Assembly: GCF_020091405.1 (NCBI RefSeq)
Contig: NZ_CP081903.1
Span: forward strand, 4,588,501-4,652,500
Direction of reading: 5' to 3'
DNA: 64,000 nucleotides
Source: Bacteroides cellulosilyticus
Lineage (GTDB): Bacteria > Bacteroidota > Bacteroidia > Bacteroidales > Bacteroidaceae
Part shown: positions 1 through 64,000 of the stretch, piece after piece
Layout of the letters: every line of letters starts with the position of its first letter
Position numbering within the stretch: position 1 is the first letter of the stretch
Notes under the pieces: generated by a model
Databases searched by the model: none
Told to the model about the DNA's origin: nothing
The model's input: only the letters and a program-made list of their open reading frames with translations
Translations under genes and position numbers: made by a program

Positions 1-456
1 ACGTTTTCCCGCCAGCAAAGAGAGCAATGACTGCTCTTCGTGCTTGTCGGGATTGTTGCGGTCGTAGGCTCGGGAGATTAACGGGCGCAGGTAGAAAGGC
101 AGAATCAGCTTGTTGCATCGCACCGCTTTCCGATAAGCATATAATAAGAGGTATCGGTTGCGCTCGTTCACCATCTGGACAAGCATTTCGCCGACGGTGC
201 GGTCGAAGTAAGGCAGGCTGTCTTCCGGAGCCTCACTGATGGGAGTGGTTTCTTCGGCGGACTGCGGTTCTGTTCCGGCACGCTGATAGGCGAAGGTTAA
301 CGCTGCTATCTGATAGAAAGCGGCTTCCGCATCTTCGGCTTTTTCTTGTAGGAGGTGGAAGTTCTCTTCCAGTGCTTCCGGGAAGCCGGACGGGGTGAAT
401 TCTTTGGTTGCAGTTCCCAGTAATGCTGCATTTATGATTGGCTCAGTTATGTTCAT
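1..456 (-). CDS. DUF5691 family protein, C-terminus beyond window
   Basis: The minus strand is open from an ATG at 456 to the window edge (152 codons in frame) and begins MNITEPIINAALLGTATKEF. The 'NAALLGT' opening and the later 'LPFYLRPLIS' stretch resemble DUF5691 proteins, a family of unknown function that usually sits beside SWIM zinc-finger, MoxR-ATPase and VWA genes. The start overlaps the last 14 bases of the upstream SWIM gene, which points to translational coupling in one operon. No catalytic motif is visible in this part. The family call rests on recalled N-terminal similarity and on the neighbour; the missing C-terminus prevents a length check. Confidence 0.7.
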   Translation of the reverse strand, partial: MNITEPIINAALLGTATKEFTPSGFPEALEENFHLLQEKAEDAEAAFYQIAALTFAYQRAGTEPQSAEETTPISEAPEDSLPYFDRTVGEMLVQMVNERNRYLLLYAYRKAVRCNKLILPFYLRPLISRAYDRNNPDKHEEQSLLSLLAGKR

Positions 457-1771
457 CTCTCCAAATATAACAGTTAGATTGATACCACATCGTGTTCAGT
501 TCCCAGCAATTGGCATCCGCCAGCAGGAAAGCGGCAAAAGGCTTTCCGCCTGTGACGGCAAGGATGTCTGTTTTCGTTGTTTCCTGCATCTGCACAGGCA
601 TGCGTTCGTTGTTCACGTCCTGTATGTACAGTTGCTTTCCTTGTGCGGACAGCCTGATGTTCTCTACCAATATAGGGACGTTTTCGGCAAACGGATTGAC
701 TTGCAGCGTCTCCCTGTATCGGCTTGCAGCTTCCTGCAGGTTACTGCAAAAATGCGGAACGTATGTCTCACCGGATAATTCGCACTCCTTGAACAGTGCA
801 CGCAGATTGCCTACTCCTTTGTAGAAACAGAGTTTGGCGTGATAGATGCTTCCGGGCATAAGGTTGTATTCGGGCAATGAACCGGGAGCCGTGAAGCTGA
901 AGTAAACGGCGAAACGGTTGCTTTGCTGGCCGTGCAGCCAGTAAATATCATTGTTCAGCTCATTCACCTTTTGGCTCTTTTTGTGGAGTACTATCCATTG
1001 GTCCTCAATGACTTCTCCTGCCAGCACATCTTCTTTGGCCTGCGGGTAGCCTATCTGGGTACGGATTTCATTCTGCCAGTCTTCCGGTTGCTGTTCCAGA
1101 TTTTTATAAGCTTTCATCAACAGATAAAGCTTTCCGAGTTGGTCGGTCAGTTTGTACTTCCAGGTTTCATCGTAGAAGTTGATTTCCTGAATGCTTCTCA
1201 ACCGGTTGGCAAGTCCGGGAGCCTGTGCATCGACCATGCGGCGGGCAATACCGTCAAAAAGAGTATAAGCCCGTTCCGGTGTGTTGATTAACCCGTTGCG
1301 CAACAAGTCCTTTATCCAGATTTCCAGTTCGTCTATACCATTCAGCACTTTGGTATGGCGCATGGCTTGCCGTTTGGCTTGCGCCGCTTCGTCTACGGGA
1401 GCATCGCTTTTAGCTTTCTGCTCTTTCTTTTCCGCTTTCTCTTCCCGTTTGGAAAGCCAGGCGGTCACCCAGTCCGGTTCGTCCGCTTCTTTGAATAAAT
1501 CAGTTTGCGCGGCATACAAAAATAAAAGTCCCAATCCGTGTTTACATGGAAACTTCCGGCTTGGGCACGAACACTTGAATGCAACATTTTTTGTATCGAC
1601 TACGGTCTGGTATGGAGTCTTTCCACTTCCCTGGCAGTGTCCCCAGATGGCACGGTCGCTGTGTTCCAGCAATACCCATTTGGTTTTTGTCGCCAAGCCT
1701 TTTCCCGCTTTCACGGAAGCTGCATCCGGGGCTAATTGTATGATTTGTTCTTCTGTTAGATTTAATAACAT
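443..1771 (-). CDS. SWIM zinc finger family protein
   Basis: This is a 442-residue protein with a SWIM-type zinc motif CxC-x6-CxH at residues 67-78 (Cys67, Cys69, Cys76, His78 in 'FKCSCPSRKFPCKHGLG'). SWIM motifs bind zinc and are thought to mediate DNA or protein contacts. After the motif comes a charged Glu/Lys/Ala-rich linker (about residues 108-135) and then a long helical region with no recognisable enzyme domain. It is the upstream partner of the DUF5691 gene, whose start it overlaps by 14 bases. In many bacteria these two travel with MoxR/VWA genes, suggesting a role in a chaperone-like or stress system; that role is inferred. Confidence 0.85.
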   Translation of the reverse strand: MLLNLTEEQIIQLAPDAASVKAGKGLATKTKWVLLEHSDRAIWGHCQGSGKTPYQTVVDTKNVAFKCSCPSRKFPCKHGLGLLFLYAAQTDLFKEADEPDWVTAWLSKREEKAEKKEQKAKSDAPVDEAAQAKRQAMRHTKVLNGIDELEIWIKDLLRNGLINTPERAYTLFDGIARRMVDAQAPGLANRLRSIQEINFYDETWKYKLTDQLGKLYLLMKAYKNLEQQPEDWQNEIRTQIGYPQAKEDVLAGEVIEDQWIVLHKKSQKVNELNNDIYWLHGQQSNRFAVYFSFTAPGSLPEYNLMPGSIYHAKLCFYKGVGNLRALFKECELSGETYVPHFCSNLQEAASRYRETLQVNPFAENVPILVENIRLSAQGKQLYIQDVNNERMPVQMQETTKTDILAVTGGKPFAAFLLADANCWELNTMWYQSNCYIWRDEHN

Positions 1772-1983
1772 AATAATCTTAGTCAGCTATTAGTGTGTTT
1801 TTAGATTGCAAGTATAATGCTTTTTTTCTGTTTTTCAGATTTTTCGAGGAGAAGAGTTTTCTGTTTTACCGGAAATCATCTGATCCGGATTCTTAAAGCC
1901 GGGAAAGATTCTGTAACTTTGCGGCAACAGGTATCACATACCTGCGAGTAATATATAAAACCGACTTGTATGGATTTTGAAAC

Positions 1984-2017
1984 TTGCATAACCTCTCATT
2001 CTTTTTTCGTATATTTG
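1984..2017 (+). promoter_or_regulatory. Bacteroides-type promoter for the nitroreductase-like gene
   Basis: A full -7 box TATATTTG lies at 2010-2017, with a TTG -33 element at 1984-1986, 23 bases upstream. The -7 box ends 27 bases before the ATG at 2045. This matches the TTTG / TAnnTTTG consensus of the Bacteroides primary sigma factor. Confidence 0.6.
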
Positions 2018-2044
2018 CCTCATAACTTTTAAAATACCACAGTT

Positions 2045-2680
2045 ATGAGAAAAGTACAACTATTGTTAGTTTGTTTAGTGCTTTCAGTGGCTGCTTCTGC
2101 TGCTGATAAGGTAATTAAGTTGCCAAAACCCAATTTGAACCGTGCCGGTGCGGTAATGAAAGCATTGTCCGAACGTCAGTCTACACGCGAATATGCTTCG
2201 AAAACATTGAGTCTTGCTGACTTGTCGGATTTGTTATGGGCTGCTAACGGAATCAACCGTCCGGAGTCCGGAAAGCGGACCGCTCCGTCGGCTTTGAATA
2301 AGCAGGATGTAGATGTGTATGTGGTACTGCCCGAAGGAAGCTATTTGTACGATGCCCAAAGCCACCAGTTAACTCTGGTTTCTGAAGGAGATCATCGCGA
2401 TGCTGTTGCCGGTGGTCAGACTTTTGTAAAAACGGCTCCGGTATCTTTGGTACTGGTCAGTGATGTTTCCCGTTTTGGTGATGCTCAGAAAATACAAAAT
2501 CAGTTGGTTGGAGCTATGGATGCAGGCATCGTCTCGCAGAATATCTCTTTATTCTGTGCTAATGCCGAGTTGGCTACAGTGCCGCGTGGTTCGATGGATG
2601 CCACTCAGCTAAAGAAAGTCTTAAAACTGAAAGACGTTCAGATTCCTATGCTGAATCATCCTGTGGGCTACTTTAAATAA
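2045..2680 (+). CDS. Secreted nitroreductase / SagB-ThcOx-type flavoprotein
   Basis: This 211-residue protein has an N-terminal signal peptide (residues 1-20, cleavage near SAA/DKV). The body has the nitroreductase-fold opening 'ERQSTREY' (about 43-50) followed by 'LSDLLWAANGINRP', the layout of short SagB/ThcOx-like nitroreductases that bind FMN and reduce small molecules with NAD(P)H. The C-terminus 'LNHPVGYFK' is typical of the exported Bacteroidota clade. The substrate cannot be told from sequence. The gene is a single unit with its own promoter and a strong terminator directly behind it. Export of a flavin enzyme to the periplasm is characteristic of this clade, but its role there is unknown. 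Confidence 0.85.
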   Translation: MRKVQLLLVCLVLSVAASAADKVIKLPKPNLNRAGAVMKALSERQSTREYASKTLSLADLSDLLWAANGINRPESGKRTAPSALNKQDVDVYVVLPEGSYLYDAQSHQLTLVSEGDHRDAVAGGQTFVKTAPVSLVLVSDVSRFGDAQKIQNQLVGAMDAGIVSQNISLFCANAELATVPRGSMDATQLKKVLKLKDVQIPMLNHPVGYFK

Positions 2681-2690
2681 TGAAATGAAT

Positions 2691-2746
2691 AAAAGAGATG
2701 AGGAGCAGAATCAATACAAAAATTGATTCTGCTCCTCATCTCTTTT
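2691..2746. terminator. Perfect 25-bp stem-loop, intrinsic terminator
   Basis: The arms 2691-2715 and 2722-2746 are perfectly complementary with a 6-base loop. The stem has T-rich flanks on both strands, so it should stop transcription leaving the nitroreductase gene. The following stretch to 3012 holds no gene, only the promoter of the fimbrial operon. Confidence 0.85.
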
Positions 2747-2921
2747 ATTATAAAGTAGAACATTTACTGAATGCCTTTTCCGGAAGAAGAACTCCCTAAT
2801 AAACTTTTACTATACTCCCTTTCTTCTCTTTCTCAATTTCCATTCAAAAAGGAGAGATAATACTTAGAATATCAACAAGCCCTCAACGAAACTTCAGAAT
2901 CTGTGTGCAATTTCAGAAGTT

Positions 2922-2954
2922 TTTGTTTTAATACATATTTATTTCATAATTTCG
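2922..2954 (+). promoter_or_regulatory. Promoter of the first fimbrial operon
   Basis: TTTG at 2922-2925 and TAATTTCG at 2947-2954 (7 of 8 matches to TAnnTTTG) are separated by 21 bases. The first ATG of the operon lies 58 bases downstream at 3013. Confidence 0.55.
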
Positions 2955-3012
2955 CCATGTTTTATAATAAGATTAAGATGCTGGCAATCCGAATCACGCA
3001 TACATCTATTTA

Positions 3013-3597
3013 ATGAGAAAGCAATATATAATAATTATTCTGTTATTGTTCAGTGGTATATCAAAGTGCACTGCACAAAAAGTAGCAATAAAGACAAATC
3101 TATTCTATGGCCTGTATACCCGTACACCTAACCTTGGGGTAGAGTGGGGGCTTTCGCCACGCGGCACGCTGGAATTGGGAGGTGGATATAACTGGTTCAC
3201 TCCCAATCAAACCACTTCTCATCAGAAGCTGGTACACTGGTTGTCGGTAGCGGAGTATCGTTACTGGACATGTGAGAGATTCAACGGACATTTCTGGGGA
3301 ATACATGTTTTGGGAACTCAATATAATATTGCCGGGCACAAATTACCTCTTCTGTTTGGCAGCGATTCCAAACAGTTCCGATATGAAGGTTGGGGAGCGG
3401 GAGGTGGTATATCTTATGGATATCACTTCTTTCTTGGTAATCACTGGAGCTTGGAAGCCAGTATTGGGATAGGGTATGTGCGTTTACATTACGACAAATT
3501 CAAATGTGAGACTTGCGGAGAGAAAATAAAAACAGAAAACCGCAACTATTTCGGTCCGACAAAAGCGGCTATATCACTTGTATACCTTATTAAATAA
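3013..3597 (+). CDS. DUF3575 domain outer-membrane protein of a fimbrial operon
   Basis: This is a 194-residue exported protein with a signal peptide over residues 1-21 ('SKCTAQ'). The mature part is a run of alternating hydrophobic strands starting 'VAIKTNLFYGLYTRTPNLGVEWGL', the hallmark of DUF3575, predicted to form an outer-membrane beta-barrel. DUF3575 genes regularly begin Mfa/Fim-type fimbrial operons in Bacteroides. Here it is the first gene after a consensus promoter, six bases ahead of the DUF3868 gene. It may help present or anchor fimbriae at the outer membrane; this is inferred from synteny. A homologous domain is fused to an OmpA-like domain in the gene at 51051-52346. Confidence 0.85.
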   Translation: MRKQYIIIILLLFSGISKCTAQKVAIKTNLFYGLYTRTPNLGVEWGLSPRGTLELGGGYNWFTPNQTTSHQKLVHWLSVAEYRYWTCERFNGHFWGIHVLGTQYNIAGHKLPLLFGSDSKQFRYEGWGAGGGISYGYHFFLGNHWSLEASIGIGYVRLHYDKFKCETCGEKIKTENRNYFGPTKAAISLVYLIK

Positions 3598-3603
3598 CAC
3601 TCA

Positions 3604-5145
3604 ATGAACAGATTTTTAATATATTGGATTTTGACCATACTACAGGTAATTCCTGTGTCCGGGGAGACTTTTCCAGAAAAGAAATGGTATATAGGAAATA
3701 TACAATCAACCCCTCTTGAGCTGACTCAACAAGGAGACTCCTTACACATACGCATACTTTATGGTTTTGATGGAGTGAAGGTCAGTTCTAATCATTCCAT
3801 ACAATTGATTCCGGTCTTAAAAGGATCCGATATGCAAATGGAACTGCCGGAAATCTCAATAAAAGGGCGCAACAACTATCATACATCAAGGAGGAAACTC
3901 GCCCTGATGGATGAGATGGAACTTGAGCTTTACCGGTCCGAAGCTCCGTTTCAGATTTTGAAAGGATTTGGAAGTGACGGAAAGCGGCAAGTAGAATACT
4001 CCGTATCCATTCCGTTTGAAACGTGGATGGAAGATGCGCGCCTGGACATCCACGAGGAAGTGATGGGCTGCTGTAAACCCGGCAAGTTGATATCCGCTTC
4101 TCCGCTTTTCAGCATGGTTGCAATGGAAAAACTCCCGGTTACGGAGACGTACCAGGCTATTCCGCATATCAGTTATGTCCAGCCTGAAGTTGAACCTGTC
4201 AAGCGCCGTGAGGTATCGTGTGAAGCATTCCTGGACTTTGTTGTGTCGAAGACCGATATAAAAGCGGATTATATGAATAATCCGGTTGAGCTGAAAAAGA
4301 TATCTGATATGATTGAAGAGGTAAAGGGAGATTCAAGTATAATAGTCCGTGGAATATCCGTGATAGGCTATGCTTCCCCCGAAGGCTCCTTCATCTTTAA
4401 CAGACAGCTTTCCGAGGGGCGTGCAAAGGCGCTTGTCCACTATCTTCTGCCTCGTTTCTCTTTTCCTGAAGAAATGTATAATGTGGAATATGGAGGTGAG
4501 AACTGGGACGGTTTGCGCAAAATGGTTGCAGAGTCCGATATGCCTGAAAAGGAGGGCATTCTTGACATTATAGACCATGTACCCGCAGCGATAAACTATA
4601 AGACCAATACCAGTCGCAAAAAGTCATTGATGCTGTACAAGCTGGGTAACCCTTACAGGTATATGCTCCGTGAATTTTATCCGCATCTGCGGAAAGCCGT
4701 TTGTAAGCTGAATTATGATGTTCAGAACTTTGATGTGGAACAGGCAAAAGAGATGTTGCGCAGCCGTCCGCAAAATCTGAGTCTGAATGAAATGTATCTG
4801 GTTGCGCTTACTTATGATAACGGGTCGCCGGAATTTATAGAGTTGTTTGAAACGGCGGTACGGATATTCCCCAATGATAAAACCGCTAACCTGAATGCAG
4901 CTTCGGCCGCACTTTCACGCGGTGACCCTATTCTTGCTGAGAAATATCTGCAGAAGGCTGATACCACTGTTCCTGAATATAAAAATGCTATGGGGGTACT
5001 TTTCCTCTTAAAAGGAGATTATGAACAGGCAAAGGCATACTTGAACAGAGCAGCAGGATCAGGATTGGAGCAAGCACATCTCAATCTTAATGAGTTAGTT
5101 AAGAAAGAAGAGAATGCCCGGTTGATAGGCAAACAGAACAATTGA
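3604..5145 (+). CDS. DUF3868 / OmpA-like / TPR fimbrial operon protein
   Basis: This 513-residue protein has a signal peptide (1-20), a DUF3868 N-terminal region (about 21-195), an OmpA-like peptidoglycan-binding region (about 205-300, 'GYASPEGSFIFNRQLSEGRA') and C-terminal tetratricopeptide-like helices (about 395-500). The motif GENWxGLRxM after the OmpA part recurs in the protein at 51051-52346, showing that the two operons share this module. It is co-transcribed with the DUF3575 gene upstream and the Mfa1-like gene downstream. A plausible role is tethering the fimbrial assembly to the cell wall, based on the OmpA-like domain; no direct evidence exists here. Confidence 0.85.
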   Translation: MNRFLIYWILTILQVIPVSGETFPEKKWYIGNIQSTPLELTQQGDSLHIRILYGFDGVKVSSNHSIQLIPVLKGSDMQMELPEISIKGRNNYHTSRRKLALMDEMELELYRSEAPFQILKGFGSDGKRQVEYSVSIPFETWMEDARLDIHEEVMGCCKPGKLISASPLFSMVAMEKLPVTETYQAIPHISYVQPEVEPVKRREVSCEAFLDFVVSKTDIKADYMNNPVELKKISDMIEEVKGDSSIIVRGISVIGYASPEGSFIFNRQLSEGRAKALVHYLLPRFSFPEEMYNVEYGGENWDGLRKMVAESDMPEKEGILDIIDHVPAAINYKTNTSRKKSLMLYKLGNPYRYMLREFYPHLRKAVCKLNYDVQNFDVEQAKEMLRSRPQNLSLNEMYLVALTYDNGSPEFIELFETAVRIFPNDKTANLNAASAALSRGDPILAEKYLQKADTTVPEYKNAMGVLFLLKGDYEQAKAYLNRAAGSGLEQAHLNLNELVKKEENARLIGKQNN

Positions 5146-5205
5146 TTTTTTATATACCGTGATTGACAATAATCATTTTATTAACTATTATAAAACATAA
5201 ACAAA

Positions 5206-6792
5206 ATGAAAACAAGGAGTTTTCTGTTATCAGCATTGGCGGCATTAATGCTTGCAGGCTGTAGTGAGGATGCCCGTGAAGATGAGATTCCGGGTAATGT
5301 TTTGGTCGGGAAGGCATATCTGTCACTTTCGTTGCAAAGTCGGACGAGTACGCTTACAAGGGTAGATAATGTAAAAACGGAGGATGGTTCTGCTGAAGAA
5401 AGCGCGGTGGAAACCGTTACGGTTCTGTTGTTTGACGAGGATGAAATGTGTCTTGATGTAGTAAACGTTCCTTCTGGAGAAATAACTGTAGGGAATAGTG
5501 GTGGAAGTACGCCTACTACTGCTACAGCCAGTAAGGCTCAATTGGTTCCGGAGAAAACCAAGAAAGTATTTGTGGTTCTCAATTCTGCCAAATGGACTTT
5601 TACAAAAGAAGCTGTAGTAGGAAAAGCATGGTCTACAATCAATACTGCTATTGAGGCGGTAATTGGTGATGTTGCTACTAATAGTAAGTTTGTGATGGCG
5701 AGTGCGGGTACGAAGGCTAATGGGGCATTGACACCGGTAACTGTGCATAAACCGGCAACGTATACTGCGAGTGATGTGGCAGCTGCAAAAAAAGCAGCAG
5801 AAGATGCTCCGGCTACCATCAATGTAGACCGGTTGAGTGCAAAAGTGCAAGTCTCGCAGGCTTCTGGTTTTACAAAGCCTACAGGTTCAAATTTCACTTT
5901 CAACGGTTGGGAATTAAGTGTAACTAACAAGAGTGTGAGATTATATAGTGACCTTGTTACTTATGATAATGCTACCCCTGGAGCTGTTTATCGTCGGGAT
6001 AAGAACTATTTGGAGAGCGAACAACCTGATGTTAGTGATAATAATACTAAGGAAGCGAATATGGACGCAGTTTTCAATTATCTAAAAAATATTAAGAATG
6101 TAAGTGAGAATATGCCTGCCGTAGCGCAAATTGACAACGCAAGTCTATATTGTCTTGAAAACACCATGGAGGCTAAAGCGCAACAACTGGGCTTTACGAC
6201 TAAGGTGGTAGTAAAAGCCCAGTATACTCCTGACGGTATAACTAAAGACGCAAATTATTTCTCTTGGAAAGGAGCCTATTATACACTGGAACAACTTAAA
6301 GCTGAATATCTGAAACATAGTGACGGCACGGGATTGAAAGTAGACCTACCCATATTCTTGATAAAAGCCGGGGTTATGTCACAAGCGGAATTCGATGAAG
6401 GTCAAGACAAAAGGAATGAAATTGTCGCCAATCTTTCAGAAGGTGCTGCAGCTAATCAATTAAATGCAAAAACCGGTATCATCGGACGTTTCTGTGCCGT
6501 ACGCTACTATCACGAATCTGTCTGTTATTACGACGTCTTGATCCGTCACGACCAGAATATTACAACTAAGATGGCTTTAGGCAGATACGGTGTGGTACGC
6601 AACAACTGGTATAATATTGAACTCAATAGTGTGAGCGGTCCCGGAACCCCGTGGATTCCCGATCCGTCTGACCCTGATCCTACCAATCCCACTCCTCCGG
6701 ATACTGATGATGATGAAGCGGACGCTTATCTCTCTGTAAAAATCACTATCAATCCATGGACTTATTGGTCACAGGGTGTTGATTTGCATTGA
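5206..6792 (+). CDS. Mfa1-family fimbria major subunit lipoprotein
   Basis: This 528-residue protein has a lipoprotein signal with lipobox LAGC (Cys19). The N-terminal half resembles type V fimbrillins, secreted as lipoproteins and polymerised after Arg-gingipain-like processing. The C-terminus, a Pro/Asp-rich linker (about 485-505) followed by 'LSVKITINPWTYWSQGVDL', matches the Mfa1 C-terminal domain that donates or accepts strands in the pilus. It is the first fimbrillin of the operon, followed by a FimB/Mfa2-like gene only four bases downstream. That order (major subunit, then anchor, then minor subunits) is the classical mfa arrangement. Confidence 0.88.
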   Translation: MKTRSFLLSALAALMLAGCSEDAREDEIPGNVLVGKAYLSLSLQSRTSTLTRVDNVKTEDGSAEESAVETVTVLLFDEDEMCLDVVNVPSGEITVGNSGGSTPTTATASKAQLVPEKTKKVFVVLNSAKWTFTKEAVVGKAWSTINTAIEAVIGDVATNSKFVMASAGTKANGALTPVTVHKPATYTASDVAAAKKAAEDAPATINVDRLSAKVQVSQASGFTKPTGSNFTFNGWELSVTNKSVRLYSDLVTYDNATPGAVYRRDKNYLESEQPDVSDNNTKEANMDAVFNYLKNIKNVSENMPAVAQIDNASLYCLENTMEAKAQQLGFTTKVVVKAQYTPDGITKDANYFSWKGAYYTLEQLKAEYLKHSDGTGLKVDLPIFLIKAGVMSQAEFDEGQDKRNEIVANLSEGAAANQLNAKTGIIGRFCAVRYYHESVCYYDVLIRHDQNITTKMALGRYGVVRNNWYNIELNSVSGPGTPWIPDPSDPDPTNPTPPDTDDDEADAYLSVKITINPWTYWSQGVDLH

Positions 6793-6795
6793 TAA

Positions 6796-7764
6796 ATGGG
6801 AATCGAAACACACATAAAGAAATACATGATAATCCTTGCCGTCAGCTTGATGGCAGGGATTACCGGTTGTGATGTCCTTCATGACGACCTCAGTCAGTGT
6901 GACCTTTTTCTTAGATTCCGTTATGACTACAATATGGCAAATGAAGACTGGTTTACCGAACAAGTGGAAGAGGTGAAAATCTTTGTGTTCGATGCAAAAG
7001 GGAGATACCTTCAGACATTAACCGAAAATGGTGATGCGCTGAAAAGACCGGACTACCGCATGCCGGTACCATATCGTATGAAAGGCTGTACGGCAATTGT
7101 TTGGGCCGGAAAGACAGATAAATTCTATTCGCTTCCTGTAATGACCGCAGGTGATCCGGTTGATAAATTGACTCTGAAGTATGAGCCTGAAAATAATATA
7201 AGCAGCAACCATCTTGATGCGCTATGGCATAGCGGTCCTTTGCAAATGTTTTCTCCGGAGGGCATCAGTAATACGGAAACTGTCAGTTTATTGCGTAATA
7301 CCAACGATATTACGTTAAGTATTACACGTGGAGATGGCTTGACTGACATGTCAAAATATGACATCAAACTTGTTGGTGCAAATGGTTCCTACGACCATAA
7401 AAATAATTTTGGAGATATAAACAAGGATATTATTTACTATCCCTGTTCAGAAGAAAATGATGCTAAGACACCTTTCAAGGCACAACTGCATACTCTCAGA
7501 TTTGTGAAGGGCAGCAATATGTCTTTTTCCATAACAGAAAAGTCATCCGGGAAATCAATTGATATAGGAGGTCAGGCGGTCATTAACCTTATTGACTATC
7601 TGCTGAAGAGCAAACCGGATACGATGAGCGAGCAGGAATACCTTGACCGCAGGTATCAATGGGATATTAATATCCGTATTGGTGATGAGGAAGAAAATGG
7701 TTACATCGCATTGTGCATAACCATTAATAACTGGATCTACTGGTTTCAACCAACAGATATATAA
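6796..7764 (+). CDS. FimB/Mfa2 family fimbrial anchor lipoprotein
   Basis: This 322-residue protein has a lipobox at ITGC (Cys25). The start of the mature part, 'DVLHDDLSQCDLFLRFRYDYNM', is the diagnostic opening of FimB/Mfa2 proteins, which anchor and terminate type V fimbriae in the outer membrane. It ends in 'IALCITINNWIYWFQPTDI', echoing the C-terminus of the preceding Mfa1-like subunit. The gene is tightly packed between the major subunit and the larger surface proteins, so it is co-transcribed with them. Confidence 0.88.
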   Translation: MGIETHIKKYMIILAVSLMAGITGCDVLHDDLSQCDLFLRFRYDYNMANEDWFTEQVEEVKIFVFDAKGRYLQTLTENGDALKRPDYRMPVPYRMKGCTAIVWAGKTDKFYSLPVMTAGDPVDKLTLKYEPENNISSNHLDALWHSGPLQMFSPEGISNTETVSLLRNTNDITLSITRGDGLTDMSKYDIKLVGANGSYDHKNNFGDINKDIIYYPCSEENDAKTPFKAQLHTLRFVKGSNMSFSITEKSSGKSIDIGGQAVINLIDYLLKSKPDTMSEQEYLDRRYQWDINIRIGDEEENGYIALCITINNWIYWFQPTDI

Positions 7765-7776
7765 GCCATTTCTGAA

Positions 7777-10245
7777 ATGAAACTTCGGCGTAAGAGAATG
7801 AAAATGACTATAAACATAAAATTTCCGGCAGTTGTCTTGCTTTTAACAATGCTGGCCCTCTTAACTTATTCTTGCAGTGACGAGAATGAACCGGCGGGTA
7901 CAAGTATTTATCAAGGAGAAAGGATACCACTGGGCATTACTATGGGGGCACGCAACACTACCGATGAAGATAAAGTGATAAAATCCGTACGCGCCATTGT
8001 TTTTAATGACAAGGACCAACTTGTGTATAACGCAGTTTCCGATGCTTCCATAAACGATGATAACACATTTACTGCAACAATCAGGGCTGCACGGGGATAC
8101 AACAATATTTACATCATCTGTAATGAGACGACGGAACTGACGGAAAAACTCAACGCCATTAAACGGGAAAATGAAATAGAAAACGTGACATTCTCAGCCG
8201 TAGGTATCGTTGCTCCTCCGCCTATGTATGGAAATGTGACACATGCTTATGTCGAATCCCGTAGCGACGGGTCAAATGCCACCGTTATAGTTAATAATGT
8301 CAGAATGACCGAACTGCCGATAAGTGTGACACGTATGGTGGCCCGTCTTAGCTTTACAGCTATTAAAAATATAACCAATCCGGATGAAGATTTCAAAGTA
8401 GCCAAGCTCACAGTTAAGGTATGCCGTATGCCGGTCGGTACACCCATAGGAGAAGGGCAGCCATCTACAGGCGATGTCTGGTCAGACGACCTTGCGATAT
8501 CAGGAACAGGCACGCTTGACAATAATGGCGATTATACTATAAAAGATAATAGCTATACTATTCCTGCCGCACTGGATTTCATAACAATTCCTGCCACATA
8601 TATTCCTGAGCACTTGCTATCCCAACCTGAAAATGCTTCTCAGGCAACCTACCTTAAGATTGACGCACAGTGCGTACTTAAAAACGGAAGTTCTCAGGTG
8701 CTGAACTGCGTTTACCTCTTGAATATCGGTCAAGAGCCTCCCAAAAACTATAACCTGACACGAAATAACCATTATCAGATATATGCCACCATTACCGGTA
8801 TGGGGGCAATGGGGCTATATGCGCAAATAGTGGCCATGGAGGAACATGATATTACCATCAACTGGAAACCTATCGACGGACTGGTCATTGTGAGCGACAA
8901 GGCGGCAGATTATGACGCGGTTGCCGATACATCCAAAAATGTCAATATCTGGAATGATGTCAGCGTTTATTCAGGTATACTGAAAGCATATCATTCGGAG
9001 ACGGGATATAAGGATGTATTGTTCAAATATGGCAGCTTGATAGCCGTGCACAGCGGCACAAGTGCGGGTGAGGAGTTTATAGCTCCTGCCAGTGCCAGTG
9101 TACTGAACGATGTACTTTGGTATCCCGGTTCATACGATCCCTTAAGCATCAGCGGGTGGACAGGTATTCCCTACCTAAACACAGGTGGAATACCTGCAAA
9201 TAACACCGTAGACCAGGTTAAAGCCGGGGTGGGAGATCCCTGCAAGCTGGCCGGACTTTCCGAAACCCAGATCAAGGCTCAAAACATTGTGGATAACGGG
9301 CAGTGGCACATGGCTACCCCGGATGAGAACAAAGCCCTGATAGCGGCATCGGATAACGAGAATAATTCATACGGTTATCCTTCTTTCCATTGGCTGCTTT
9401 CCCCGCATAACCGGTATAGAGACGCGGGCGGTGTATCTCAGGGGGACCATTCCAATGGAGGGTATTGGACCGATGACGCTTCGGTATTCGAATTCTCCGG
9501 TAATCCATCGGGTGCAAGTTTCCAAAGCGGTAAGGACAGGCAAAGTGCCTATATGATCCGCTGCGTGCGCAATGAAATACCGGAAAGCAAGATGGAGGCG
9601 GGTACCATCTCCAGTCCTACTTATCAGGGAACCGAAAAAGGTGTAAAAGCTTATTTCGGTATAAAATCCAATGTGCCTTATTGGACGGCAACGCTTGTCA
9701 CGGGAGAAGGTGCGGGAACAGCGGATCCGAACGATTTCTCGTTCGTATCGGATGGCACCATCGTACATACGACCCACGGAAGCAATACGGAAAATATACC
9801 TGTATACGTCAAACGTAAAGAAAGTGCTTCACCGCGTTCATTCAGAGTGAAGGTGGAAGGGGGCGGTTTGGACGGACAGACAAGGAGCATATTGCTCACC
9901 GTCTCGCAAAGCGGATATGATTTACGTGCTACTACCGGATTAAGTAGTCTGGGTAATATACCTCAAACGGGAGATACTTATATGGTGAATATCCAGCTTA
10001 CTCCGACGGATATCTCCATACCTGCCGGAAAACTGTATTTGCAGGTTATTTATGGAGGCGTCCAAAAGTGTCTCAGTACTATAGTGGAGACTGCATCGAA
10101 TACGTATAGTTATTCTGTCTCGATAACAATTCCTGAGAACAGCAGTCCGAGTCCTATCAATCTTACTGTTAATATTCTACTGGAGAAAGATACCGGAGTG
10201 ACAGTTCCTCTCGGCAGTCCGTCAATTACACAAAGCGGCTACTGA
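7777..10245 (+). CDS. Large fimbrial surface lipoprotein with Lcl_C/DUF1566-like module
   Basis: This 822-residue lipoprotein has lipobox TYSC (Cys33). The N-terminal third looks like a fimbrillin/FimB-type beta-sandwich. About residues 440-610 form a module with 'GQWHMATPDENKALI', 'FHWLLSPH' and 'YMIRCVRNE', typical of the Lcl_C/DUF1566 C-type-lectin-like fold. The last 200 residues resemble Ig-like/BACON repeats ('LLTVSQSGY', 'SITQSGY'). It could be a minor or tip subunit that binds a ligand. Alternative starts lie at codons 8 and 10. The DUF4906-type name used for similar genes is possible but was not verified. Confidence 0.75.
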   Translation: MKLRRKRMKMTINIKFPAVVLLLTMLALLTYSCSDENEPAGTSIYQGERIPLGITMGARNTTDEDKVIKSVRAIVFNDKDQLVYNAVSDASINDDNTFTATIRAARGYNNIYIICNETTELTEKLNAIKRENEIENVTFSAVGIVAPPPMYGNVTHAYVESRSDGSNATVIVNNVRMTELPISVTRMVARLSFTAIKNITNPDEDFKVAKLTVKVCRMPVGTPIGEGQPSTGDVWSDDLAISGTGTLDNNGDYTIKDNSYTIPAALDFITIPATYIPEHLLSQPENASQATYLKIDAQCVLKNGSSQVLNCVYLLNIGQEPPKNYNLTRNNHYQIYATITGMGAMGLYAQIVAMEEHDITINWKPIDGLVIVSDKAADYDAVADTSKNVNIWNDVSVYSGILKAYHSETGYKDVLFKYGSLIAVHSGTSAGEEFIAPASASVLNDVLWYPGSYDPLSISGWTGIPYLNTGGIPANNTVDQVKAGVGDPCKLAGLSETQIKAQNIVDNGQWHMATPDENKALIAASDNENNSYGYPSFHWLLSPHNRYRDAGGVSQGDHSNGGYWTDDASVFEFSGNPSGASFQSGKDRQSAYMIRCVRNEIPESKMEAGTISSPTYQGTEKGVKAYFGIKSNVPYWTATLVTGEGAGTADPNDFSFVSDGTIVHTTHGSNTENIPVYVKRKESASPRSFRVKVEGGGLDGQTRSILLTVSQSGYDLRATTGLSSLGNIPQTGDTYMVNIQLTPTDISIPAGKLYLQVIYGGVQKCLSTIVETASNTYSYSVSITIPENSSPSPINLTVNILLEKDTGVTVPLGSPSITQSGY

Positions 10246-10288
10246 TGTCCTCTCCCTGGATGAAAACTTGACAATAAACATATATGAT

Positions 10289-12559
10289 ATGAACCTAAGA
10301 ACAAAATATAAAAGATATTTCCGGACAGCCTGCACCACCTTGCTGTTGCTGGCGTTCGTGGGCTGTGCAAAAGATAAACTGGCAGAGTACGGTCCCGGTG
10401 ACGCTACCGGTAAGGTGGTTATGGTCAGCCTGAAAGTCGGTATTCCCCCAGCTATAGAGCCTGCATCAACGAGCGGATATGCCGCCGCTAAGTCGCTTTT
10501 TAGGGATAGGAACGATTCCGGATTGCCGTTTACAGTGGCTTTGGAACAGGGACAAGAGCCACATGAGGTAACTACCCGGGTGTCTGACGGCACGACCAAG
10601 TTACATAACCTTTGGCTTTTCCAATTCGATGAGCACGGTTCCATTAACGGAAATCCTCATAAACTGAGTGATGCGGTAACAGCCATAAATGATTTGATGA
10701 CGATAGATGTCCCCCTCGTAGTATCAGAGAACCAAACCTTATACCTGTTGGTATTAGGCCCCAAACTTAACTATGATATGAGCGGAGTGAGCACTCTTGA
10801 TGAACTCAAGAATTGGAGTTTTGACTATCTTATTAATGTAGAAGGGCATACCCAATCGCTTATCACCGCAGATGATGAAGTGCCGCTGGCCGGAGAAGTG
10901 TCAGGTGTCACTGTGGTGGACATCGACGGTGGTAAGCGTGGTCTGGTAGAATACAACAAACCGACCGGCTTTGTGGGAGGCATCGAAATCGAGAGGTTGA
11001 TGGCACGCGTTACCTTACGTTACAAGTTCGAGGTGGAAAATTACCGGTTACAAGGTTTGAAACTGCTGAATGTGAACAATACTATCCGGCTCACCAATCC
11101 TGTAAAAAATACCGATGCGGATACATACGCCACATTTGAAATGGATCAGTTGGGTGAGCCCGATTCCAATGGCTATTACTCGGCAACATGGTATGTAGCG
11201 CAGAATCGGCAAGGGACGGTCGCAACTATTCTGAGTGAAAGCCAGCGGTACTACAAAGTGGTCAATAAGGCGCCTTCAGGTGCTGCGCCGCCACTGGGTA
11301 CGCAGATAGAGGCATGGGCATACCCTACTACCGGAACAGACGAATACGCGATCTACCAGATGTATGTTGGGAATAACAACACCGATAACTTCGATGTGGA
11401 ACCCAACCATTTTTATAATTTGCGTACTGCTATAAACGCAGAGATAAACTCGGCGAAGAATGATGAACGGATCAGGGCATATACCACCAGCCAGTATGTG
11501 GAATTTTTTTCCAGCCTTAACGTAAAGGCTTCCGGGGCATCATTCAGCTACACCCAGTACAACAAAGCGGGTGTCGATTATGACCTGGATGCAGCTTATA
11601 GTGTCCGCCCGATAGTTATACAGACTCAAGGAAGGAAAGTGGAAGTGGAAATATATACTGACGCAGATTGTACGCAGAGAGCCGATAAGGGAAGCAGTTG
11701 GCTCCTCTTGTCTTCCTCTTCCAACTATACGGATGCATTCAATAATGTTAAAGAGCCATTGGATACCCGTGTTACGGCAAGTTCCATACTTCCCACTCAG
11801 GTGAAGTTTTATCTCTATAATAAGGAATACATTTACGATGATGACGGCAAACTGGTCGACCCGGGTGAATCCGATAAATCAGGAAAGCGTTCTTTATACA
11901 TTAAAGTAACTACTACGACAGAGGGTGAAGGAGAAACATTGCAAACTTTCCATATATTCAGACTGGACCAGCGCCCGGCAGTATATGCCGGGTGTTTTGG
12001 AGGAGAAAGAGACACGGACGGAAACTATACAATGGGATTGGTGCATGACAGACCGAAACGTAGTGTATACCAGTATGACGTACCATCGGGTAAATTGGAA
12101 TATGGTTACAATGCGATTGTAACAGCTGATTATTCATACGGGACGGATGACGTGTATTATGGAAAAACCGCAACGGTAAACCTGGCCGAGAATATAAAGA
12201 ACCTTACTTGGAGTGGTAATATACCTGTCCCGCAGAAAGATGCTTCCGGACATATATTGCTATATCAATATCAACACCCCGCTAGTACATTTTCTGCAAG
12301 GGCTTGCTATGATAAGAACCGGGATGAAGATGGAAACGGACGAATAGAAGGGGAGGAGTTAAAATGGTATTTACCGGCATCCAATCAACTGATTGGCCTC
12401 TATATCGGCAGTCTATTAGATGCCAGCAGCGGGCAAACAATTACAGAAGATGGAAGTACTTCTGCCAAAAGGTGGTATTACGGGCTTAACTCTTACTATA
12501 AGACTGAGGGTAGTGCAAGGTGTGTAAGAGACATCCCTCTCCCTTCCGTTACTTATTAA
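10289..12559 (+). CDS. Fimbrial minor/tip lipoprotein with Lcl_C-like C-terminus
   Basis: From the chosen start this is a 756-residue lipoprotein with lipobox FVGC (Cys26). The ATG at 10289 gives a normal signal peptide (MNLRTKYKRYFRTACTTLLL); an ATG seven codons upstream adds only a polar extension. The N-terminal half is fimbrillin-like ('LHNLWLFQFDEHGS', 'MARVTLRYKF'), as in DUF4906-type proteins. The end ('EELKWYLPASNQLIGLYIG', 'SARCVRDIP') is the same Lcl_C-like module as in the genes on either side. It is the fifth structural gene of the operon and probably contributes to the fimbrial tip; the ligand is unknown. Confidence 0.75.
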   Translation: MNLRTKYKRYFRTACTTLLLLAFVGCAKDKLAEYGPGDATGKVVMVSLKVGIPPAIEPASTSGYAAAKSLFRDRNDSGLPFTVALEQGQEPHEVTTRVSDGTTKLHNLWLFQFDEHGSINGNPHKLSDAVTAINDLMTIDVPLVVSENQTLYLLVLGPKLNYDMSGVSTLDELKNWSFDYLINVEGHTQSLITADDEVPLAGEVSGVTVVDIDGGKRGLVEYNKPTGFVGGIEIERLMARVTLRYKFEVENYRLQGLKLLNVNNTIRLTNPVKNTDADTYATFEMDQLGEPDSNGYYSATWYVAQNRQGTVATILSESQRYYKVVNKAPSGAAPPLGTQIEAWAYPTTGTDEYAIYQMYVGNNNTDNFDVEPNHFYNLRTAINAEINSAKNDERIRAYTTSQYVEFFSSLNVKASGASFSYTQYNKAGVDYDLDAAYSVRPIVIQTQGRKVEVEIYTDADCTQRADKGSSWLLLSSSSNYTDAFNNVKEPLDTRVTASSILPTQVKFYLYNKEYIYDDDGKLVDPGESDKSGKRSLYIKVTTTTEGEGETLQTFHIFRLDQRPAVYAGCFGGERDTDGNYTMGLVHDRPKRSVYQYDVPSGKLEYGYNAIVTADYSYGTDDVYYGKTATVNLAENIKNLTWSGNIPVPQKDASGHILLYQYQHPASTFSARACYDKNRDEDGNGRIEGEELKWYLPASNQLIGLYIGSLLDASSGQTITEDGSTSAKRWYYGLNSYYKTEGSARCVRDIPLPSVTY

Positions 12560-12586
12560 TGATAAAATGAAAATATAAAGAATAAA

Positions 12587-13381
12587 ATGAAAAGAATAAC
12601 TGTCATAATCTTCGCGTCCCTTTTTATCTTGCTAAAGGGATATTCCCAGACAATAGAAGTCTATGAAGATTCAAGGGGAAACAAGTATGCGGCTATTAAT
12701 TCGAAAGATTTGCCGAAACAAAGGATCAGAGATAAAAGTGCTGTCTTTTATAACAACATTCAATTATACGAGTACACCCCGACTGGTCAAGATACGAATC
12801 CTATTATTGATACTAATGGCAACCCTGTTTATGCGGACAGGATTATCCGGCATATAGATAGCATGTATGATGCAGGCAAAATCAATAAGACTGTATCTGC
12901 ATTTTTTATAGTCTCTCCGGATATCGTATATAGCGATGGCAATGATAGCGAGGGAAAAGATAGTGGAACGCAAACAATGAATTGGGCTACGGCAAATGGC
13001 TATCTCGCTACGGCAAACAGTAATAGTTATAGTACGGAGAAGAATATTGCCGTTCCCAAGGGATGCGCTATGTATCGGGGGAAAGACGGTCAGGACGCTC
13101 CGGGAACATGGCGGATACCTACACTGCGTGAAGGAAGCCTGATTATGATTTATTATAAGGAATTAGAGGCTACAGCTACCCAAGATACCGATTGTAAAGC
13201 ATTTGCCTTATCTGACATAGCAACCACCTATTGGTTAGCGACGGAAAATACAACTTCTTCTCAAGCATGGTCAATGACAATTTATCCTGATGCGACAAGA
13301 GTGAAATATAAGTCTGTCAGAGATCTCTCCAAGGCAAGCTACTATTATCTCCGTTGCATCCGGGATATTCCGCCGGAATGA
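12587..13381 (+). CDS. Secreted protein with Lcl_C/DUF1566-like module
   Basis: This 264-residue protein has a cleavable rather than lipoprotein signal (residues 1-20, 'LLKGYSQ'). Most of the mature protein is an Lcl_C/DUF1566-like domain: 'GTWRIPTLREGSLI' (about 173-186), 'TTYWLATENTTS' and 'YYYLRCIRDIPPE' at the end. It is therefore a stand-alone version of the module that ends the two larger proteins upstream. Lacking a lipobox, it could be released or incorporated at the fimbrial tip. The gene follows the previous one by 27 bases and belongs to the operon. Confidence 0.7.
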   Translation: MKRITVIIFASLFILLKGYSQTIEVYEDSRGNKYAAINSKDLPKQRIRDKSAVFYNNIQLYEYTPTGQDTNPIIDTNGNPVYADRIIRHIDSMYDAGKINKTVSAFFIVSPDIVYSDGNDSEGKDSGTQTMNWATANGYLATANSNSYSTEKNIAVPKGCAMYRGKDGQDAPGTWRIPTLREGSLIMIYYKELEATATQDTDCKAFALSDIATTYWLATENTTSSQAWSMTIYPDATRVKYKSVRDLSKASYYYLRCIRDIPPE

Positions 13382-13450
13382 ACTATCAATCTATAAGCAA
13401 GATTTTTCTCAGCCAAAAGCCGAAGAGTGTATAATCAATCATCAAACAAA

Positions 13451-13864
13451 ATGAAAACAATAAAAGCTGAAATGTTACTGGTGGAAGGTTCGTCGTTTCC
13501 TGTCATTCAGGAGGTTTACGACCCTTTGAGCAGAAGGCGTAACGGAACCATCACTCCGCAGGCTCCCATTATTATTACCGGATGCAATTTAGAGATGCTG
13601 ACGTGGGAAAACACAAGATTATGTATTATTCCCGCAGTAAACGACAAGATACTGATAGAGCTTAACAATGTGCACAGATGCTCAGAAGATAAAGTTTGTG
13701 CAATCCTTCCGCAAGTTGACGAGGGCGAATATTTTCTGGCACTGAAAATCTTGATGAAAGATAAAGAATGTTTTATCTATATTTTCTCTGAGCCGTTGAT
13801 TGTGAGTCTAAAAAGATATGGAAGAGTAGATATGTATCCACATTACTATGATGGGGATAAGTGA
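13451..13864 (+). CDS. Small protein, possible DUF4469/Ig-like fold
   Basis: This predicted protein has 137 residues from the ATG at 13451; the longer frame to 13427 needs a GTG and adds polar residues. It has no signal peptide. The stretch 'DPLSRRRNGTITPQAPIIITGCNL' resembles the Ig-like DUF4469 region that follows HU-type domains in some Bacteroides proteins, but the HU part is absent. It may be a cytoplasmic regulator or accessory factor of the fimbrial operon. The function is not known, and the family link is from recall only. It is followed 46 bases later by the AraC-type regulator. Confidence 0.5.
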   Translation: MKTIKAEMLLVEGSSFPVIQEVYDPLSRRRNGTITPQAPIIITGCNLEMLTWENTRLCIIPAVNDKILIELNNVHRCSEDKVCAILPQVDEGEYFLALKILMKDKECFIYIFSEPLIVSLKRYGRVDMYPHYYDGDK

Positions 13865-13910
13865 TTGCTATTTATGATGCAAATAAAACAAATCTGAAAC
13901 CAGACATATT

Positions 13911-14786
13911 ATGGTAGTGAGAAAAAATAACGAATATGATCAGGCTGATACTTCGCCTGAGTTTGAAGAGTTCAATGTTTACACGGATCTAAGTGATTTA
14001 CCTCTTGATGGAAATCCTAAATATCTTGATGAATGCATTGTAGGAGTATGTACGGAAGGTTCTGCCTTTTTCAGTGTGTTTTCCAATAAGCGAAAAGTTA
14101 TCAAGAACGATTTGATAACAATTTTCCCTTACCAGCTAGCCTGTGTGACTGATTTTAGTGAAGATTTCTCTATGACATTTCTTAAGGTGCCTAAAAAGAT
14201 GTTTTTAGACACCATTTGTGGCACATATAGGCCTACTCTTGAGTACTTTTTTTATATGAGGAAAAATTTCAGCTTACCTATGTGTGAGGAAGAGTGTGAC
14301 CGGTTTATTCATTTTTGTTATATACTATCTTTCCGCATAGATTTACCATGCAGCTATTTCAGGAGGGAATCCATAATGAATCTTTTGAAGGTTTTCTTTT
14401 GGGATATGTATGTATCGTATAAGAATAGTCCACAGTCGGAAAAACCGATAAAGTATACCCATAAGGAAAAAAAGATGTTCGACTTCTTTTGTCTGGTAAT
14501 AGAATATCATACAGTCAGTCGTGATGTCGCGTTTTACGCGGAAAAAATGCATATTTCCCCTAAGTACCTGACAATGCTGATGACGGAAAATAGCGGACGT
14601 TCGGCCAAAGAGTGGATTGTTGAGTATACCATTCTTGAAATCAAGGCTCTTTTGAGGGATTCGAGCCTGGAAATTAAGGAAGTGGTTTCACGAACCAACT
14701 TTCAATCAAACTCCGTAATGACCCGTTTTTTTCGTGAATATACGGGGATGACTCCAACTGAGTATAGGGAAAGAGAGTCTTTCTGA
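13911..14786 (+). CDS. AraC family transcriptional regulator
   Basis: This 291-residue protein has a variable N-terminal sensor region (about 1-180) and a C-terminal double helix-turn-helix. The latter is seen as 'FYAEKMHISPKYLTMLMTEN' and 'VSRTNFQSNSVMTRFFREYTGMTPTEYRE', the AraC signature. It sits at the end of the first fimbrial operon and is a good candidate to control it; this is inferred from position. No own promoter is obvious in the 46-base gap, so it may be co-transcribed, giving feedback. Confidence 0.85.
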   Translation: MVVRKNNEYDQADTSPEFEEFNVYTDLSDLPLDGNPKYLDECIVGVCTEGSAFFSVFSNKRKVIKNDLITIFPYQLACVTDFSEDFSMTFLKVPKKMFLDTICGTYRPTLEYFFYMRKNFSLPMCEEECDRFIHFCYILSFRIDLPCSYFRRESIMNLLKVFFWDMYVSYKNSPQSEKPIKYTHKEKKMFDFFCLVIEYHTVSRDVAFYAEKMHISPKYLTMLMTENSGRSAKEWIVEYTILEIKALLRDSSLEIKEVVSRTNFQSNSVMTRFFREYTGMTPTEYRERESF

Positions 14787-14790
14787 GTGA

Positions 14791-14940
14791 GATGATACTG
14801 CGGAAGCGGCGTTGAAGCAAATTGGTGAGAAAGATTATTTGATACCTTATCAGGCTGACGGGCGTGAAGTGATAAAACTCGGTGTGGAATTCAGTGCTGA
14901 GAAACGCAATATCAATCGCTGGCTGACTGTAATGTCATAA
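14791..14940 (+). pseudogene. C-terminal remnant of an AAA-ATPase-like / PD-(D/E)XK (DUF1703) gene
   Basis: Directly after the AraC stop an open frame of 49 codons begins DDTAEAALKQIGEKDY, has an in-frame stop immediately upstream (14788-14790), and has no start codon. It ends in 'IKLGVEFSAEKRNINRW'. This matches the C-terminal end of AAA-ATPase-like proteins with a DUF1703 nuclease domain, where 'ALxQIxxKxY' and 'GxxFSxxxRNIxxW' are conserved. The remaining ~470 residues are missing, so it is a decay remnant. Confidence 0.7.
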
Positions 14941-14944
14941 TAAA

Positions 14945-14975
14945 AAGGGTTATCCTCTTCAAGAAGATAACCCTT
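14945..14975. terminator. Bidirectional stem-loop between convergent genes
   Basis: Arms 14945-14954 and 14966-14975 pair perfectly over 10 bases around an 11-base loop. The plus-strand 3' flank is not T-rich; the minus-strand exit runs into T residues. It separates the AraC/remnant side from the convergent OmpA gene. Confidence 0.6.
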
Positions 14976-15012
14976 ACATTACATGAATTTACTCTATTTT
15001 TTAGCCTTTTGT

Positions 15013-16143
15013 TTATTTGGCATCTTCAATAATAGAACAGATACTAACCCGGTTCCAATCCGGTTCTGTGAACATGTCACCCACTCCCTGACCTTCGGCA
15101 GTAATACGTGACGGGTTGATTTTATACTTATTCACCAAGATTGTTTTTACAGCTTCGGCACGCGCTTTAGCTATTCTTGCATTGACTTCGGCACTACCTT
15201 CCGGTGAAGCGTATCCCTTAATTACCACTGTTGTATTTGCGTATTTCTTCATGTAAGAAGCTACACGTTCCACATTTGGCAACTGAGAGGCATCGACTGT
15301 AGATCTACCTTGTCTGAAAGTAATGATGGATTCCGGAATACGGCTGGTTTCCACTACCGTCTCAACAGGAATTACCCGGTTCTGTAAGTTATTGACTTCC
15401 TGTTGCAGTGCACTGATCTTCTGTGCGTCAACATTGATCTGGCCGTTCTTCTCATTCACTTGCGAGCGAAGATTATTGATAGAATTGTTCAGGTCGCTTA
15501 TTTCGGCCGGATCATAGAGCTTCGCCAAAGTGAAGTGATGACTTCCGTTGCTGCCACCAAAGTGATAAGCTACGCCTGCCGTCAGCTCAAATGCCGCATT
15601 GTTCGCATTGAACCGGCTCCGGTTGTGTTCACCTTGCATATCATATACCAGTGCCGGTTTCACTCCTACCGTCCAAGCTTTAGCTTCGCCAAGGTTGAAG
15701 TTGAAGTTCAGTCCGAAACGGCTGGACCAGGAATTCACATCTCCAGGGCCGTCCATGTAGTAGTGCAGCCATCCCGCACCGGCCACGGCTTCGACTTCGA
15801 ATATGCGGGGAACGCCCGTATAACCTGCGAACAGGTTCATCAGGTTGACCTTGCCCAATAAGCTAAGGTCGGAAACATCGAAAGCTGTTTTGCTATTCGT
15901 GGTGTTTATATATCCCATGCCTTGAACTCCCAGTCCGAAAACAGGAGTCAGTTGCTTGGTAAACTCAAGTCCCAAAGCCGGACGGGCGTTCTTGAAGAAT
16001 GCGCTGTGGGTTAGGGGAGTTATCATGCCGGTTTTTAGTTCTACAGACCAGTTGTCTGTGAATTTGCTGCCTTGTACAGTAGTCTGAGCATTCGCTGTGA
16101 GTGCTGCTGCTACAAAAACTGATAGAATAATTGACTTTTTCAT
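15013..16143 (-). CDS. OmpA family outer-membrane porin-like protein
   Basis: This protein has 376 residues from the ATG at 16143, chosen because it opens a clean signal peptide (MKKSIILSVFVAAALTANAQ); an in-frame ATG 11 codons upstream spoils it. Residues ~22-215 form an outer-membrane beta-barrel, followed by a coiled linker ('LNNSINNLRSQVNEKNGQI', about 225-265). The C-terminal OmpA peptidoglycan-binding domain has 'GYASPEGSAEVNARIAKARAEAV'. This is the usual architecture of abundant Bacteroides OmpA proteins. It is a single gene between terminators. The weak -7-like box CAATTTTG is seen about 30 bases upstream of the start. Confidence 0.88.
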   Translation of the reverse strand: MKKSIILSVFVAAALTANAQTTVQGSKFTDNWSVELKTGMITPLTHSAFFKNARPALGLEFTKQLTPVFGLGVQGMGYINTTNSKTAFDVSDLSLLGKVNLMNLFAGYTGVPRIFEVEAVAGAGWLHYYMDGPGDVNSWSSRFGLNFNFNLGEAKAWTVGVKPALVYDMQGEHNRSRFNANNAAFELTAGVAYHFGGSNGSHHFTLAKLYDPAEISDLNNSINNLRSQVNEKNGQINVDAQKISALQQEVNNLQNRVIPVETVVETSRIPESIITFRQGRSTVDASQLPNVERVASYMKKYANTTVVIKGYASPEGSAEVNARIAKARAEAVKTILVNKYKINPSRITAEGQGVGDMFTEPDWNRVSICSIIEDAK

Positions 16144-16544
16144 AATTAAAATAATAATTAATTGGTAATATTGCAAAATTGTTATATTCTGAAGCGTTTT
16201 GCCCTTTCTTCAGAATTTGAGAAATTATGAGTTTAGGTTATCATGTTAATTTTCCGTATTTATCCTGATTTGCTTGGGTAAATATCTAATATTCAGTGAT
16301 TAATTCCTTTTTCATAATTTTATTTCTTTAATTCATGTTTAAGTTTGCTATTTGCTTATGACAACATTGTGTCTGAAGAATAGTTCGATAACCGAAATTA
16401 GAATTAACAAGAATTTAGCATTGTGTAATTTGTGTTTAAGTATGAATAGCTATCTGAAAAATAACTTTATGCAAATTGCTCTCACTGCTCTCACTGGTAT
16501 GTTAATGAATTGTTTTTTAGAACATTAATTGTAGTGATGGCAAA
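16144..16544. other. Intergenic region without a gene
   Basis: This AT-rich stretch lies between the OmpA start and the terminator of the HU-like gene. No open frame, RNA gene or strong repeat is visible apart from a short CTCTCACTG direct repeat near 16483-16497. It presumably holds the OmpA promoter and a long upstream control region. Confidence 0.5.
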
Positions 16545-16576
16545 ATAAAAAGTGAGAGCAACTTGCTTGCCCTCAC
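16545..16576 (-). terminator. Intrinsic terminator of the HU-like gene
   Basis: On the minus strand a stem of 9 paired positions out of 10 (16567-16576 with 16552-16561) is followed by TTTTTATTTTG. It lies just downstream of the HU-like stop codon. Confidence 0.75.
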
Positions 16577-16592
16577 TCCGTTTTTAACAGTT

Positions 16593-17228
16593 CTACATTT
16601 TAACTTCTTCTGTTACACCATAATAGCCCGGATTCGCCACATATAGCGGTTGTGTCAGAATTCCGATATTTTTCAGCTTTCCTTCCTCTTTCAGGCGCCG
16701 TATATGCCTCATTGCAGTCGATTTCATCATGCCGCACACTCTTTGGAAGTCACATCTGGTCAGCATCCGGTGTTCGCTGAAATAATTCGTCAGCCGATGG
16801 TCAATCTCTTCGTCAGTCAGTTTATTGGAGTGCCCGTTATGCTTGATGTTTTTCAGCCGGACGGCACCGATTTCATTTTTCAGAGTCTGGTCCGCCCGGA
16901 ACTTGATACCTTTCAGTTTTACTTTCGTATTCTTCCGTTTCGTATCTTTGGTGATTTCCCCCGTGCAAGTCAGAGTGGGGTGGAAATAGCCGATCCCGTC
17001 CAGATGCACCTGTTTGCCTTCTGCCAGTTCGTCGCCCATCGCGTGCGACAGGGCATCGAGCACGGCGCTTACATCCGTTTCCGTTAGTGAGCAGCGTTCT
17101 TGAATTTTGCGCCGCAGCCTGGCCGTGTCCGCTGTTCCGTTGAGCGTGATGCGTGCGTGAAGTTTCGTTTCCTCCTGAGTTTGGCTTGGGGCCACCGGGT
17201 TTTCATACCACTCGAATAAGATTGCCAT
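16593..17228 (-). CDS. HU-family DNA-binding protein with C-terminal winged helix
   Basis: This is a 211-residue protein. Residues 1-125 have the HU/HU-HIG layout ('ETDVSAVLDALSHAMGDELAEGKQ', 'VHLDGIGYFHPTLTCTG'). Residues ~130-205 form a helix-turn-helix-like tail ('LTRCDFQRVCGMMKSTAMRHIRRLKEEGKL'). HU proteins bend DNA; the extra helix-turn-helix suggests site-specific binding. The gene is divergent from the VapE/VirE-like gene, and the 396 bases between them contain a regular palindrome array, so this protein is a natural candidate to bind that array. That link is inferred. Confidence 0.8.
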   Translation of the reverse strand: MAILFEWYENPVAPSQTQEETKLHARITLNGTADTARLRRKIQERCSLTETDVSAVLDALSHAMGDELAEGKQVHLDGIGYFHPTLTCTGEITKDTKRKNTKVKLKGIKFRADQTLKNEIGAVRLKNIKHNGHSNKLTDEEIDHRLTNYFSEHRMLTRCDFQRVCGMMKSTAMRHIRRLKEEGKLKNIGILTQPLYVANPGYYGVTEEVKM

Positions 17229-17309
17229 CGTTGTTTGTTTTTAAATGAATGATGCATTAATTTGTTTTACATAAGGGATAGTTACGTTTAGGTAACGGCA
17301 GGGGTGTGC

Positions 17310-17391
17310 GTCAACCAAGATTGACAGCTCTGCCAACCTTGGTGAACGGTTCCGTCAACCCATATTGACGGGCCTGTTCACCTGGGTTGAC
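17310..17391. repeat. Four 16-bp palindromic units on an exact 22-bp pitch
   Basis: Units at 17310-17325, 17332-17347, 17354-17369 and 17376-17391 are each an imperfect palindrome of the form GtCAACC-nn-GrTtGAC, separated by exactly 6 bases of unrelated sequence. The 22-bp pitch is about two helical turns, so all four face the same side of the DNA. It lies midway between divergent HU-like and VapE-like genes. Operator/iteron-like function is inferred. Confidence 0.8.
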
Positions 17392-17541
17392 ACCCTGTTC
17401 CCGTTACTGCAAATATACAAAATAAATAAGGGTAAGTCAAGTGATTCCTTATATTTCTCTCAATTATTATTGATGTATTTTGATTGAAGTGGCGCAGTTG
17501 GATTTTATTTCAGTAAATGTGCAATAAATAGTCCTGAAAGC

Positions 17542-17572
17542 TTGACTTTGCCTTTCTAATGTTGTACTTTAG
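17542..17572 (+). promoter_or_regulatory. Probable promoter of the VapE/VirE-like gene
   Basis: TTG at 17542-17544 and TACTTTAG at 17565-17572 (7 of 8 to TAnnTTTG) are 20 bases apart. The ATG follows 52 bases later at 17625, so the CCCGTAACGGG palindrome falls in the leader where a bound protein could block transcription. Confidence 0.4.
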
Positions 17573-17624
17573 CAGTCCCGTAACGGGAGGATTATAAATA
17601 AATAAATTTCAAAAATATAATTGA

Positions 17625-19715
17625 ATGAAAATCACCTTGATAAGACATGACAAAGAGAGTGGTAAGGAAATGCTCACTGTCTGTGACGCCGGCGTGCTGA
17701 TAGAGAAAATGAAATCGGAAACAAAAGCCGGGTATGTGACAGGACTCCGAACCGTCCTGCCGGAACTGGAAGGAACCCATGCGATGTACGAGCATATTGA
17801 CAAATTACCGCGTATTTATCCCGCATTGGAGTATGCCCGTACCAAAGACGGCGGGCGGAAGATGAAGCAATACAACGGACTGCTGCAGCTGGAAGTGAAA
17901 AAGCTGGCGGGCTTGGGAGAAGTTGACCTGGTGAAGCGGCAAGCCATGCTGTTGCCGCAGACTTTCGCCGCTTTTTGCGGTTCCAGCGGAAAGAGCGTGA
18001 AGATATGGGTGCGTTTTGCCCTGCCTGACGGAAATCTGCCTAAAAGGGAACAGGAGGCGATGCTTTTTCATGCGCATGCCTACAGGTTGGCTGTAAGTTG
18101 TTACCAGCCGTTACTCCCGTTTCCCATTACTTTGAGAGAACCTTCGCTGACACAAAGTTGCCGCATGACGCTGGATGAACAGCCCGAATATAATCCGGCT
18201 GCCGTATCGTTTTGTCTGGAACAGCCCTTCTCTATGCCCGGAGAAGAGACTTTCCGGCAACGTCGCCTGGCGGAGAAAAATCCGTTGTTGCGGATGGAGC
18301 CGGGTTATGAGACTTCGCAAACATTTGTCATGCTTTTTGAGAGTGCGCTCGACAAGGCTTTCCGCGAGCTGGAGAATTGGAGGCGGGGCGATGATTTACA
18401 GCCTTTGCTCGTCCACCTTGCCGAACACTGCTACAAAGCCGGCATACCGGAAGAGGAAGTGGTGCGGCAGGTGCTGATTCATTATCATCGCCAGTCCGAT
18501 GAGCAGACGGTGCGCACTATACTTCATAACCTGTATCAGGAATGTAAAGGTTTCGGCAAAAAGAGCGCACTGACTCCCGAACAGGACACCGCGTTGAGGC
18601 TGGAGGAGTTTATGGAACGCCGCTATGAGTTCCGCTATAATACGGTCTTGAATGACCTTGAGTTCCGCCAGCGCGATTCCATTCATTTTTATTTTAAGAC
18701 TATGGACCGCAGGGCGCGCAACAGCATTGCCATCAATGCCCTGAAAGAAGGTATCCGTGCCTGGGACAGGGATGTGGAACGCTATCTGACGTCCGACTTC
18801 GTGCCTCTGTACAATCCGGTCGAGGAGTATCTTTGCGGTGTGGGCCGCTGGGATGGGAAAGACCGCATCCGGGCGCTTGCCGACCTCGTGCCGTGCAACA
18901 ATCCATATTGGCGGGAGCTGTTCTATCGCTGGTTTCTCAGTATGGTGGCGCATTGGAGGGGACTCGACCGGCAGCATGGCAACAGTACGTCGCCTCTGTT
19001 GGTAGGTGCGCAAGGTTTTCGGAAATCTACGTATTGCCGCATTATTCTGCCACCCGAGTTGCGCTTTGGTTATACGGACAGTCTTGACTTTAAGAGCAAG
19101 CAGGATGCCGAACGTTATCTGGGACGCTTTATGCTGGTCAATCTGGATGAATTCGACCAGATTAATCTCAATCAGCAGGGCTTTCTGAAACATTTGCTTC
19201 AGAAGCCGGTGGCTAATCTGCGGAAACCGTATGCGAGCAGTATTCAGGAGGTGCGCCGTTATGCTTCGTTTATCGGTACGAGCAATCAGATGGATTTGCT
19301 GACCGATCCCAGTGGCAGCCGCCGTTTCATCTGCATTGAGGTGACTGCGCCCATCGATACGAATGTTGCCATCAATTACAGGCAGTTGTATGCCCAGGCC
19401 ATGCATGATATATATAAAGGTGAACGTTACTGGCTGGACGATAAAGATGAGGCGATTTTGAAACAAACCAATCGCGATTTTGAACAGGTCACTCCGCTTG
19501 AGCAGCTTTTCAGTAGCTACTTCCAGCCTGCGGAAAGTGAAGAGGCGGGAGAGTGGCTGACTGCCATGGAAATCTTCAACTATTTGCAGACCAAGACCAG
19601 GGACAGATTGTCAATCAGTAAAATAGCATGCTTCGGCCGCTCACTTCGGAAACTGGACATTCCTTGTAAGAAGTCGAATAGGGGGACGGTTTATCTTTTG
19701 GAGAAGGTGGGATGA
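17625..19715 (+). CDS. VapE/VirE-family primase-helicase-like protein
   Basis: This 696-residue protein begins with the BT4734/BF3469-like N-terminal region (about 1-175) that precedes VirE domains in Bacteroides. A middle region (about 235-330) resembles a primase C-terminal segment. The VirE/VapE P-loop core has a Walker A variant 'GAQGFRKST' at about 459-468 and a Walker B 'LVNLDEFD' at about 504-511. A C-terminal winged-helix-like part (about 635-690) completes it. Such proteins act on DNA in phages, islands and capsule-linked loci; here no integrase or capsid gene is adjacent, so the module may be a relic or a free-standing chromosomal unit. The Lys-Ser-Thr of the P loop is intact. Confidence 0.85.
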   Translation: MKITLIRHDKESGKEMLTVCDAGVLIEKMKSETKAGYVTGLRTVLPELEGTHAMYEHIDKLPRIYPALEYARTKDGGRKMKQYNGLLQLEVKKLAGLGEVDLVKRQAMLLPQTFAAFCGSSGKSVKIWVRFALPDGNLPKREQEAMLFHAHAYRLAVSCYQPLLPFPITLREPSLTQSCRMTLDEQPEYNPAAVSFCLEQPFSMPGEETFRQRRLAEKNPLLRMEPGYETSQTFVMLFESALDKAFRELENWRRGDDLQPLLVHLAEHCYKAGIPEEEVVRQVLIHYHRQSDEQTVRTILHNLYQECKGFGKKSALTPEQDTALRLEEFMERRYEFRYNTVLNDLEFRQRDSIHFYFKTMDRRARNSIAINALKEGIRAWDRDVERYLTSDFVPLYNPVEEYLCGVGRWDGKDRIRALADLVPCNNPYWRELFYRWFLSMVAHWRGLDRQHGNSTSPLLVGAQGFRKSTYCRIILPPELRFGYTDSLDFKSKQDAERYLGRFMLVNLDEFDQINLNQQGFLKHLLQKPVANLRKPYASSIQEVRRYASFIGTSNQMDLLTDPSGSRRFICIEVTAPIDTNVAINYRQLYAQAMHDIYKGERYWLDDKDEAILKQTNRDFEQVTPLEQLFSSYFQPAESEEAGEWLTAMEIFNYLQTKTRDRLSISKIACFGRSLRKLDIPCKKSNRGTVYLLEKVG

Positions 19716-19772
19716 AGTTGGGGTGGCACTCTAAATACCTGCATAAACCCTGACATAACAAACACGAAAAAA

Positions 19773-19793
19773 GGCTTCCAACTCGTGGAAGCC
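19773..19793 (-). terminator. Stem-loop with minus-strand T tract, no obvious gene upstream
   Basis: The arms GGCTTCCA (19773-19780) and TGGAAGCC (19786-19793) pair perfectly around ACTCG. On the minus strand the stem is followed by TTTTTTCG, the form of an intrinsic terminator, yet no minus-strand gene precedes it. It may also end the VapE transcript, though without a plus-strand T tract. Confidence 0.55.
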
Positions 19794-19919
19794 CCGGAAA
19801 TCAAGTTGTATAATTTGCCGTCAAACAATAACTACACAACTGATAAAAATTCACGCCCAATTTTATGAATACCTTTTAACGGGGAATGAATAATAGAGTT
19901 TACGTAAACTAGTTTTCTC

Positions 19920-20063
19920 ATGAATTTGATACTCTTGCAAAGGGTTATTTTTCAGATATACAAGAATAAAGAAGAGGCAGCTTACGCATCGCTGGCAAAG
20001 TTTTTATTCGTGGCAGATGCAAAAAAACATGATTTAAAATCAGGTGTGGAAGTGGGATTATGA
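19920..20063 (+). CDS. Possible 47-residue small ORF or gene remnant
   Basis: An ATG at 19920 opens 47 codons (MNLILLQRVIFQIYKNKEEA...) ending 50 bases before the AraC gene. The composition is protein-like, and 'KEEAAYASLAKFLFVAD' faintly recalls helical TerB-type segments, but no family is recognised. The rest of the 19716-20113 gap holds the stem-loop and the promoter of the AraC gene. It may be a decayed gene end. Confidence 0.25.
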   Translation: MNLILLQRVIFQIYKNKEEAAYASLAKFLFVADAKKHDLKSGVEVGL

Positions 20064-20073
20064 TGGGAATCAA

Positions 20074-20081
20074 TATATTTG
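20074..20081 (+). promoter_or_regulatory. -7 box TATATTTG of the AraC gene
   Basis: This is a full match to TAnnTTTG ending 32 bases before the ATG at 20114. No clear TTTG -33 element is seen, which would fit an activated promoter. Confidence 0.45.
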
Positions 20082-20113
20082 CAAATCGTAATGTCATAGT
20101 AAGAGTTTATTAA

Positions 20114-20989
20114 ATGAAGAAATTAATCCCCCGGTATACATTTTATAAGAGCAAGTATGGGAGTGAACTTTTAGTGGATGTCGTGGAACTGAAATACGTG
20201 AAGCGTTTTCTGGCTGAAGGGGCTGTGCATACGTTGACTTATTATGATATTACTTTCATAACAGAAGGCGAGGGCGGTTTTTCTATTGATAATCAGATGT
20301 GTGAGGCGATACCCGGTGATGTGTTCTTCTCTAAACCCGGAGAAATACGGAATTGGGATACGGCTCATATCGCAAATGGCTATGCATTGATTTTCGAGGA
20401 TGAATTCTTGTCTTCCTTCTTCAAAGACCCTTTGTTCGTACAACACCTTCCGTTCTTCAATATGGAAAAGACGGCTTCCAAGCTTCATTTGTCTGATGAA
20501 CTTTATAAGCGTATGATTCTGCTTTTGCATGATATAAAATCAGAGATAGATTTGTACAGGCAGAATGACGTGCATGTGCTGAGGGCATTGCTTTACGAAG
20601 CCCTTATGCTGCTCAACCGGGCTTATCTGAATATGTTATCTCTGAGAGAGAAGGATAAGGAAGCCGGCAGCATTCACGTCAGTAAATTTATAGAATTAGT
20701 GGGAGGGAACTTGAAAGAACAACATTCCGTCCGGTTTTATGCGGATAAGCTCTGTATTACTCCCAACTATCTGAATGAAGTTGTAAATTCGGCAATGAAC
20801 ATCAGTGCCAAACAATATATCCTGAATAAGATTATGGACGAGGCTAAAAAGCAGCTCATCTATACCGATATTTCCATATCAGACTTGTCATTTGAACTTC
20901 ATTTCTCTACCGTTGCCTATTTCGTGCGTTGTTTCCGGCAGTATACAGGAGAGACGCCATTAGCTTACCGGAAACTGTATAAACCGTAA
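20114..20989 (+). CDS. AraC family transcriptional regulator with cupin-like sensor
   Basis: This is a 291-residue protein. Residues ~35-110 look like a cupin-type ligand-binding fold ('YDITFITEGEGGFSIDNQMCEAIPGDVFFSKPGE'). The C-terminus has two helix-turn-helix motifs ('RFYADKLCITPNYLNEVVNSAMN' and 'DLSFELHFSTVAYFVRCFRQYTGETPLAYR'). The next gene, a pyridoxamine-phosphate-oxidase-like protein, is 88 bases downstream in the same direction and is a possible target or partner. The ligand is unknown. Confidence 0.87.
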   Translation: MKKLIPRYTFYKSKYGSELLVDVVELKYVKRFLAEGAVHTLTYYDITFITEGEGGFSIDNQMCEAIPGDVFFSKPGEIRNWDTAHIANGYALIFEDEFLSSFFKDPLFVQHLPFFNMEKTASKLHLSDELYKRMILLLHDIKSEIDLYRQNDVHVLRALLYEALMLLNRAYLNMLSLREKDKEAGSIHVSKFIELVGGNLKEQHSVRFYADKLCITPNYLNEVVNSAMNISAKQYILNKIMDEAKKQLIYTDISISDLSFELHFSTVAYFVRCFRQYTGETPLAYRKLYKP

Positions 20990-21077
20990 AAAGTGCTATT
21001 TCTCCCTTGGTTTTTATTGCGTTGATTTTCTGTGCCGTGTTTATCTTTGCCGCAACAATAACCAATAAAATAATGAG

Positions 21078-21500
21078 ATGATGAGAGATGCAGAGAAAAC
21101 AGTAGGAGGTATGATTGATAAGTTGAAAACCGCTTTCATCGGTTCGATAGATGCAGAGGGGTTTCCGAATATCAAAGCTATGTTGCAGCCTCGGAAAAGG
21201 GAAGGGATAAAAGTTATCTACCTGACCACGAACACTTCGTCAATGCGTGTTGCACAATACCGGAAAAATGATCGTGCAAGTATTTACTTTTGTGATACGC
21301 GGTTCTTCAGGGGAGTGATGTTGCGCGGCACAATGGAAGTGCTGACGGACGACGCCAGTAAGGAGATGATATGGCAGGAAGGCGATACCATGTATTATCC
21401 GGAAGGTGTGACGGACCCGGATTATTGTGTGCTGAAGTTTACGGCAATTTCCGGGAGGTATTATAGTAATTTTAAATCGGAAAGTTTTGTAGTTGACTAA
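21078..21500 (+). CDS. Pyridoxamine 5'-phosphate oxidase family (general stress FMN-binding) protein
   Basis: This 140-residue split-barrel protein opens with 'AFIGSIDAEGFPNIKAMLQPRK' and later has 'FFRGVMLRGTMEVLTDD'. Both are typical of short FMN-binding PNPOx-like or general-stress-26-type proteins rather than true PdxH. The size fits the small family. These proteins bind FMN, F420 or heme and are often reductases; the substrate cannot be assigned. It follows the AraC regulator and has no strong promoter of its own visible. Confidence 0.85.
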   Translation: MMRDAEKTVGGMIDKLKTAFIGSIDAEGFPNIKAMLQPRKREGIKVIYLTTNTSSMRVAQYRKNDRASIYFCDTRFFRGVMLRGTMEVLTDDASKEMIWQEGDTMYYPEGVTDPDYCVLKFTAISGRYYSNFKSESFVVD

Positions 21501-21592
21501 TTATCAGATATCTTTATCTTTTTAATGCTAAACTTGTCTTTTTTGTGTTAGCCTTTGTCCATTTTGTGTCTTTTCTCTCGGTTGATATAGCC

Positions 21593-21600
21593 TAATTTTG
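21593..21600 (+). promoter_or_regulatory. -7 box TAATTTTG of the LruC gene
   Basis: This is a full TAnnTTTG match, 42 bases before the ATG at 21643. A TTTTG lies 26 bases upstream (21562-21566), slightly farther than the usual spacing. Confidence 0.5.
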
Positions 21601-21642
21601 CACGTAGTTTACTACTGACTATGTAATTTTAATATTGTATTT

Positions 21643-23595
21643 ATGAGACAAAAGTACTTAAAAATCGCTATGATTGTGATTGCCACAATTGTATTCAATG
21701 GTTTGATGACAGGATGCGTGGAAAAAGACGTATATAATCCGGATGCAGGCAAACAACCTTTACCTGATCCGGATGGATATTTTGGTTTTGAAACGCGTGG
21801 TGATGTGAAGCTTCTGGTGAACTATGATGTTCCGAGTTTTACTGCTCTTGTAGAGGTATATGACGAAGATCCTATGGTGGAAGGTACGTCGGTGAAAAAA
21901 GAAGGAGTGGAGGCTATATTCAAAACTTATACAGATAATAACGGAAAGTATGAGGGGAAAATGAATATACCGACCTCGGTGGGGAAAGTTTATTTATGTA
22001 CGGAAACTTGTGGACTGCCAAGATGTGTAGAAATGGAAATTAAAGACAATGCTGTTAGCTTTGATATGAGTGTGAATCAGTTAAGACCTTCTACACGAGC
22101 ATATTCGTTTGATGACACAAACCCACCGTATACTATTGATAGGTCTAAGAATCTTTATTCACTGTGTAAATGGGGAGAGGGAGGAAATCTTACTTATATT
22201 TTTAATAACAGTACTCTTAGTAAAGATTACATTAATAAGGATTATATCACGTCTGTGAATCAGATTGGTGATGAGAATATTTCAGATGTAACGAAGCGAC
22301 TGAAGAAATTTTTCAATCCATATAATACGAATGTGGATAATTCAGGATTGTTTGTTGCACCCGAGGTTACTAATATAAAGATAAAAGAGAAAACCAAATT
22401 GGATGTTGTGTTCCTTGATCGGGATGCTTCTTTTGATAATACGTTTGGGTATTATTTTTATAAGTCTGGTGAGAGGGTAGATGTGAATAGTGTGAAAAAA
22501 TATATTGTATTTCCAGATGTCGCTTTTTCAAAATTTGGAGGTTTATTATCTATATTAAGCTGTGGAAATAAAGTACGTTTGCTCTATTTTGATGAGAGTG
22601 GTAATGCCACAGAAGAATTTCCGGAAGGATATACGGTAGGTTGGTTTCTCTATGCTGATGGATACAATGGGTACTACAAAGATTCTGATGTTAAAGTGGA
22701 TGAGATCAGGACGAAAAATCTTCGTACTTCTAATGAATTCGATTTAACTAAGAATGGATTTGTCTCTGTGAAAGATGAAAAGAGTGGAAAGACCATTATA
22801 GGTGTTGAAGATGGAGCGAACCAAAGTTACTGTGACCTTTTGTTCTATGTAGATGCCACTCCGGAAGGAAGTATTGACGACCCTGATAGACCTGTTATTA
22901 AACCTGACGATGGTAAAGACGATCCGGAACCGGATCCGGTAGAACCTCTTAAAGGTACGCTGGCGTTTGAAGACATCTGGCCTTCGGGTGGTGATTATGA
23001 CATGAATGATGTAATAGTGGAATACAGGCGTGAAGTTTCTTTTAATACCAAGAATATGGTAACAAAGATAGTCGATATATTTACTCCGGTACATGATGGC
23101 GCTACATTCTTAAATGCGTTCGCTTATCAGATAGATCCCGGACAACTTGGTAAAGTGACTTCAACGGATGTAAAAGTAGAAAATGAAACATCGTCCATTA
23201 TAGTGACACCTAATGTTAAGGAAAGTATTGACAAGACGTATACAATAACCAGAGAATTCAACGCTTCTTTTAAGAAAGATGATTTGAAAGGTTATAATCC
23301 ATATATCATTGTAAAGTATGCTGATGGACAAAAGGATAGGACAGAGGTTCATTTACCTAAGCATAAAGCCACATCTTTAGCTAATCAGTCGCTTATTGGC
23401 ACTAATAAGGATGCTTATTACATTGACCGTGAAGGAGCATATCCGTTTGCCATTGATATTCCTGTATTGGGCTTCAAGCCGGTAACGGAAAGGCAGCGCA
23501 TTGACAGTGAATATCCTGATTTCACGAAATGGGCAGAGTCAAAGGGGGCCAAATATACAGACTGGTATGAAAATTATACCGGTCTCCGGAAATAA
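21643..23595 (+). CDS. LruC domain-containing lipoprotein
   Basis: This 650-residue lipoprotein has lipobox MTGC (Cys25). The N-terminal half has carboxypeptidase-like/Ig-like strands. After a Pro/Asp-rich linker (about 415-435) comes the LruC signature 'LAFEDIWPSGGDYDMNDVIVEY' (about 438-460), followed by a DUF4842-type C-terminus. The Asp-rich GDYDMND loop suggests calcium binding. Such proteins are surface-exposed in Bacteroidota with unclear function. It lies directly upstream of an HTCS sensor gene, separated by a strong terminator. Confidence 0.85.
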   Translation: MRQKYLKIAMIVIATIVFNGLMTGCVEKDVYNPDAGKQPLPDPDGYFGFETRGDVKLLVNYDVPSFTALVEVYDEDPMVEGTSVKKEGVEAIFKTYTDNNGKYEGKMNIPTSVGKVYLCTETCGLPRCVEMEIKDNAVSFDMSVNQLRPSTRAYSFDDTNPPYTIDRSKNLYSLCKWGEGGNLTYIFNNSTLSKDYINKDYITSVNQIGDENISDVTKRLKKFFNPYNTNVDNSGLFVAPEVTNIKIKEKTKLDVVFLDRDASFDNTFGYYFYKSGERVDVNSVKKYIVFPDVAFSKFGGLLSILSCGNKVRLLYFDESGNATEEFPEGYTVGWFLYADGYNGYYKDSDVKVDEIRTKNLRTSNEFDLTKNGFVSVKDEKSGKTIIGVEDGANQSYCDLLFYVDATPEGSIDDPDRPVIKPDDGKDDPEPDPVEPLKGTLAFEDIWPSGGDYDMNDVIVEYRREVSFNTKNMVTKIVDIFTPVHDGATFLNAFAYQIDPGQLGKVTSTDVKVENETSSIIVTPNVKESIDKTYTITREFNASFKKDDLKGYNPYIIVKYADGQKDRTEVHLPKHKATSLANQSLIGTNKDAYYIDREGAYPFAIDIPVLGFKPVTERQRIDSEYPDFTKWAESKGAKYTDWYENYTGLRK

Positions 23596-23609
23596 TCTAA
23601 TTGTGGGGG

Positions 23610-23659
23610 ATGGAGCAAGCGGACAGCCTTTGGCTGAATGGTTTGCTCCATTTTTTTTT
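23610..23659 (+). terminator. Intrinsic terminator after the LruC gene
   Basis: ATGGAGCAA (23610-23618) pairs with TTGCTCCAT (23643-23651), with a nested CAGCC/GGCTG hairpin inside, followed by a run of nine T residues. Confidence 0.85.
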
Positions 23660-23700
23660 GTTTTTATGGCTTCAGTATGCTCTTTATCGAATTTAATTAC

Positions 23701-23708
23701 TACTTTCG
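23701..23708 (+). promoter_or_regulatory. -7-like box TACTTTCG upstream of the HTCS
   Basis: It matches 7 of 8 positions of TAnnTTTG and lies 30 bases before the ATG at 23739. It is too close to the alternative ATG at 23718, which favours 23739 as start. Confidence 0.35.
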
Positions 23709-23738
23709 CTTTAACCAATGCCTGAATGGGCCTTATAT

Positions 23739-24968
23739 ATGAAAGGATTTCTGATTATAAAGAATAATATTCTTAGTAAGCAAACACTTCTTCTTGTTTA
23801 TATTTTAGTTTGGGGTATGCAGGCGTATGGCTCCGCTAATCTCTCTTCTATTTTCCCACATAATTATCGATATAAAAGTTTTAAGAATATATATTTCCCA
23901 CTAGAATCGAATATTGTAAATGCAATTTTTCAAGATGACACGGGATTGACATGGATTGGTACTAAAAGTGGCCTGTTCTCTTATGATGGATATCAAATCT
24001 ATAAATTAGCAAAGGAAACCGATATAGAATATGCCAATATCACTGCAATAGTACAGATAAGTAAAGAATATCTGTGTATCGGGACTAATAGGGGATTACG
24101 TTTTTTAAATTTGCTTACTGAGCAATTTGAGAACCTGTATCCGGCTACTCAGGTGGTTAAATCCGTCCGTTCCTTGGCTGTTTGGAACGATAAACTTTGG
24201 ATTGGAACTAATGATGAAGGATTACTGTATTATGATTTCCAGAATGGATCTATTTTGCACCTGCCATTAGAGTCCGGAAAAAGTAAATCAATAGTCTATG
24301 CATTTGCACCTGCCAATGGCAAGCTTTATATAGGCTCTTATGATGGCTTGAGTTGCTATGACCCCACAAAACAAGTGAGAGAAACAGTCTCATTGCCTGA
24401 ACAATTCCGGAAACTGATGGTAAATTCATTGCTGTGGGATGAACAGCAAAATTGCTTATGGATTGGGGCGGAAGGATGTTTACTCCAATATTCTTTTAAA
24501 GATTCTCATGTAGAAACATCTCTTGCATTGCCGTCGAATACTGCTAAAACGTTGGCTTTTGATAATAAAAATAATATTGTGATCGGTACGGATAATGGCT
24601 TGTATATTTATAGTCGGAGCCTGAGGAAAGTCAACCATGTACTTCGTGATTTGCGAAATGAGCAATCTTTGTGTAATAATGTTATCTCATGTATTTATGT
24701 TGATAAAAATAATAATGTTTGGCTAGGTACTGATTATGGCATATCGTTGATTATTGATGACTCTGCTTTTCAGTTTATTCATATTTCAGAATTGATAAAT
24801 GAAAGGAATGGAAATCATTTTACCCATATATATAAGGATAGCAAAGGAGGGTATTGGCTAGGAGGAACAAACGGGCTTTTGCTATTTGGAGAAAATGGTG
24901 ACGTGAAATGCTTTAATACAGAGACTCCGGACGGCTTGCTTCTGCACAACCGAATCAGATGTATATGA
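23739..24968 (+). pseudogene. Hybrid two-component regulator (HTCS), N-terminal part before frameshift
   Basis: This holds the signal-like segment (KQTLLLVYILVWGMQAYGS) and the first half of a periplasmic two-bladed-propeller sensor. It has repeated Reg_prop motifs such as 'DDTGLTWIGTKSGLFSYDG' and 'DKNNNVWLGTDYGIS'. The frame ends at TGA 24966-24968 after 'HNRIRCI'. In the +1 frame the sequence goes on as 'YEDRDRIMWIATDAGVARYD', exactly what a propeller repeat should read. One added base, or loss of a TA pair in the TATAT stretch at 24961-24966, explains the break. Without correction the sensor lacks its kinase. Confidence 0.8.
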
Positions 24969-24984
24969 AGATCGTGATCGTATC

Positions 24985-27720
24985 ATGTGGATTGCTACGG
25001 ATGCCGGGGTGGCAAGATATGATAGAAAGAAAAAAGAGTTTATACATTACAATATAGTAGACAGGCTGAATCAGAAGAAAGCTAATTGGGCATATGATGT
25101 TTATGAGAATAAATATGGTTATTTATGGATTACAACCTATCTGGGTGGAATATTCATCGTTGACAAGCAAGAATTGCTTGCACATGATCATGAGGCTTTA
25201 TTTCGGGCGGAATGGAATTTATCCGACTCACTTGTTTCAACAAAGTTTAGTGAGATTGCCTATCAGATAGAGGCTGATAATTATGGTTTTATGTGGGTTA
25301 ATACTCAAAAAGGATTAGCCCGGATAGACTGTAAATCCCGAAAAACACGCATACTGGACATTGGTCTGAATCAGATGATTTATGATGGAATACAGTCTAT
25401 TTGGTATTCGTCGGACAATGAACTTTATAGAATCAATGTCCTGACTTGTGCCATTGAGAAAATAGGTGAATTAGCCAAAGGAAGTCTGGTGCATTCTTTC
25501 GTACTGGAAAATAAGAATATCTGGGTTTCGTGTACAGAAGGAGTCATGGCATGGGATGTAACTTCTTTGCAGAGAACGGGTGTCGCATTTCCAGGAAGGT
25601 ATTATCAGGCAGGATTTTATGACAAGCAACATGAGGTTATATTGTGGGGAGGATATGATGGGATATCTTATATGCCCACCCATGCTATAAAGAAAGAAAA
25701 GAAAGCAAGTCCGGTTATTATAACAGCTGTCAGAAGCAATGACAGGCGATTGCTACCTATGGTGGATTATATCGGGAGTAGTATCCGATACCAGAATAGG
25801 ATAGAATTGCCGCATACGGAGAAGAATCTGACATTTGAGTTTTCTACATTAGCTTATTCGTCGGAAACAGAGTTCTATTATCGTTTAGGAAATACGAAGC
25901 AATGGAATAAATTGGAGCCGGGACGGAATTATATTTCTTTTGCCAATTTACATTCCGGCAGGTACAAGTTGCTTATGCGGAGTGGGAACTCTGATAATCC
26001 CCGGATATCTCCGGTTACGGAGTTTGGCTTTACCATTCTTCCGCCATGGTATGCGTCGGTGATAGCGTATATTATATATACACTTATACTGGTAGGCATC
26101 GCTTTTATTATCATAAAATACATCCGAAGGAATATCAAGCTGAAATATGAGCGTATAGAGAAAGAGAAAACATTAGAATTGTCAAATCTGAAATTAGACT
26201 TCTTCATTCATATTTCACATGAACTCAAGACTCCTTTAAGCCTGATCATAGCTCCTTTAAGTACTCTGATTACAGAAATTAAGAAGCCGGAACATAAAAA
26301 GCGGCTGGAGTCTGTATACGGACATGCATTGAAATTAAATTCATTGATTCATGAAGTGCTTGATTTCAAGCAGATTGATTGCGCAAGCGAGAACACTTTG
26401 ATTCGCTCTAATATCGAATTATGTTCTTTTACAAGGAATATCCTGGATACTTTCTCCATGGCTTTTGCATCGAAAAATATCAGGCCGGTCCTCATATCCG
26501 ATAGAGAACAAATATGGATGAATCTGGATATGATAAAAATGGAATCTGTAATATCGAATATAATCACTAATGCGATTAAATTCATTCCTGCTGAAGGGGG
26601 AAAAATCGAAGTTAGTATAATTCAGGAAGCTGAAACGGTGACTATACAGATTTCGGATACCGGCAGTGGCATAAGGCATGAAGATCTTCCTTATGTCTTT
26701 ATCCGCTATTTTCAGAGTAAAAACAAAGAGAGACGTAAAGATGGAAGTGGCATTGGGCTGTATATAGTTAAGAAGTTTATAGAACTGCATGATGGCCATG
26801 TCAGCATTAATAGTGCCGGCGATAAATGTGGAACTTTAGTTACCGTAACCTTACCTTTATCCGGTGCAAACTGTATATCTTCCGTGCAGAACAGTTTTCA
26901 GACGGATCAACAATTGAGCCTGCTTTCGGGAAAACCCATATTATTGATTGTTGATGATAACGTTGAAATGGTAACCTATCTGGTGGAAGCTTTTTCTAAA
27001 GAATACTGTTGCCTGTATGCTTTTAATGGAAAAGATGGGATAACCATTGCCTCAGAACACCATCCGGACATAATTCTTGTAGATCAGATAATGCCGGAAA
27101 TGGATGGAATTGAATTCTGTAAGGTGATACGCAAAAAAATGCAGATAGCTTTAGTACCTATTGCGATGTTGACAGCGAAGGATGATAAAGATACAGAACT
27201 CAAAAGTATGAAAGCAGGAGTAGATGCGTTTATAGCTAAGCCGTTTGATATTGATAAATTGGAACTGCGGCTGGAACAGCTACTTAAAACCCGGCGCAGG
27301 TTAGAGAAACGACTGAGTATTGAAACAATCGGGCAACCTGTACAGATACAGGAGAAAGAAATAGATACAGGGGAAGCATTTATAACCAAGCTTGTTGCCA
27401 TCATGGAAGAAAACATGGAAAATACAGAATTCAATGTTTCTATGCTTTGCCAATTAGTGGAGATGGATAATAAACAATTGTACCGGAAAGTAAAGCAGTT
27501 GGTAGGAGTCACTCCCGTAGACCTTATTCGCCGGATAAGAATGAAGAAGGCAGCTGCTTTATTGTCGCAAAACAGGTTTTCTGTTTCGGAAGTGATGTAT
27601 ATGGTCGGCTATTCAAATCCGTCTTATTTCTCGAAATGTTTTGTAGCCGAATATAAAGTTTCTCCGAGTCAATATGCATCAGAAGACCAGAATACATTGA
27701 GACATGCAAATGGGGATTGA
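24985..27720 (+). pseudogene. Hybrid two-component regulator (HTCS), remaining sensor, kinase, receiver and AraC part
   Basis: This 911-codon continuation of the frame-shifted HTCS carries the second propeller half and a Y_Y_Y domain (about 270-345). It then has a membrane helix (about 355-377), HisKA with 'HISHELKTP' (His near 410), HATPase ('NAIKFIP', 'GSGIGLYIVKKF') and a receiver domain with acceptor Asp in 'ILVDQIMPEMDG' (near 698). A C-terminal AraC helix-turn-helix (about 815-898) closes it. All catalytic motifs are intact, so decay is recent, switchable, or a sequencing artefact. HTCS proteins normally activate polysaccharide-use genes, but no susC/susD pair is adjacent here. Confidence 0.8.
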
Positions 27721-27766
27721 TTTAGATAGAGGGAGGACTTGGATCGATGTTTTTATAGCGGAGGAA

Positions 27767-28492
27767 TCAGATTTCTTCCAATGCATAATACTGGTAGTCG
27801 CGGAGAACGGTCTGGAGAAATTTCTCCTGATTGTCCTCGCGGGGTGTCACGGAAAGAAGTTCCTGAACTTTCGTTGTCAGTTGTGCAATGTACCGTATGC
27901 GGTCTTTTTTCCCGGATTGTAAGGTTCGGGTAATTACGTTTATCTGTTCCAGCGATAAGTCAGCGGCTTGCGGATAAGTAGGCTGGTAGTTCTGGGTCAG
28001 ATAATCAAATTCGTCAAGGCTGACATGTATCTTGCGATAATTTTTTTCCTTGATAACCATGGTGCCGGCGGCAAGGTCTCCCATCCGTTGACTGTTTTTG
28101 GTTAATAGGGCGACTAATAGTCCGAGACCTCCGGTAATCGGGCCATCGATAGGGAAGAGGAGCCACCGGAGTAAGTAGGAGCTTATGCTTGGAACGGAAC
28201 CGTCAGCTTTTACAACACGGATGTTCATCAGTCGTTTCCCAAGGCTTTGTCCGTAATTGAACATCTCACATAGAAAAGAATAGAACAGCACCGGTAAATA
28301 GATTACAGCCAGGAAGAAAATCATTGTGAAATCCGAAGGCAGGCGGAGCTTGGATAATACCGTTACAGTTGAAAATATATAGAACCCAATCAGAACGTAA
28401 TCAATAATCAAAGCAATGATTCGCTCGCCAATACTGGCGGGCGTCTGGCTGATGCGGACAAATTGCCCCGTAAGAATAGTAGATTCTGCCAT
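27767..28492 (-). CDS. RDD family membrane protein
   Basis: This is a 241-residue protein with three membrane segments in residues ~25-150. The RDD features are 'SIGERIIALIIDYVLIGFYI', 'NYGQSLGKRLMNIRVVKADG' and 'LLRWLLFPIDG'. A cytoplasmic tail follows. RDD proteins are membrane proteins of poorly known, possibly transport-related, function. The gene diverges from the SpoIIM/MoxR/DUF58 block and shares a 100-base regulatory gap with it, an arrangement widespread in Bacteroidota that suggests a functional link. Confidence 0.87.
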   Translation of the reverse strand: MAESTILTGQFVRISQTPASIGERIIALIIDYVLIGFYIFSTVTVLSKLRLPSDFTMIFFLAVIYLPVLFYSFLCEMFNYGQSLGKRLMNIRVVKADGSVPSISSYLLRWLLFPIDGPITGGLGLLVALLTKNSQRMGDLAAGTMVIKEKNYRKIHVSLDEFDYLTQNYQPTYPQAADLSLEQINVITRTLQSGKKDRIRYIAQLTTKVQELLSVTPREDNQEKFLQTVLRDYQYYALEEI

Positions 28493-28520
28493 TGCTGATT
28501 GAATATTTCTAAGTATTTCG

Positions 28521-28551
28521 TTGCAAATATATCATTATTCTCTTACTTTTG
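28521..28551 (+). promoter_or_regulatory. Promoter of the SpoIIM-MoxR-DUF58 operon
   Basis: TTG at 28521-28523 and TACTTTTG at 28544-28551 are 20 bases apart, a full consensus -7 box. Its position inside the longest open frame shows that translation starts downstream, at the ATG 28593. Confidence 0.6.
28524..28531 (-). promoter_or_regulatory. -7 box TATATTTG (minus strand) of the RDD gene
   Basis: Read on the minus strand, 28531 to 28524 is a full TAnnTTTG match, 31 bases before the RDD ATG at 28492. It overlaps the -33 element of the divergent SpoIIM promoter, so the two promoters compete for the same stretch. Confidence 0.45.
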
Positions 28552-28592
28552 TTATTGATTTCAGACAAAACTCATTCGAAGTCAGTAAAAAT

Positions 28593-29555
28593 ATGAAAGA
28601 AGTAACGTTTATTCGTCGGAATATAGAAAAATGGAAAGAAGCCGAAGGCGTGGTGGAGCAAGCCACAAACTCGTCTCCTGACCGGCTTGCCGATGTGTAT
28701 ACGGATCTTACTGCCGATCTGGCATTTGCACAGACGCATTTCCCGACTTCCCGTATTACTATCTATCTGAATAATCTCGCTTCCGCTTTACACAATAAAA
28801 TTTATCGGAACAAGCGTGAGAAATGGTCGAGAGTCATCACTTTCTGGACGAAGGAAATTCCTCAGGTTATGCACGATGCGCGCCGGGAATTGCTGGTTTC
28901 ATTCCTGATTTTTATAGTGAGTGCCTTGGTCGGTGTCATATCCGCTGCCGCTGATCCGGATTTTGTCCGCCTGATTATGGGAAATTCTTATGTAGACATG
29001 ACGTTGGACAATATTGCGAATGGCGAACCCATGGCGGTGTACAATAGTTCATCTGAGGTCCCGATGTTTTTGGGAATCACGTTGAATAATATTATGGTTT
29101 CTTTCAATTGCTTCGCAATGGGGATACTGACCAGTTTTGGTACAGGTTATATGCTTTTCAGTAATGGAGTCATGTTGGGAGCTTTCCAAACATTCTTTTA
29201 TCAGCACGGTTTGCTTTGGGATTCTATGCTTGCCATCTGGTTGCATGGAACGCTCGAAATCTGGGCTATCATTGTAGCCGGTGCTGCCGGTTTGGCTTTA
29301 GGTAACGGATGGCTTTTTCCCGGAACTTATTCAAGACTGGAGTCTTTTAAAAGAGGAGCGAAAAGAGGATTGAAAATTGTAGTGGGGACAGTCCCTGTGT
29401 TTATTATGGCAGGTTTTATTGAAGGTTTTCTCACACGCCATACCCAACTGCCGGATATGTTGAGACTCGGCCTGATCCTTACATCCCTGACATTTATTTT
29501 ATTCTACTATATTTATCTACCTAATAGAAAACGACATGGAATCACAAAAGCCTAA
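28593..29555 (+). CDS. Stage II sporulation protein M-like membrane protein
   Basis: This protein has 320 residues from the ATG at 28593 (MKEVTFIRRNIEKWKEAE). The longer frame to 28521 overlaps the promoter and is rejected. It has a cytoplasmic N-terminus (about 1-100), then five or so membrane segments with the SpoIIM-family 'NNIMVSFNCFAMGILTSFGTGYMLFSNGVMLG' region. In non-sporulating Bacteroidota such DUF95/SpoIIM proteins sit with RDD, DUF4129, MoxR and DUF58 genes. They probably form a membrane complex; the molecular role is unknown. It overlaps the next gene by 20 bases. Confidence 0.85.
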   Translation: MKEVTFIRRNIEKWKEAEGVVEQATNSSPDRLADVYTDLTADLAFAQTHFPTSRITIYLNNLASALHNKIYRNKREKWSRVITFWTKEIPQVMHDARRELLVSFLIFIVSALVGVISAAADPDFVRLIMGNSYVDMTLDNIANGEPMAVYNSSSEVPMFLGITLNNIMVSFNCFAMGILTSFGTGYMLFSNGVMLGAFQTFFYQHGLLWDSMLAIWLHGTLEIWAIIVAGAAGLALGNGWLFPGTYSRLESFKRGAKRGLKIVVGTVPVFIMAGFIEGFLTRHTQLPDMLRLGLILTSLTFILFYYIYLPNRKRHGITKA

Positions 29556-30468
29556 AATCGCAATGTATGTAAAACGTAATTTCGGTGAGAAACTGAGTGC
29601 GTCTTTTGATTTTATAAAAGAAAACTGGAAGCTGATGCTGAAATTTACTACGTATCTGCTTTTACCGATTTGTCTTATTCAAGCGCTGAGTTTGAACGGA
29701 CTGATGGGATATATAGCGGTGCTGACTGATTTATCAGGTGGTGGCGTGTCTTCTGATGCATCTCTAATGATGTCATTCTTTTCTTATTATAGTCTGTACA
29801 TGTTTGTTTTTTTGATAGGAACGATTGCGCTGACTTCTTTGATTTATGCATTGATCCGAACCTACAACGAACGTGACGAACGTCTGCAAGGCGTAACTTT
29901 GGGGATGTTGAGGCCGATGTTGCTCCGTAATGTGAAAAGATTGGTTGTGATGACTCTTTTTGGATTGGTCTTAATGGTACTTTTAGGGGTGATTATGGGA
30001 CTTATGGCGGCACTGATTTGGCCCGCCCTGTTCCTGGTGATTCCGTTTGTGATTATTTTGGCTGTACCACTTGCTCTCTGGGCACCGATTTATCTCTTTG
30101 AGGATATCTCCGTTATGGAGTCTTTGAAGAAGACTTTTCGTCTGGGTTTTGCTACGTGGGGAGGTATTTTCCTGATTTCCCTTATTATGGGGTTGATTGC
30201 CGGTATCTTACAGGGAGTGACGATGATGCCCTGGTATATAGGCACTATCGTGAAATCCATATTTGCAATGAGTAGTGGAGGCAGTGAGGCTACGGTATCG
30301 GTAGGATATAATTTTATGCTTTATCTGTTGGCCATTGTCCAGGCATTCGGTGCCTATCTTGCTATGATCTTTTCACTTGTAGGTCTGGCGTATCAGTACG
30401 GACATGCTTCGGAAAAGGTGGACAATATCATGGTGGAAAGTGATATCGATAATTTTGATAAGCTCTAA
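29536..30468 (+). CDS. Polytopic inner-membrane protein of the MoxR/DUF58 cluster
   Basis: This 310-residue protein has about six hydrophobic helices (near residues 35-58, 85-110, 140-165, 165-190, 215-240 and 270-295). A soluble N-terminal stretch contains 'SFDFIKENWKLMLKFTTYLLLP', as in glycerophosphodiester-phosphodiesterase-type membrane domains. No enzymatic motif is seen. It overlaps the SpoIIM-like gene and is followed 17 bases later by a DUF4129 gene, so it belongs to one operon. The function is unknown. Confidence 0.7.
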   Translation: MESQKPKIAMYVKRNFGEKLSASFDFIKENWKLMLKFTTYLLLPICLIQALSLNGLMGYIAVLTDLSGGGVSSDASLMMSFFSYYSLYMFVFLIGTIALTSLIYALIRTYNERDERLQGVTLGMLRPMLLRNVKRLVVMTLFGLVLMVLLGVIMGLMAALIWPALFLVIPFVIILAVPLALWAPIYLFEDISVMESLKKTFRLGFATWGGIFLISLIMGLIAGILQGVTMMPWYIGTIVKSIFAMSSGGSEATVSVGYNFMLYLLAIVQAFGAYLAMIFSLVGLAYQYGHASEKVDNIMVESDIDNFDKL

Positions 30469-30484
30469 AAACAGATTTGTATAA

Positions 30485-31099
30485 ATGATAACTTCTCCGG
30501 CTGATACATTGGTATGTGATACTGCCCAGCTTGCCGTGTGGCAATCTGATCCGGCGTATGACTATGGCCGTGAGTTGATGGCTCCTGATATTAATGTGTT
30601 TGAATGGTTCAACAGCTGGTTTGGAAAGATTCTGCAAAAAATATTCGGCAGCCATTTTGCGGAGGAATACTCGGAGCTTATTCTGATAGGCATTGCTATC
30701 CTTCTTTTAATTTTGGTAATCTGGTTCGTTTACAAGAAGCGACCGGAGTTATTCATGATTTCCCGTAAAAATGCTTTGCCTTATGCGGTGGAAGAAGACA
30801 CTATTTATGGAGTTGACTTTGCGCGAGGTATTGCTGACGCGCTTTCGCGTAGTGATTACCGGGAAGCGGTACGATTGCTGTATTTGCAGACGTTGAAACA
30901 ACTCAGTGATGAAAAACGTATAGACTGGCAGCTCTACAAAACGCCTACACAATATGTTTATGAAGTGCGGATGCCCGCTTTCCGACAATTGACCAATCAT
31001 TTCCTGCGAGTGCGTTATGGAAATTTTGAAGCTACGGAAGCATTGTTTCATGTCATGCGGTCTTTGCAGGAAGAGGTGAAGAAAGGAGGCACTGTATGA
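30485..31099 (+). CDS. DUF4129 domain-containing protein
   Basis: This is a 204-residue protein with a single membrane helix ('LILIGIAILLLILVIWFVY', about 62-80) and a cytoplasmic DUF4129 part. The DUF4129 motif is 'SDYREAVRLLYLQTLKQLSDEKRIDW' with 'KTPTQYVYEV'. DUF4129 domains accompany MoxR/DUF58/transglutaminase genes in many phyla. The stop codon overlaps the start of the DUF4350 gene by four bases, indicating coupling. Confidence 0.85.
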   Translation: MITSPADTLVCDTAQLAVWQSDPAYDYGRELMAPDINVFEWFNSWFGKILQKIFGSHFAEEYSELILIGIAILLLILVIWFVYKKRPELFMISRKNALPYAVEEDTIYGVDFARGIADALSRSDYREAVRLLYLQTLKQLSDEKRIDWQLYKTPTQYVYEVRMPAFRQLTNHFLRVRYGNFEATEALFHVMRSLQEEVKKGGTV

Positions 31100-32373
31100 G
31101 AGGAAGCCATTGGTTTATCATCTGTATCGTATCCTTTCTGGTCCTGATGTTTGCAATAGAATGTCGGTTGCCGAAGAAATTCGTATGGACTCCTACTTTT
31201 AGTCACTATGATAAACAGCCTTTCGGATGTGCTGTTTTTGATAGTTTGCTCTCTGCTTCATTGCCGATGAGATATTCGGTATCCGGGAAAACCTTTTATC
31301 AGTTGGAGCAGGAAGATACGGTTTCCCGCCGGGCGATATTGGTTGTTAACAATCATCTGGCTTTGACAGATGTAGATGTGAATGCCTTGTTGAAAGGGGC
31401 GGAGCGGGGAAATAAAATAATGTTGGTGAGTAATTCATTTACAGGAAACTTACGGGATACACTGGGGTTTGAGAGTAGCTACTCTTATTTTAATCCGATT
31501 GTGTTGAGAAAGTATGCCGCTTCGTTGTTGTCGAAGGATAGTTTGCATTGGGTAGGAGATTCTACTGTCTATCCCCGGCGGATCTTTCGTTTTTATCCGC
31601 AATTGTGTTCCTCTTATTTCTGGCAGGACTCGCTCTCTGTGAAAGTGTTGGCGGAGAAATCTATTTCATCAGATGAATTCAGATATAACTTTGGGGTGAA
31701 GTTTGATTCATTGCAAGTGGATACCCTTTGCAATGTTCCGGTTGCCATGTCTTGTTCGTGGGGAAAAGGGGAAATTATTTTGGTTTCTACTCCGCTGCTT
31801 TTTACCAATTATGGTGTACTGGACGGAAAGAATGCTGCTTATATTTTCCGTCTGTTGTCTCAGATGGGAGAGTTTCCGATAATACGCACAGAGGGGTATC
31901 TGGAGGAAGCTGCACAGGTACAGATGTCTCCTTTCCGCTATTTTATTTCGCAACGACCGCTTCGCTGGGCTTTGTATCTGACAATGATTGCCATTCTGCT
32001 CTTTATGGCATTTACTGCGCGAAGAAGACAACGTGTGATACCTGTGATTCATGAACCGGAAAATAAATCCATGGAGTTTACAGAACTGATCGGTACGCTT
32101 TATTTTCAGAAGAAAGACCATGCTGACCTGGTTCATAAAAAGTATATTTACTTTGCCGAAGAGTTGAGAAGAGAAATCCAGGTGGATGTGGAAGACGTGG
32201 CGGATGATGAACGCTCTTTCGATAGGATTGCTCAGAAGACCGGTATGGGTGCGGAAGAAATCGGTAAGTTTATCCGTACGGTCAGACCGGTGATTTATGG
32301 AGGGCAAACGATAACTGCGGAGCAAATGAAGCAGTTTATTGATAAAATGAATGAAATAATCGATCATATATAA
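31096..32373 (+). CDS. DUF4350 domain-containing membrane protein
   Basis: This 425-residue protein has an N-terminal membrane anchor (about 4-21). A periplasmic DUF4350 domain resembling a GATase-like fold ('SRRAILVVNNHLALTDVDVNALLKGAERGNKIMLVSN', about 74-112) follows. A second membrane helix (about 295-312) precedes a cytoplasmic tail rich in charged residues. It sits between DUF4129 and MoxR genes, the order found in many Bacteroidota. Its biochemical role is unknown. Confidence 0.83.
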   Translation: MRGSHWFIICIVSFLVLMFAIECRLPKKFVWTPTFSHYDKQPFGCAVFDSLLSASLPMRYSVSGKTFYQLEQEDTVSRRAILVVNNHLALTDVDVNALLKGAERGNKIMLVSNSFTGNLRDTLGFESSYSYFNPIVLRKYAASLLSKDSLHWVGDSTVYPRRIFRFYPQLCSSYFWQDSLSVKVLAEKSISSDEFRYNFGVKFDSLQVDTLCNVPVAMSCSWGKGEIILVSTPLLFTNYGVLDGKNAAYIFRLLSQMGEFPIIRTEGYLEEAAQVQMSPFRYFISQRPLRWALYLTMIAILLFMAFTARRRQRVIPVIHEPENKSMEFTELIGTLYFQKKDHADLVHKKYIYFAEELRREIQVDVEDVADDERSFDRIAQKTGMGAEEIGKFIRTVRPVIYGGQTITAEQMKQFIDKMNEIIDHI

Positions 32374-32384
32374 AGAAGAAGTTT

Positions 32385-33359
32385 ATGGAAGAGAATACAG
32401 AAAAACGGGTGGATCTAACTCTCTTTTCCGAGAAGATACAAGAGTTGAAAGACCGGATTGCTTCCGTTATTGTAGGGCAGGAACAGATGGTGGACTTGGT
32501 GTTGACCGCTGTGTTGGCAAATGGGCATGTGTTGATAGAAGGAGTGCCGGGAGTGGCGAAAACATTGTTGGCACGCCTGGTTGCCCGTCTGGTCGACGCA
32601 GATTTCAGCCGCATCCAGTTTACTCCGGATTTAATGCCGAGTGATGTGCTGGGTACAACGGTATTCAACATGAAAACCAATGATTTTGATTTCCATCGCG
32701 GTCCGATCTTTGCTGATATTGTACTGGTAGATGAAATAAATCGTGCTCCTGCCAAAACACAGGCTGCCTTGTTCGAGGTTATGGAAGAGCGTCAGGTCAG
32801 CATTGACGGAGCGACCTATCCGATGGGAGAACTTTATACGATTCTGGCTACACAGAATCCGGTGGAGCAGGAGGGGACTTATAAATTGCCCGAAGCACAA
32901 CTTGACCGTTTTCTGATGAAGCTGACGATGGATTATCCCTCATTGGATGAAGAAGTGAATATTCTGGAGCGTCACCATACGAATGCTGCATTTGTGAAGC
33001 TGGAGGACATTACCCCGGCTATTACCAAAGAGGAGCTTTTATCGCTTCGTAATCTGATGAAGCAGGTGTTTATAGACCGTACATTGCTTCAGTACATCGC
33101 CTTGATTGTACAGCAGACGCGTACAAGTAAAGCTGTATATCTGGGGGCTTCTCCGCGTGCATCCGTGGCCATGTTGCAGACCTCGAAGGCTTATGCGCTT
33201 TTGCAGGGACGTGATTTTGTGACACCGGAGGATATCAAGTTTGTGGCTCCATACGTACTTCAGCATCGTCTCATCCTGACGGCGGAAGCTGAAATGGAGG
33301 GCTATTCACCAGTGAAAGTAACGCAACGCCTGATTGATAAGGTAGAAGTCCCGAAATGA
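32385..33359 (+). CDS. MoxR family AAA+ ATPase
   Basis: This 324-residue AAA+ protein has Walker A 'EGVPGVAKTLLA' (about 49-60), Walker B 'DIVLVDEINRAPAKTQAALFE' (about 110-130), sensor-1 'TILATQNPVEQEGTY' and a C-terminal lid. MoxR ATPases act as chaperones that mature or activate partner proteins, commonly the DUF58/VWA proteins encoded next door. Here the DUF58 gene overlaps its end by four bases, supporting a direct partnership. Confidence 0.93.
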   Translation: MEENTEKRVDLTLFSEKIQELKDRIASVIVGQEQMVDLVLTAVLANGHVLIEGVPGVAKTLLARLVARLVDADFSRIQFTPDLMPSDVLGTTVFNMKTNDFDFHRGPIFADIVLVDEINRAPAKTQAALFEVMEERQVSIDGATYPMGELYTILATQNPVEQEGTYKLPEAQLDRFLMKLTMDYPSLDEEVNILERHHTNAAFVKLEDITPAITKEELLSLRNLMKQVFIDRTLLQYIALIVQQTRTSKAVYLGASPRASVAMLQTSKAYALLQGRDFVTPEDIKFVAPYVLQHRLILTAEAEMEGYSPVKVTQRLIDKVEVPK

Positions 33360-34666
33360 TTCTGACCCGTCGGTTTTATATGGTTCTCATCCTGATTATC
33401 CTGTTGATGGGTAGTGGGTATGCTTTTGCTCCGTTGTTTACCATCGGGCAGGGGTTGCTTTTTGTCCTCTTGCTGTCGGTGCTGGCAGACGGATATATGC
33501 TTTACCGGATTCGTGGGATTCGGGCATTCCGTCAATGTTCCGCTCGTTTTTCCAATGGGGACGAAAATGCGGTGAATCTTCGGGTGGAAAGCTGCTATCC
33601 GTATCCTGTCTTTGCGGAGGTTATCGATGAAGTACCTTTCATTTTTCAGCAGAGAAATATCAGTTTCTGGGTACAGCTTCAGGCGAATGAAGGAAAACAA
33701 ATCTGTTATCATTTACGTCCGACAAGCCGGGGAATTTATGGTTTCGGACAGATTCGCGTATTCGTAACCGGTCGGATAGGTTTGCTCTCCCGGCGTTATA
33801 CATGCGGAGAGGAGCAGGATATTAAAGTGTATCCTTCTTATCTGATGCTGCATCGCTATGAATTGCTGGCGATGAGTGATAATCTGACGGAGCTGGGAAT
33901 CAAGCGTATTCGTCGTGTAGGGCATCATACAGAGTTCGAACAGATAAAAGAGTACGTCAAGGGGGATGACTACCGTACAATCAACTGGAAAGCCAGTGCC
34001 CGCCGGCATGAACTTATGGTGAATGTATATCAGGATGAACGTTCACAGCAGATTTACAGTGTGATAGACAAGGGAAGGGTTATGCAGCAGGCATTTCGCG
34101 GAATGACCTTACTGGATTATGCAATCAATGCTTCCTTAGTTCTTTCGTACGTTGCCATGCGGAAAGAGGACAAGGCAGGGATTGTGACTTTCAATGAACA
34201 TTTCGATTCGTTTGTTCCGGCCTCAAAGGCTTCCGGTCAGATGCAAACTCTGCTTGAGAATCTCTATAGCCAGCAGACTACCTTTGGTGAAACGGACTTT
34301 TCCTCTCTCTGCGTGCATTTCAATAAACATGTCAGCAAACGCAGTTTCCTGGTTTTATATACCAACTTCTCCAGTATGGGAAGTATGAATCGCCAATTGG
34401 CTTATTTGCAGCAACTGAATCGTCAGCATCGCTTGCTTGTTGTTTTCTTTGAAGATGCTGATATGAAAACGTATATTGCCGCTCCTGCGAAGGATACGGA
34501 GGGATATTACCGCCATGTCATTGCAGAGAAGTTTGCTTTTGAGAAGCGTCTGATTGTATCTACACTGAAACAGAATGGTATCTATTCTTTATTGACTACA
34601 CCTGAAAATCTCTCGATTGATGTGATAAACAAGTATCTGGAGATGAAATCAAGACAATTACTCTGA
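33356..34666 (+). CDS. DUF58 domain-containing protein
   Basis: This is a 436-residue protein with two N-terminal membrane helices (about 7-45). The DUF58 signature is 'FEQIKEYVKGDDYRTINWKASAR' (about 195-217), followed by a von Willebrand A-like domain ('IYSVIDKGRVM', 'FLVLYTNFSSMGS'). DUF58 proteins are presumed clients of MoxR ATPases. It is the last gene of the operon and is followed by a long inverted repeat. Confidence 0.9.
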   Translation: MILTRRFYMVLILIILLMGSGYAFAPLFTIGQGLLFVLLLSVLADGYMLYRIRGIRAFRQCSARFSNGDENAVNLRVESCYPYPVFAEVIDEVPFIFQQRNISFWVQLQANEGKQICYHLRPTSRGIYGFGQIRVFVTGRIGLLSRRYTCGEEQDIKVYPSYLMLHRYELLAMSDNLTELGIKRIRRVGHHTEFEQIKEYVKGDDYRTINWKASARRHELMVNVYQDERSQQIYSVIDKGRVMQQAFRGMTLLDYAINASLVLSYVAMRKEDKAGIVTFNEHFDSFVPASKASGQMQTLLENLYSQQTTFGETDFSSLCVHFNKHVSKRSFLVLYTNFSSMGSMNRQLAYLQQLNRQHRLLVVFFEDADMKTYIAAPAKDTEGYYRHVIAEKFAFEKRLIVSTLKQNGIYSLLTTPENLSIDVINKYLEMKSRQLL

Positions 34667-34688
34667 AAAACAGGAGCAAATCATAAAA

Positions 34689-34726
34689 GATGCCTATTTT
34701 GGATAATCATATCCGGAATAGGCATC
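34689..34726. repeat. Long stem-loop behind the DUF58 gene
   Basis: Ten perfect pairs (34689-34698 with 34717-34726), two possible G-U pairs and five more (GGATA/TATCC) give a 17-step stem with a 4-base loop. It lacks a proper T tract on the plus strand. It ends one base before a TATATTTG -7 box (34728-34735) that lies only four bases from the next ATG. It may work as a terminator or as a regulator of the next gene. Confidence 0.5.
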
Positions 34727-34739
34727 GTATATTTGTGCC

Positions 34740-35873
34740 ATGAATCAAACAGTGGACAAACAGTACTGCCAAAGTTGCGGGATGCCCCTCCGTTTTGATG
34801 TGGAAGAGTATTTAGGTACCAATGCCGATCACTCCTGCAGTGATGAGTATTGTTACTATTGTCTGAAAGATGGGAACTATACAGTGGATATCTCTATGAA
34901 TGAAATGGTGGATATCTGGGTGAAATACACAGATAAGTACAATTGGTATTCGGGAACCGACTATACTCCACAAGAATTAAGAACCTTATTGAATAAGCGC
35001 CTTCCCACCCTGAAACGCTGGCGACAGAAAGAGATGACGCAACATGTTCACTATGAAGCTGTCAATGGGGTTCGGACTTATATTGATCAAAATCTCTTTC
35101 ATGAACTCGATCCTGAACAGTTGGCTGAAATGGTTCACCTTTCATTCTTCCATTTCCGAAAGGTTTTCAGGAATGTTACCGGTGAGAATATCGGTACATA
35201 TATCCAACGTTTACGGCTGGAATATATTGCCCATCTGCTTATCGCTACCGGACAGAGTATTGAAGAGATAGGTATGCAGACTAATTATCAGACAAAGTTT
35301 AGTCTGGCAAAGGCTTTTAAGAAGCATTTCGGCATTTCAATGTCAGCTTATCGCGAAAAGTATAAATCTGTCAATGCGAAACAAGAACCGGATAGTATGC
35401 CCGAGGCTAAAATTAAACGTATCAATACTTTGAAAGCCGTTTGCATAGAAGTAGGTGATACTTTTCGTGATAAATATGCTTACACTACAATCTGGAAGCA
35501 ATTACTGCATTATAAAGCAGTTCATTTGCAGAATGGTCCCGGTAATCGTTTTGTGAGTATAAGTCAGGATAATCCTTGGGTTACACCGATGGAACAACGG
35601 CGGTTCTATATCGGGGTTCTGGTTGAAGGGAGTGTCAAGTCCGAAGGGAAATTATTACTTCAGGAAATTCCCGGAGGGATGTACGCTGTTTTCAGGTATA
35701 AAGGCAGTTATTCTGATTTACCTGAATTTTATAAGACGATCTATAATCAATGGTTTCCTTACAGTATGTATCATCAGAAACGTCCGTTGACGTTTGAGGT
35801 GTATCTTAATGCACCGGATGAAACACCGGTTGAGGGATTGCTGACGGAGATTTATATTCCTATTGATAAATAA
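34740..35873 (+). CDS. Zinc-ribbon / AraC HTH / GyrI-like fusion regulator
   Basis: This is a 377-residue three-part protein. An N-terminal zinc-ribbon domain has Cys10, Cys13, Cys33, Cys38 and Cys41 ('YCQSCGMPL', 'CSDEYCYYCLKDG'). A central AraC-type double helix-turn-helix spans about 95-205 ('LAEMVHLSFFHFRKVFRNVTGENIGTYI'). A C-terminal GyrI-like small-molecule-binding domain spans about 220-377. GyrI/Rob-type domains often sense hydrophobic compounds. The next genes are an Fpg/Nei homologue and a free GyrI-like protein, suggesting a stress or xenobiotic response unit; that is inferred. Confidence 0.85.
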   Translation: MNQTVDKQYCQSCGMPLRFDVEEYLGTNADHSCSDEYCYYCLKDGNYTVDISMNEMVDIWVKYTDKYNWYSGTDYTPQELRTLLNKRLPTLKRWRQKEMTQHVHYEAVNGVRTYIDQNLFHELDPEQLAEMVHLSFFHFRKVFRNVTGENIGTYIQRLRLEYIAHLLIATGQSIEEIGMQTNYQTKFSLAKAFKKHFGISMSAYREKYKSVNAKQEPDSMPEAKIKRINTLKAVCIEVGDTFRDKYAYTTIWKQLLHYKAVHLQNGPGNRFVSISQDNPWVTPMEQRRFYIGVLVEGSVKSEGKLLLQEIPGGMYAVFRYKGSYSDLPEFYKTIYNQWFPYSMYHQKRPLTFEVYLNAPDETPVEGLLTEIYIPIDK

Positions 35874-35890
35874 CTAAATGATATAAGAGT

Positions 35891-36727
35891 ATGTTAGAAT
35901 TGCCAGAAGTACTTACACTGAGTAAGCAAGCCAATGATGTTTTAAGTGGTAAAACGATTACGCAAGTGTTCAATGCTACCAAGCCTCATAAGTTCACGTT
36001 CTATAGTGGCGATCCACTGGAGTATGGGAAGTTACTCGTCGGAAAAACGATTCTGTCGTCTAAGGGATATGGAATGTTTGTTGATTTTTACCTGTCGGGC
36101 AATGTGATAATGAATATCGGTGATGGGGTGAGCGTACGTTACTATAATCCGGGTGATAAAGTTCCTGCCAATTACCAATTGCTGCTGACTTTTGAAGATG
36201 AATCGTTTCTTGTATTCACGGTTGCTATGTATGGTTTTATCAGTGTCTATCCCGATGGCGTTATCGATAATAAATATTATACGATAAGTCGTGAAAGTAT
36301 TTCTCCGTTGAGTGATGCTTATACGGAAGCGGAATTTGAGAAATTATTTGCTTCAGCCAAAAGGACATTGACGGCTAAAGCTCTGCTGGCTACCGAACAA
36401 CGTATTCCGGGTGTAGGCAATGGGGTAATGCAGGATATTCTATTCAATGCCGGGATTCACCCGAAACAGAAAGTGCTTGATTTGTCGGATGGACAGAAAG
36501 GGGTACTTTTTAAATCTCTGAAGGATACCTTAATGGCTATGACTTCCGGAAGAGGTCGTGATACCCAGACGGATCTTTATGGAAATGAGGGAGGGTATAA
36601 AACGATTCTTTCTTCCAAAACATGGAAGAATCCCTGTCCGCGCTGTGGCAGTGTGATTGTGAAAGAAGCCTATCTTGGAGGGTCGGTTTACTATTGTCCT
36701 GAGTGTCAGAAAATAAGGAAAATATAA
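35891..36727 (+). CDS. Fpg/Nei family DNA glycosylase homologue lacking N-terminal proline
   Basis: This 278-residue protein has the Fpg/Nei layout: N-terminal beta-sandwich, helix-two-turn-helix ('QRIPGVGNGVMQDILFNAGIHP', about 170-192) and C-terminal zinc finger ('CPRCGS' and 'YYCPECQ', about 249-272). Classical enzymes begin M-P-E and use Pro2 as nucleophile; here the start is M-L-E-L-P-E, so Glu3 is kept but Pro2 is replaced by Leu. The protein may therefore be non-catalytic, use another nucleophile, or act as a lyase by a different route. It lies 17 bases after the three-domain regulator. Confidence 0.8.
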   Translation: MLELPEVLTLSKQANDVLSGKTITQVFNATKPHKFTFYSGDPLEYGKLLVGKTILSSKGYGMFVDFYLSGNVIMNIGDGVSVRYYNPGDKVPANYQLLLTFEDESFLVFTVAMYGFISVYPDGVIDNKYYTISRESISPLSDAYTEAEFEKLFASAKRTLTAKALLATEQRIPGVGNGVMQDILFNAGIHPKQKVLDLSDGQKGVLFKSLKDTLMAMTSGRGRDTQTDLYGNEGGYKTILSSKTWKNPCPRCGSVIVKEAYLGGSVYYCPECQKIRKI

Positions 36728-36747
36728 TAACAACTTAAATTATAGTT

Positions 36748-37218
36748 ATGGCGAAAGTAACAGACATTATGCTCCTGCAACAGCCGGAGCAGACGGCCAT
36801 TATTGTGGAAAAATGTGCCGACATGAATTCTTTGGGGCAGTATATTGGAGAAGGTTTCATGCGAATAGGAACTTATCTGAAAGAAATGAATGAACTGCCT
36901 TCGGATATACCATTTGTGGAGTATTCGGCTTATGAAGAGATGACAACTGATAAGATCCAAATGGTTATCGGATTTTATACGGCAAATCCGCTTCCGGATA
37001 AAGGTGATATGCGAAGCATTATTATTCCGTCAAGAAAAGTAGTAGTTTGTTTGCATAAGGGTTCGTATGATGAATTGGCAAACCTCTATAATGAAATGGC
37101 GGCGTGGATAAAGATAAAAGGATATGAACCGACAGGGACGAGTGTGGAGCATTATTATACCGGACCGGAGGTGCCTGAAAAGGAACATGTCACAAGGGTA
37201 GTGATGCCATTAAAGTAG
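36748..37218 (+). CDS. GyrI-like small-molecule-binding protein
   Basis: This 156-residue single-domain GyrI-like protein contains 'DIPFVEYSAYEEMTTDKIQMVIGFYTANPLPD' and ends 'GTSVEHYYTGPEVPEKEHVTRVVMPLK'. GyrI-like folds bind hydrophobic ligands or inhibit DNA gyrase, depending on the clade. It follows the Fpg/Nei homologue by 20 bases and shares its domain type with the C-terminus of the regulator two genes upstream. The three genes therefore look like one response unit. Confidence 0.82.
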   Translation: MAKVTDIMLLQQPEQTAIIVEKCADMNSLGQYIGEGFMRIGTYLKEMNELPSDIPFVEYSAYEEMTTDKIQMVIGFYTANPLPDKGDMRSIIIPSRKVVVCLHKGSYDELANLYNEMAAWIKIKGYEPTGTSVEHYYTGPEVPEKEHVTRVVMPLK

Positions 37219-37236
37219 GTTTTGTGCTTGGTCTAC

Positions 37237-37269
37237 AGCTGCTTAGAGAAAAGCGGCTTTCTTTTTTTC
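37237..37269 (+). terminator. Intrinsic terminator after the GyrI-like gene
   Basis: AGCTGCTT (37237-37244) and AAGCGGCT (37251-37258) pair with one G-U around a six-base loop, followed by TTCTTTTTTTCT. Confidence 0.75.
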
Positions 37270-37278
37270 TCCTGATAA

Positions 37279-37309
37279 TTTGCAGGAATAAAAAGTCTGC
37301 CTATCTTTG
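37279..37309 (+). promoter_or_regulatory. Consensus promoter with a 158-base leader before the methyltransferase
   Basis: TTTG (37279-37282), 19 bases, then TATCTTTG (37302-37309): both boxes match perfectly. The ATG is at 37468, leaving an unusually long leader. The leader can form an AACTC/GAGTT plus TGCA/TGCA stem at about 37400-37426. Confidence 0.6.
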
Positions 37310-37467
37310 TGGCGATATAAAAAAATGTTGGATGTTTAAAGTTAAGAAGGATTCGGTAAGTAAATAACTGTGGGCATTATGCTCTCGGTTATCCTTTAGT
37401 TCAACTCGTGCATATTCTTGCAGGAGTTATTTTTATACCTATATATTAACAATAAAATTTAAACATC

Positions 37468-38241
37468 ATGAGTAACGAAAATAAATCTATTCACGAATTC
37501 GATTTTAGTTTAATCTGCGAATACTTTTCAAGTGTAGAACGTCAGGGACCGGGAAGTGCTGAAACGACAATCAAGGCTCTTAGCTTTGTTGAGGGGCTTA
37601 CGGATAAATCTCTGATTGCTGATCTGGGTTGTGGCACAGGTGGCCAAACGATTACGCTGGCGCAACATACTCCGGGGCAAATCACAGGCATTGATTTGTT
37701 TCCTGATTTTATCAACCAATTCAATAGTAATGCCGAGCACTTTAACCTTCAGGATAGAGTGAAAGGTATTATTGGATCAATGGATGAACTCCCGTTCCGG
37801 AATGAAGAATTAGATCTTATCTGGTCGGAAGGAGCCATCTATAATATTGGTTTTGAATACGGGTTGAATCTATGGCGTTCGTTTTTGAAGAAAGGCGGTT
37901 ATATTGCCGTATCAGAGGTATCATGGTTCACTGACGAACGTCCGGCTGAGATCAATGATTTCTGGATGGATGCTTATCCTGAAATAAATACGATTCCCAA
38001 TAAGCTGGCACAGATGCAGAAGGCCGGATATATCCCTGTAGCCTGTTTCTGTATACCGGAAAATTGCTGGATCGAGCATTTCTATATGCCGCAGGTTGAA
38101 GCCCAAGAAAACTTTCTACGAAAATATGCGGGTAATCAGGCGGCTGAAGAACTGATTGCCAATCAGCGCCATGAGCAACAATTATACTATAAGTATAAAG
38201 ACTTTTATGGTTATGTATTCTATATCGGAAAGAAAATCTAA
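37468..38241 (+). CDS. Class I SAM-dependent methyltransferase
   Basis: This 257-residue methyltransferase has motif I '[17 protein letters not shown]' (about 49-65), the acidic post-motif '[10 protein letters not shown]' and '[19 protein letters not shown]' as motif IV region. The fold is the UbiE/Methyltransf_25 type. The substrate is not identifiable; the tail '[27 protein letters not shown]' is typical of a Bacteroides clade of small-molecule methyltransferases. It is a single gene with its own promoter and terminator. Confidence 0.87.
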
Positions 38242-38250
38242 ATGAAGAAA

Positions 38251-38293
38251 AGGCCGTATCAGAATGGATGATAATCCTTTGTTGATACGGCCT
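38251..38293. terminator. Stem-loop between convergent genes
   Basis: Arms 38251-38261 and 38283-38293 pair perfectly over 11 bases. CTTTTAT follows on the plus strand and TTTTCTTC on the minus strand, so it probably serves both genes. Confidence 0.8.
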
Positions 38294-38296
38294 CTT

Positions 38297-38920
38297 TTAT
38301 GGGTTGTAAAACTCTAATTCATCCACTGCTTTCCATCCAAAGATACCGTTTTTCATTGTAACATGCAATATACATCCCATGGCTACTTGTGCATTTATGG
38401 GGACATGGAAGTAAAGGCAGTCGTCAGGATTATCCTGGTCGACAGCTTTCAGAATTCTGCATTCAGGCAATATGGTCCGATAACGAGCCAATTTATTGGG
38501 CTTTAGAAAACGGACTTCTGTTACCCTGTATTCTTTGCGTACGGGAGTCTTACTTGCTAACCAACGATTCATATTCAGTAACAGATTGATACCCATACCG
38601 TGAAAAAGCATCCCTATGACAATGCCACAGGCGATGGTCTTCAGGTAATATCCGACTTTTGTGTATTTATCTGCCAGTAGTATGCCAATAACAATGACAA
38701 AAATGGCGGTGAAAAGCATCACGAATGCCATGAGTGGGCGATAACTGATACCCCGAAATGCTGTTTGCTGGAGCAATACAGTACTGGGAGTGGCCAGATA
38801 ACCCACTCCGACAAGTATTGCCAGGATCACAATTACTATCAGCCAGACATATATAGATTGCCTGCGCTCTTTCTTTTTTTCCCGGATTTGTCCGGTGGTT
38901 GTTATTCTTCGATATCTCAT
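38297..38920 (-). CDS. Hypothetical membrane protein with three helices
   Basis: This is a 207-residue protein, not recognised. It has a basic N-terminus (MRYRRITTTGQIREKKKERR) and hydrophobic helices at about 24-44, 66-84 and 92-115. The C-terminal globular part has 'EYRVTEVRFLKP' and 'YFHVPINAQVAMGCILHVTMKNGIFGWKAVDEL'. The positive-inside pattern suggests the N-terminus is cytoplasmic. It is convergent with the methyltransferase. No function can be proposed. Confidence 0.65.
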   Translation of the reverse strand: MRYRRITTTGQIREKKKERRQSIYVWLIVIVILAILVGVGYLATPSTVLLQQTAFRGISYRPLMAFVMLFTAIFVIVIGILLADKYTKVGYYLKTIACGIVIGMLFHGMGINLLLNMNRWLASKTPVRKEYRVTEVRFLKPNKLARYRTILPECRILKAVDQDNPDDCLYFHVPINAQVAMGCILHVTMKNGIFGWKAVDELEFYNP

Positions 38921-39043
38921 TCTGTTGACGAAGGTACGCTTTTATATCTTCATATAGCCTATCTCCTTTAAAATTCTATTCAAGCTTCTTCTGAGAAAAG
39001 AAATAAAAGGCTTTGTTTATAATAAACTTAAAGAGATTTTGTA

Positions 39044-39051
39044 TATCTTTG
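39044..39051 (+). promoter_or_regulatory. -7 box TATCTTTG of the DUF4377-like gene
   Basis: This is a full TAnnTTTG match 33 bases before the ATG at 39085. A TTTG lies 28 bases upstream (39012-39015), farther than usual. Confidence 0.4.
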
Positions 39052-39084
39052 CATAATTAAAAAACTAGACTTAAAGAAAACATT

Positions 39085-39867
39085 ATGAAGACAAAACGCT
39101 TATTAGGATTATTGCTATTAATCCAGTCAATCACTGGCTTTGTTGCTTGTAGTGATGATGAACCACAAGATAAAGTAAAAACTGTAAAAATGCTTATTTC
39201 TGACAAAACAGGTACTTATCAGCCTTGGGGAAGTGATTCTCCCATCGATTGTATGCTGGTGAAAGAAGAAAGTGAAAGCGACTACAAAACGCTGGATTTT
39301 CAAGGAATTACTGATTTCGTTTACGAAAAAGGCTATGAGTATGCTTTATGGGTTGAGAAAAGAACCTTGGTTGATCCTCCTGCGGATGGGAGTAGCATTG
39401 TCTACAAATTGATAGATGTAATATCGAAGGCAAAAGTAGAGTATGAATACACTATAAAAGTAGATGGCCCTAATCCTTTTATTCTGTCTCCCGAAGGTGG
39501 TGAATATGAAATACCTTTTACCTGTAAAGCAAAGAAATTTGCAGAGGGTAGCCTGGTTGAAGATAGGTATATTTCTTTAAAAGGGTTGAGATATAATATG
39601 GGTACCAATTACGGAGGACTGACAAGAGTCGTAAAAGATAGCGATAAGGTTGGGTTTTATAAATTTGTAATAGAAGGTATTCCGCGCTTTAATATGAAAG
39701 CGGCTCCTGTATGGTATTGTGGTATTTACACTCCGGATGCAGATTTACTTTTCGGACCTGAGCCTGAGCCTATTTATAAGCAACTATTTGAACAACCGCA
39801 AACAGAGGGTGAGGATTATTTTATGTATTCGGTAGTCTTTATGTCTACAGGCACATTTGCTGAATAA
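39085..39867 (+). CDS. DUF4377-like lipoprotein
   Basis: This is a 260-residue lipoprotein with lipobox VACS (Cys22). The central stretch 'FQGITDFVYEKGYEYALWVEKRTLVDPPADGSSIVYKLIDVISK' (about 72-115) matches DUF4377, a small beta domain found beside META/HslJ-like domains in envelope-stress proteins. The C-terminal half is a beta-rich region with no recognised family. It is a single gene; the role is unknown. Confidence 0.7.
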   Translation: MKTKRLLGLLLLIQSITGFVACSDDEPQDKVKTVKMLISDKTGTYQPWGSDSPIDCMLVKEESESDYKTLDFQGITDFVYEKGYEYALWVEKRTLVDPPADGSSIVYKLIDVISKAKVEYEYTIKVDGPNPFILSPEGGEYEIPFTCKAKKFAEGSLVEDRYISLKGLRYNMGTNYGGLTRVVKDSDKVGFYKFVIEGIPRFNMKAAPVWYCGIYTPDADLLFGPEPEPIYKQLFEQPQTEGEDYFMYSVVFMSTGTFAE

Positions 39868-39972
39868 ACTCTAAAATAATATTTGAAATACAAAGAAAAA
39901 GAATCTGAAAGAGGTGGATACATCAAGGTTTGGAATGTAATTGCTATTAGACGGAATCATCCGGTATTGAAC

Positions 39973-40006
39973 AAAAAACTCTGAAATCATCCGATTTCAG
40001 AGTTTT
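39973..40006 (-). terminator. Intrinsic terminator of tRNA-Asp
   Basis: A perfect 14-bp stem (39975-39988 with 39993-40006) with loop ATCC lies four bases beyond the tRNA 3' end. On the minus strand the stem's T-rich arm continues into TTTTTTG. Confidence 0.85.
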
Positions 40007-40009
40007 AAG

Positions 40010-40083
40010 CGGTGCGTACGGGACTCGAACCCGTGACCCCATGCGTGACAGGCATGTATTCTAACCAACTGAACTAACGCACC
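40010..40083 (-). tRNA. tRNA-Asp (GTC)
   Basis: On the minus strand a 74-nt cloverleaf starts GGTGCGT, pairs with ACGCACC near its end and has discriminator G. The anticodon loop is CTGTCAC with anticodon GTC, the T loop GTTCGAGTC. The CCA tail is not encoded. The transcript stands alone between its promoter (TACCTTTG, 40134-40127) and a strong terminator. The rest of the 39868-40422 gap holds no other gene. Confidence 0.96.
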
Positions 40084-40126
40084 ATAATTTCATTTCTTTA
40101 ATTGCTTTCTCTCTCGATTGCGGTTG

Positions 40127-40134
40127 CAAAGGTA
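40127..40134 (-). promoter_or_regulatory. -7 box TACCTTTG of tRNA-Asp
   Basis: Read on the minus strand, 40134 to 40127 fully matches TAnnTTTG, 43 bases upstream of the mature tRNA 5' end. Confidence 0.5.
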
Positions 40135-40337
40135 GGCATTTCTTTGAAACCTGCAATAGCTACGATGAAATTTTTTTGCTTGATTTTATCACTTTTCCTT
40201 TTATATCCTCATTTTGAGAACATTGGAATATGAAAAAAAATAAGTTCTTGCAGAGCTTTTTGTGAAAGGGGATTGGGATAGTTTTGTAATGAAAACGAAG
40301 CTTTCTGTTGCTTGATTTAAACTTCTTGCTCGAAAAC

Positions 40338-40368
40338 TTCGTTATTTTACAATAAATCGTTATTTTTG
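40338..40368 (+). promoter_or_regulatory. Promoter of the purU-his-lysC run
   Basis: TTCG (40338-40341, 3 of 4 to TTTG) and TATTTTTG (40361-40368, full match) are 19 bases apart. The purU ATG is 54 bases downstream. Confidence 0.55.
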
Positions 40369-40422
40369 CAAACTCAAATCGAGAAAATTGTAATTTGAAA
40401 ACGATAAAAACGATAATTTAGG

Positions 40423-41280
40423 ATGATGAAAACGGCCAAACTGTTACTTCACTGTCCCGACAAACCGGGAATTCTGGCAGAAGTGACAGACTTTATAACG
40501 GTAAACAAGGGAAATATTATCTATCTGGACCAATATGTCGATCATGTGGAGAATATCTTTTTCATGCGTATCGAATGGGAATTGAAGAACTTCCTGATAC
40601 CGCAAGAGAAAATTGAAGATTATTTTGCTACGCTGTACGCACAGAAATATGAAATGTTTTTCCGTCTCTATTTCTCGGATGCGAAACCACGCATGGCGAT
40701 ATTTGTGTCTAAGATGTCGCATTGCCTGTTCGATTTGCTGGCACGCTATACGGCAGGAGAGTGGAACGTCGAGATTCCTCTTATTATAAGCAACCATCCC
40801 GACCTGCAACATGTAGCCGAACGTTTCGGAATACCTTTCTATCTGTTCCCTATTACAAAGGAGACAAAAGAAGAACAGGAGAAAAAAGAAATGGAATTGC
40901 TGGCAAAACATAAGGTGAACTTTATTGTACTGGCGCGTTATATGCAGGTGATTTCAGAGCGGATGATTGATGCCTATCCCAATCGGATTATCAATATTCA
41001 TCACTCTTTCCTTCCTGCATTTGTGGGAGCAAAACCCTATCATGCAGCATTTGAACGTGGTGTGAAGATCATTGGTGCTACCAGTCATTATGTAACAACA
41101 GAATTGGATGCAGGACCGATCATTGAACAAGATGTGGTTCGTATCACTCATAAAGATACTGTAGAAGATCTTGTAAATAAGGGGAAAGACCTGGAAAAGA
41201 TTGTTCTCTCACGTGCCGTGCAGAAGCATATTGAGCGCAAGGTACTGGCATATAAGAATAAAACAGTGATATTTAGTTAA
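40423..41280 (+). CDS. purU: Formyltetrahydrofolate deformylase
   Basis: This 285-residue enzyme hydrolyses 10-formyl-tetrahydrofolate to formate and tetrahydrofolate, balancing one-carbon pools. Residues 1-85 are an ACT domain ('LLLHCPDKPGILAEVTDFI'). The rest is a formyl-transferase fold with the catalytic 'NIHHSFLPAFVGAKPYHAAFERGVKIIGATSHYVT' region containing the conserved Asn/His, and Asp further on in 'LDAGPIIEQD'. The length is normal. It begins a co-directional run with the histidine genes, the next start lying only nine bases beyond its stop. Confidence 0.95.
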   Translation: MMKTAKLLLHCPDKPGILAEVTDFITVNKGNIIYLDQYVDHVENIFFMRIEWELKNFLIPQEKIEDYFATLYAQKYEMFFRLYFSDAKPRMAIFVSKMSHCLFDLLARYTAGEWNVEIPLIISNHPDLQHVAERFGIPFYLFPITKETKEEQEKKEMELLAKHKVNFIVLARYMQVISERMIDAYPNRIINIHHSFLPAFVGAKPYHAAFERGVKIIGATSHYVTTELDAGPIIEQDVVRITHKDTVEDLVNKGKDLEKIVLSRAVQKHIERKVLAYKNKTVIFS

Positions 41281-41289
41281 GGTATATTC

Positions 41290-41883
41290 ATGAAAGTAGC
41301 GATTATCAAATATAATGCGGGTAATATTTATTCGGTGGATTATGCACTGAAGCGTTTGGGCGTGGAGGCTGTGGTAACGGCGGATAAAAATGAATTGCGT
41401 GCGGCGGACAAAGTGATCTTTCCAGGTGTGGGCGAGGCGGAAACAACCATGAAGTTTCTGCGTGCCAGTGGTATGGATGCATTGATTAAGGAACTTAGAC
41501 AACCTCTTTTAGGGATATGTCTGGGTATGCAAGTGATGTGTCGCCATTCTGAAGAAGGAGGAGATGTGGATTGTCTGGGGATTTTTGATACGGAAGTGAA
41601 GCGTTTCGTTCCACAGAAGCATGAGGATAAAGTGCCTCACATGGGTTGGAATACGCTTACTGAGACGAACAGTGGCTTATTCAAAGGTTTTACAAAAGAA
41701 GAGTTTGTCTATTTTGTGCATAGCTTCTACATTCCGGTCAATGAATATACAGCTGCTGTGACGGATTATATACAACCGTTTAGCGCTGCCTTGCATAAGG
41801 ATAATTATTACGCTACCCAATTCCATCCGGAGAAGAGTGGGGGTGTGGGAGAACGTATCCTGCGCAATTTTTTAGAATTATAA
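41290..41883 (+). CDS. hisH: Imidazole glycerol phosphate synthase glutaminase subunit
   Basis: This is a 197-residue class I glutamine amidotransferase. The nucleophile Cys is in 'LLGICLGMQVMC' (about 79), and the His/Glu pair is in 'ATQFHPEKSGGVG' (about 178-180). It supplies ammonia to HisF for making imidazole glycerol phosphate and AICAR in histidine synthesis. HisF is encoded two genes downstream with hisA between. All catalytic residues are present. Confidence 0.96.
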   Translation: MKVAIIKYNAGNIYSVDYALKRLGVEAVVTADKNELRAADKVIFPGVGEAETTMKFLRASGMDALIKELRQPLLGICLGMQVMCRHSEEGGDVDCLGIFDTEVKRFVPQKHEDKVPHMGWNTLTETNSGLFKGFTKEEFVYFVHSFYIPVNEYTAAVTDYIQPFSAALHKDNYYATQFHPEKSGGVGERILRNFLEL

Positions 41884-41899
41884 TTAAGTAGATGAATAT

Positions 41900-42631
41900 A
41901 TGATAGAGCTTATTCCTGCAATAGATATTATCGACGGAAAGTGTGTACGCCTTTCACAAGGCGACTATGCTAGTAAGAAGGTGTATAACGAAAATCCGGT
42001 AGAAGTGGCCAAAGAGATGGAGGCGCACGGTATTCGCCGGCTTCATGTGGTAGACTTGGACGGAGCGGCTTCTCATCATGTAGTCAATTATAATGTTTTG
42101 AATAGAATCACCTCACAGACTTCCCTGATAGTTGATTTCGGTGGTGGTGTGAAAAGTGATGAAGACTTGAAGATAGCTTTTGAGAATGGGGCGCAGATGG
42201 TTACAGGCGGCAGTATTGCGGTGAAAAATCCTGAGTTGTTCTGCCATTGGCTGGAAGTTTACGGCAGTGAGAAGATAATTCTTGGTGCGGATGTGAAAGA
42301 CCGGAAGATAGCTGTGAATGGCTGGAAGGATGAAAGTGCTTGTGAATTGTTCCCTTTCCTGAAAGAATATGTAGAGAAAGGCATTCAGAAAGTAATTTGC
42401 ACGGATATTAGTTGTGACGGTATGTTGCAGGGGCCTTCTATTAAACTGTATAAGGAAATGCTGGAAGAACATCCCGACCTTTACCTGATAGCAAGTGGCG
42501 GTGTCAGCAGTATGGAAGATATACGTGCATTGGAGACGGCTGGGGTACCGGCTGTTATTTTTGGTAAGGCTCTGTATGAAGGGCGTATTACTTTGAAGGA
42601 AATTGAAAGATTTATGATTTCTGATTTATGA
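41900..42631 (+). CDS. hisA: ProFAR isomerase
   Basis: This 243-residue (beta/alpha)8 barrel isomerises ProFAR to PRFAR in histidine synthesis. The first catalytic Asp is in 'IPAIDIIDGKCVRLSQGDY' and the second in 'VICTDISCDGMLQGPS'. Phosphate-binding loops such as 'IVDFGGGVKSDEDL' and 'IASGGVSSMEDI' are visible. The length is normal, and it lies 16 bases after hisH in the operon. Confidence 0.96.
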   Translation: MIELIPAIDIIDGKCVRLSQGDYASKKVYNENPVEVAKEMEAHGIRRLHVVDLDGAASHHVVNYNVLNRITSQTSLIVDFGGGVKSDEDLKIAFENGAQMVTGGSIAVKNPELFCHWLEVYGSEKIILGADVKDRKIAVNGWKDESACELFPFLKEYVEKGIQKVICTDISCDGMLQGPSIKLYKEMLEEHPDLYLIASGGVSSMEDIRALETAGVPAVIFGKALYEGRITLKEIERFMISDL

Positions 42632-42715
42632 TTTATGGAGGCGGATATATGCGGTTTCTAAGTCTTCATTCATAAGTCATAAGTCATAGATCATAAATTA
42701 TAAATCATAAATCAT
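42617..42715. repeat. AT-rich repeat with inverted arms between hisA and hisF
   Basis: TGATTTATGATTTATG (42618-42633) is mirrored by CATAAATCATAAATCA near 42700-42715, with TCATAAGTCATAAGTCAT units between. The arms could form a stem. Similar short AT repeats occur before hisIE (about 43525) and the ftsE-like gene (about 44166). Confidence 0.55.
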
Positions 42716-42720
42716 TAAAG

Positions 42721-43479
42721 GTGTTAGCGAAAAGAATTATCCCCTGTCTCGATATCAAAGACGGACAAACAGTGAAAGGAACCAATTTCGTCAATTTGCG
42801 TCAAGCGGGCGATCCGGTGGAACTGGCACGTGCGTATAGTGAGCAAGGTGCTGATGAATTGGTTTTTCTGGATATAACAGCCAGTTTCGAAGGTCGCAAG
42901 ACATTTGCAGAGTTGGTGAAGCGCATTGCTGCCAATATTAGTATTCCGTTTACGGTAGGTGGCGGTATCAACGAATTGAGTGATGTAGACCGTCTGCTGA
43001 ATGCCGGTGCAGATAAGATTTCTATCAATTCTTCTGCAATTCGCCGTCCCGAACTGATTGATGAAATAGCTAAGAACTTCGGTTCGCAGGTATGTGTGTT
43101 GGCGGTAGATGCCAAACAAACTGAAAAAGGCTGGTGGTGCTATCTGAATGGAGGCCGCGTAGAAACAGATAAAGAACTGTTTACCTGGACCAAAGAAGCT
43201 CAGGAGCGTGGTGCCGGAGAAATACTTTTCACCAGCATGAATCATGATGGCGTAAAGACCGGATACGCTAATGAAGCGCTTGCTGAAATGTCTGATAACC
43301 TCTCTATTCCGGTGATTGCATCGGGCGGAGCAGGAGCAAAAGAGCATTTTCGTGATGTGTTTTTGCAAGGAAAAGCAGATGCGGCGTTGGCAGCCAGCGT
43401 TTTTCATTTCGGAGAAATTAAAATTCCCGATTTAAAATCGTATCTTTGCGCCCAGGGAATCTCGATGCGAACGGTGTAA
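42721..43479 (+). CDS. hisF: Imidazole glycerol phosphate synthase cyclase subunit
   Basis: This 252-residue barrel partner of HisH begins '[22 protein letters not shown]', holding the first catalytic Asp; the second Asp is in '[15 protein letters not shown]'. It starts with GTG at 42721, the only start that keeps the conserved N-terminus. Channel and phosphate motifs '[13 protein letters not shown]' and '[11 protein letters not shown]' are present. The 90-base gap from hisA holds an AT-rich repeat. Confidence 0.96.
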
Positions 43480-43558
43480 GGGGATGATAAAATGGTAAGA
43501 TGATAGGATGCTTATACCGCATTATAATTCGTAAATTGTAATTCGTAATTATATAAAA

Positions 43559-44164
43559 ATGGATTTTGATAAAATGAACGGACTTATTCCGGCAATCATA
43601 CAAGACGCAGACACCGCTAAGGTGTTAATGTTGGGCTTCATGAATAAAGAAGCTTACGACAAAACGGTAGAAACCGGTAAAGTGACTTTTTTCAGCCGCA
43701 CCAAGAACCGTCTTTGGACGAAAGGTGAGGAGAGTGGTAATTTCCTGAATGTTGTTTCTATCAAGGAAGACTGTGATCAGGATACATTGCTGATTCAGGT
43801 ACACCCTGTGGGGCCGGTTTGCCATACAGGTACGGATACATGCTGGGGTGAGAAGAATGAACAGCCTGTAATGTTCCTGAAGCATCTTCAGGATTTTATT
43901 ACTAAGCGCCATGAAGAGATGCCGGAAGGTTCTTACACAACCAGTCTGTTTGAGTCAGGTGTGAATAAAATGGCACAGAAAGTGGGTGAAGAAGCTGTGG
44001 AAACAGTGATCGAAGCTTGTAACGGAACTGATGAACGGTTGATCTATGAAGGAGCCGATTTGATATACCACCTCATCGTGTTGTTAACATCCAAAGGATA
44101 CAGTTTGGAAGATTTGGCACGCGAATTGCAGGAACGTCATAGCGCTTCGTGGAAGAAACACTAA
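43559..44164 (+). CDS. hisIE: Bifunctional phosphoribosyl-AMP cyclohydrolase / phosphoribosyl-ATP pyrophosphatase
   Basis: This 201-residue fusion covers two early steps of histidine synthesis. HisI occupies about 1-115 with 'VLMLGFMNKEAYDKT', 'FFSRTKNRLWTKGE' and the zinc cysteines in 'CHTGTDTCW'. HisE occupies about 118-200 with 'SYTTSLFESGVNKMAQKVGEEAVETVIEA'. Both halves are complete. It continues the hisH-hisA-hisF run. Confidence 0.96.
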   Translation: MDFDKMNGLIPAIIQDADTAKVLMLGFMNKEAYDKTVETGKVTFFSRTKNRLWTKGEESGNFLNVVSIKEDCDQDTLLIQVHPVGPVCHTGTDTCWGEKNEQPVMFLKHLQDFITKRHEEMPEGSYTTSLFESGVNKMAQKVGEEAVETVIEACNGTDERLIYEGADLIYHLIVLLTSKGYSLEDLARELQERHSASWKKH

Positions 44165-44202
44165 GTCGTAAATTGTAATTCGTAATTTGTAATTATAGAA
44201 AG

Positions 44203-44928
44203 ATGGCTGAACCGCTGATACGATATAAAGATGTGGAAGTACACCAACAGGACTTGTGCGTGCTGAATGAGGTAAACCTTGAGCTGCAGAAGGGAGAGTT
44301 TGTGTACCTTATCGGTAAGGTAGGTTCGGGTAAGACCAGTTTGCTAAAAACACTCTACGGAGAACTGGATATTACTGCTGGCGAAGCAATGGTACTAGGG
44401 TATGATATGAGTCGTATTAAGCGCAAGCATATTCCGCAGTTGCGTCGTAAGTTGGGCATCGTGTTCCAGGATTTCCAATTGTTGACTGACCGCACGGTGA
44501 ACGATAATCTTGCTTTTGTATTGAAGGCTACGGGCTGGAAAAACAAATCGGAAATAAAAGATCGTATTGCTGAAGTGCTGATGCAGGTAGGAATGGGTAA
44601 TAAAGGATATAAGTTCCCTAACGAACTTTCGGGAGGCGAACAGCAACGCATCGTTATTGCCCGTGCTATGCTCAACTCTCCGGAGATTATCCTGGCGGAT
44701 GAACCGACCGGTAATCTGGATGCGGAAACGGGACGTGCTATTGTAGGACTATTACATAACATCAGCCGCACGGGTGGCTCACTGGTATTGATGACTACGC
44801 ACAACCTCCATCTGCTTCACGAGTTTCCGGGACAGGTATATCGCTGTGCAGGTCATCAAATAACAGATGTAACGTCCGAGTATTCGGGGATGATGCCGAC
44901 TGTAGAAGAAACAAATAATAATATATAA
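44203..44928 (+). CDS. FtsE-like ABC transporter ATP-binding protein
   Basis: This 241-residue ABC ATPase has Walker A 'GKVGSGKTSLLK' (about 37-48), signature 'ELSGGEQQRIVIARAM' (about 145-160) and Walker B 'EIILADEPTGNLD' (about 165-177). The closest recalled family is FtsE, which with FtsX links cell division to peptidoglycan hydrolysis. No FtsX gene is adjacent; it lies between hisIE and lysC, so its permease must be encoded elsewhere. The FtsE assignment is likely but a MacB/LolD-type ATPase is not excluded. Confidence 0.82.
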   Translation: MAEPLIRYKDVEVHQQDLCVLNEVNLELQKGEFVYLIGKVGSGKTSLLKTLYGELDITAGEAMVLGYDMSRIKRKHIPQLRRKLGIVFQDFQLLTDRTVNDNLAFVLKATGWKNKSEIKDRIAEVLMQVGMGNKGYKFPNELSGGEQQRIVIARAMLNSPEIILADEPTGNLDAETGRAIVGLLHNISRTGGSLVLMTTHNLHLLHEFPGQVYRCAGHQITDVTSEYSGMMPTVEETNNNI

Positions 44929-44949
44929 TCATTTAATACAGGAACGAAA

Positions 44950-46269
44950 ATGAAAGTTTTAAAGTTTGGAGGTACTTCCGTAGGTTCTGCACCGCGGATA
45001 AAGGAAGTAGCCAAATTGATCACTGATGGTGAACAGAAGATAGTTGTACTCTCGGCTATGTCGGGCACAACTAATACATTGGTGGAAATTTCGGACTATC
45101 TGTACAAGAAAAATCCGGAGGGTGCCAACGAAATCATTAACAAGCTGGAGGCTAAATATAAACAGCATGTGAATGAGCTGTATTCCACTCCCGAGTATAA
45201 ACAGAAAGGCCAGGAACTGATTAAATCTCATTTTGACTACATCCGTTCTTATACCAAAGACCTTTTCACGCTGTTTGAGGAGAAAGTGGTTCTGGCACAG
45301 GGAGAACTGATTTCTACTGCCATGATGAACTATTACCTGCAAGAGTGTGGTGTGAAGTCCATTTTGCTTCCGGCTTTGGAATATATGCGCACCGATAAGA
45401 ATGCGGAGCCCGATCCTGTATATATTAAGGAGAAACTTCAGATGCAGTTGGAATTGCATCCCGGTGCTGAGATTTACATTACGCAAGGATACATTTGCCG
45501 TAACGCTTACGGAGAAATAGACAATCTGCAACGTGGTGGAAGCGACTATACCGCTTCTCTGATCGGTGCAGCTATCAATGCTTCCGAAATCCAAATATGG
45601 ACCGATATTGACGGTATGCACAATAACGACCCGCGTATCGTTGACAAGACTGCTCCCGTGCGCCATCTTCATTTTGAAGAAGCTGCCGAGCTGGCTTATT
45701 TTGGTGCGAAGATTCTTCACCCCACTTGTATACAGCCTGCCAAGTATGCCAATATCCCGGTGCGCTTGCTGAACACGATGGACCCTACCGCTCCCGGTAC
45801 TATGATTTCCAATGATACTGAGAAGGGCAAAATTAAGGCAGTTGCAGCAAAAGATAACATTACGGCTATTAAGATTAAATCCAGCCGCATGTTGCTTGCC
45901 CATGGTTTCTTGCGCAAGGTATTCGAAATATTTGAAAGCTATCAGACTTCTATCGATATGATTTGTACTTCTGAGGTAGGAGTATCTGTATCTGTTGATA
46001 ATACGAAGCATCTCAACGAGATTCTGGACGACCTGAAGAAGTATGGAACCGTTACGGTGGATAAGGATATGTGTATCGTCTGCGTGGTAGGTGATTTGGA
46101 ATGGGAGAATGTCGGTTTCGAAGCGAAGGCACTGGATGCCATGCGCGACATACCGGTACGAATGATCTCATTCGGTGGTAGTAACTACAATATTTCTTTC
46201 CTCATCCGTGAGTGCGACAAGAATAAGGCATTGCAGTCGCTTAGTGATGCACTGTTCAACGAGGAATAA
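44950..46269 (+). CDS. lysC: Aspartate kinase
   Basis: This 439-residue monofunctional aspartokinase phosphorylates aspartate at the head of lysine/threonine/methionine synthesis. The kinase domain has 'VLKFGGTSVGSA' (3-14) and 'LQRGGSDYTASLIGAAI'. Two C-terminal ACT domains ('IKIKSSRMLLAHGFLRKVFEIFE' and 'CIVCVVGDLEWENVGF') suggest feedback control by lysine or threonine. It ends the his-linked run and is followed by a terminator and lysA. Confidence 0.94.
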   Translation: MKVLKFGGTSVGSAPRIKEVAKLITDGEQKIVVLSAMSGTTNTLVEISDYLYKKNPEGANEIINKLEAKYKQHVNELYSTPEYKQKGQELIKSHFDYIRSYTKDLFTLFEEKVVLAQGELISTAMMNYYLQECGVKSILLPALEYMRTDKNAEPDPVYIKEKLQMQLELHPGAEIYITQGYICRNAYGEIDNLQRGGSDYTASLIGAAINASEIQIWTDIDGMHNNDPRIVDKTAPVRHLHFEEAAELAYFGAKILHPTCIQPAKYANIPVRLLNTMDPTAPGTMISNDTEKGKIKAVAAKDNITAIKIKSSRMLLAHGFLRKVFEIFESYQTSIDMICTSEVGVSVSVDNTKHLNEILDDLKKYGTVTVDKDMCIVCVVGDLEWENVGFEAKALDAMRDIPVRMISFGGSNYNISFLIRECDKNKALQSLSDALFNEE

Positions 46270-46290
46270 GAGATAACCCTGATACAACCC

Positions 46291-46327
46291 GAGCGCTTTT
46301 ACCAATCCTGATAAAAGCGCTCTTTTT
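46291..46327 (+). terminator. Intrinsic terminator between lysC and lysA
   Basis: GAGCGCTTTTA (46291-46301) pairs perfectly with TAAAAGCGCTC (46312-46322), followed by TTTTT. Confidence 0.85.
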
Positions 46328-46364
46328 AACTGAACAAAGAATACACTATATTTAGATAAAGAAT

Positions 46365-47525
46365 ATGAAAGGAACATTCCCCATAGATAAATTCCGTGAG
46401 TTGCGCACCCCGTTTTATTACTATGACACGAAGGTGTTGCGTGAAACCCTTTCCTGTGTGCGCACCGAAGCTGCAAAGCATGGCAACTTTGACGTGCACT
46501 ATGCCGTGAAGGCAAATGCCAATCCTAAAGTGCTTTCCATCATCCGTGAGAACGGATTGGGGGCCGACTGTGTAAGTGGCGGTGAAGTCCGTGCGGCAAT
46601 CAAGGCAGGTTTCCCGACGAATAAGATAGTGTTTGCCGGAGTGGGCAAGGCAGATTGGGAAATCAACCTCGGCTTGGATTATAATATTTTCTGTTTCAAT
46701 GTAGAGTCCATCCCCGAACTGGAAATCATCAATGAACTGGCTGCGGCAAAGGGTAAGGTTGCGAATGTAGCTTTCCGCATCAACCCCAATGTGGGGGCAC
46801 ATACCCATGCCAATATCACTACCGGACTGGCGGAGAACAAGTTCGGCATCAGTATGCAGGACATGGACAATGTGATAGATGTGGCGCTGGAGATGAAGAA
46901 CGTAAAGTTCATCGGATTGCACTTCCACATTGGTTCGCAGATATTGGATATGGGCGATTTCGTGGCTCTTTGCAACCGTGTGAACGAATTGCAGGATAAA
47001 CTGGAATCTCACCGCATCCGCATCGAGCACGTCAATGTAGGTGGCGGACTGGGGATTGATTATAAGCATCCTAACCGCCAGGCGATACCTGACTTCAAAG
47101 ATTATTTTGATACCTATGCCGAGCACCTGAAATTGCGTTCCTATCAAACGCTCCATTTTGAACTGGGGCGTGCCATAACGGGGCAGTGCGGTTCGCTGAT
47201 TTCCCGTGTGCTTTATGTAAAACAGGGAGCTAATAAGAAATTTGCCATTCTCGATGCCGGTATGACGGATTTGATTCGTCCGGCATTGTATCAGGCTTAT
47301 CATAAGATAGAGAATATCACTTCCGAGGAAGCTGTGGAGGCGTATGATGTGGTAGGGCCTATCTGTGAGTCTTCCGACGTCTTCGGCAAGGCGATAGACT
47401 TGAATAAGGTGAAGCGCGGAGATTTGATAGCGTTGCGTTCTGCCGGTGCCTATGGTGAGATTATGGCTTCAAGCTATAACTGCCGTGAGTTGCCGAAGGG
47501 GTATACATCGGACGAATTGGTATAA
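46365..47525 (+). CDS. lysA: Diaminopimelate decarboxylase
   Basis: This 386-residue PLP enzyme makes the last step of lysine synthesis. The PLP lysine is in 'VHYAVKANANPKVL' (about 46-59), the glycine loop in 'VNVGGGLGIDYKH', and the substrate Cys in 'VGPICESSDVFGK'. It lies just after lysC, the first enzyme of the same pathway, but a strong terminator in the gap implies separate expression or attenuation. No full consensus promoter is seen in the 38 bases before the ATG. Confidence 0.94.
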   Translation: MKGTFPIDKFRELRTPFYYYDTKVLRETLSCVRTEAAKHGNFDVHYAVKANANPKVLSIIRENGLGADCVSGGEVRAAIKAGFPTNKIVFAGVGKADWEINLGLDYNIFCFNVESIPELEIINELAAAKGKVANVAFRINPNVGAHTHANITTGLAENKFGISMQDMDNVIDVALEMKNVKFIGLHFHIGSQILDMGDFVALCNRVNELQDKLESHRIRIEHVNVGGGLGIDYKHPNRQAIPDFKDYFDTYAEHLKLRSYQTLHFELGRAITGQCGSLISRVLYVKQGANKKFAILDAGMTDLIRPALYQAYHKIENITSEEAVEAYDVVGPICESSDVFGKAIDLNKVKRGDLIALRSAGAYGEIMASSYNCRELPKGYTSDELV

Positions 47526-47654
47526 CAGGAATAACCTTTTGCAGATTGACGGTATTCGCCATTTGATAAAGGATTAAGAGTATTATTGCAGGCGAATGGC
47601 TATTCTCCTTAAAGAAATACGATGGTTTTAGTATCTGTATAGAGGAGAAATGCT

Positions 47655-47662
47655 TATATTTG
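47655..47662 (+). promoter_or_regulatory. -7 box TATATTTG deciding the nucleotidyltransferase start
   Basis: This full TAnnTTTG match lies inside the longer open frame, after its first ATG (47650), and 23 bases before the ATG at 47686. It makes 47686 the likelier start. Confidence 0.45.
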
Positions 47663-47685
47663 TACATAAACTCAAATTTCTAAAA

Positions 47686-48000
47686 ATGAGACGGTCAGAG
47701 ATTATAGAACAGATAAGAAAGACAGTATGTGGTATAGCGCCTACGGCAAAAGCCATTCTGTTTGGCTCGGAAGCACGAGGGGAAGCTCGCTCCGACAGTG
47801 ATATTGATTTGTTGATTTTGCTTGAGGGAGAGAAACTGACATTGGCTCAGGAAGAAGCAATAACCTTGCCCCTTTATGAATTGGAATTGAAAACCGGCGT
47901 TGCGATTAGTCCGATAGTAATGTTGAAGAAGCTTTGGGAGAATCGTCCATTTAAGACCCCTTTTTATGTAAATGTAGTAAATGAAGGTATTGTGTTATGA
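47686..48000 (+). CDS. Minimal nucleotidyltransferase (MNT-type antitoxin-like)
   Basis: This protein has 104 residues from the ATG at 47686. The MNT signature 'AILFGSEARGEARSDSDIDLLILLEG' (about 25-50) has the GSxARG and SDxD catalytic motifs. MNT proteins usually pair with a downstream HEPN ribonuclease as toxin-antitoxin systems and AMPylate it. Here the ATGA overlap that normally starts the HEPN gene is present, but only 20 codons follow, so the partner is lost or elsewhere. Confidence 0.87.
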   Translation: MRRSEIIEQIRKTVCGIAPTAKAILFGSEARGEARSDSDIDLLILLEGEKLTLAQEEAITLPLYELELKTGVAISPIVMLKKLWENRPFKTPFYVNVVNEGIVL

Positions 48001-48059
48001 AAGAAATATTAGATGAGGAAAGTAAAAGAAGGACAAGTCAGACTTTTACTATTTTATAG
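47997..48059 (+). other. 20-codon ORF in the HEPN partner position
   Basis: An ATG overlapping the MNT stop (ATGA) opens MKEILDEESKRRTSQTFTIL and stops at 48059. It is far too short for a HEPN domain and does not clearly resemble one. It may be the stump of a deleted toxin gene. The rest of the gap to 48158 holds the promoter of the next gene. Confidence 0.3.
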
Positions 48060-48130
48060 CAGAATAAGCATTGTGAAGATTAATCTGTGAGAAAAAGGCT
48101 ATTTGTAGTACCAGATATGATAATTCTCTG

Positions 48131-48138
48131 TATCTTTG
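48131..48138 (+). promoter_or_regulatory. -7 box TATCTTTG of the first Rpn gene
   Basis: This full TAnnTTTG match lies 20 bases before the ATG at 48159. A TTTG lies 25 bases upstream (48102-48105). Confidence 0.5.
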
Positions 48139-48158
48139 TTGTCACATAACACACAACA

Positions 48159-49052
48159 ATGGGAAAATTTATCAATCCGTTCACCGATTACGGTTTTAAG
48201 AAAATATTCGGCCAAGAGATTTCTAAGGATTTGTTAATAGACTTCTTAAATGATTTGCTGAAGGGTGAACGGGTGATAACAGATCTCACATTCTTGAACA
48301 ATGAACAGTTGCCTAAGTATAACGAAGGGCGAGGTCTTATCTATGATATTTATTGCTGCACCGATACCGGTGAAAAGATAATCGTAGAGATGCAGAATAA
48401 GTCTCAGTTGCATTTTAAGGAACGTGCGCTTTATTATCTTTCTAATGCGATAGTGCAACAGGCTGAGAAAGGGAATGAATGGCGGTTCGGTATTAAAGCT
48501 GTATATGGAGTTTTCTTTATGAACTTTTTATTTGACAGCAGTGTTAAATTGAGGACTGACGTCATCCTTGCCGACCGTGATACGGGTGAGTTATTCACTG
48601 ACAGAATGCGCCAGATATTTATAGCTCTTCCTCTTTTTCAGAAGGAGGAAGAAGAATGTGAGAATGATTTTGAACGTTGGATATATACATTAAAGAATAT
48701 GGAGACACTGAAACGAATGCCTTTTAAGGCCCGCAAGGCAGTCTTCGAAAAGTTAGAAGAAATTGCCGATGTGGCTTCTCTTAGTAAAGAGGAGCGTGAA
48801 CGTTATGAGAATAGTGTAAATGTATACCGCACTAATTTGTGTGTGATGGATGCAGCGAAAGAAGAAGGGCGTGAAGAAGGACGTCAAGAAGGACGTGAAG
48901 AAGGACGTCAAGAAGGTCTTGAGGAAGGTCTTGAAAAAGGACGTCAAGAAGAACGTCTTGCTAATGCTCGTAGCATGAAAGCTGAGGGAGCTGATTATGC
49001 ATTTATTTCTAAAATCACAGGCCTGTCAGAGGATGAAATCAGGAACCTATAG
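48159..49052 (+). CDS. Rpn family recombination-promoting nuclease / PD-(D/E)XK transposase-like protein
   Basis: This 297-residue protein opens with 'FINPFTDYGFKKIFG', the mark of the Rpn/PDDEXK_2 family. The nuclease core has Asp in 'LIYDIYCCTDTGEKIIVEMQNK' (about 65-86, D-x-ExQ). Residues ~236-266 are a degenerate EGRQ/EGRE coiled repeat, and the end 'YAFISKITGLSEDEIRNL' is a conserved tail. Rpn proteins cut DNA and promote RecA-independent recombination or act in phage defence. The gene is a single transcription unit, followed by a partial duplicate. Confidence 0.88.
   Translation: MGKFINPFTDYGFKKIFGQEISKDLLIDFLNDLLKGERVITDLTFLNNEQLPKYNEGRGLIYDIYCCTDTGEKIIVEMQNKSQLHFKERALYYLSNAIVQQAEKGNEWRFGIKAVYGVFFMNFLFDSSVKLRTDVILADRDTGELFTDRMRQIFIALPLFQKEEEECENDFERWIYTLKNMETLKRMPFKARKAVFEKLEEIADVASLSKEERERYENSVNVYRTNLCVMDAAKEEGREEGRQEGREEGRQEGLEEGLEKGRQEERLANARSMKAEGADYAFISKITGLSEDEIRNL
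48861..48954 (+). repeat. 12-bp coding minisatellite in the first Rpn gene
   Basis: Units near gaaGGACGTCAA (coding for EGRQ/EGRE) are repeated about eight times with small variation. The period is a multiple of three, so changes in copy number lengthen or shorten the coiled segment without frameshift. A similar 12-bp repeat is in the third Rpn gene at 56303-56364. Confidence 0.75.
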
Positions 49053-49102
49053 GGTGTGAAATTCTATATTTAGGTGTAGAATATCTTAATCTTAGAATTT
49101 AT

Positions 49103-49402
49103 ATGGCAACATTACTTGAACCATTTCCTTATTCAAAGGAAGGACTTGCTGAAATGAAAGCTGTTCTTGATAGCTATGATGTTGATTCTCTTAGTAAAGA
49201 GGAGCGGAGACGCTATGAGAATAGTGTGAATGTTTATCGCACTAATTTGTGTGTACTGGAGGCAGCAAAACAAGAAGGATTTGAGGAAGGACGTCAAGAA
49301 GTGCGTCTTGCTAATGCTCGTAGAATGAAAGTTGAGGGAGCTGATTATACATTTATTTCTAAAATCACAGGCTTGTCGGAGGATGAAATAGCCGCACTGT
49401 AA
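49103..49402 (+). CDS. Truncated Rpn-family paralogue (C-terminal part only)
   Basis: This 99-residue protein's residues ~29-99 repeat the end of the preceding Rpn protein nearly word for word ('SLSKEERRRYENSVNVYRTNLCVLEAAK', 'ADYTFISKITGLSEDEIAAL'). The nuclease core is missing, and the EGRQ repeat is reduced to one unit. The first 28 residues are unrelated or too diverged. It probably arose by tandem duplication and deletion. Whether it is translated is unknown; it could act as a dominant partner of the full-length protein. Confidence 0.6.
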   Translation: MATLLEPFPYSKEGLAEMKAVLDSYDVDSLSKEERRRYENSVNVYRTNLCVLEAAKQEGFEEGRQEVRLANARRMKVEGADYTFISKITGLSEDEIAAL

Positions 49403-49432
49403 CCTGCTATCTCATAAAACCATATATATTGA

Positions 49433-49467
49433 GCGTGCAAACCTATAATAAGGTTTGCACGCTTTTT
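49433..49467 (+). terminator. Intrinsic terminator after the Rpn duplicate
   Basis: Perfect 12-bp arms (49433-49444 with 49451-49462), loop ATAATA, then TTTTT. Confidence 0.88.
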
Positions 49468-49571
49468 CTTTCTCCTTCCCTCACTTCCCCTCACTTTCTT
49501 TACTTTGTATTCACAAACATTACACTTGTGGTTCCTGTTCTCAGGACTCACTTCGTAGTGTACAACTTTAA

Positions 49572-50567
49572 ATGATAAAAGTGATGAATACAGAAAGGAT
49601 TGAGAAAGATGACGGAAGGCTGGACCTTTCGCAGTATATGACGAAGGTCATTGACGAATTAAAAGAAGACAGGAGGTATCCTGCGGTGCATACCTACACC
49701 AGCACCCTGCACTCTTTTGCAAAGTTTTCCTGTGGTGCGATGCCCGTGAATGACGTGTTCACTCCCGGGCGCCTGAAAGCGTATGAGGACTGGCTGCTGC
49801 AAAGGCGGCTGAGTTGGAACACTATTTCCACCTATATGCGCACCTTGCAGGCGGTATATAACCGGTTGTCCCCACCCGGTACGCCGGAGCACAATGCTAA
49901 ACTCTTCGATGACGTGTATACCAAGGTGAAGTCGCAGACCAAACGTGCGTTGACTGAGGAACAGATGGGCAGGCTGATGCACACAGGTCTTGCCGTGCCC
50001 TGCGAAGAATTGCAACGCGCACAAGCCTATTTCCTGCTGATGTTCCTGCTGCGCGGCATGCCGTTCATCGACCTTGCCCACCTTCGCAAGAGGGATGTGC
50101 GCGACGGCAGGATTGTATACCGCCGCCACAAGACGGGCAAACAGATTACGTTGCGCATCCCCCGGGAAGCCTTGCCCTTACTGAAAGAGTTTAAGGATAA
50201 GGACGCTGCCTCCCTCTACCTTTTTCCTATATTGAATGATGCTCCGGAAGGGGAGGACGCCTTGTACAGGCACTACCAGAAAGCCTTGCGGAATTTCAAT
50301 AAGATGTTGGAAGCACTGGCAAAACGTCTTTTGCCCGGCATCAAAGTCAGTTCCTATACTGCGCGGCACACCTGGGCCACATTGGCCTACCATATAGGAA
50401 TGCCCATCGGAATCATTTGCCAGGCATTGGGACACTCTTCGGTTCGCGTGACGGAAACCTATCTGAAGCCCTTCGAAAATGAAAGAGTGGATAAAGCTAA
50501 TCGTAAATTGATTTCTACTGTTAGAAAAGGTAAATGGGGGAATGATATGAATTGTAATATGTTATGA
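49572..50567 (+). CDS. Tyrosine-type site-specific recombinase, probable invertase of the adjacent promoter
   Basis: This 331-residue tyrosine recombinase has a SAM-like N-terminal domain (about 25-120). The catalytic domain has Arg in 'LLRGMPFIDLAHL' (about 160), Lys in 'YRRHKTGKQI' (about 185), His/Arg in 'SYTARHTWATL' (about 262-266), His in 'ALGHSSVRVTETYL' (about 291) and the Tyr nucleophile in the same stretch (about 299). All six residues are present. It lies directly upstream of a 293-bp segment bounded by perfect 23-bp inverted repeats and a fimbrial operon. This is the arrangement of Bacteroides phase-variation recombinases, so the inversion role is inferred from context. Confidence 0.9.
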   Translation: MIKVMNTERIEKDDGRLDLSQYMTKVIDELKEDRRYPAVHTYTSTLHSFAKFSCGAMPVNDVFTPGRLKAYEDWLLQRRLSWNTISTYMRTLQAVYNRLSPPGTPEHNAKLFDDVYTKVKSQTKRALTEEQMGRLMHTGLAVPCEELQRAQAYFLLMFLLRGMPFIDLAHLRKRDVRDGRIVYRRHKTGKQITLRIPREALPLLKEFKDKDAASLYLFPILNDAPEGEDALYRHYQKALRNFNKMLEALAKRLLPGIKVSSYTARHTWATLAYHIGMPIGIICQALGHSSVRVTETYLKPFENERVDKANRKLISTVRKGKWGNDMNCNML

Positions 50568-50582
50568 AACAATATATTGCAA

Positions 50583-50921
50583 GGGAATTACTTATCAAGT
50601 AACGGAGCTTTGTGCCTGCAAAATTGAACATTATTTTTGATTCTCCAAAATAAAAAGTCTTTTTTTCACGTCAATAACTTAAATTTTATCCATTAATCTA
50701 TTTACAAACACTAAAAACATCTCATATTGCTCTTGATGCAAACTGAAAAGCACACATCGCTTTATCCATCTTTGATTCTTCAAAAACGGACTCTTCGTCT
50801 ATTTGCTTTACTTGTCGCAAAATAGGCTTCTTTTAAAGTAAAATTAGAATAATTGGTAAGAAAACGCTTTTTCTTTTTATGCCGGAAGACTGTTCTTCCC
50901 GTTACTTGATAAGTAATTCCC
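50583..50921. repeat. Probable invertible promoter segment with 23-bp inverted repeats
   Basis: Left arm 50583-50605 and right arm 50899-50921 are perfect inverted copies (core TTACTTATCAAGTAAC on the left). Each core has palindromic TTACTT/AAGTAA halves, as expected for a recombinase site. The enclosed 293 bases (50606-50898) code for nothing but carry a consensus promoter just inside the left arm. In the given orientation this promoter points at the fimbrial genes starting at 51051. Confidence 0.8.
50609..50639 (+). promoter_or_regulatory. Consensus promoter inside the invertible segment
   Basis: TTTG (50609-50612), 19 bases, then TATTTTTG (50632-50639): both boxes match perfectly. It begins three bases inside the left arm and reads to the right, giving a leader of about 400 bases that crosses the right arm. 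Inversion would turn it towards the recombinase and leave the fimbrial operon without this promoter. Confidence 0.65.
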
Positions 50922-50932
50922 CGCTTGCTGAG

Positions 50933-50951
50933 CCGTTACTTGATAAGTAAT
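50933..50951. repeat. Third copy of the recombination-site core
   Basis: Nineteen bases from CCGTTACTT onward repeat the right arm in direct orientation, 34 bases further right. It could allow alternative inversion or excision of a 34-bp unit. Confidence 0.7.
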
Positions 50952-51050
50952 GGAAATAATAAAAGAAGTTACTATGCGAATACTCTATACACAAACTACC
51001 GAATATGTCGCCCATTCTATGAAGCGATTTATTGCGAGCTCCACTTGCTT

Positions 51051-52346
51051 ATGAAAAAAGAAGTATTTATAATCATTTGCGGCATTTGGCTCTTTTTGTT
51101 GCCGCCTTCCGTTTTTGCAGGCAAAGTAGCGGATACGGACGCGAACATGGATGCGGACACACTCCTTTGCCGACGCGACAGTTTCTTCCGCGAATCCCTG
51201 TTGCTATATTTCCGTTTCGACCGGTCGCTGATAGACAGCAACTATATGGATAACGGCAAGACGCTTGGTGCTTTTCACGTCCTGCTATCCAACAATACCG
51301 CCGCCTCACTTATCGACACTGTCTTCATCACGGCTTATACCTCTCCCGAAGGTGACAAGACGCACAATATCCGTTTGGCTGAACGTCGTGCGGATGCAGT
51401 GAAAGACTACCTTTCCGAAAAATATCCGGCCATCGAGCATCAGCGTATACTTACCGACCCGCAGGGGGAGAATTGGGCAGGGTTGCGCAGCATGATTGAA
51501 GAAGATGACTCCGTTCCCGACCGGGAAGAAGTCCTGATGATACTGGATTATGTAAAAGACCTCAACCGTTGCAAGGAATTGCTGAAACGGCTGAATTGCG
51601 GATATGCCTATACTTATATCCAAGACCGCATATTACCCCGGCTTCATATTACTGTCTGCACGGTGCAGATGAAGGATGTGAAGGGGATTGCCCTTTTGGG
51701 AAAGATAAAGGAAGAGGAGCGTGTTTTTGGAGGGATGACGAAGGAGAGTGGAACTGACCCTCTTCAATGGTTTCATTATGGGCAGCCATCCCTGTCCGTT
51801 CGCGCTTACCGTCGCCCCTTGTTTGCATTGAAAACAAATCTGTTGTTCGACGCTGCCTTAATGCCCAACATAGAGATCGAACTCCCCATCGGTAAACGCT
51901 GGTCGCTGAACGGCGAATATATGTTCCCCTGGTGGCGGCTGGATGGTGATAAATACTGTCTTCAGGTGCTTTCCGGTGGACTGGAAGGGCGTTATTGGTT
52001 GGGGAGACGTTCCAATCGTGAGGTGCTGACCGGACATTTCTTCGGAGTGTATGCGGGTGGAGGTAAGTATGACCTGCAATGGAAAGAGAAAGGCTACCAG
52101 GGAGAGTTTTTCATCGCTGCCGGATTGAGCTATGGCTGGGCACGTCGCATCGCCCGCAACCTGCACCTGGAGTTCAGCCTTGGCATTGGTCTGCTACGTA
52201 CCGACTACCGTCATTACCATGCCCGCGACAACTATCAGACGCTGCTCTGGCAGGAAAACGGAAATTATACCTGGCTTGGGCCTACGAAAGTAAAGGTTTC
52301 CCTCGTATGGTTGCTGACGCGCCGTAAAGCTGCTGGCAATAAATAA
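51051..52346 (+). CDS. OmpA-like / DUF3575 fusion protein of the second fimbrial operon
   Basis: This protein has 431 residues from the ATG at 51051, which opens a signal peptide (MKKEVFIIICGIWLFLLPPS). The longer frame to 50925 uses TTG and runs through the recombination sites, so it is rejected. An OmpA-like region (about 55-165, 'ITAYTSPEGDKTHNIRLAERRAD', then GENWAGLRSM) is followed by a DUF3575 barrel (about 245-430, 'FALKTNLLFDAALMPNIEIELPIG'). The first operon encodes these two modules on separate genes. It is the first gene under the invertible promoter and probably controlled by it. Confidence 0.83.
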   Translation: MKKEVFIIICGIWLFLLPPSVFAGKVADTDANMDADTLLCRRDSFFRESLLLYFRFDRSLIDSNYMDNGKTLGAFHVLLSNNTAASLIDTVFITAYTSPEGDKTHNIRLAERRADAVKDYLSEKYPAIEHQRILTDPQGENWAGLRSMIEEDDSVPDREEVLMILDYVKDLNRCKELLKRLNCGYAYTYIQDRILPRLHITVCTVQMKDVKGIALLGKIKEEERVFGGMTKESGTDPLQWFHYGQPSLSVRAYRRPLFALKTNLLFDAALMPNIEIELPIGKRWSLNGEYMFPWWRLDGDKYCLQVLSGGLEGRYWLGRRSNREVLTGHFFGVYAGGGKYDLQWKEKGYQGEFFIAAGLSYGWARRIARNLHLEFSLGIGLLRTDYRHYHARDNYQTLLWQENGNYTWLGPTKVKVSLVWLLTRRKAAGNK

Positions 52347-52410
52347 ATCATCATAACCCCATTATTAATCATTATAAATCACTACTGATCATTATAAACC
52401 ACTACGTCCT

Positions 52411-52782
52411 ATGCTTACACAACAAACCCAGAAAGCAATAGCTATCTTGCATGACATCGCCGGCCATCAGGCGCTTGCCGTAGAAAGTTATCATATCACC
52501 CCCGACGAACTTGCCGTCATGCTTGCCCGTCTGGAATGCCATAAAATAGTGAACCGCATCCCCGGTGCTCCGGTCGATAAAGAGACCTCTTACCAACTGT
52601 GTCGTCCGCTTAACGACATTTCACTACTGGATGTACTGGAAGCGACCGGCGAGCATTTGAACTGCAACCATCCCACCACCGAGGCCTTCTACTCCCGTTA
52701 CGGGCGTGTGGCGTCGAAGCTGGGTGTGGTGAACCATATGACACGCCTGTATCTGTCAGAGATAAAGTTGGTTGACTGCTGA
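52411..52782 (+). CDS. Rrf2-like winged-helix protein
   Basis: This 123-residue protein's pattern 'ITPDELAVMLARLECHKIVNRIPG' followed by 'SYQLCRPLNDISLLDVLEATGEHLNC' follows the recognition-helix/wing and 'isLldVleA' region of Rrf2-type regulators. The Rrf2 iron-sulfur cysteines are not evident (Cys only in 'LNCNH' and at the end). It lies in the phase-variable fimbrial operon and could regulate it or an unlinked target. The assignment is by pattern only. Confidence 0.55.
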   Translation: MLTQQTQKAIAILHDIAGHQALAVESYHITPDELAVMLARLECHKIVNRIPGAPVDKETSYQLCRPLNDISLLDVLEATGEHLNCNHPTTEAFYSRYGRVASKLGVVNHMTRLYLSEIKLVDC

Positions 52783-52822
52783 CCGGGCGGGAAGAATGAA
52801 TGGAAGATAAAAAATCAGATGA

Positions 52823-53845
52823 ATGAAAGATACAGTATTTAAGTCGGGACATTATAGCCGGATACGACCGTTGCCGTGGCTTTTTGCGCTGTCGTGGCTT
52901 TTGTGCTTCTTTGCGTCGTGTGAGCGTCGCGAACTGACTTACTATATGGAAGCCGAAATCACAGTAACAGCCGATTGGAGCCATGCGGGAGTGCCGGAAG
53001 AGAAAGACGACGGTGCTACGCTGGTCATCTTCCCTCAGGATGGCAGTGAGCCCCGCGTGATATTGACGGGCGAACGTGAACGTACCACCGTGCGTTTGCC
53101 GCGAGGGACTTATGATGCCATACTCTTTAACCGTTCGTTCACCGATTTCAGCAACCTCCTGTTTACTGGAATGGAGTCTCTGAAATCGCTCGAAGCGTAT
53201 GCTAAAGAAGTGGTGACCCGTGCCGATACGCGTGTTATCATCTCTTCGCCCGACAAACTGGCATCGGGCACGGTTCGGAACTTCGAAGTGACGGATGACA
53301 TGCTGGGCAACTATGCCCCTCCGGCAGCACGGGGTGTCTGTCCCGAAGGTGCATGCAGGATGCACTTCACGCCCACGCCGCTTACCCGGCACATCCGGGT
53401 GACGCTGAACGTGAAAGGTCTGCACAATGTAAGCGAGGTACGTTGCACGCTGGGTGGAGTGCCTCTTTCGGTCTTCCTTCACGACGGGCATGCGGGGGAG
53501 GAATTGGGCGGCCAGCAGTTCACGGTGGGCAATCCGGTTTTTGCCGAAGGCTCGTTCACCGACGGCCATCTGACGGGAGAGCTTGATGTATTCGGCTTCG
53601 ACCGCTCGCTGTCACATTCTATTGCGCTGAAAGCGCAGCTGGTGGATGGCAAGACGGTGGTGGAGCAAATGCTGACGGACATAATGGTGGAAGAAGAAAC
53701 GGATAGTGCCGGAAACATTACGCTTTCTATAGATGCCTCTGTTCCCGAAACTTTCCCCGATGTGAAACCTGAGGGCGGTTCCGATTCGGGCTTCGATGTG
53801 GATGTGGATGAATGGGAAGACGAAGAAGTGGATGTTCCGGTATAA
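52823..53845 (+). CDS. DUF5119 / FimB-Mfa2-like fimbrial anchor lipoprotein
   Basis: This 340-residue protein has a long N-terminus and lipobox FASC (Cys33). The following 'ERRELTYYMEAEITVTADWS' is the usual opening of DUF5119 proteins, which occupy the FimB/Mfa2 position in many Bacteroides fimbrial operons. The C-terminus is acidic ('DSGFDVDVDEWEDEEVDVPV'). It precedes the first fimbrillin of this operon by 70 bases and probably anchors the fimbria; that is inferred. Confidence 0.8.
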   Translation: MKDTVFKSGHYSRIRPLPWLFALSWLLCFFASCERRELTYYMEAEITVTADWSHAGVPEEKDDGATLVIFPQDGSEPRVILTGERERTTVRLPRGTYDAILFNRSFTDFSNLLFTGMESLKSLEAYAKEVVTRADTRVIISSPDKLASGTVRNFEVTDDMLGNYAPPAARGVCPEGACRMHFTPTPLTRHIRVTLNVKGLHNVSEVRCTLGGVPLSVFLHDGHAGEELGGQQFTVGNPVFAEGSFTDGHLTGELDVFGFDRSLSHSIALKAQLVDGKTVVEQMLTDIMVEEETDSAGNITLSIDASVPETFPDVKPEGGSDSGFDVDVDEWEDEEVDVPV

Positions 53846-53915
53846 ACAGACCGCCGGAACAGACCTGAAGTTATCAATGAAACTCTTTTTTATTAATTAA
53901 AATATGTATCAATTT

Positions 53916-55076
53916 ATGAAAACGAAAAGTTTACTTTTAGTAGCGGCAGCAGCCATGACTATGGCAAGTTGCTCGCAAAATGAGATTGTAGAGACAAATC
54001 CGGACGCTAACCGTGCCATCGGATTTGGAGTGTACACGGGAACGCAGACAAAAGGGCTGGTAACGGACAATTCAACAACGGATGGCGTTACCGCCAACGG
54101 TTTGAAGGTGGATAGCAAAGGCTTCGGTATTCTTGCGTATCAGACGGATGGGGACTATAACACTACCAATCCGAAAGGTCTTTTTATGGACAATGTGCAT
54201 GCTACTTGGGAGAGCGGAGCGCCGGGCAGTTGGAAATATCTTCCTGTTAAATTCTGGCCTACTAACACTAGGGACAAAATTTCATTCTTCGGCTATGCTC
54301 CTTTTACTACCGCTGCCACAGGAACTCCAAGCGCAAACGGCATAAAGATAACCAATGCGACAGCTTCGGAAGACCCGCTTTTGGAATTTACATTGCAGGA
54401 TAATCAGAAGGATATGGTGGACTTGGTGGTATCGAATGTGAAAGACCAGCTGAGTACTACGGCCGGTGGCAAAGTCACTTTTGAATTTAAACACGCGCTT
54501 ACCCGTGTGGCAATGCATGCTAAGACCAGTGTGGCTACTAATGCCGAAACCAAAGTGTACATCACCGGCATCAAACTGAAACATACTACGAAACTTGCCA
54601 AGAAAGCCACTTTTGATATGAATGACGCCACATGGACACTTCCGGCAACGTCTCCCGGAAATGATTATTTGACAGCTGATTATGCCATTGCCGCAACTTC
54701 TGCCAATGGTGTGCTGAAACTGGCAGATCCTAACTGGAAAGGCTATACCACGCCTGCCGTTGAAATTAATTCAACAGACGCCAACCTGTTTACTGACAAC
54801 CAATATCTGTTCTTCATTCCTATTGGCGGAACAACAGGTACCAGCGGAACCAGTGATGTAAAAGCTGAAATTACTTATGACATCGTTACAGCTTCTTCTT
54901 CCGATGCGTCTGTAAAATCTTCTCACACCAAAGAGGTGGATTTGGGAACAGGTGTATTTAAACAAGGCAAAGCCTATAAGTTCACGTTTACAATTACGTT
55001 GAATGAAATTAAGGTGGATGTATCGGACTTTAATTGGGATAGTCCTGAAGAAGGTAAAGACGTACCAGTCAATTAA
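53916..55076 (+). CDS. Fimbrillin family lipoprotein
   Basis: This protein has 386 residues from the ATG at 53916 (MKTKSLLLVAAAAMTMASCS, lipobox MASC, Cys19); an ATG four codons upstream is less likely. The fold marks 'AIGFGVYTGTQTKG', 'WKYLPVKFWPTNTRDKISFFGYAPF' and 'GKVTFEFKHALTRVAMHAKT' are those of fimbrillin-family subunits. It ends 'IKVDVSDFNWDSPEEGKDVPVN', typical of the strand-accepting C-terminus. It is the likely major subunit of the second operon. A 1.6-kb Rpn-containing unit separates it from the next fimbrillin. Confidence 0.87.
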   Translation: MKTKSLLLVAAAAMTMASCSQNEIVETNPDANRAIGFGVYTGTQTKGLVTDNSTTDGVTANGLKVDSKGFGILAYQTDGDYNTTNPKGLFMDNVHATWESGAPGSWKYLPVKFWPTNTRDKISFFGYAPFTTAATGTPSANGIKITNATASEDPLLEFTLQDNQKDMVDLVVSNVKDQLSTTAGGKVTFEFKHALTRVAMHAKTSVATNAETKVYITGIKLKHTTKLAKKATFDMNDATWTLPATSPGNDYLTADYAIAATSANGVLKLADPNWKGYTTPAVEINSTDANLFTDNQYLFFIPIGGTTGTSGTSDVKAEITYDIVTASSSDASVKSSHTKEVDLGTGVFKQGKAYKFTFTITLNEIKVDVSDFNWDSPEEGKDVPVN

Positions 55077-55198
55077 CCTCGGTCTTTTGTTTTTGCCTCG
55101 GCAAATTACAAATCCGCCGTAATTTTCCCCTAACCCCAGCCTGGGCAAGGTTGAATGTCCTTGTCCGGGCACACAGTTAACCCCAAAAGTTAACACAG

Positions 55199-55220
55199 CG
55201 CTCTTTGACATGCTGGAAAC
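55199..55220 (+). promoter_or_regulatory. boxA-like antitermination motif
   Basis: CGCTCTTTGACATGCTGGAAAC resembles the boxA-type CTCTTTGACAT stretch found before Bacteroidota rRNA genes. A related copy is at 61571-61587. It lies in the 510-base gap behind the fimbrillin gene, which also holds a GTTAAC/GTTAAC stem at about 55166-55184. Function is inferred. Confidence 0.3.
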
Positions 55221-55336
55221 GAAAAGTTATGAAAATAATGATTATCTGATTATCTTTGAACCACACTGTGCAGGCATGAGCTAATAATGCGAGTCAGGAG
55301 TTGAAATTAGCTCTTGATTGTAGGGTTATGAATTAA

Positions 55337-55430
55337 TTCACCACAGAGTAACACAGAGTATCACAGAGTTTAATCAATTTGAAATCAAAAGAATAGAACT
55401 CTGTGATACTCTGTGTTACTCTGTGGTGAA
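55337..55430. repeat. Perfect 34-bp inverted repeat (CACAGAG family), left
   Basis: Arms 55337-55370 and 55397-55430 are perfectly complementary and consist of repeated CACAGAG words. The 26-base loop is AT-rich. Similar CACAGAG-rich hairpins are widespread in bacterial genomes as MITE-like repeats. Confidence 0.85.
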
Positions 55431-55471
55431 AACTCATTACTATACAGAAAGGAAACAAAAAACGTTATCCG

Positions 55472-55504
55472 TTGTACCTGTAACGGAAATAATGCTTACC
55501 TTTG
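55472..55504 (+). promoter_or_regulatory. Promoter of the third Rpn gene
   Basis: TTG (55472-55474) and TACCTTTG (55497-55504) are 22 bases apart; the -7 box is a full match. The ATG follows at 55594, leaving an 89-base leader with a GACTC/GAGTC stem. Confidence 0.55.
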
Positions 55505-55593
55505 TTTGTGCTTCTGTACAGTCCCTGTAAGACTCCGTTTTTTGGCGAGTCTAGGAGCACCTTTTAAAATTATTCACTAAACAGCAATTGATT

Positions 55594-56478
55594 ATGAAAT
55601 ACTTAAATCCCAGAGCCGACTTGACCTTCAAACGGGTCTTTGGCGAACATCCCGATTTGGTAATGAGCCTTCTGAACGCTCTACTTCCTTTGACCGCCAA
55701 TCAGGAAATCACCGATATCGAATATCTTCCTTCGGAGATGGTTCCCGAGAACCCGTTGCGTAAGAACAGCATCGTCGACGTCCGTTGCAAGGACAAGCAA
55801 GGACGGCAATTCCTGGTGGAAATGCAGATGATCTGGTCTCCCGAGTTCAGACAGCGCGTATTGTTCAACGCTTCCAAGGCATACGTGCGCCAGATAAACA
55901 CCGGCGAAGAGTATGAACTGCTACAACCTGTGTATTCACTGAATCTGGTCAATGAGGTCTTTGAACCGGAACTGGAGGGTTATTATCACCATTATCAGAT
56001 GATTCATGTGGAGAATACGGATAAAGTGATTGAAGGTCTTCAACTGATTTTTGTGGAACTGCCCAAATTTACCCCGCATACGTTCTCTGAAAAGAAGATG
56101 CAGGTGCTCTGGCTGCGTTACCTGACTGAAATCAACGAACATACCCGCGAAGTGCCGGAAGAACTGATGGCGAATCCGGAAGTGAAAAAGGCGGTTGATG
56201 CCCTGGAAGTATCAGCGTTTACGGATGCACAGTTGGCAGGATATGAAAAGTTCTGGGATATTATCAGTGTAGAGAAAACACTGTATAATAGTGCGATACG
56301 CAAAGGGCTGGCGGAAGGGCTGGCGGAAGGTATGGAGAAAGGTATGGAGAAAGGTATGGAGAAAGGAAAAGCGGAGGAGCGTCATCTCATAGCTTTCAAT
56401 TTTAAAAAGCAAGGAGTTTCTTTTGAAGTGATCTCCCAATGTACAGGATTGTCAATAAAAGAAATAGAACTATTGTAG
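55594..56478 (+). CDS. Rpn family recombination-promoting nuclease / PD-(D/E)XK transposase-like protein
   Basis: This protein has 294 residues from the ATG at 55594 (MKYLNPRADLTFKRVFGEHPD); the frame upstream begins with TTG only. The nuclease core has Asp in 'SIVDVRCKDKQGRQFLVEMQM' (D-x-ExQ, about 62-82). The C-terminal end has a 12-bp coding repeat (GMEKGMEKGMEK, about 243-258) and the tail 'ISQCTGLSIKEIELL'. It is in a different subgroup from the gene at 48159 but has the same architecture. The gene and its promoter are enclosed by nested inverted repeats, unlike the other Rpn genes here. Confidence 0.88.
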   Translation: MKYLNPRADLTFKRVFGEHPDLVMSLLNALLPLTANQEITDIEYLPSEMVPENPLRKNSIVDVRCKDKQGRQFLVEMQMIWSPEFRQRVLFNASKAYVRQINTGEEYELLQPVYSLNLVNEVFEPELEGYYHHYQMIHVENTDKVIEGLQLIFVELPKFTPHTFSEKKMQVLWLRYLTEINEHTREVPEELMANPEVKKAVDALEVSAFTDAQLAGYEKFWDIISVEKTLYNSAIRKGLAEGLAEGMEKGMEKGMEKGKAEERHLIAFNFKKQGVSFEVISQCTGLSIKEIELL

Positions 56479-56671
56479 TAAAGCATCGGGCATTGACGTC
56501 TGATTGTTATGTTTACCCGCCTGTTTTGATTGTTCCAATATGCCAAATGGACTATTGTTCTTTGGTGTATTGGACTTTTCTTATTAGAGAGGCGAAGTGA
56601 GGAGTTAAAGGAGTTAACTCCTCAAAAAGACAAATTATCATCTCACTCAAATCGGAAAAGAAAGGAATTAT

Positions 56672-56764
56672 TTCACCACAGAGGACACAGAGAGCACAGA
56701 GGTTATAATTATCTCTGAATTAGAAGTCTAAAAACTCTGCGTTCTCTGTGTCCTCTGTGGTGAA
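56672..56764. repeat. 30-bp inverted repeat (CACAGAG family), right
   Basis: Arms 56672-56701 and 56735-56764 match at 28 of 30 positions around an AT-rich loop. The remaining gap from 56479 to 56884 has a GAGGAGTTAA/TTAACTCCTC stem at 56599-56623 and no gene. Confidence 0.85.
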
Positions 56765-56884
56765 TTGATTCATAACCCTACAAGAAGGAGCCAAATTTAA
56801 CTCCTGATTTGCATAAATCATAAATCTTCTCGTTTCCAGCATGCTTCAAAGCGTGTAGACCTTATTTTTTAGAAACGTAAGATT

Positions 56885-58570
56885 ATGAATGTAAGATTTA
56901 GGACATGGATTTTAGCGTTGCTTCCCTTTTTCCTTTCGGCATGCGGAGGCAGTGCATCCCCTGGTAGCGACGAGCCATCCGGCCCCGTTCCCATCGGTTT
57001 TTCTCCCGCGGTAGAGGCGCAGACGCGCGGAACAGACTATAATAAAAATAACCTCCCCTCATTGGGAGTGTTGGCTTACCTTACGCAAGGAAGTGAATTC
57101 ACCCCCGCATCTTCCACTCCCAACTTCATGTACAATCAGGAAGTGACGAAGGCTGGCAGCTCATGGACGTATACCCCTATAAAGTTCTGGCCTGCCAACA
57201 GCAACGATAAACTTACTTTCTTCGCTTATGCGCCGCATAACGCCACAGGACTGACACTGCCGGGAAGCACCGATGCAGGATATCCCTCATTCACCTACGA
57301 GGTGAAAGCCACGGAAGCAGAGCAGACAGACCTGCTGTTGGCATCCCCTGTGCTCAACCAAACAGCTGGTGCCGGTACAGTCAATTTCTCCTTCAAGCAT
57401 GCACTGACACGGGTTGTTATCAATGTGGAGGCGGGAAGTGGTTTTACGGGAGTAACCATCAACTCCCTTTCCATCAAAACCAAGAAAACCGGTACGGTGG
57501 CCTTCAAATCCCCCACATCTGTGGGTGCTACCGACTGGATGCAATGGAGCAATATAGCCTCCGGAGCGGAAAACGACATATCCTGCGCCGCCACCTTACC
57601 TTCCTCTTCCAGTACCGTAACAGCCGGAGCTACCCAAAAGATAGCAACTTTCTTTTTGTTGCCCGTAGCCGCTACGAGCGCTGCGTCTGAAAAGGCCACA
57701 CTTAGCTTCACTTATACGATGAATGGAGTAGGAGACACAAGAACTGTGACCGACCTAGAGCTGCCTTCCCCGGCCGACTGGTTGCCTTCTACTTCAATCA
57801 CCTATAACCTGAAAATATCAAGGGATGCAGTGACGGCAGAGGTAAGTAGCATCAGTGTATGGAGCGGAACAAACGTAAATATGGATAAGGGTGGAGAGAT
57901 AGCGGAAGGATATAAAGCAGAAGATATTAAAACAGGAGATTACTATTATAACGACGGAACCTGGAGTGATGGCGGCTATCGTGTGCTGACCGACGGGACG
58001 GCACTGCAATACAGTATACCACCGATGGCAGGTAAAACGTGCATCGGCATCGTATATGCCAATGGTAAAACGGGAGAAGAGCGTGAAGACAATATATCGA
58101 AATATAGTGGTACGGGACTAAACGGAAAAATAAGAATACAAGGCTATGTCGTAGCTCTGGATATAACATCCGGTGTGAAAAGAGGCGGAGATACAGGGAG
58201 TGTTTCTACTAATGCAACCGCTTTCACCGGCTATTCAGATTCGCAAACCCTTAGTACAGATAAGGGTACCAGTCCCCTTCAGGTGCTTGCGGCGCTGGAA
58301 ATCTTTAATGCTGCCATTGCAGCACCCGCTTTCACCAGTGGCTGGTATTTGATGTCGGCGGGACAGACCAAGTATGCATATGAAAATAGGGCTGTCATTA
58401 ATAAAAGTAGAAAGGCTATAGCTGGTTATAATGATATGGATTTTGATAATCTTTGGACAAGTTCATATAACGTTACAGGTAATGGCTATTTTGCAATTTT
58501 CAAGAACGGAGCTTTCGACGATTCGCAAAGCGATGCCGGGCATCCGATTTATCCAGCTTTTACTTTTTAA
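56885..58570 (+). CDS. Fimbrillin family lipoprotein
   Basis: This 561-residue protein has lipobox LSAC (Cys20). Fimbrillin marks are 'PIGFSPAVEAQTRGTDYN', 'WTYTPIKFWPANSNDKLTFFAYAPH' and 'GTVNFSFKHALTRVVINVEA', closely parallel to the fimbrillin at 53916. The C-terminal half (about 350-561) adds a second domain with 'NDGTWSDGGYRVL' and 'ALEIFNAAIAAPAFTSGWYLMSAGQ', resembling Lcl_C-like tip modules. It may be a tip or minor subunit. It follows the Rpn unit and lies 12 bases before the next fimbrillin. Confidence 0.83.
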   Translation: MNVRFRTWILALLPFFLSACGGSASPGSDEPSGPVPIGFSPAVEAQTRGTDYNKNNLPSLGVLAYLTQGSEFTPASSTPNFMYNQEVTKAGSSWTYTPIKFWPANSNDKLTFFAYAPHNATGLTLPGSTDAGYPSFTYEVKATEAEQTDLLLASPVLNQTAGAGTVNFSFKHALTRVVINVEAGSGFTGVTINSLSIKTKKTGTVAFKSPTSVGATDWMQWSNIASGAENDISCAATLPSSSSTVTAGATQKIATFFLLPVAATSAASEKATLSFTYTMNGVGDTRTVTDLELPSPADWLPSTSITYNLKISRDAVTAEVSSISVWSGTNVNMDKGGEIAEGYKAEDIKTGDYYYNDGTWSDGGYRVLTDGTALQYSIPPMAGKTCIGIVYANGKTGEEREDNISKYSGTGLNGKIRIQGYVVALDITSGVKRGGDTGSVSTNATAFTGYSDSQTLSTDKGTSPLQVLAALEIFNAAIAAPAFTSGWYLMSAGQTKYAYENRAVINKSRKAIAGYNDMDFDNLWTSSYNVTGNGYFAIFKNGAFDDSQSDAGHPIYPAFTF

Positions 58571-58581
58571 AATAACATATA

Positions 58582-60600
58582 ATGAAAAGAATCGCAGAAA
58601 AAATAATCTTATTGGCACCTCTTGTGTCGCTGTTTATGTCTTGCAGCCCGGAGTTAGAAGATACTTCCGAAATGACAATTGCCTCCTTGCAAGTCACGCT
58701 CAACGGCTTTCGTGGCAGAGTAGATACACGCGCACAAGAAAGCGGATACCAAACTTCCTTCACGGGAGAGGAACAAATAGGGGTTTTCGCCTTAAAAAAC
58801 TCCGGTAATGTCATTCTGGAAAACAATGTTCCTTATAAGTATAATGCTGCCGGAACATGGCAACCCGCCAATACAAACAATCAGATCCATGTATACGGCG
58901 CCGGCATTACTTACTATGCCTATTATCCTTACAACGGCAGTATGAATGATAAGAAGAGCGTTGCGGAAATAACCTCCGCATTCACCCCTCCGGCAGACCA
59001 GAGCGACTATGCTAAATATACCTCCGCCGACCTGATGACAGGCGCAGGTACACTTAACGGTGGCACATTGGCTTTCTCTTTCACGCATGCCATGTCTTTG
59101 ATAGAGATCCAGATTAATGAAACGAGCAATTCGGATGCTCCGTATGATCCTGCTCCTGTGTTTTATGGCATGGCTCCTTGGAAGATGCCGGATGGGATAT
59201 ACCGCTATCTTGTGCGTCCCGGCGCAGACGCTGAAGTTGCATTTGACTATGGTCCTGCCGACAACCGCTACGCTTATCAGAAATCCCTTGCGGCTGCCGA
59301 TGTTAAGGCAGGAAACTATACACGCATTGCGGCTCCTTTCAAAAATTTCTCTATGACGTTGAATACGGGAAGTTATGTAGCCACCACATTGGGCCCGGTT
59401 TCAAAAGTGATAGTAAATGGAAATACATATACTGCAACTGCGGTCGGTGGAAGTAGTAACGAATATATATTGAATGGACTGAGAAAAATTCCGGAACCTC
59501 TCGCTTCCTTCGATGTTTATATCACCGATAATTTGGCAAAAGCGGAGAGTAAAGAGCAATTGCTGGTTTCTGCCACCACTACCAATCTGACAGTAAATGC
59601 TAACACCTTGACAGTGACCTTGCCGCTAAGTGCAGGCGGCATGGAAGGGGCAGGTACGGAGGCTGATCCGTATCGGGTGACAACTCCGCCACAGCTGAGG
59701 GGAGTAGGAAAGGAGGGAACGGAAAATGTCGAGGCGGAAACAGAGTGCTATGTACAAACCCAAGATATAGATTTAAATATGTATGCCAATTGGAAACCGG
59801 TGAAAAGTGGATTGTTATATGATGGCAAGGGTTTTAAGATTAGCAATCTGAAGAGTACACGAGGAGGAATATTTTCCTATTGTGGAGGGACGATACAAAA
59901 TGTGCATCTTGCTTCCGGAGAAATAAAAGTTAGTGGTATATCAGTTGGAGGTATAGTGAATAAAAGCGATAGGTCCGGTTGCAAAATCCTCAAATGTAGT
60001 AATGCGGCTACTATTGTATCAACTAATGGTGGCGATGTCGGCGGTGTAATAGGTGAAGGTAGACATTGCATCATCGAATATTGTAAAAACTCTGGAAATG
60101 TCACGGCAGATGTATATGGTGGCGGTGTTATAGGACTTACTTGGGGGAACCAGATAGATCCGGGTAATCCTGGTATGGATACGGAAATAAGGTATTGTTA
60201 TAATACTGGCACAATAACCAAAAGTAATGCGCGTAACGGTGATGGACATTGTGGCGGGATATTGAGCCGTCTGGTTAGAACATTGGTCATGGAATATTGC
60301 TATAATGCCGGGCAAATAATAGATAATGGTAGCAATAATGCGATAGGAAGTCTCACTGGAGAATTAGATAATAGTTATTCGAGAAACAATTATGGAATTT
60401 CTATTCCAAGTGTTCAGCTGCATTGTACCAATAATAATGGATCTTCAACCAATGACGCCTTTTTTGATGACGGCAACAATAAATGGCCTGTATATAGCAC
60501 TGATTCATCTAATGGTTGGGGAAGTGCACACTGGAAATCTTACAGCCAGGGAAAATATCCCAAGTTGCTATGGGAACCGAACGAAGAAGAAGGCTTATAG
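58582..60600 (+). CDS. Fimbrillin family lipoprotein with GLUG-like repeats
   Basis: This 672-residue protein has lipobox FMSC (Cys21). A fimbrillin N-terminal half ('TLNGFRGRVDTRAQESGYQT', 'GTLAFSFTHAMSLIEIQIN') is followed from about 355 by 'GAGTEADPYRVTTPPQLRGVG'. Repeated 'GGIVNKS', 'GGVIGEG', 'GGGVIGL' units (about 410-600) have the beta-helix-like GLUG pattern seen in adhesins. The architecture suggests an adhesive tip protein; the ligand is unknown. It is the last fimbrillin of the second operon. Confidence 0.83.
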   Translation: MKRIAEKIILLAPLVSLFMSCSPELEDTSEMTIASLQVTLNGFRGRVDTRAQESGYQTSFTGEEQIGVFALKNSGNVILENNVPYKYNAAGTWQPANTNNQIHVYGAGITYYAYYPYNGSMNDKKSVAEITSAFTPPADQSDYAKYTSADLMTGAGTLNGGTLAFSFTHAMSLIEIQINETSNSDAPYDPAPVFYGMAPWKMPDGIYRYLVRPGADAEVAFDYGPADNRYAYQKSLAAADVKAGNYTRIAAPFKNFSMTLNTGSYVATTLGPVSKVIVNGNTYTATAVGGSSNEYILNGLRKIPEPLASFDVYITDNLAKAESKEQLLVSATTTNLTVNANTLTVTLPLSAGGMEGAGTEADPYRVTTPPQLRGVGKEGTENVEAETECYVQTQDIDLNMYANWKPVKSGLLYDGKGFKISNLKSTRGGIFSYCGGTIQNVHLASGEIKVSGISVGGIVNKSDRSGCKILKCSNAATIVSTNGGDVGGVIGEGRHCIIEYCKNSGNVTADVYGGGVIGLTWGNQIDPGNPGMDTEIRYCYNTGTITKSNARNGDGHCGGILSRLVRTLVMEYCYNAGQIIDNGSNNAIGSLTGELDNSYSRNNYGISIPSVQLHCTNNNGSSTNDAFFDDGNNKWPVYSTDSSNGWGSAHWKSYSQGKYPKLLWEPNEEEGL

Positions 60601-60640
60601 CCTTCATTAATCAATTAATAATTAATTTTTTATTCAAACA

Positions 60641-61041
60641 ATGAAAAGATTTAGAAGAGGTGCGCAGCAGGCACCCGATGCCACAGATGCATCAAAAAAA
60701 AGACTACTCGTGACGTAATTTCAGATGGCTTCCGCTGGACGGAGGCCATGCGTATAGTTCGTGCCGACCATCCGGAAGTGACTATTATCTTGCCGAATGA
60801 GAAGATACAGGTTCGTCCCGGTGATGATGTGCGCAGTCTGATAGCTCCGTATGTAGCCGTTATCCGTCAGGCGTTGGACAGCAAGAGGGTAGGTGAGTGG
60901 AAAGGTTATACCGCTGAGTGCCGCATCCGTCAGGTGCGCCGTTTGCTCACCCATTACTTCTATTTTCACGAAGGTGCCATCAGTGAACAAGCTTTCGATC
61001 TGTTGGTTGAGGATTTACTGTTTGTGCATAAGGCAGGCTGA
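60641..61041 (+). pseudogene. Small conserved-looking gene frameshifted at an A8 tract
   Basis: The ATG at 60641 opens MKRFRRGAQQAPDATDASKK but stops at 60718. One base earlier the frame runs without stop from the A tract (60694-60701) as 'KKTTRDVISDGFRWTEAM' into 'RIVRADHPEVTIILPNEKIQVRPGDD' and ends at 61041. Nine rather than eight A residues would give one protein of about 133 residues. The C-terminal 97 residues also have their own ATG at 60748. The family is not recognised. The tract may be a slippage switch, a recent mutation or a sequencing error. It is 40 bases behind the last fimbrillin. Confidence 0.6.
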
Positions 61042-61058
61042 CGCGTGCGTGTTTTTAT

Positions 61059-61079
61059 TCCCCCGGAGACGGGGGATTT
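61059..61079 (+). terminator. Short GC stem-loop behind the frameshifted gene
   Basis: TCCCCCG (61059-61065) pairs with CGGGGGA (61070-61076) around GAGA and is followed by TTTC. It is a plausible end of the fimbrial transcript. Confidence 0.55.
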
Positions 61080-61130
61080 CGGAAAGAAAAGAGTATCTTT
61101 TAATGATTCTCATTCAGTTCTTGTATGAAT

Positions 61131-61256
61131 TCATTTAAGTGATACACAAAGGAGATACTTTCCTTCCACAAAATCGTTCCAAATTTTGTGATAAGGGCTT
61201 AGGCTAGGGAGTGCCTGTATCAAACAATTCGTATCCAGTACGACAATGCGTTTCAT
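61131..61256 (-). pseudogene. PIN-domain toxin truncated to 41 residues
   Basis: The minus-strand ATG at 61256 overlaps the stop of the upstream antitoxin-like gene (ATGA) and opens MKRIVVLDTNCLIQALPSLS, the classic start of a PIN ribonuclease toxin with its first catalytic Asp ('VLDTN'). The frame reaches 'YLLCVS', where the family continues with 'NEIxxEY', but reads LK and stops. About two thirds of a ~135-residue PIN domain is lost, including the remaining acidic residues, so it should be inactive. Confidence 0.75.
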
Positions 61257-61474
61257 TGCTTGTAGGGAGTTCTGAGATGTTGCTTACGCAATTCATTAAG
61301 CTTTTGTTGATCTAATGTACCGTTTTCCCAAAGTTTATCCAACTCTTTTTGTGCCCGGTGTGCAAAAAACTTAGAAAGTGCTTGTTTTAATTCGTACAAT
61401 TCCTCTTCGGTCTCAATACTCGCCATAGCATGTAGCATTTCTATTTGAGCAGCATTAGGATTAGTTAGTTTCAT
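61253..61474 (-). CDS. Small antitoxin-like protein paired with the PIN remnant
   Basis: This 73-residue charged helical protein (MKLTNPNAAQIEMLHAMASI...) has a Shine-Dalgarno-like AGGAGA and a full -7 box upstream. Its stop overlaps the start of the PIN toxin remnant by four bases, the layout of a type II toxin-antitoxin operon. 'LYELKQALSKFFAHRAQKELDKLWENGTLD' is typical of antitoxins found with PIN toxins in Bacteroides. The pair is now toxin-less; the antitoxin may survive by chance or by cross-regulation. Confidence 0.72.
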   Translation of the reverse strand: MKLTNPNAAQIEMLHAMASIETEEELYELKQALSKFFAHRAQKELDKLWENGTLDQQKLNELRKQHLRTPYKQ

Positions 61475-61517
61475 ATTATTATCTCCTATATTTATCCGAT
61501 TGTTAGTATTAACATCG

Positions 61518-61525
61518 CAAATATA
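61518..61525 (-). promoter_or_regulatory. -7 box TATATTTG of the toxin-antitoxin pair
   Basis: Read on the minus strand from 61525 to 61518 it fully matches TAnnTTTG and lies 43 bases before the antitoxin ATG. Confidence 0.5.
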
Positions 61526-61615
61526 GGAAAAGTTTTTATGACTAAATTATAAGGAGGTAGAAATTGCTCTTTGATATGTTGGATTTGAATGAAATGATGA
61601 TTTACTGAGTATCTC

Positions 61616-63373
61616 TTACACTTCCTCGCATACCCTCATTTCCATCCCCTTATATACCACCACAATCTTATGCAGCTGGGTAGTGCCTACGGCACGTTTC
61701 ACCGTATCCGTATCAGCATAGCGGTTGGCCTGGGCGATGGCTTCTTGACGTAGTTCCTCCACACGGTTTTCGGGGTCACGATACTTGGCATACTTCAACT
61801 CCACAATATAACTGTGCGCCATGTCGGAGTAGATCTCCAGCATCGGGCAGAGGAAAATATCGACATAGCCCGCCTGCGTGTCCTGTTCGGAGACGGGACG
61901 GTAGAAGCGGTTCTGAGCGGTCATGGCAAGGGTGAAGCCGTGGACGAAGAACTCACCTTTCTGCTTGTCGCGCTGCGAGGCATACGTCTTCAGGCAGTCG
62001 GCGATGTAGTCGAAGTAAGCTTTCCAGTCTCCCCGATAAGCGAGACGGCTCGCCAGTTCGCTTTTTTCGTAACTGCTGAAACTCAGGTCTGCATCATTGT
62101 AAGTATTCAGCAAGTAAGTATAGAGTTGTTCTTGAACCACCAGATTAGGGATGGTTAGTTTTGTCTTTCCTTCGTGCATCCCGCTGATGGTGAGCATGCC
62201 GAAATAGTAGAGCAGGCTCACGAAGTTATCGGGATTGGTGATGCCGGAGGCGGGAAATCCTTCTTTTAGTTCTCCGGTGATGAAGCCTTGGCTCACGAGA
62301 GTCTGTATGACGGAAGCATCGTGGGCAAACTCCTTGTCCTTGCGGATGAGCATGCGCAGCTTCTCGTAGTCGATGCGGATGTTGCTTTCTATCATATTTA
62401 ACGGCGCTTTGCCATTGTCAATATAGTTTTTCACGAAATAGAGCACCATGTTGGAGTTGTACATCGTGGTTCCACCGTAGCTTTCCTGTGCAAAGCAGTA
62501 GTTGTCATACCACGGCTTCATTATCTCTATCAACTCGTCGATGGTATGGCGAAAGGGGCTGGTGGTAGAATAATAGGTCAGCATCTCGCGCACCTCTTCT
62601 TCCGTGAATCCCATCATCTGGTTGAATTTCGGCGTGAGGGAATAATTGGTACCTATGTTGAATCCGCTGGTGAGGTCGTCCATCGTCACGGGGCTTACGC
62701 CGGTGATGAAGCAACGCTTGATGCTGGAATCCGTTCCAGCCTTTACTTTATTGAAGAAAGCGCGCAGATAACCTTCGCCATGCGTCTCGTTGGTATAGCG
62801 GTGCAGGCTTTCGGGGTCGGCGAGGATGGCGTTGGTGAAGTGGTCATATTCGTCAATGAAGAGATAAATATCCCGCCCGGCACGCTCGCACTCTGAAACC
62901 AAGTAGTCCAGTTGATTGGTAGCTCCGTCCATTTCATCCAATTTCTCTTTGATGCCTTGCGGCAGCAGGTCGGCATAGACTTCGCAGAAGTAGTCGAAGC
63001 GGATTTGGCAATGTGCATCCAGCCCTTTGCGATAATTATTCAGTTCGCCGGTGATGCCGGAGAAGTTGAGGTAGAGCACCAGATAGCTATTGCGGCTGGG
63101 GGTGGGGTGTTGCCCGATGTAGAGGTCTCCGAATAGGGCGTCGAATTTGTCACGGGTACGCACATCATAATATTGTCTCAGCAGGTTAAGCGTCAAGCTT
63201 TTCCCGAAGCGGCGGGGGCGGATGAAGAAAAAGAATCGGTCCGCCTGCTCTATCGCAGGAATAAAATGGGTCTTGTCTACATAATAATAATTGTCGAGGC
63301 GTATATCTGCGAAGTTCATCATGCCGTAAGGGATACGTTTCCTGCCGGGTACTATGTATTTCAGTGGGTCCAT
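61616..63373 (-). CDS. AAA-ATPase-like protein with C-terminal PD-(D/E)XK nuclease domain
   Basis: This 585-residue protein opens 'RKRIPYGMMNFADIRLDNYYYVDKT', the start of the AAA-ATPase_like family. Walker A is in 'RPRRFGKSLTLNLL' (about 52-65) and Walker B in 'DIYLFIDEYDHF' (about 169-180). The C-terminal nuclease part has Asp/Glu-x-Lys in 'YVDIFLCPMLEIYSDMAHSYIVELKYAKY' (about 508-536). A strong AGGAGG lies 5-10 bases before the ATG, unusual for this genome. Such proteins are abundant and variable in Bacteroides; a nuclease or defence role is suspected. The remnant at 14791 belongs to the same broad family. Confidence 0.87.
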   Translation of the reverse strand: MDPLKYIVPGRKRIPYGMMNFADIRLDNYYYVDKTHFIPAIEQADRFFFFIRPRRFGKSLTLNLLRQYYDVRTRDKFDALFGDLYIGQHPTPSRNSYLVLYLNFSGITGELNNYRKGLDAHCQIRFDYFCEVYADLLPQGIKEKLDEMDGATNQLDYLVSECERAGRDIYLFIDEYDHFTNAILADPESLHRYTNETHGEGYLRAFFNKVKAGTDSSIKRCFITGVSPVTMDDLTSGFNIGTNYSLTPKFNQMMGFTEEEVREMLTYYSTTSPFRHTIDELIEIMKPWYDNYCFAQESYGGTTMYNSNMVLYFVKNYIDNGKAPLNMIESNIRIDYEKLRMLIRKDKEFAHDASVIQTLVSQGFITGELKEGFPASGITNPDNFVSLLYYFGMLTISGMHEGKTKLTIPNLVVQEQLYTYLLNTYNDADLSFSSYEKSELASRLAYRGDWKAYFDYIADCLKTYASQRDKQKGEFFVHGFTLAMTAQNRFYRPVSEQDTQAGYVDIFLCPMLEIYSDMAHSYIVELKYAKYRDPENRVEELRQEAIAQANRYADTDTVKRAVGTTQLHKIVVVYKGMEMRVCEEV

Positions 63374-63416
63374 ATTCTATCCTCCTGTTTTTAATCTGTT
63401 GTCGTTATTAACGATA

Positions 63417-63424
63417 CAAAGATA
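63417..63424 (-). promoter_or_regulatory. -7 box TATCTTTG of the AAA-ATPase gene
   Basis: Read on the minus strand from 63424 to 63417 it fully matches TAnnTTTG, 43 bases before the ATG at 63373. The stretch from here to 63690 shows no gene. Confidence 0.45.
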
Positions 63425-63692
63425 ACAAAAGTTTTTGTAGGGATGGTGCATTATCTTTGAAATTACTCACTATTAAAAATCACCTATATACCTGCAATGA
63501 TTTTATTTAGTGATGTTTATATTTATGTTGGTGCAAATATTTGCTATTGCGCTTTGAATGATACTTCCTAATTTTGCGCTGTAATACAGAATAAGAGTAT
63601 ATTGTATGTTTTTATTTGAAGTGTAAATAAGTAAACAACTGAACAATGAAAAAGAAAGAAAAATTGATTAAGGTAAACGGTAAAGGAAAACG

Positions 63693-63769
63693 CATCATCT
63701 GTTCGGGGCAAACGCATCATGCGTTGGGGCCCGATGCATCATCTGTTTGACTCAAACACATCATCTGTT
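63693..63769. repeat. Four repeats of CATCATCTGTT type on an exact 22-bp pitch
   Basis: Copies start at 63693, 63715, 63737 and 63759, exactly 22 bases apart. Three read CATCATCTGTT; the second reads CATCATGCGTT. With the preceding bases the second is a perfect palindrome, AACGCAT-C-ATGCGTT; the others are partly palindromic. Next to them is a GATATAC/GTATATC stem (63776-63793). Unit number and pitch equal the array at 17310-17391, though the sequence differs. An operator function is inferred. Confidence 0.75.
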
Positions 63770-63828
63770 CTGATAGATATACTTTAGTATATCATTTCTT
63801 CTAATATAATTATGTTATGTCCATTTGC

Positions 63829-63915
63829 TGGCGCAAGCGTGGCGCAAGGGTGCTTGCGCTTCATTGAATATCAGTGAAAAGGGGTGGCGCAAACGGCGTT
63901 AGGGATATGGCGCAG
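63829..63915. repeat. Four TGGCGCA(A/G) repeats
   Basis: Copies start at 63829, 63840, 63885 and 63908, spacings of 11, 45 and 23 bases, close to multiples of one helical turn. The first is also half of a GCGCAAGC/GCTTGCGC stem (63831-63838 with 63852-63859). It lies between the 22-bp array and a possible gene start at 63949. Confidence 0.55.
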
Positions 63916-63948
63916 AAAAAAGTGTTAATTTGTAGAGTTTATCTGATA

Positions 63949-64000
63949 ATGGAAAATAATTGGTTGCGTGTAGGCTACGTCATGGTTTCAAGGGCGTTGC
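63949..64000 (+). CDS. Possible start of a gene running off the window
   Basis: An ATG at 63949 opens MENNWLRVGYVMVSRAL and stays open to the edge (17 codons). A -7-like TTAATTTG lies 17 bases upstream. It is too short to identify. The repeat arrays immediately upstream would be its control region if it is real. Confidence 0.25.
   Translation, partial: MENNWLRVGYVMVSRAL

Follow-up and report, generated by a model that had tools for sequence, protein, structure and literature searches.

Organization of the locus

The window analyzed here, a stretch of 64,000 nucleotides from the single-contig, 6.94 Mb genome of Bacteroides cellulosilyticus (NZ_CP081903.1, positions 4,588,501 to 4,652,500), contains a tyrosine recombinase gene followed by a short segment bounded by inverted repeats and by a cluster of fimbrial genes. 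The features of this locus are listed below in window coordinates, with genes described by their profile matches.

49572 to 50567, plus strand: tyrosine recombinase of 331 aa, likely an invertase (PF00589, Phage_integrase; PF13102, Phage_int_SAM_5)
50583 to 50605, plus strand: left inverted-repeat arm, core TTACTT-ATC-AAGTAA
50609 to 50639, plus strand: predicted promoter TTTG-N19-TATTTTTG, toward the operon, perfect consensus
50619 to 50649, minus strand: predicted conserved promoter TTTG-N19-CAATTTTG, away from the operon, ending 13 nt inside the left arm; taken as the OFF-state promoter
50858 to 50875, no strand: conserved palindrome AAGAAAA-CGCT-TTTTCTT with covariation, close to the promoter-distal arm
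50899 to 50921, minus strand: right inverted-repeat arm (inner right site)
50933 to 50951, minus strand: third site copy of 19 nt (outer right site), offset by +34 bp from the right arm
51051 to 52346, plus strand: first operon gene, OmpA and DUF3575 (frame open from 50925 with TTG; ATG at 51051)
52411 to 52782, plus strand: small gene whose Rrf2-like match is weak and falls under the curated cut-off
52823 to 53845, plus strand: DUF5119 protein
53904 to 55076, plus strand: operon gene without a Pfam match
55588 to 56478: Rpn-type (PDDEXK_2) transposase-family gene inside the fimbrial cluster
56885 to 58570, plus strand: Mfa_like_1, fimbrillin-like protein
58582 to 60600, plus strand: Mfa_like_1, fimbrillin-like protein

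A repeat search on the window recovered the arms as perfect 23-nt inverted repeats with 293 nt between them, and the window ORF list holds no frame of at least 100 aa inside that segment. These results bear out the arms and non-coding interior described in an earlier note on this DNA, and the recombinase frame was likewise confirmed to end 15 bases before the left arm. The arrangement is that of an inverton, with inverted repeats around a non-coding segment beside an invertase gene, and, as in Tsr19-type switches, an extra site lies beside one arm. The interval assigned to the switch in the earlier note (50583 to 50951) was correct, but the 19-nt third copy that falls inside it, direct to the right arm, had gone undescribed. 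Each of these recombination sites is an imperfect palindrome. Eight inverted-repeat pairs of at least 18 nt within 1 kb (seed 12) were identified in the window, and only the two pairs of the switch locus have arms more than 50 nt apart. Together with the perfect arms and the 97 family segments described below, this survey rules out chance repeats. Elsewhere in the window, positions 2688-2749 form an inverted repeat with perfect 28-nt arms around a 6-nt loop, which may be a terminator.

The downstream genes, with two Mfa_like_1, one DUF5119 and one DUF3575 protein, identify by their content a Bacteroides fimbrial (type V pilus) operon. The transposase-family gene within it is bordered by long imperfect hairpins (55337-55430 and 56665-56771), and a second Rpn-type (PDDEXK_2) gene lies at 48159-49052.

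The recombinase reading frame is intact and its profile match to the family is clear. The earlier note credited it with all catalytic residues, which stands for K187, R265, H288 and Y297. It does not extend to the full canonical R-K-H-R-H-Y set: an alignment to the XerC-like chain 4a8e places Pro164 in the Arg I column, which we take to have a catalytic role in tyrosine recombinases, with R161 three residues upstream, and Tyr262 in place of the His of HxxR. Among 26 aligned members of the recombinase family, the Tyr is present in all and R161 in 22. Since the deviant pattern is common to the family, it is a deviation of the family and not of this gene, and the window recombinase has the look of a typical family member, not of an inactive one.

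Conservation of a predicted outward-facing promoter

The two promoters predicted at the left end of the segment overlap and face opposite ways. The plus-strand element matches a pattern found three times in the window, against 0.27 expected from shuffles, and its -7 box is perfect; that of the minus-strand element agrees with the textbook TAnnTTTG in 7 of 8 counted letters. Related loci were compared at two depths. Recombinase matches at E<=1e-60 were present in at least 78 of 158 genomes of the genus among the matches listed, and the better ones among these supplied the 126 loci of the wide survey. A recombinase match was found in 125 of them; 23 without a repeat under the rule applied and five identical ones were dropped, leaving 97 segments. 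The left arm lies a median of 10 nt after the recombinase stop codon, 91 of the 97 segments measure 250-300 bp, and the longest downstream frame of at least 150 codons is on the plus strand in 86 and on the minus strand in 6. A closer set comprised 21 segments with recombinases of about 50% identity or more; it includes near duplicates (L095/L098, L051/L097 and L095/L099/L100), so its segments are not independent.

Of the 21 close segments, 18 have an outward TTTG-N19/20-nAnnTTTG no more than 25 nt from the left arm (0.05 in shuffles) and three lack it under this strict form, and no outward promoter was detected at the right arm in any of the 21 (0.02 in shuffles). The wide survey gave the same picture: 85 of 97 segments, the window included, have a TTTG-N18-21-nAnnTTTG that faces outward over the left arm and leads away from the operon (0.47 in shuffles). 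It faces outward over the right arm in 2 (0.2 in shuffles) and lies at neither arm in 10, a class that includes L084, a whole-genome copy of the Bacteroides stercorirosoris locus L020 that was measured from its outer left site. Allowing one mismatch in the -33 box raised the calls to 92 left and 3 right and left 2 with neither (2.9 left and 1.4 right in shuffles); with 3 right-arm calls against 1.4 in shuffles, this looser rule is by itself no proof of an ON orientation.

Of the 85 left-promoter segments, 62 begin the -7 box with C and 16 with T. The usual box of the conserved promoter is hence CAnnTTTG, and the CAATTTTG of the window is its common form. When a perfect TAnnTTTG is demanded, outward left promoters drop to 3 of 21 close and 16 of 97 wide segments, and all 16 segments with the textbook box carry the promoter at the left arm. 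Consensus and conservation both predict an outward-pointing promoter inside the segment on the minus strand (50619-50649). The plus-strand element, which the earlier note had read as the promoter driving the fimbrial genes, does have a perfect sequence, but among the 21 close segments it occurs in no more than two, that of the window and that of L020, the nearest relative. Because conservation was weighed above the match to consensus, we read the window as OFF: here, as in most of its relatives, the conserved promoter faces away from the operon, so that the ON call made earlier is probably mistaken.

Inversion among related segments

Three loci were called ON by promoter position: L126, L183 and, under the looser rule, L081. 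The first two sit before long lipoprotein-like ORFs, which presumably resemble the Bacteroides S-layer/BT1927 protein family. All 64 minus-strand alignments between segments have an ON-called locus on one side and a locus that is OFF or unclassed on the other; the sole plus-strand alignment that involves an ON locus joins two ON loci. Orientation by promoter and orientation by alignment, two independent calls, thus agree. In two comparisons, L135 with L183 and L081 with L083, the flanks are collinear on both sides and a segment of about 300 bp is inverted, at 87% and 84% identity, respectively. Inverted segments of 95% identity were also found in L168 and L183, two loci of one assembly with 4% estimated contamination; their recombinase sides are only 82% identical, so these are probably paralogous loci. 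A looser E-value added one short minus-strand match of 66 nt, between L030 and L037, alongside a full-length plus-strand match. Comparison of segments hence places both orientations between related loci of the wider family and indicates that inversion does occur there. No flipped copy was found in the close subclade, where 51 of 51 alignments among the 21 segments are plus-strand.

Extra sites and neighboring copies

The closest named relative found was B. stercorirosoris DSM 26884 (L020), with a recombinase 95% identical to that of the window. Its locus carries a double site on the left and a single one on the right, the mirror image of the window, where the left site is single and the right one double; the spacing is 34 bp in both, and an 11-nt stretch of the spacer is common to the two loci but inverted. 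Two inversions, the first between the left and the outer right site and the second between the new inner pair, would explain this change of side and would pass through an ON state, which is indirect evidence of inversion in the window's own subclade. Sites duplicated independently might match in number, but would hardly account for the inverted spacer. In L091 the right site is double, again at 34-bp spacing but with another spacer sequence. The survey count of extra sites, 2 of 97, omits L084 and L050, the double sites of L020 and L050 having been seen on direct inspection. L050 is a more distant switch of the same genome as the window (about 6771630-6771980), with a recombinase of 38% identity, the core TTACTTCGTAAGTAA and a double left site at 30 bp spacing.

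A second copy of the switch, L049, also lies in the window's own genome (5461000-5475000). Its segment is 96% identical over 280 bp and in the same orientation, its recombinase is 78% identical, and the 18-nt site cores are identical. Its DUF3575 gene has an internal gap, which breaks the first gene, and an AAA-ATPase_like gene lies further on. Since the two loci share sites, cross-talk or a large inversion between them is conceivable, as a speculation. Across 14 relatives that include L049, the first one or two downstream ORFs encode DUF3575 in 7, DUF5119 in 1, a BspA-type LRR protein in 1, and other products or none in 5.

A palindrome near the promoter-distal arm

Near the promoter-distal arm, the palindrome at 50858-50875 covaries strongly in an alignment of 16 close segments (of the 21, L020, L049, L051, L090 and L098 were excluded), with a score of 0.478 compared with 0.186 for shuffles and at most 0.266 for slid structures, while its further pair types were matched by 40 of 500 shuffles. 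RNAalifold folded only 6 pairs, at -0.57 kcal/mol, stem length in single sequences was mostly no better than in shuffles, and G-U against A-C counts of 12 to 9 gave no strand signal. The element is perhaps a terminator.

A model for the switch and its alternatives

Taken together, the data make it likely that the locus is an invertible promoter next to a recombinase gene, set before a Bacteroides fimbrial operon and captured OFF in the assembly. The phase-variable switch proposed in the earlier note is in this respect well supported by comparison, while its ON orientation is not. Under this model, the adjoining tyrosine recombinase would act on the TTACTTATCAAGTAA sites and rarely invert the 293-bp segment. 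In the assembled form, the conserved promoter inside the left arm would fire leftward, toward the 3' end of the recombinase gene; after inversion it would lie just inside the right arm and fire into the DUF3575 and fimbrillin genes. The third site would allow two ON forms, since recombination of the left with the inner right site would leave two sites between promoter and gene, and that of the left with the outer right site only one. We infer the inversion of the window locus in living cells, the part played by the adjacent enzyme, the activity of either promoter and the response of the operon.

Two other accounts merit consideration. According to the one in the earlier note, the window shows the ON state and the plus-strand promoter reads across some 260 bp of the segment to drive the operon; a variant has both overlapping promoters working, with the operon transcribed either way and inversion swapping only its leader. 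The perfect consensus of the plus-strand element, identical letter for letter in L020, speaks for it, but that element and the conserved minus-strand promoter overlap, and its preservation in L020 is therefore not independent. It is also restricted to that pair of close segments, its -33 TTTG has been lost in the second copy L049, and the covarying palindrome sits between it and the operon. The plus-strand promoter may also work, but the account as a whole appears improbable to us.

We hold it less probable still that the switch is frozen, its repeats and recombinase being remnants that no longer invert. The single orientation of all 21 close segments, the transposase gene in the operon region and the broken first gene of L049 would fit such a decay. 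Against it, the recombinase has kept its frame and the residues of its family, the arms are perfect, and the extra site has swapped sides relative to a close relative; three reports moreover describe switches with a strong OFF bias that still flip (PMC4747536, PMC3090145, PMC12548429). An invertible promoter assembled OFF thus remains our preferred reading.

Comparison with known switches

Promoter flipping in Bacteroides, to which the earlier note appealed, was indeed already known: published switches of this type serve capsule/EPS and surface proteins (PMC3090145, PMC4747536, PMC12548429). The IVp-I promoter of Tsr19/BF2766 in B. fragilis, which controls a large capsule (EPS), is OFF in all three genome sequences and was detected in both orientations by PCR, and its repeats are duplicated at one end in NCTC 9343 and at both ends in YCH46 (PMC3090145). 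It was about 1% ON in an inoculum, the number of repeats between promoter and gene was reported to correlate inversely with transcription, and recombinase supplied from a plasmid removed the OFF bias (PMC4747536). By description, the window resembles it in having a tyrosine recombinase gene directly beside the promoter segment and an extra repeat. Unlike the window, the Tsr19 switch controls polysaccharide genes, and it has a distant site of action as well.

As for fimbrial loci, one report cites a phase-variable B. fragilis locus later recognized as fimbrial (PMC12632263), and another relates inverton groups 137, 112 and 122 to fimbrillin genes and counts group 137 among those associated with site-specific integrase genes (PMC11892184). 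In the B. fragilis locus L030, the recombinase and arms are followed by Mfa2-type and DUF3575 genes, and our guess is that this is the published locus. The gene order of the window differs from that of the fimbrial invertons in placing DUF3575 first, and the likeness drawn here is one of gene content. The BT1927 S-layer switch of B. thetaiotaomicron has an invertible promoter between repeats that repeat mutation can lock, and in rich medium roughly one cell per 1,000 expresses it (PMC12548429); it too is likened by description, controlling an S-layer lipoprotein gene where the window has a fimbrial operon. Of 96 metagenomic cases of invertible resistance-gene promoters, only 4 are reported as predominantly ON (PMC8748976). 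The type of switch is therefore already known, and what is new is the window locus itself, with its orientation corrected. A literature search returned no publication on this locus by title, which is no proof of absence from print.

The minus-strand promoter ends about 50 bp from the recombinase stop codon. A speculative and rather unlikely idea is that the OFF state stabilizes itself: the outward promoter would fire convergently into the recombinase gene and lower the recombinase in cis; facing the other way in the ON state, it would let the recombinase rise and flip the segment back. Such a lock would explain the excess of OFF assemblies (85 of 97 strictly, 92 of 97 under the looser -33 rule), and it fits the abolition of the IVp-I OFF bias by plasmid-supplied recombinase (PMC4747536). 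Among the papers listed for an antisense lock, those that mention Bacteroides make no mention of antisense, with the same reservation about print.

Implications

The corrected call matters in practice, for experiments built on the ON reading would otherwise be reversed, and it illustrates that orientation can be read from sequence through relatives rather than from one perfect promoter match. The OFF bias of the family and an extra site that changes sides also make two questions accessible to test, namely what holds these switches OFF and whether pilus expression depends on how many sites there are; if the OFF state did prove self-stabilizing, the third site, being movable, would lend the switch two levels of ON.
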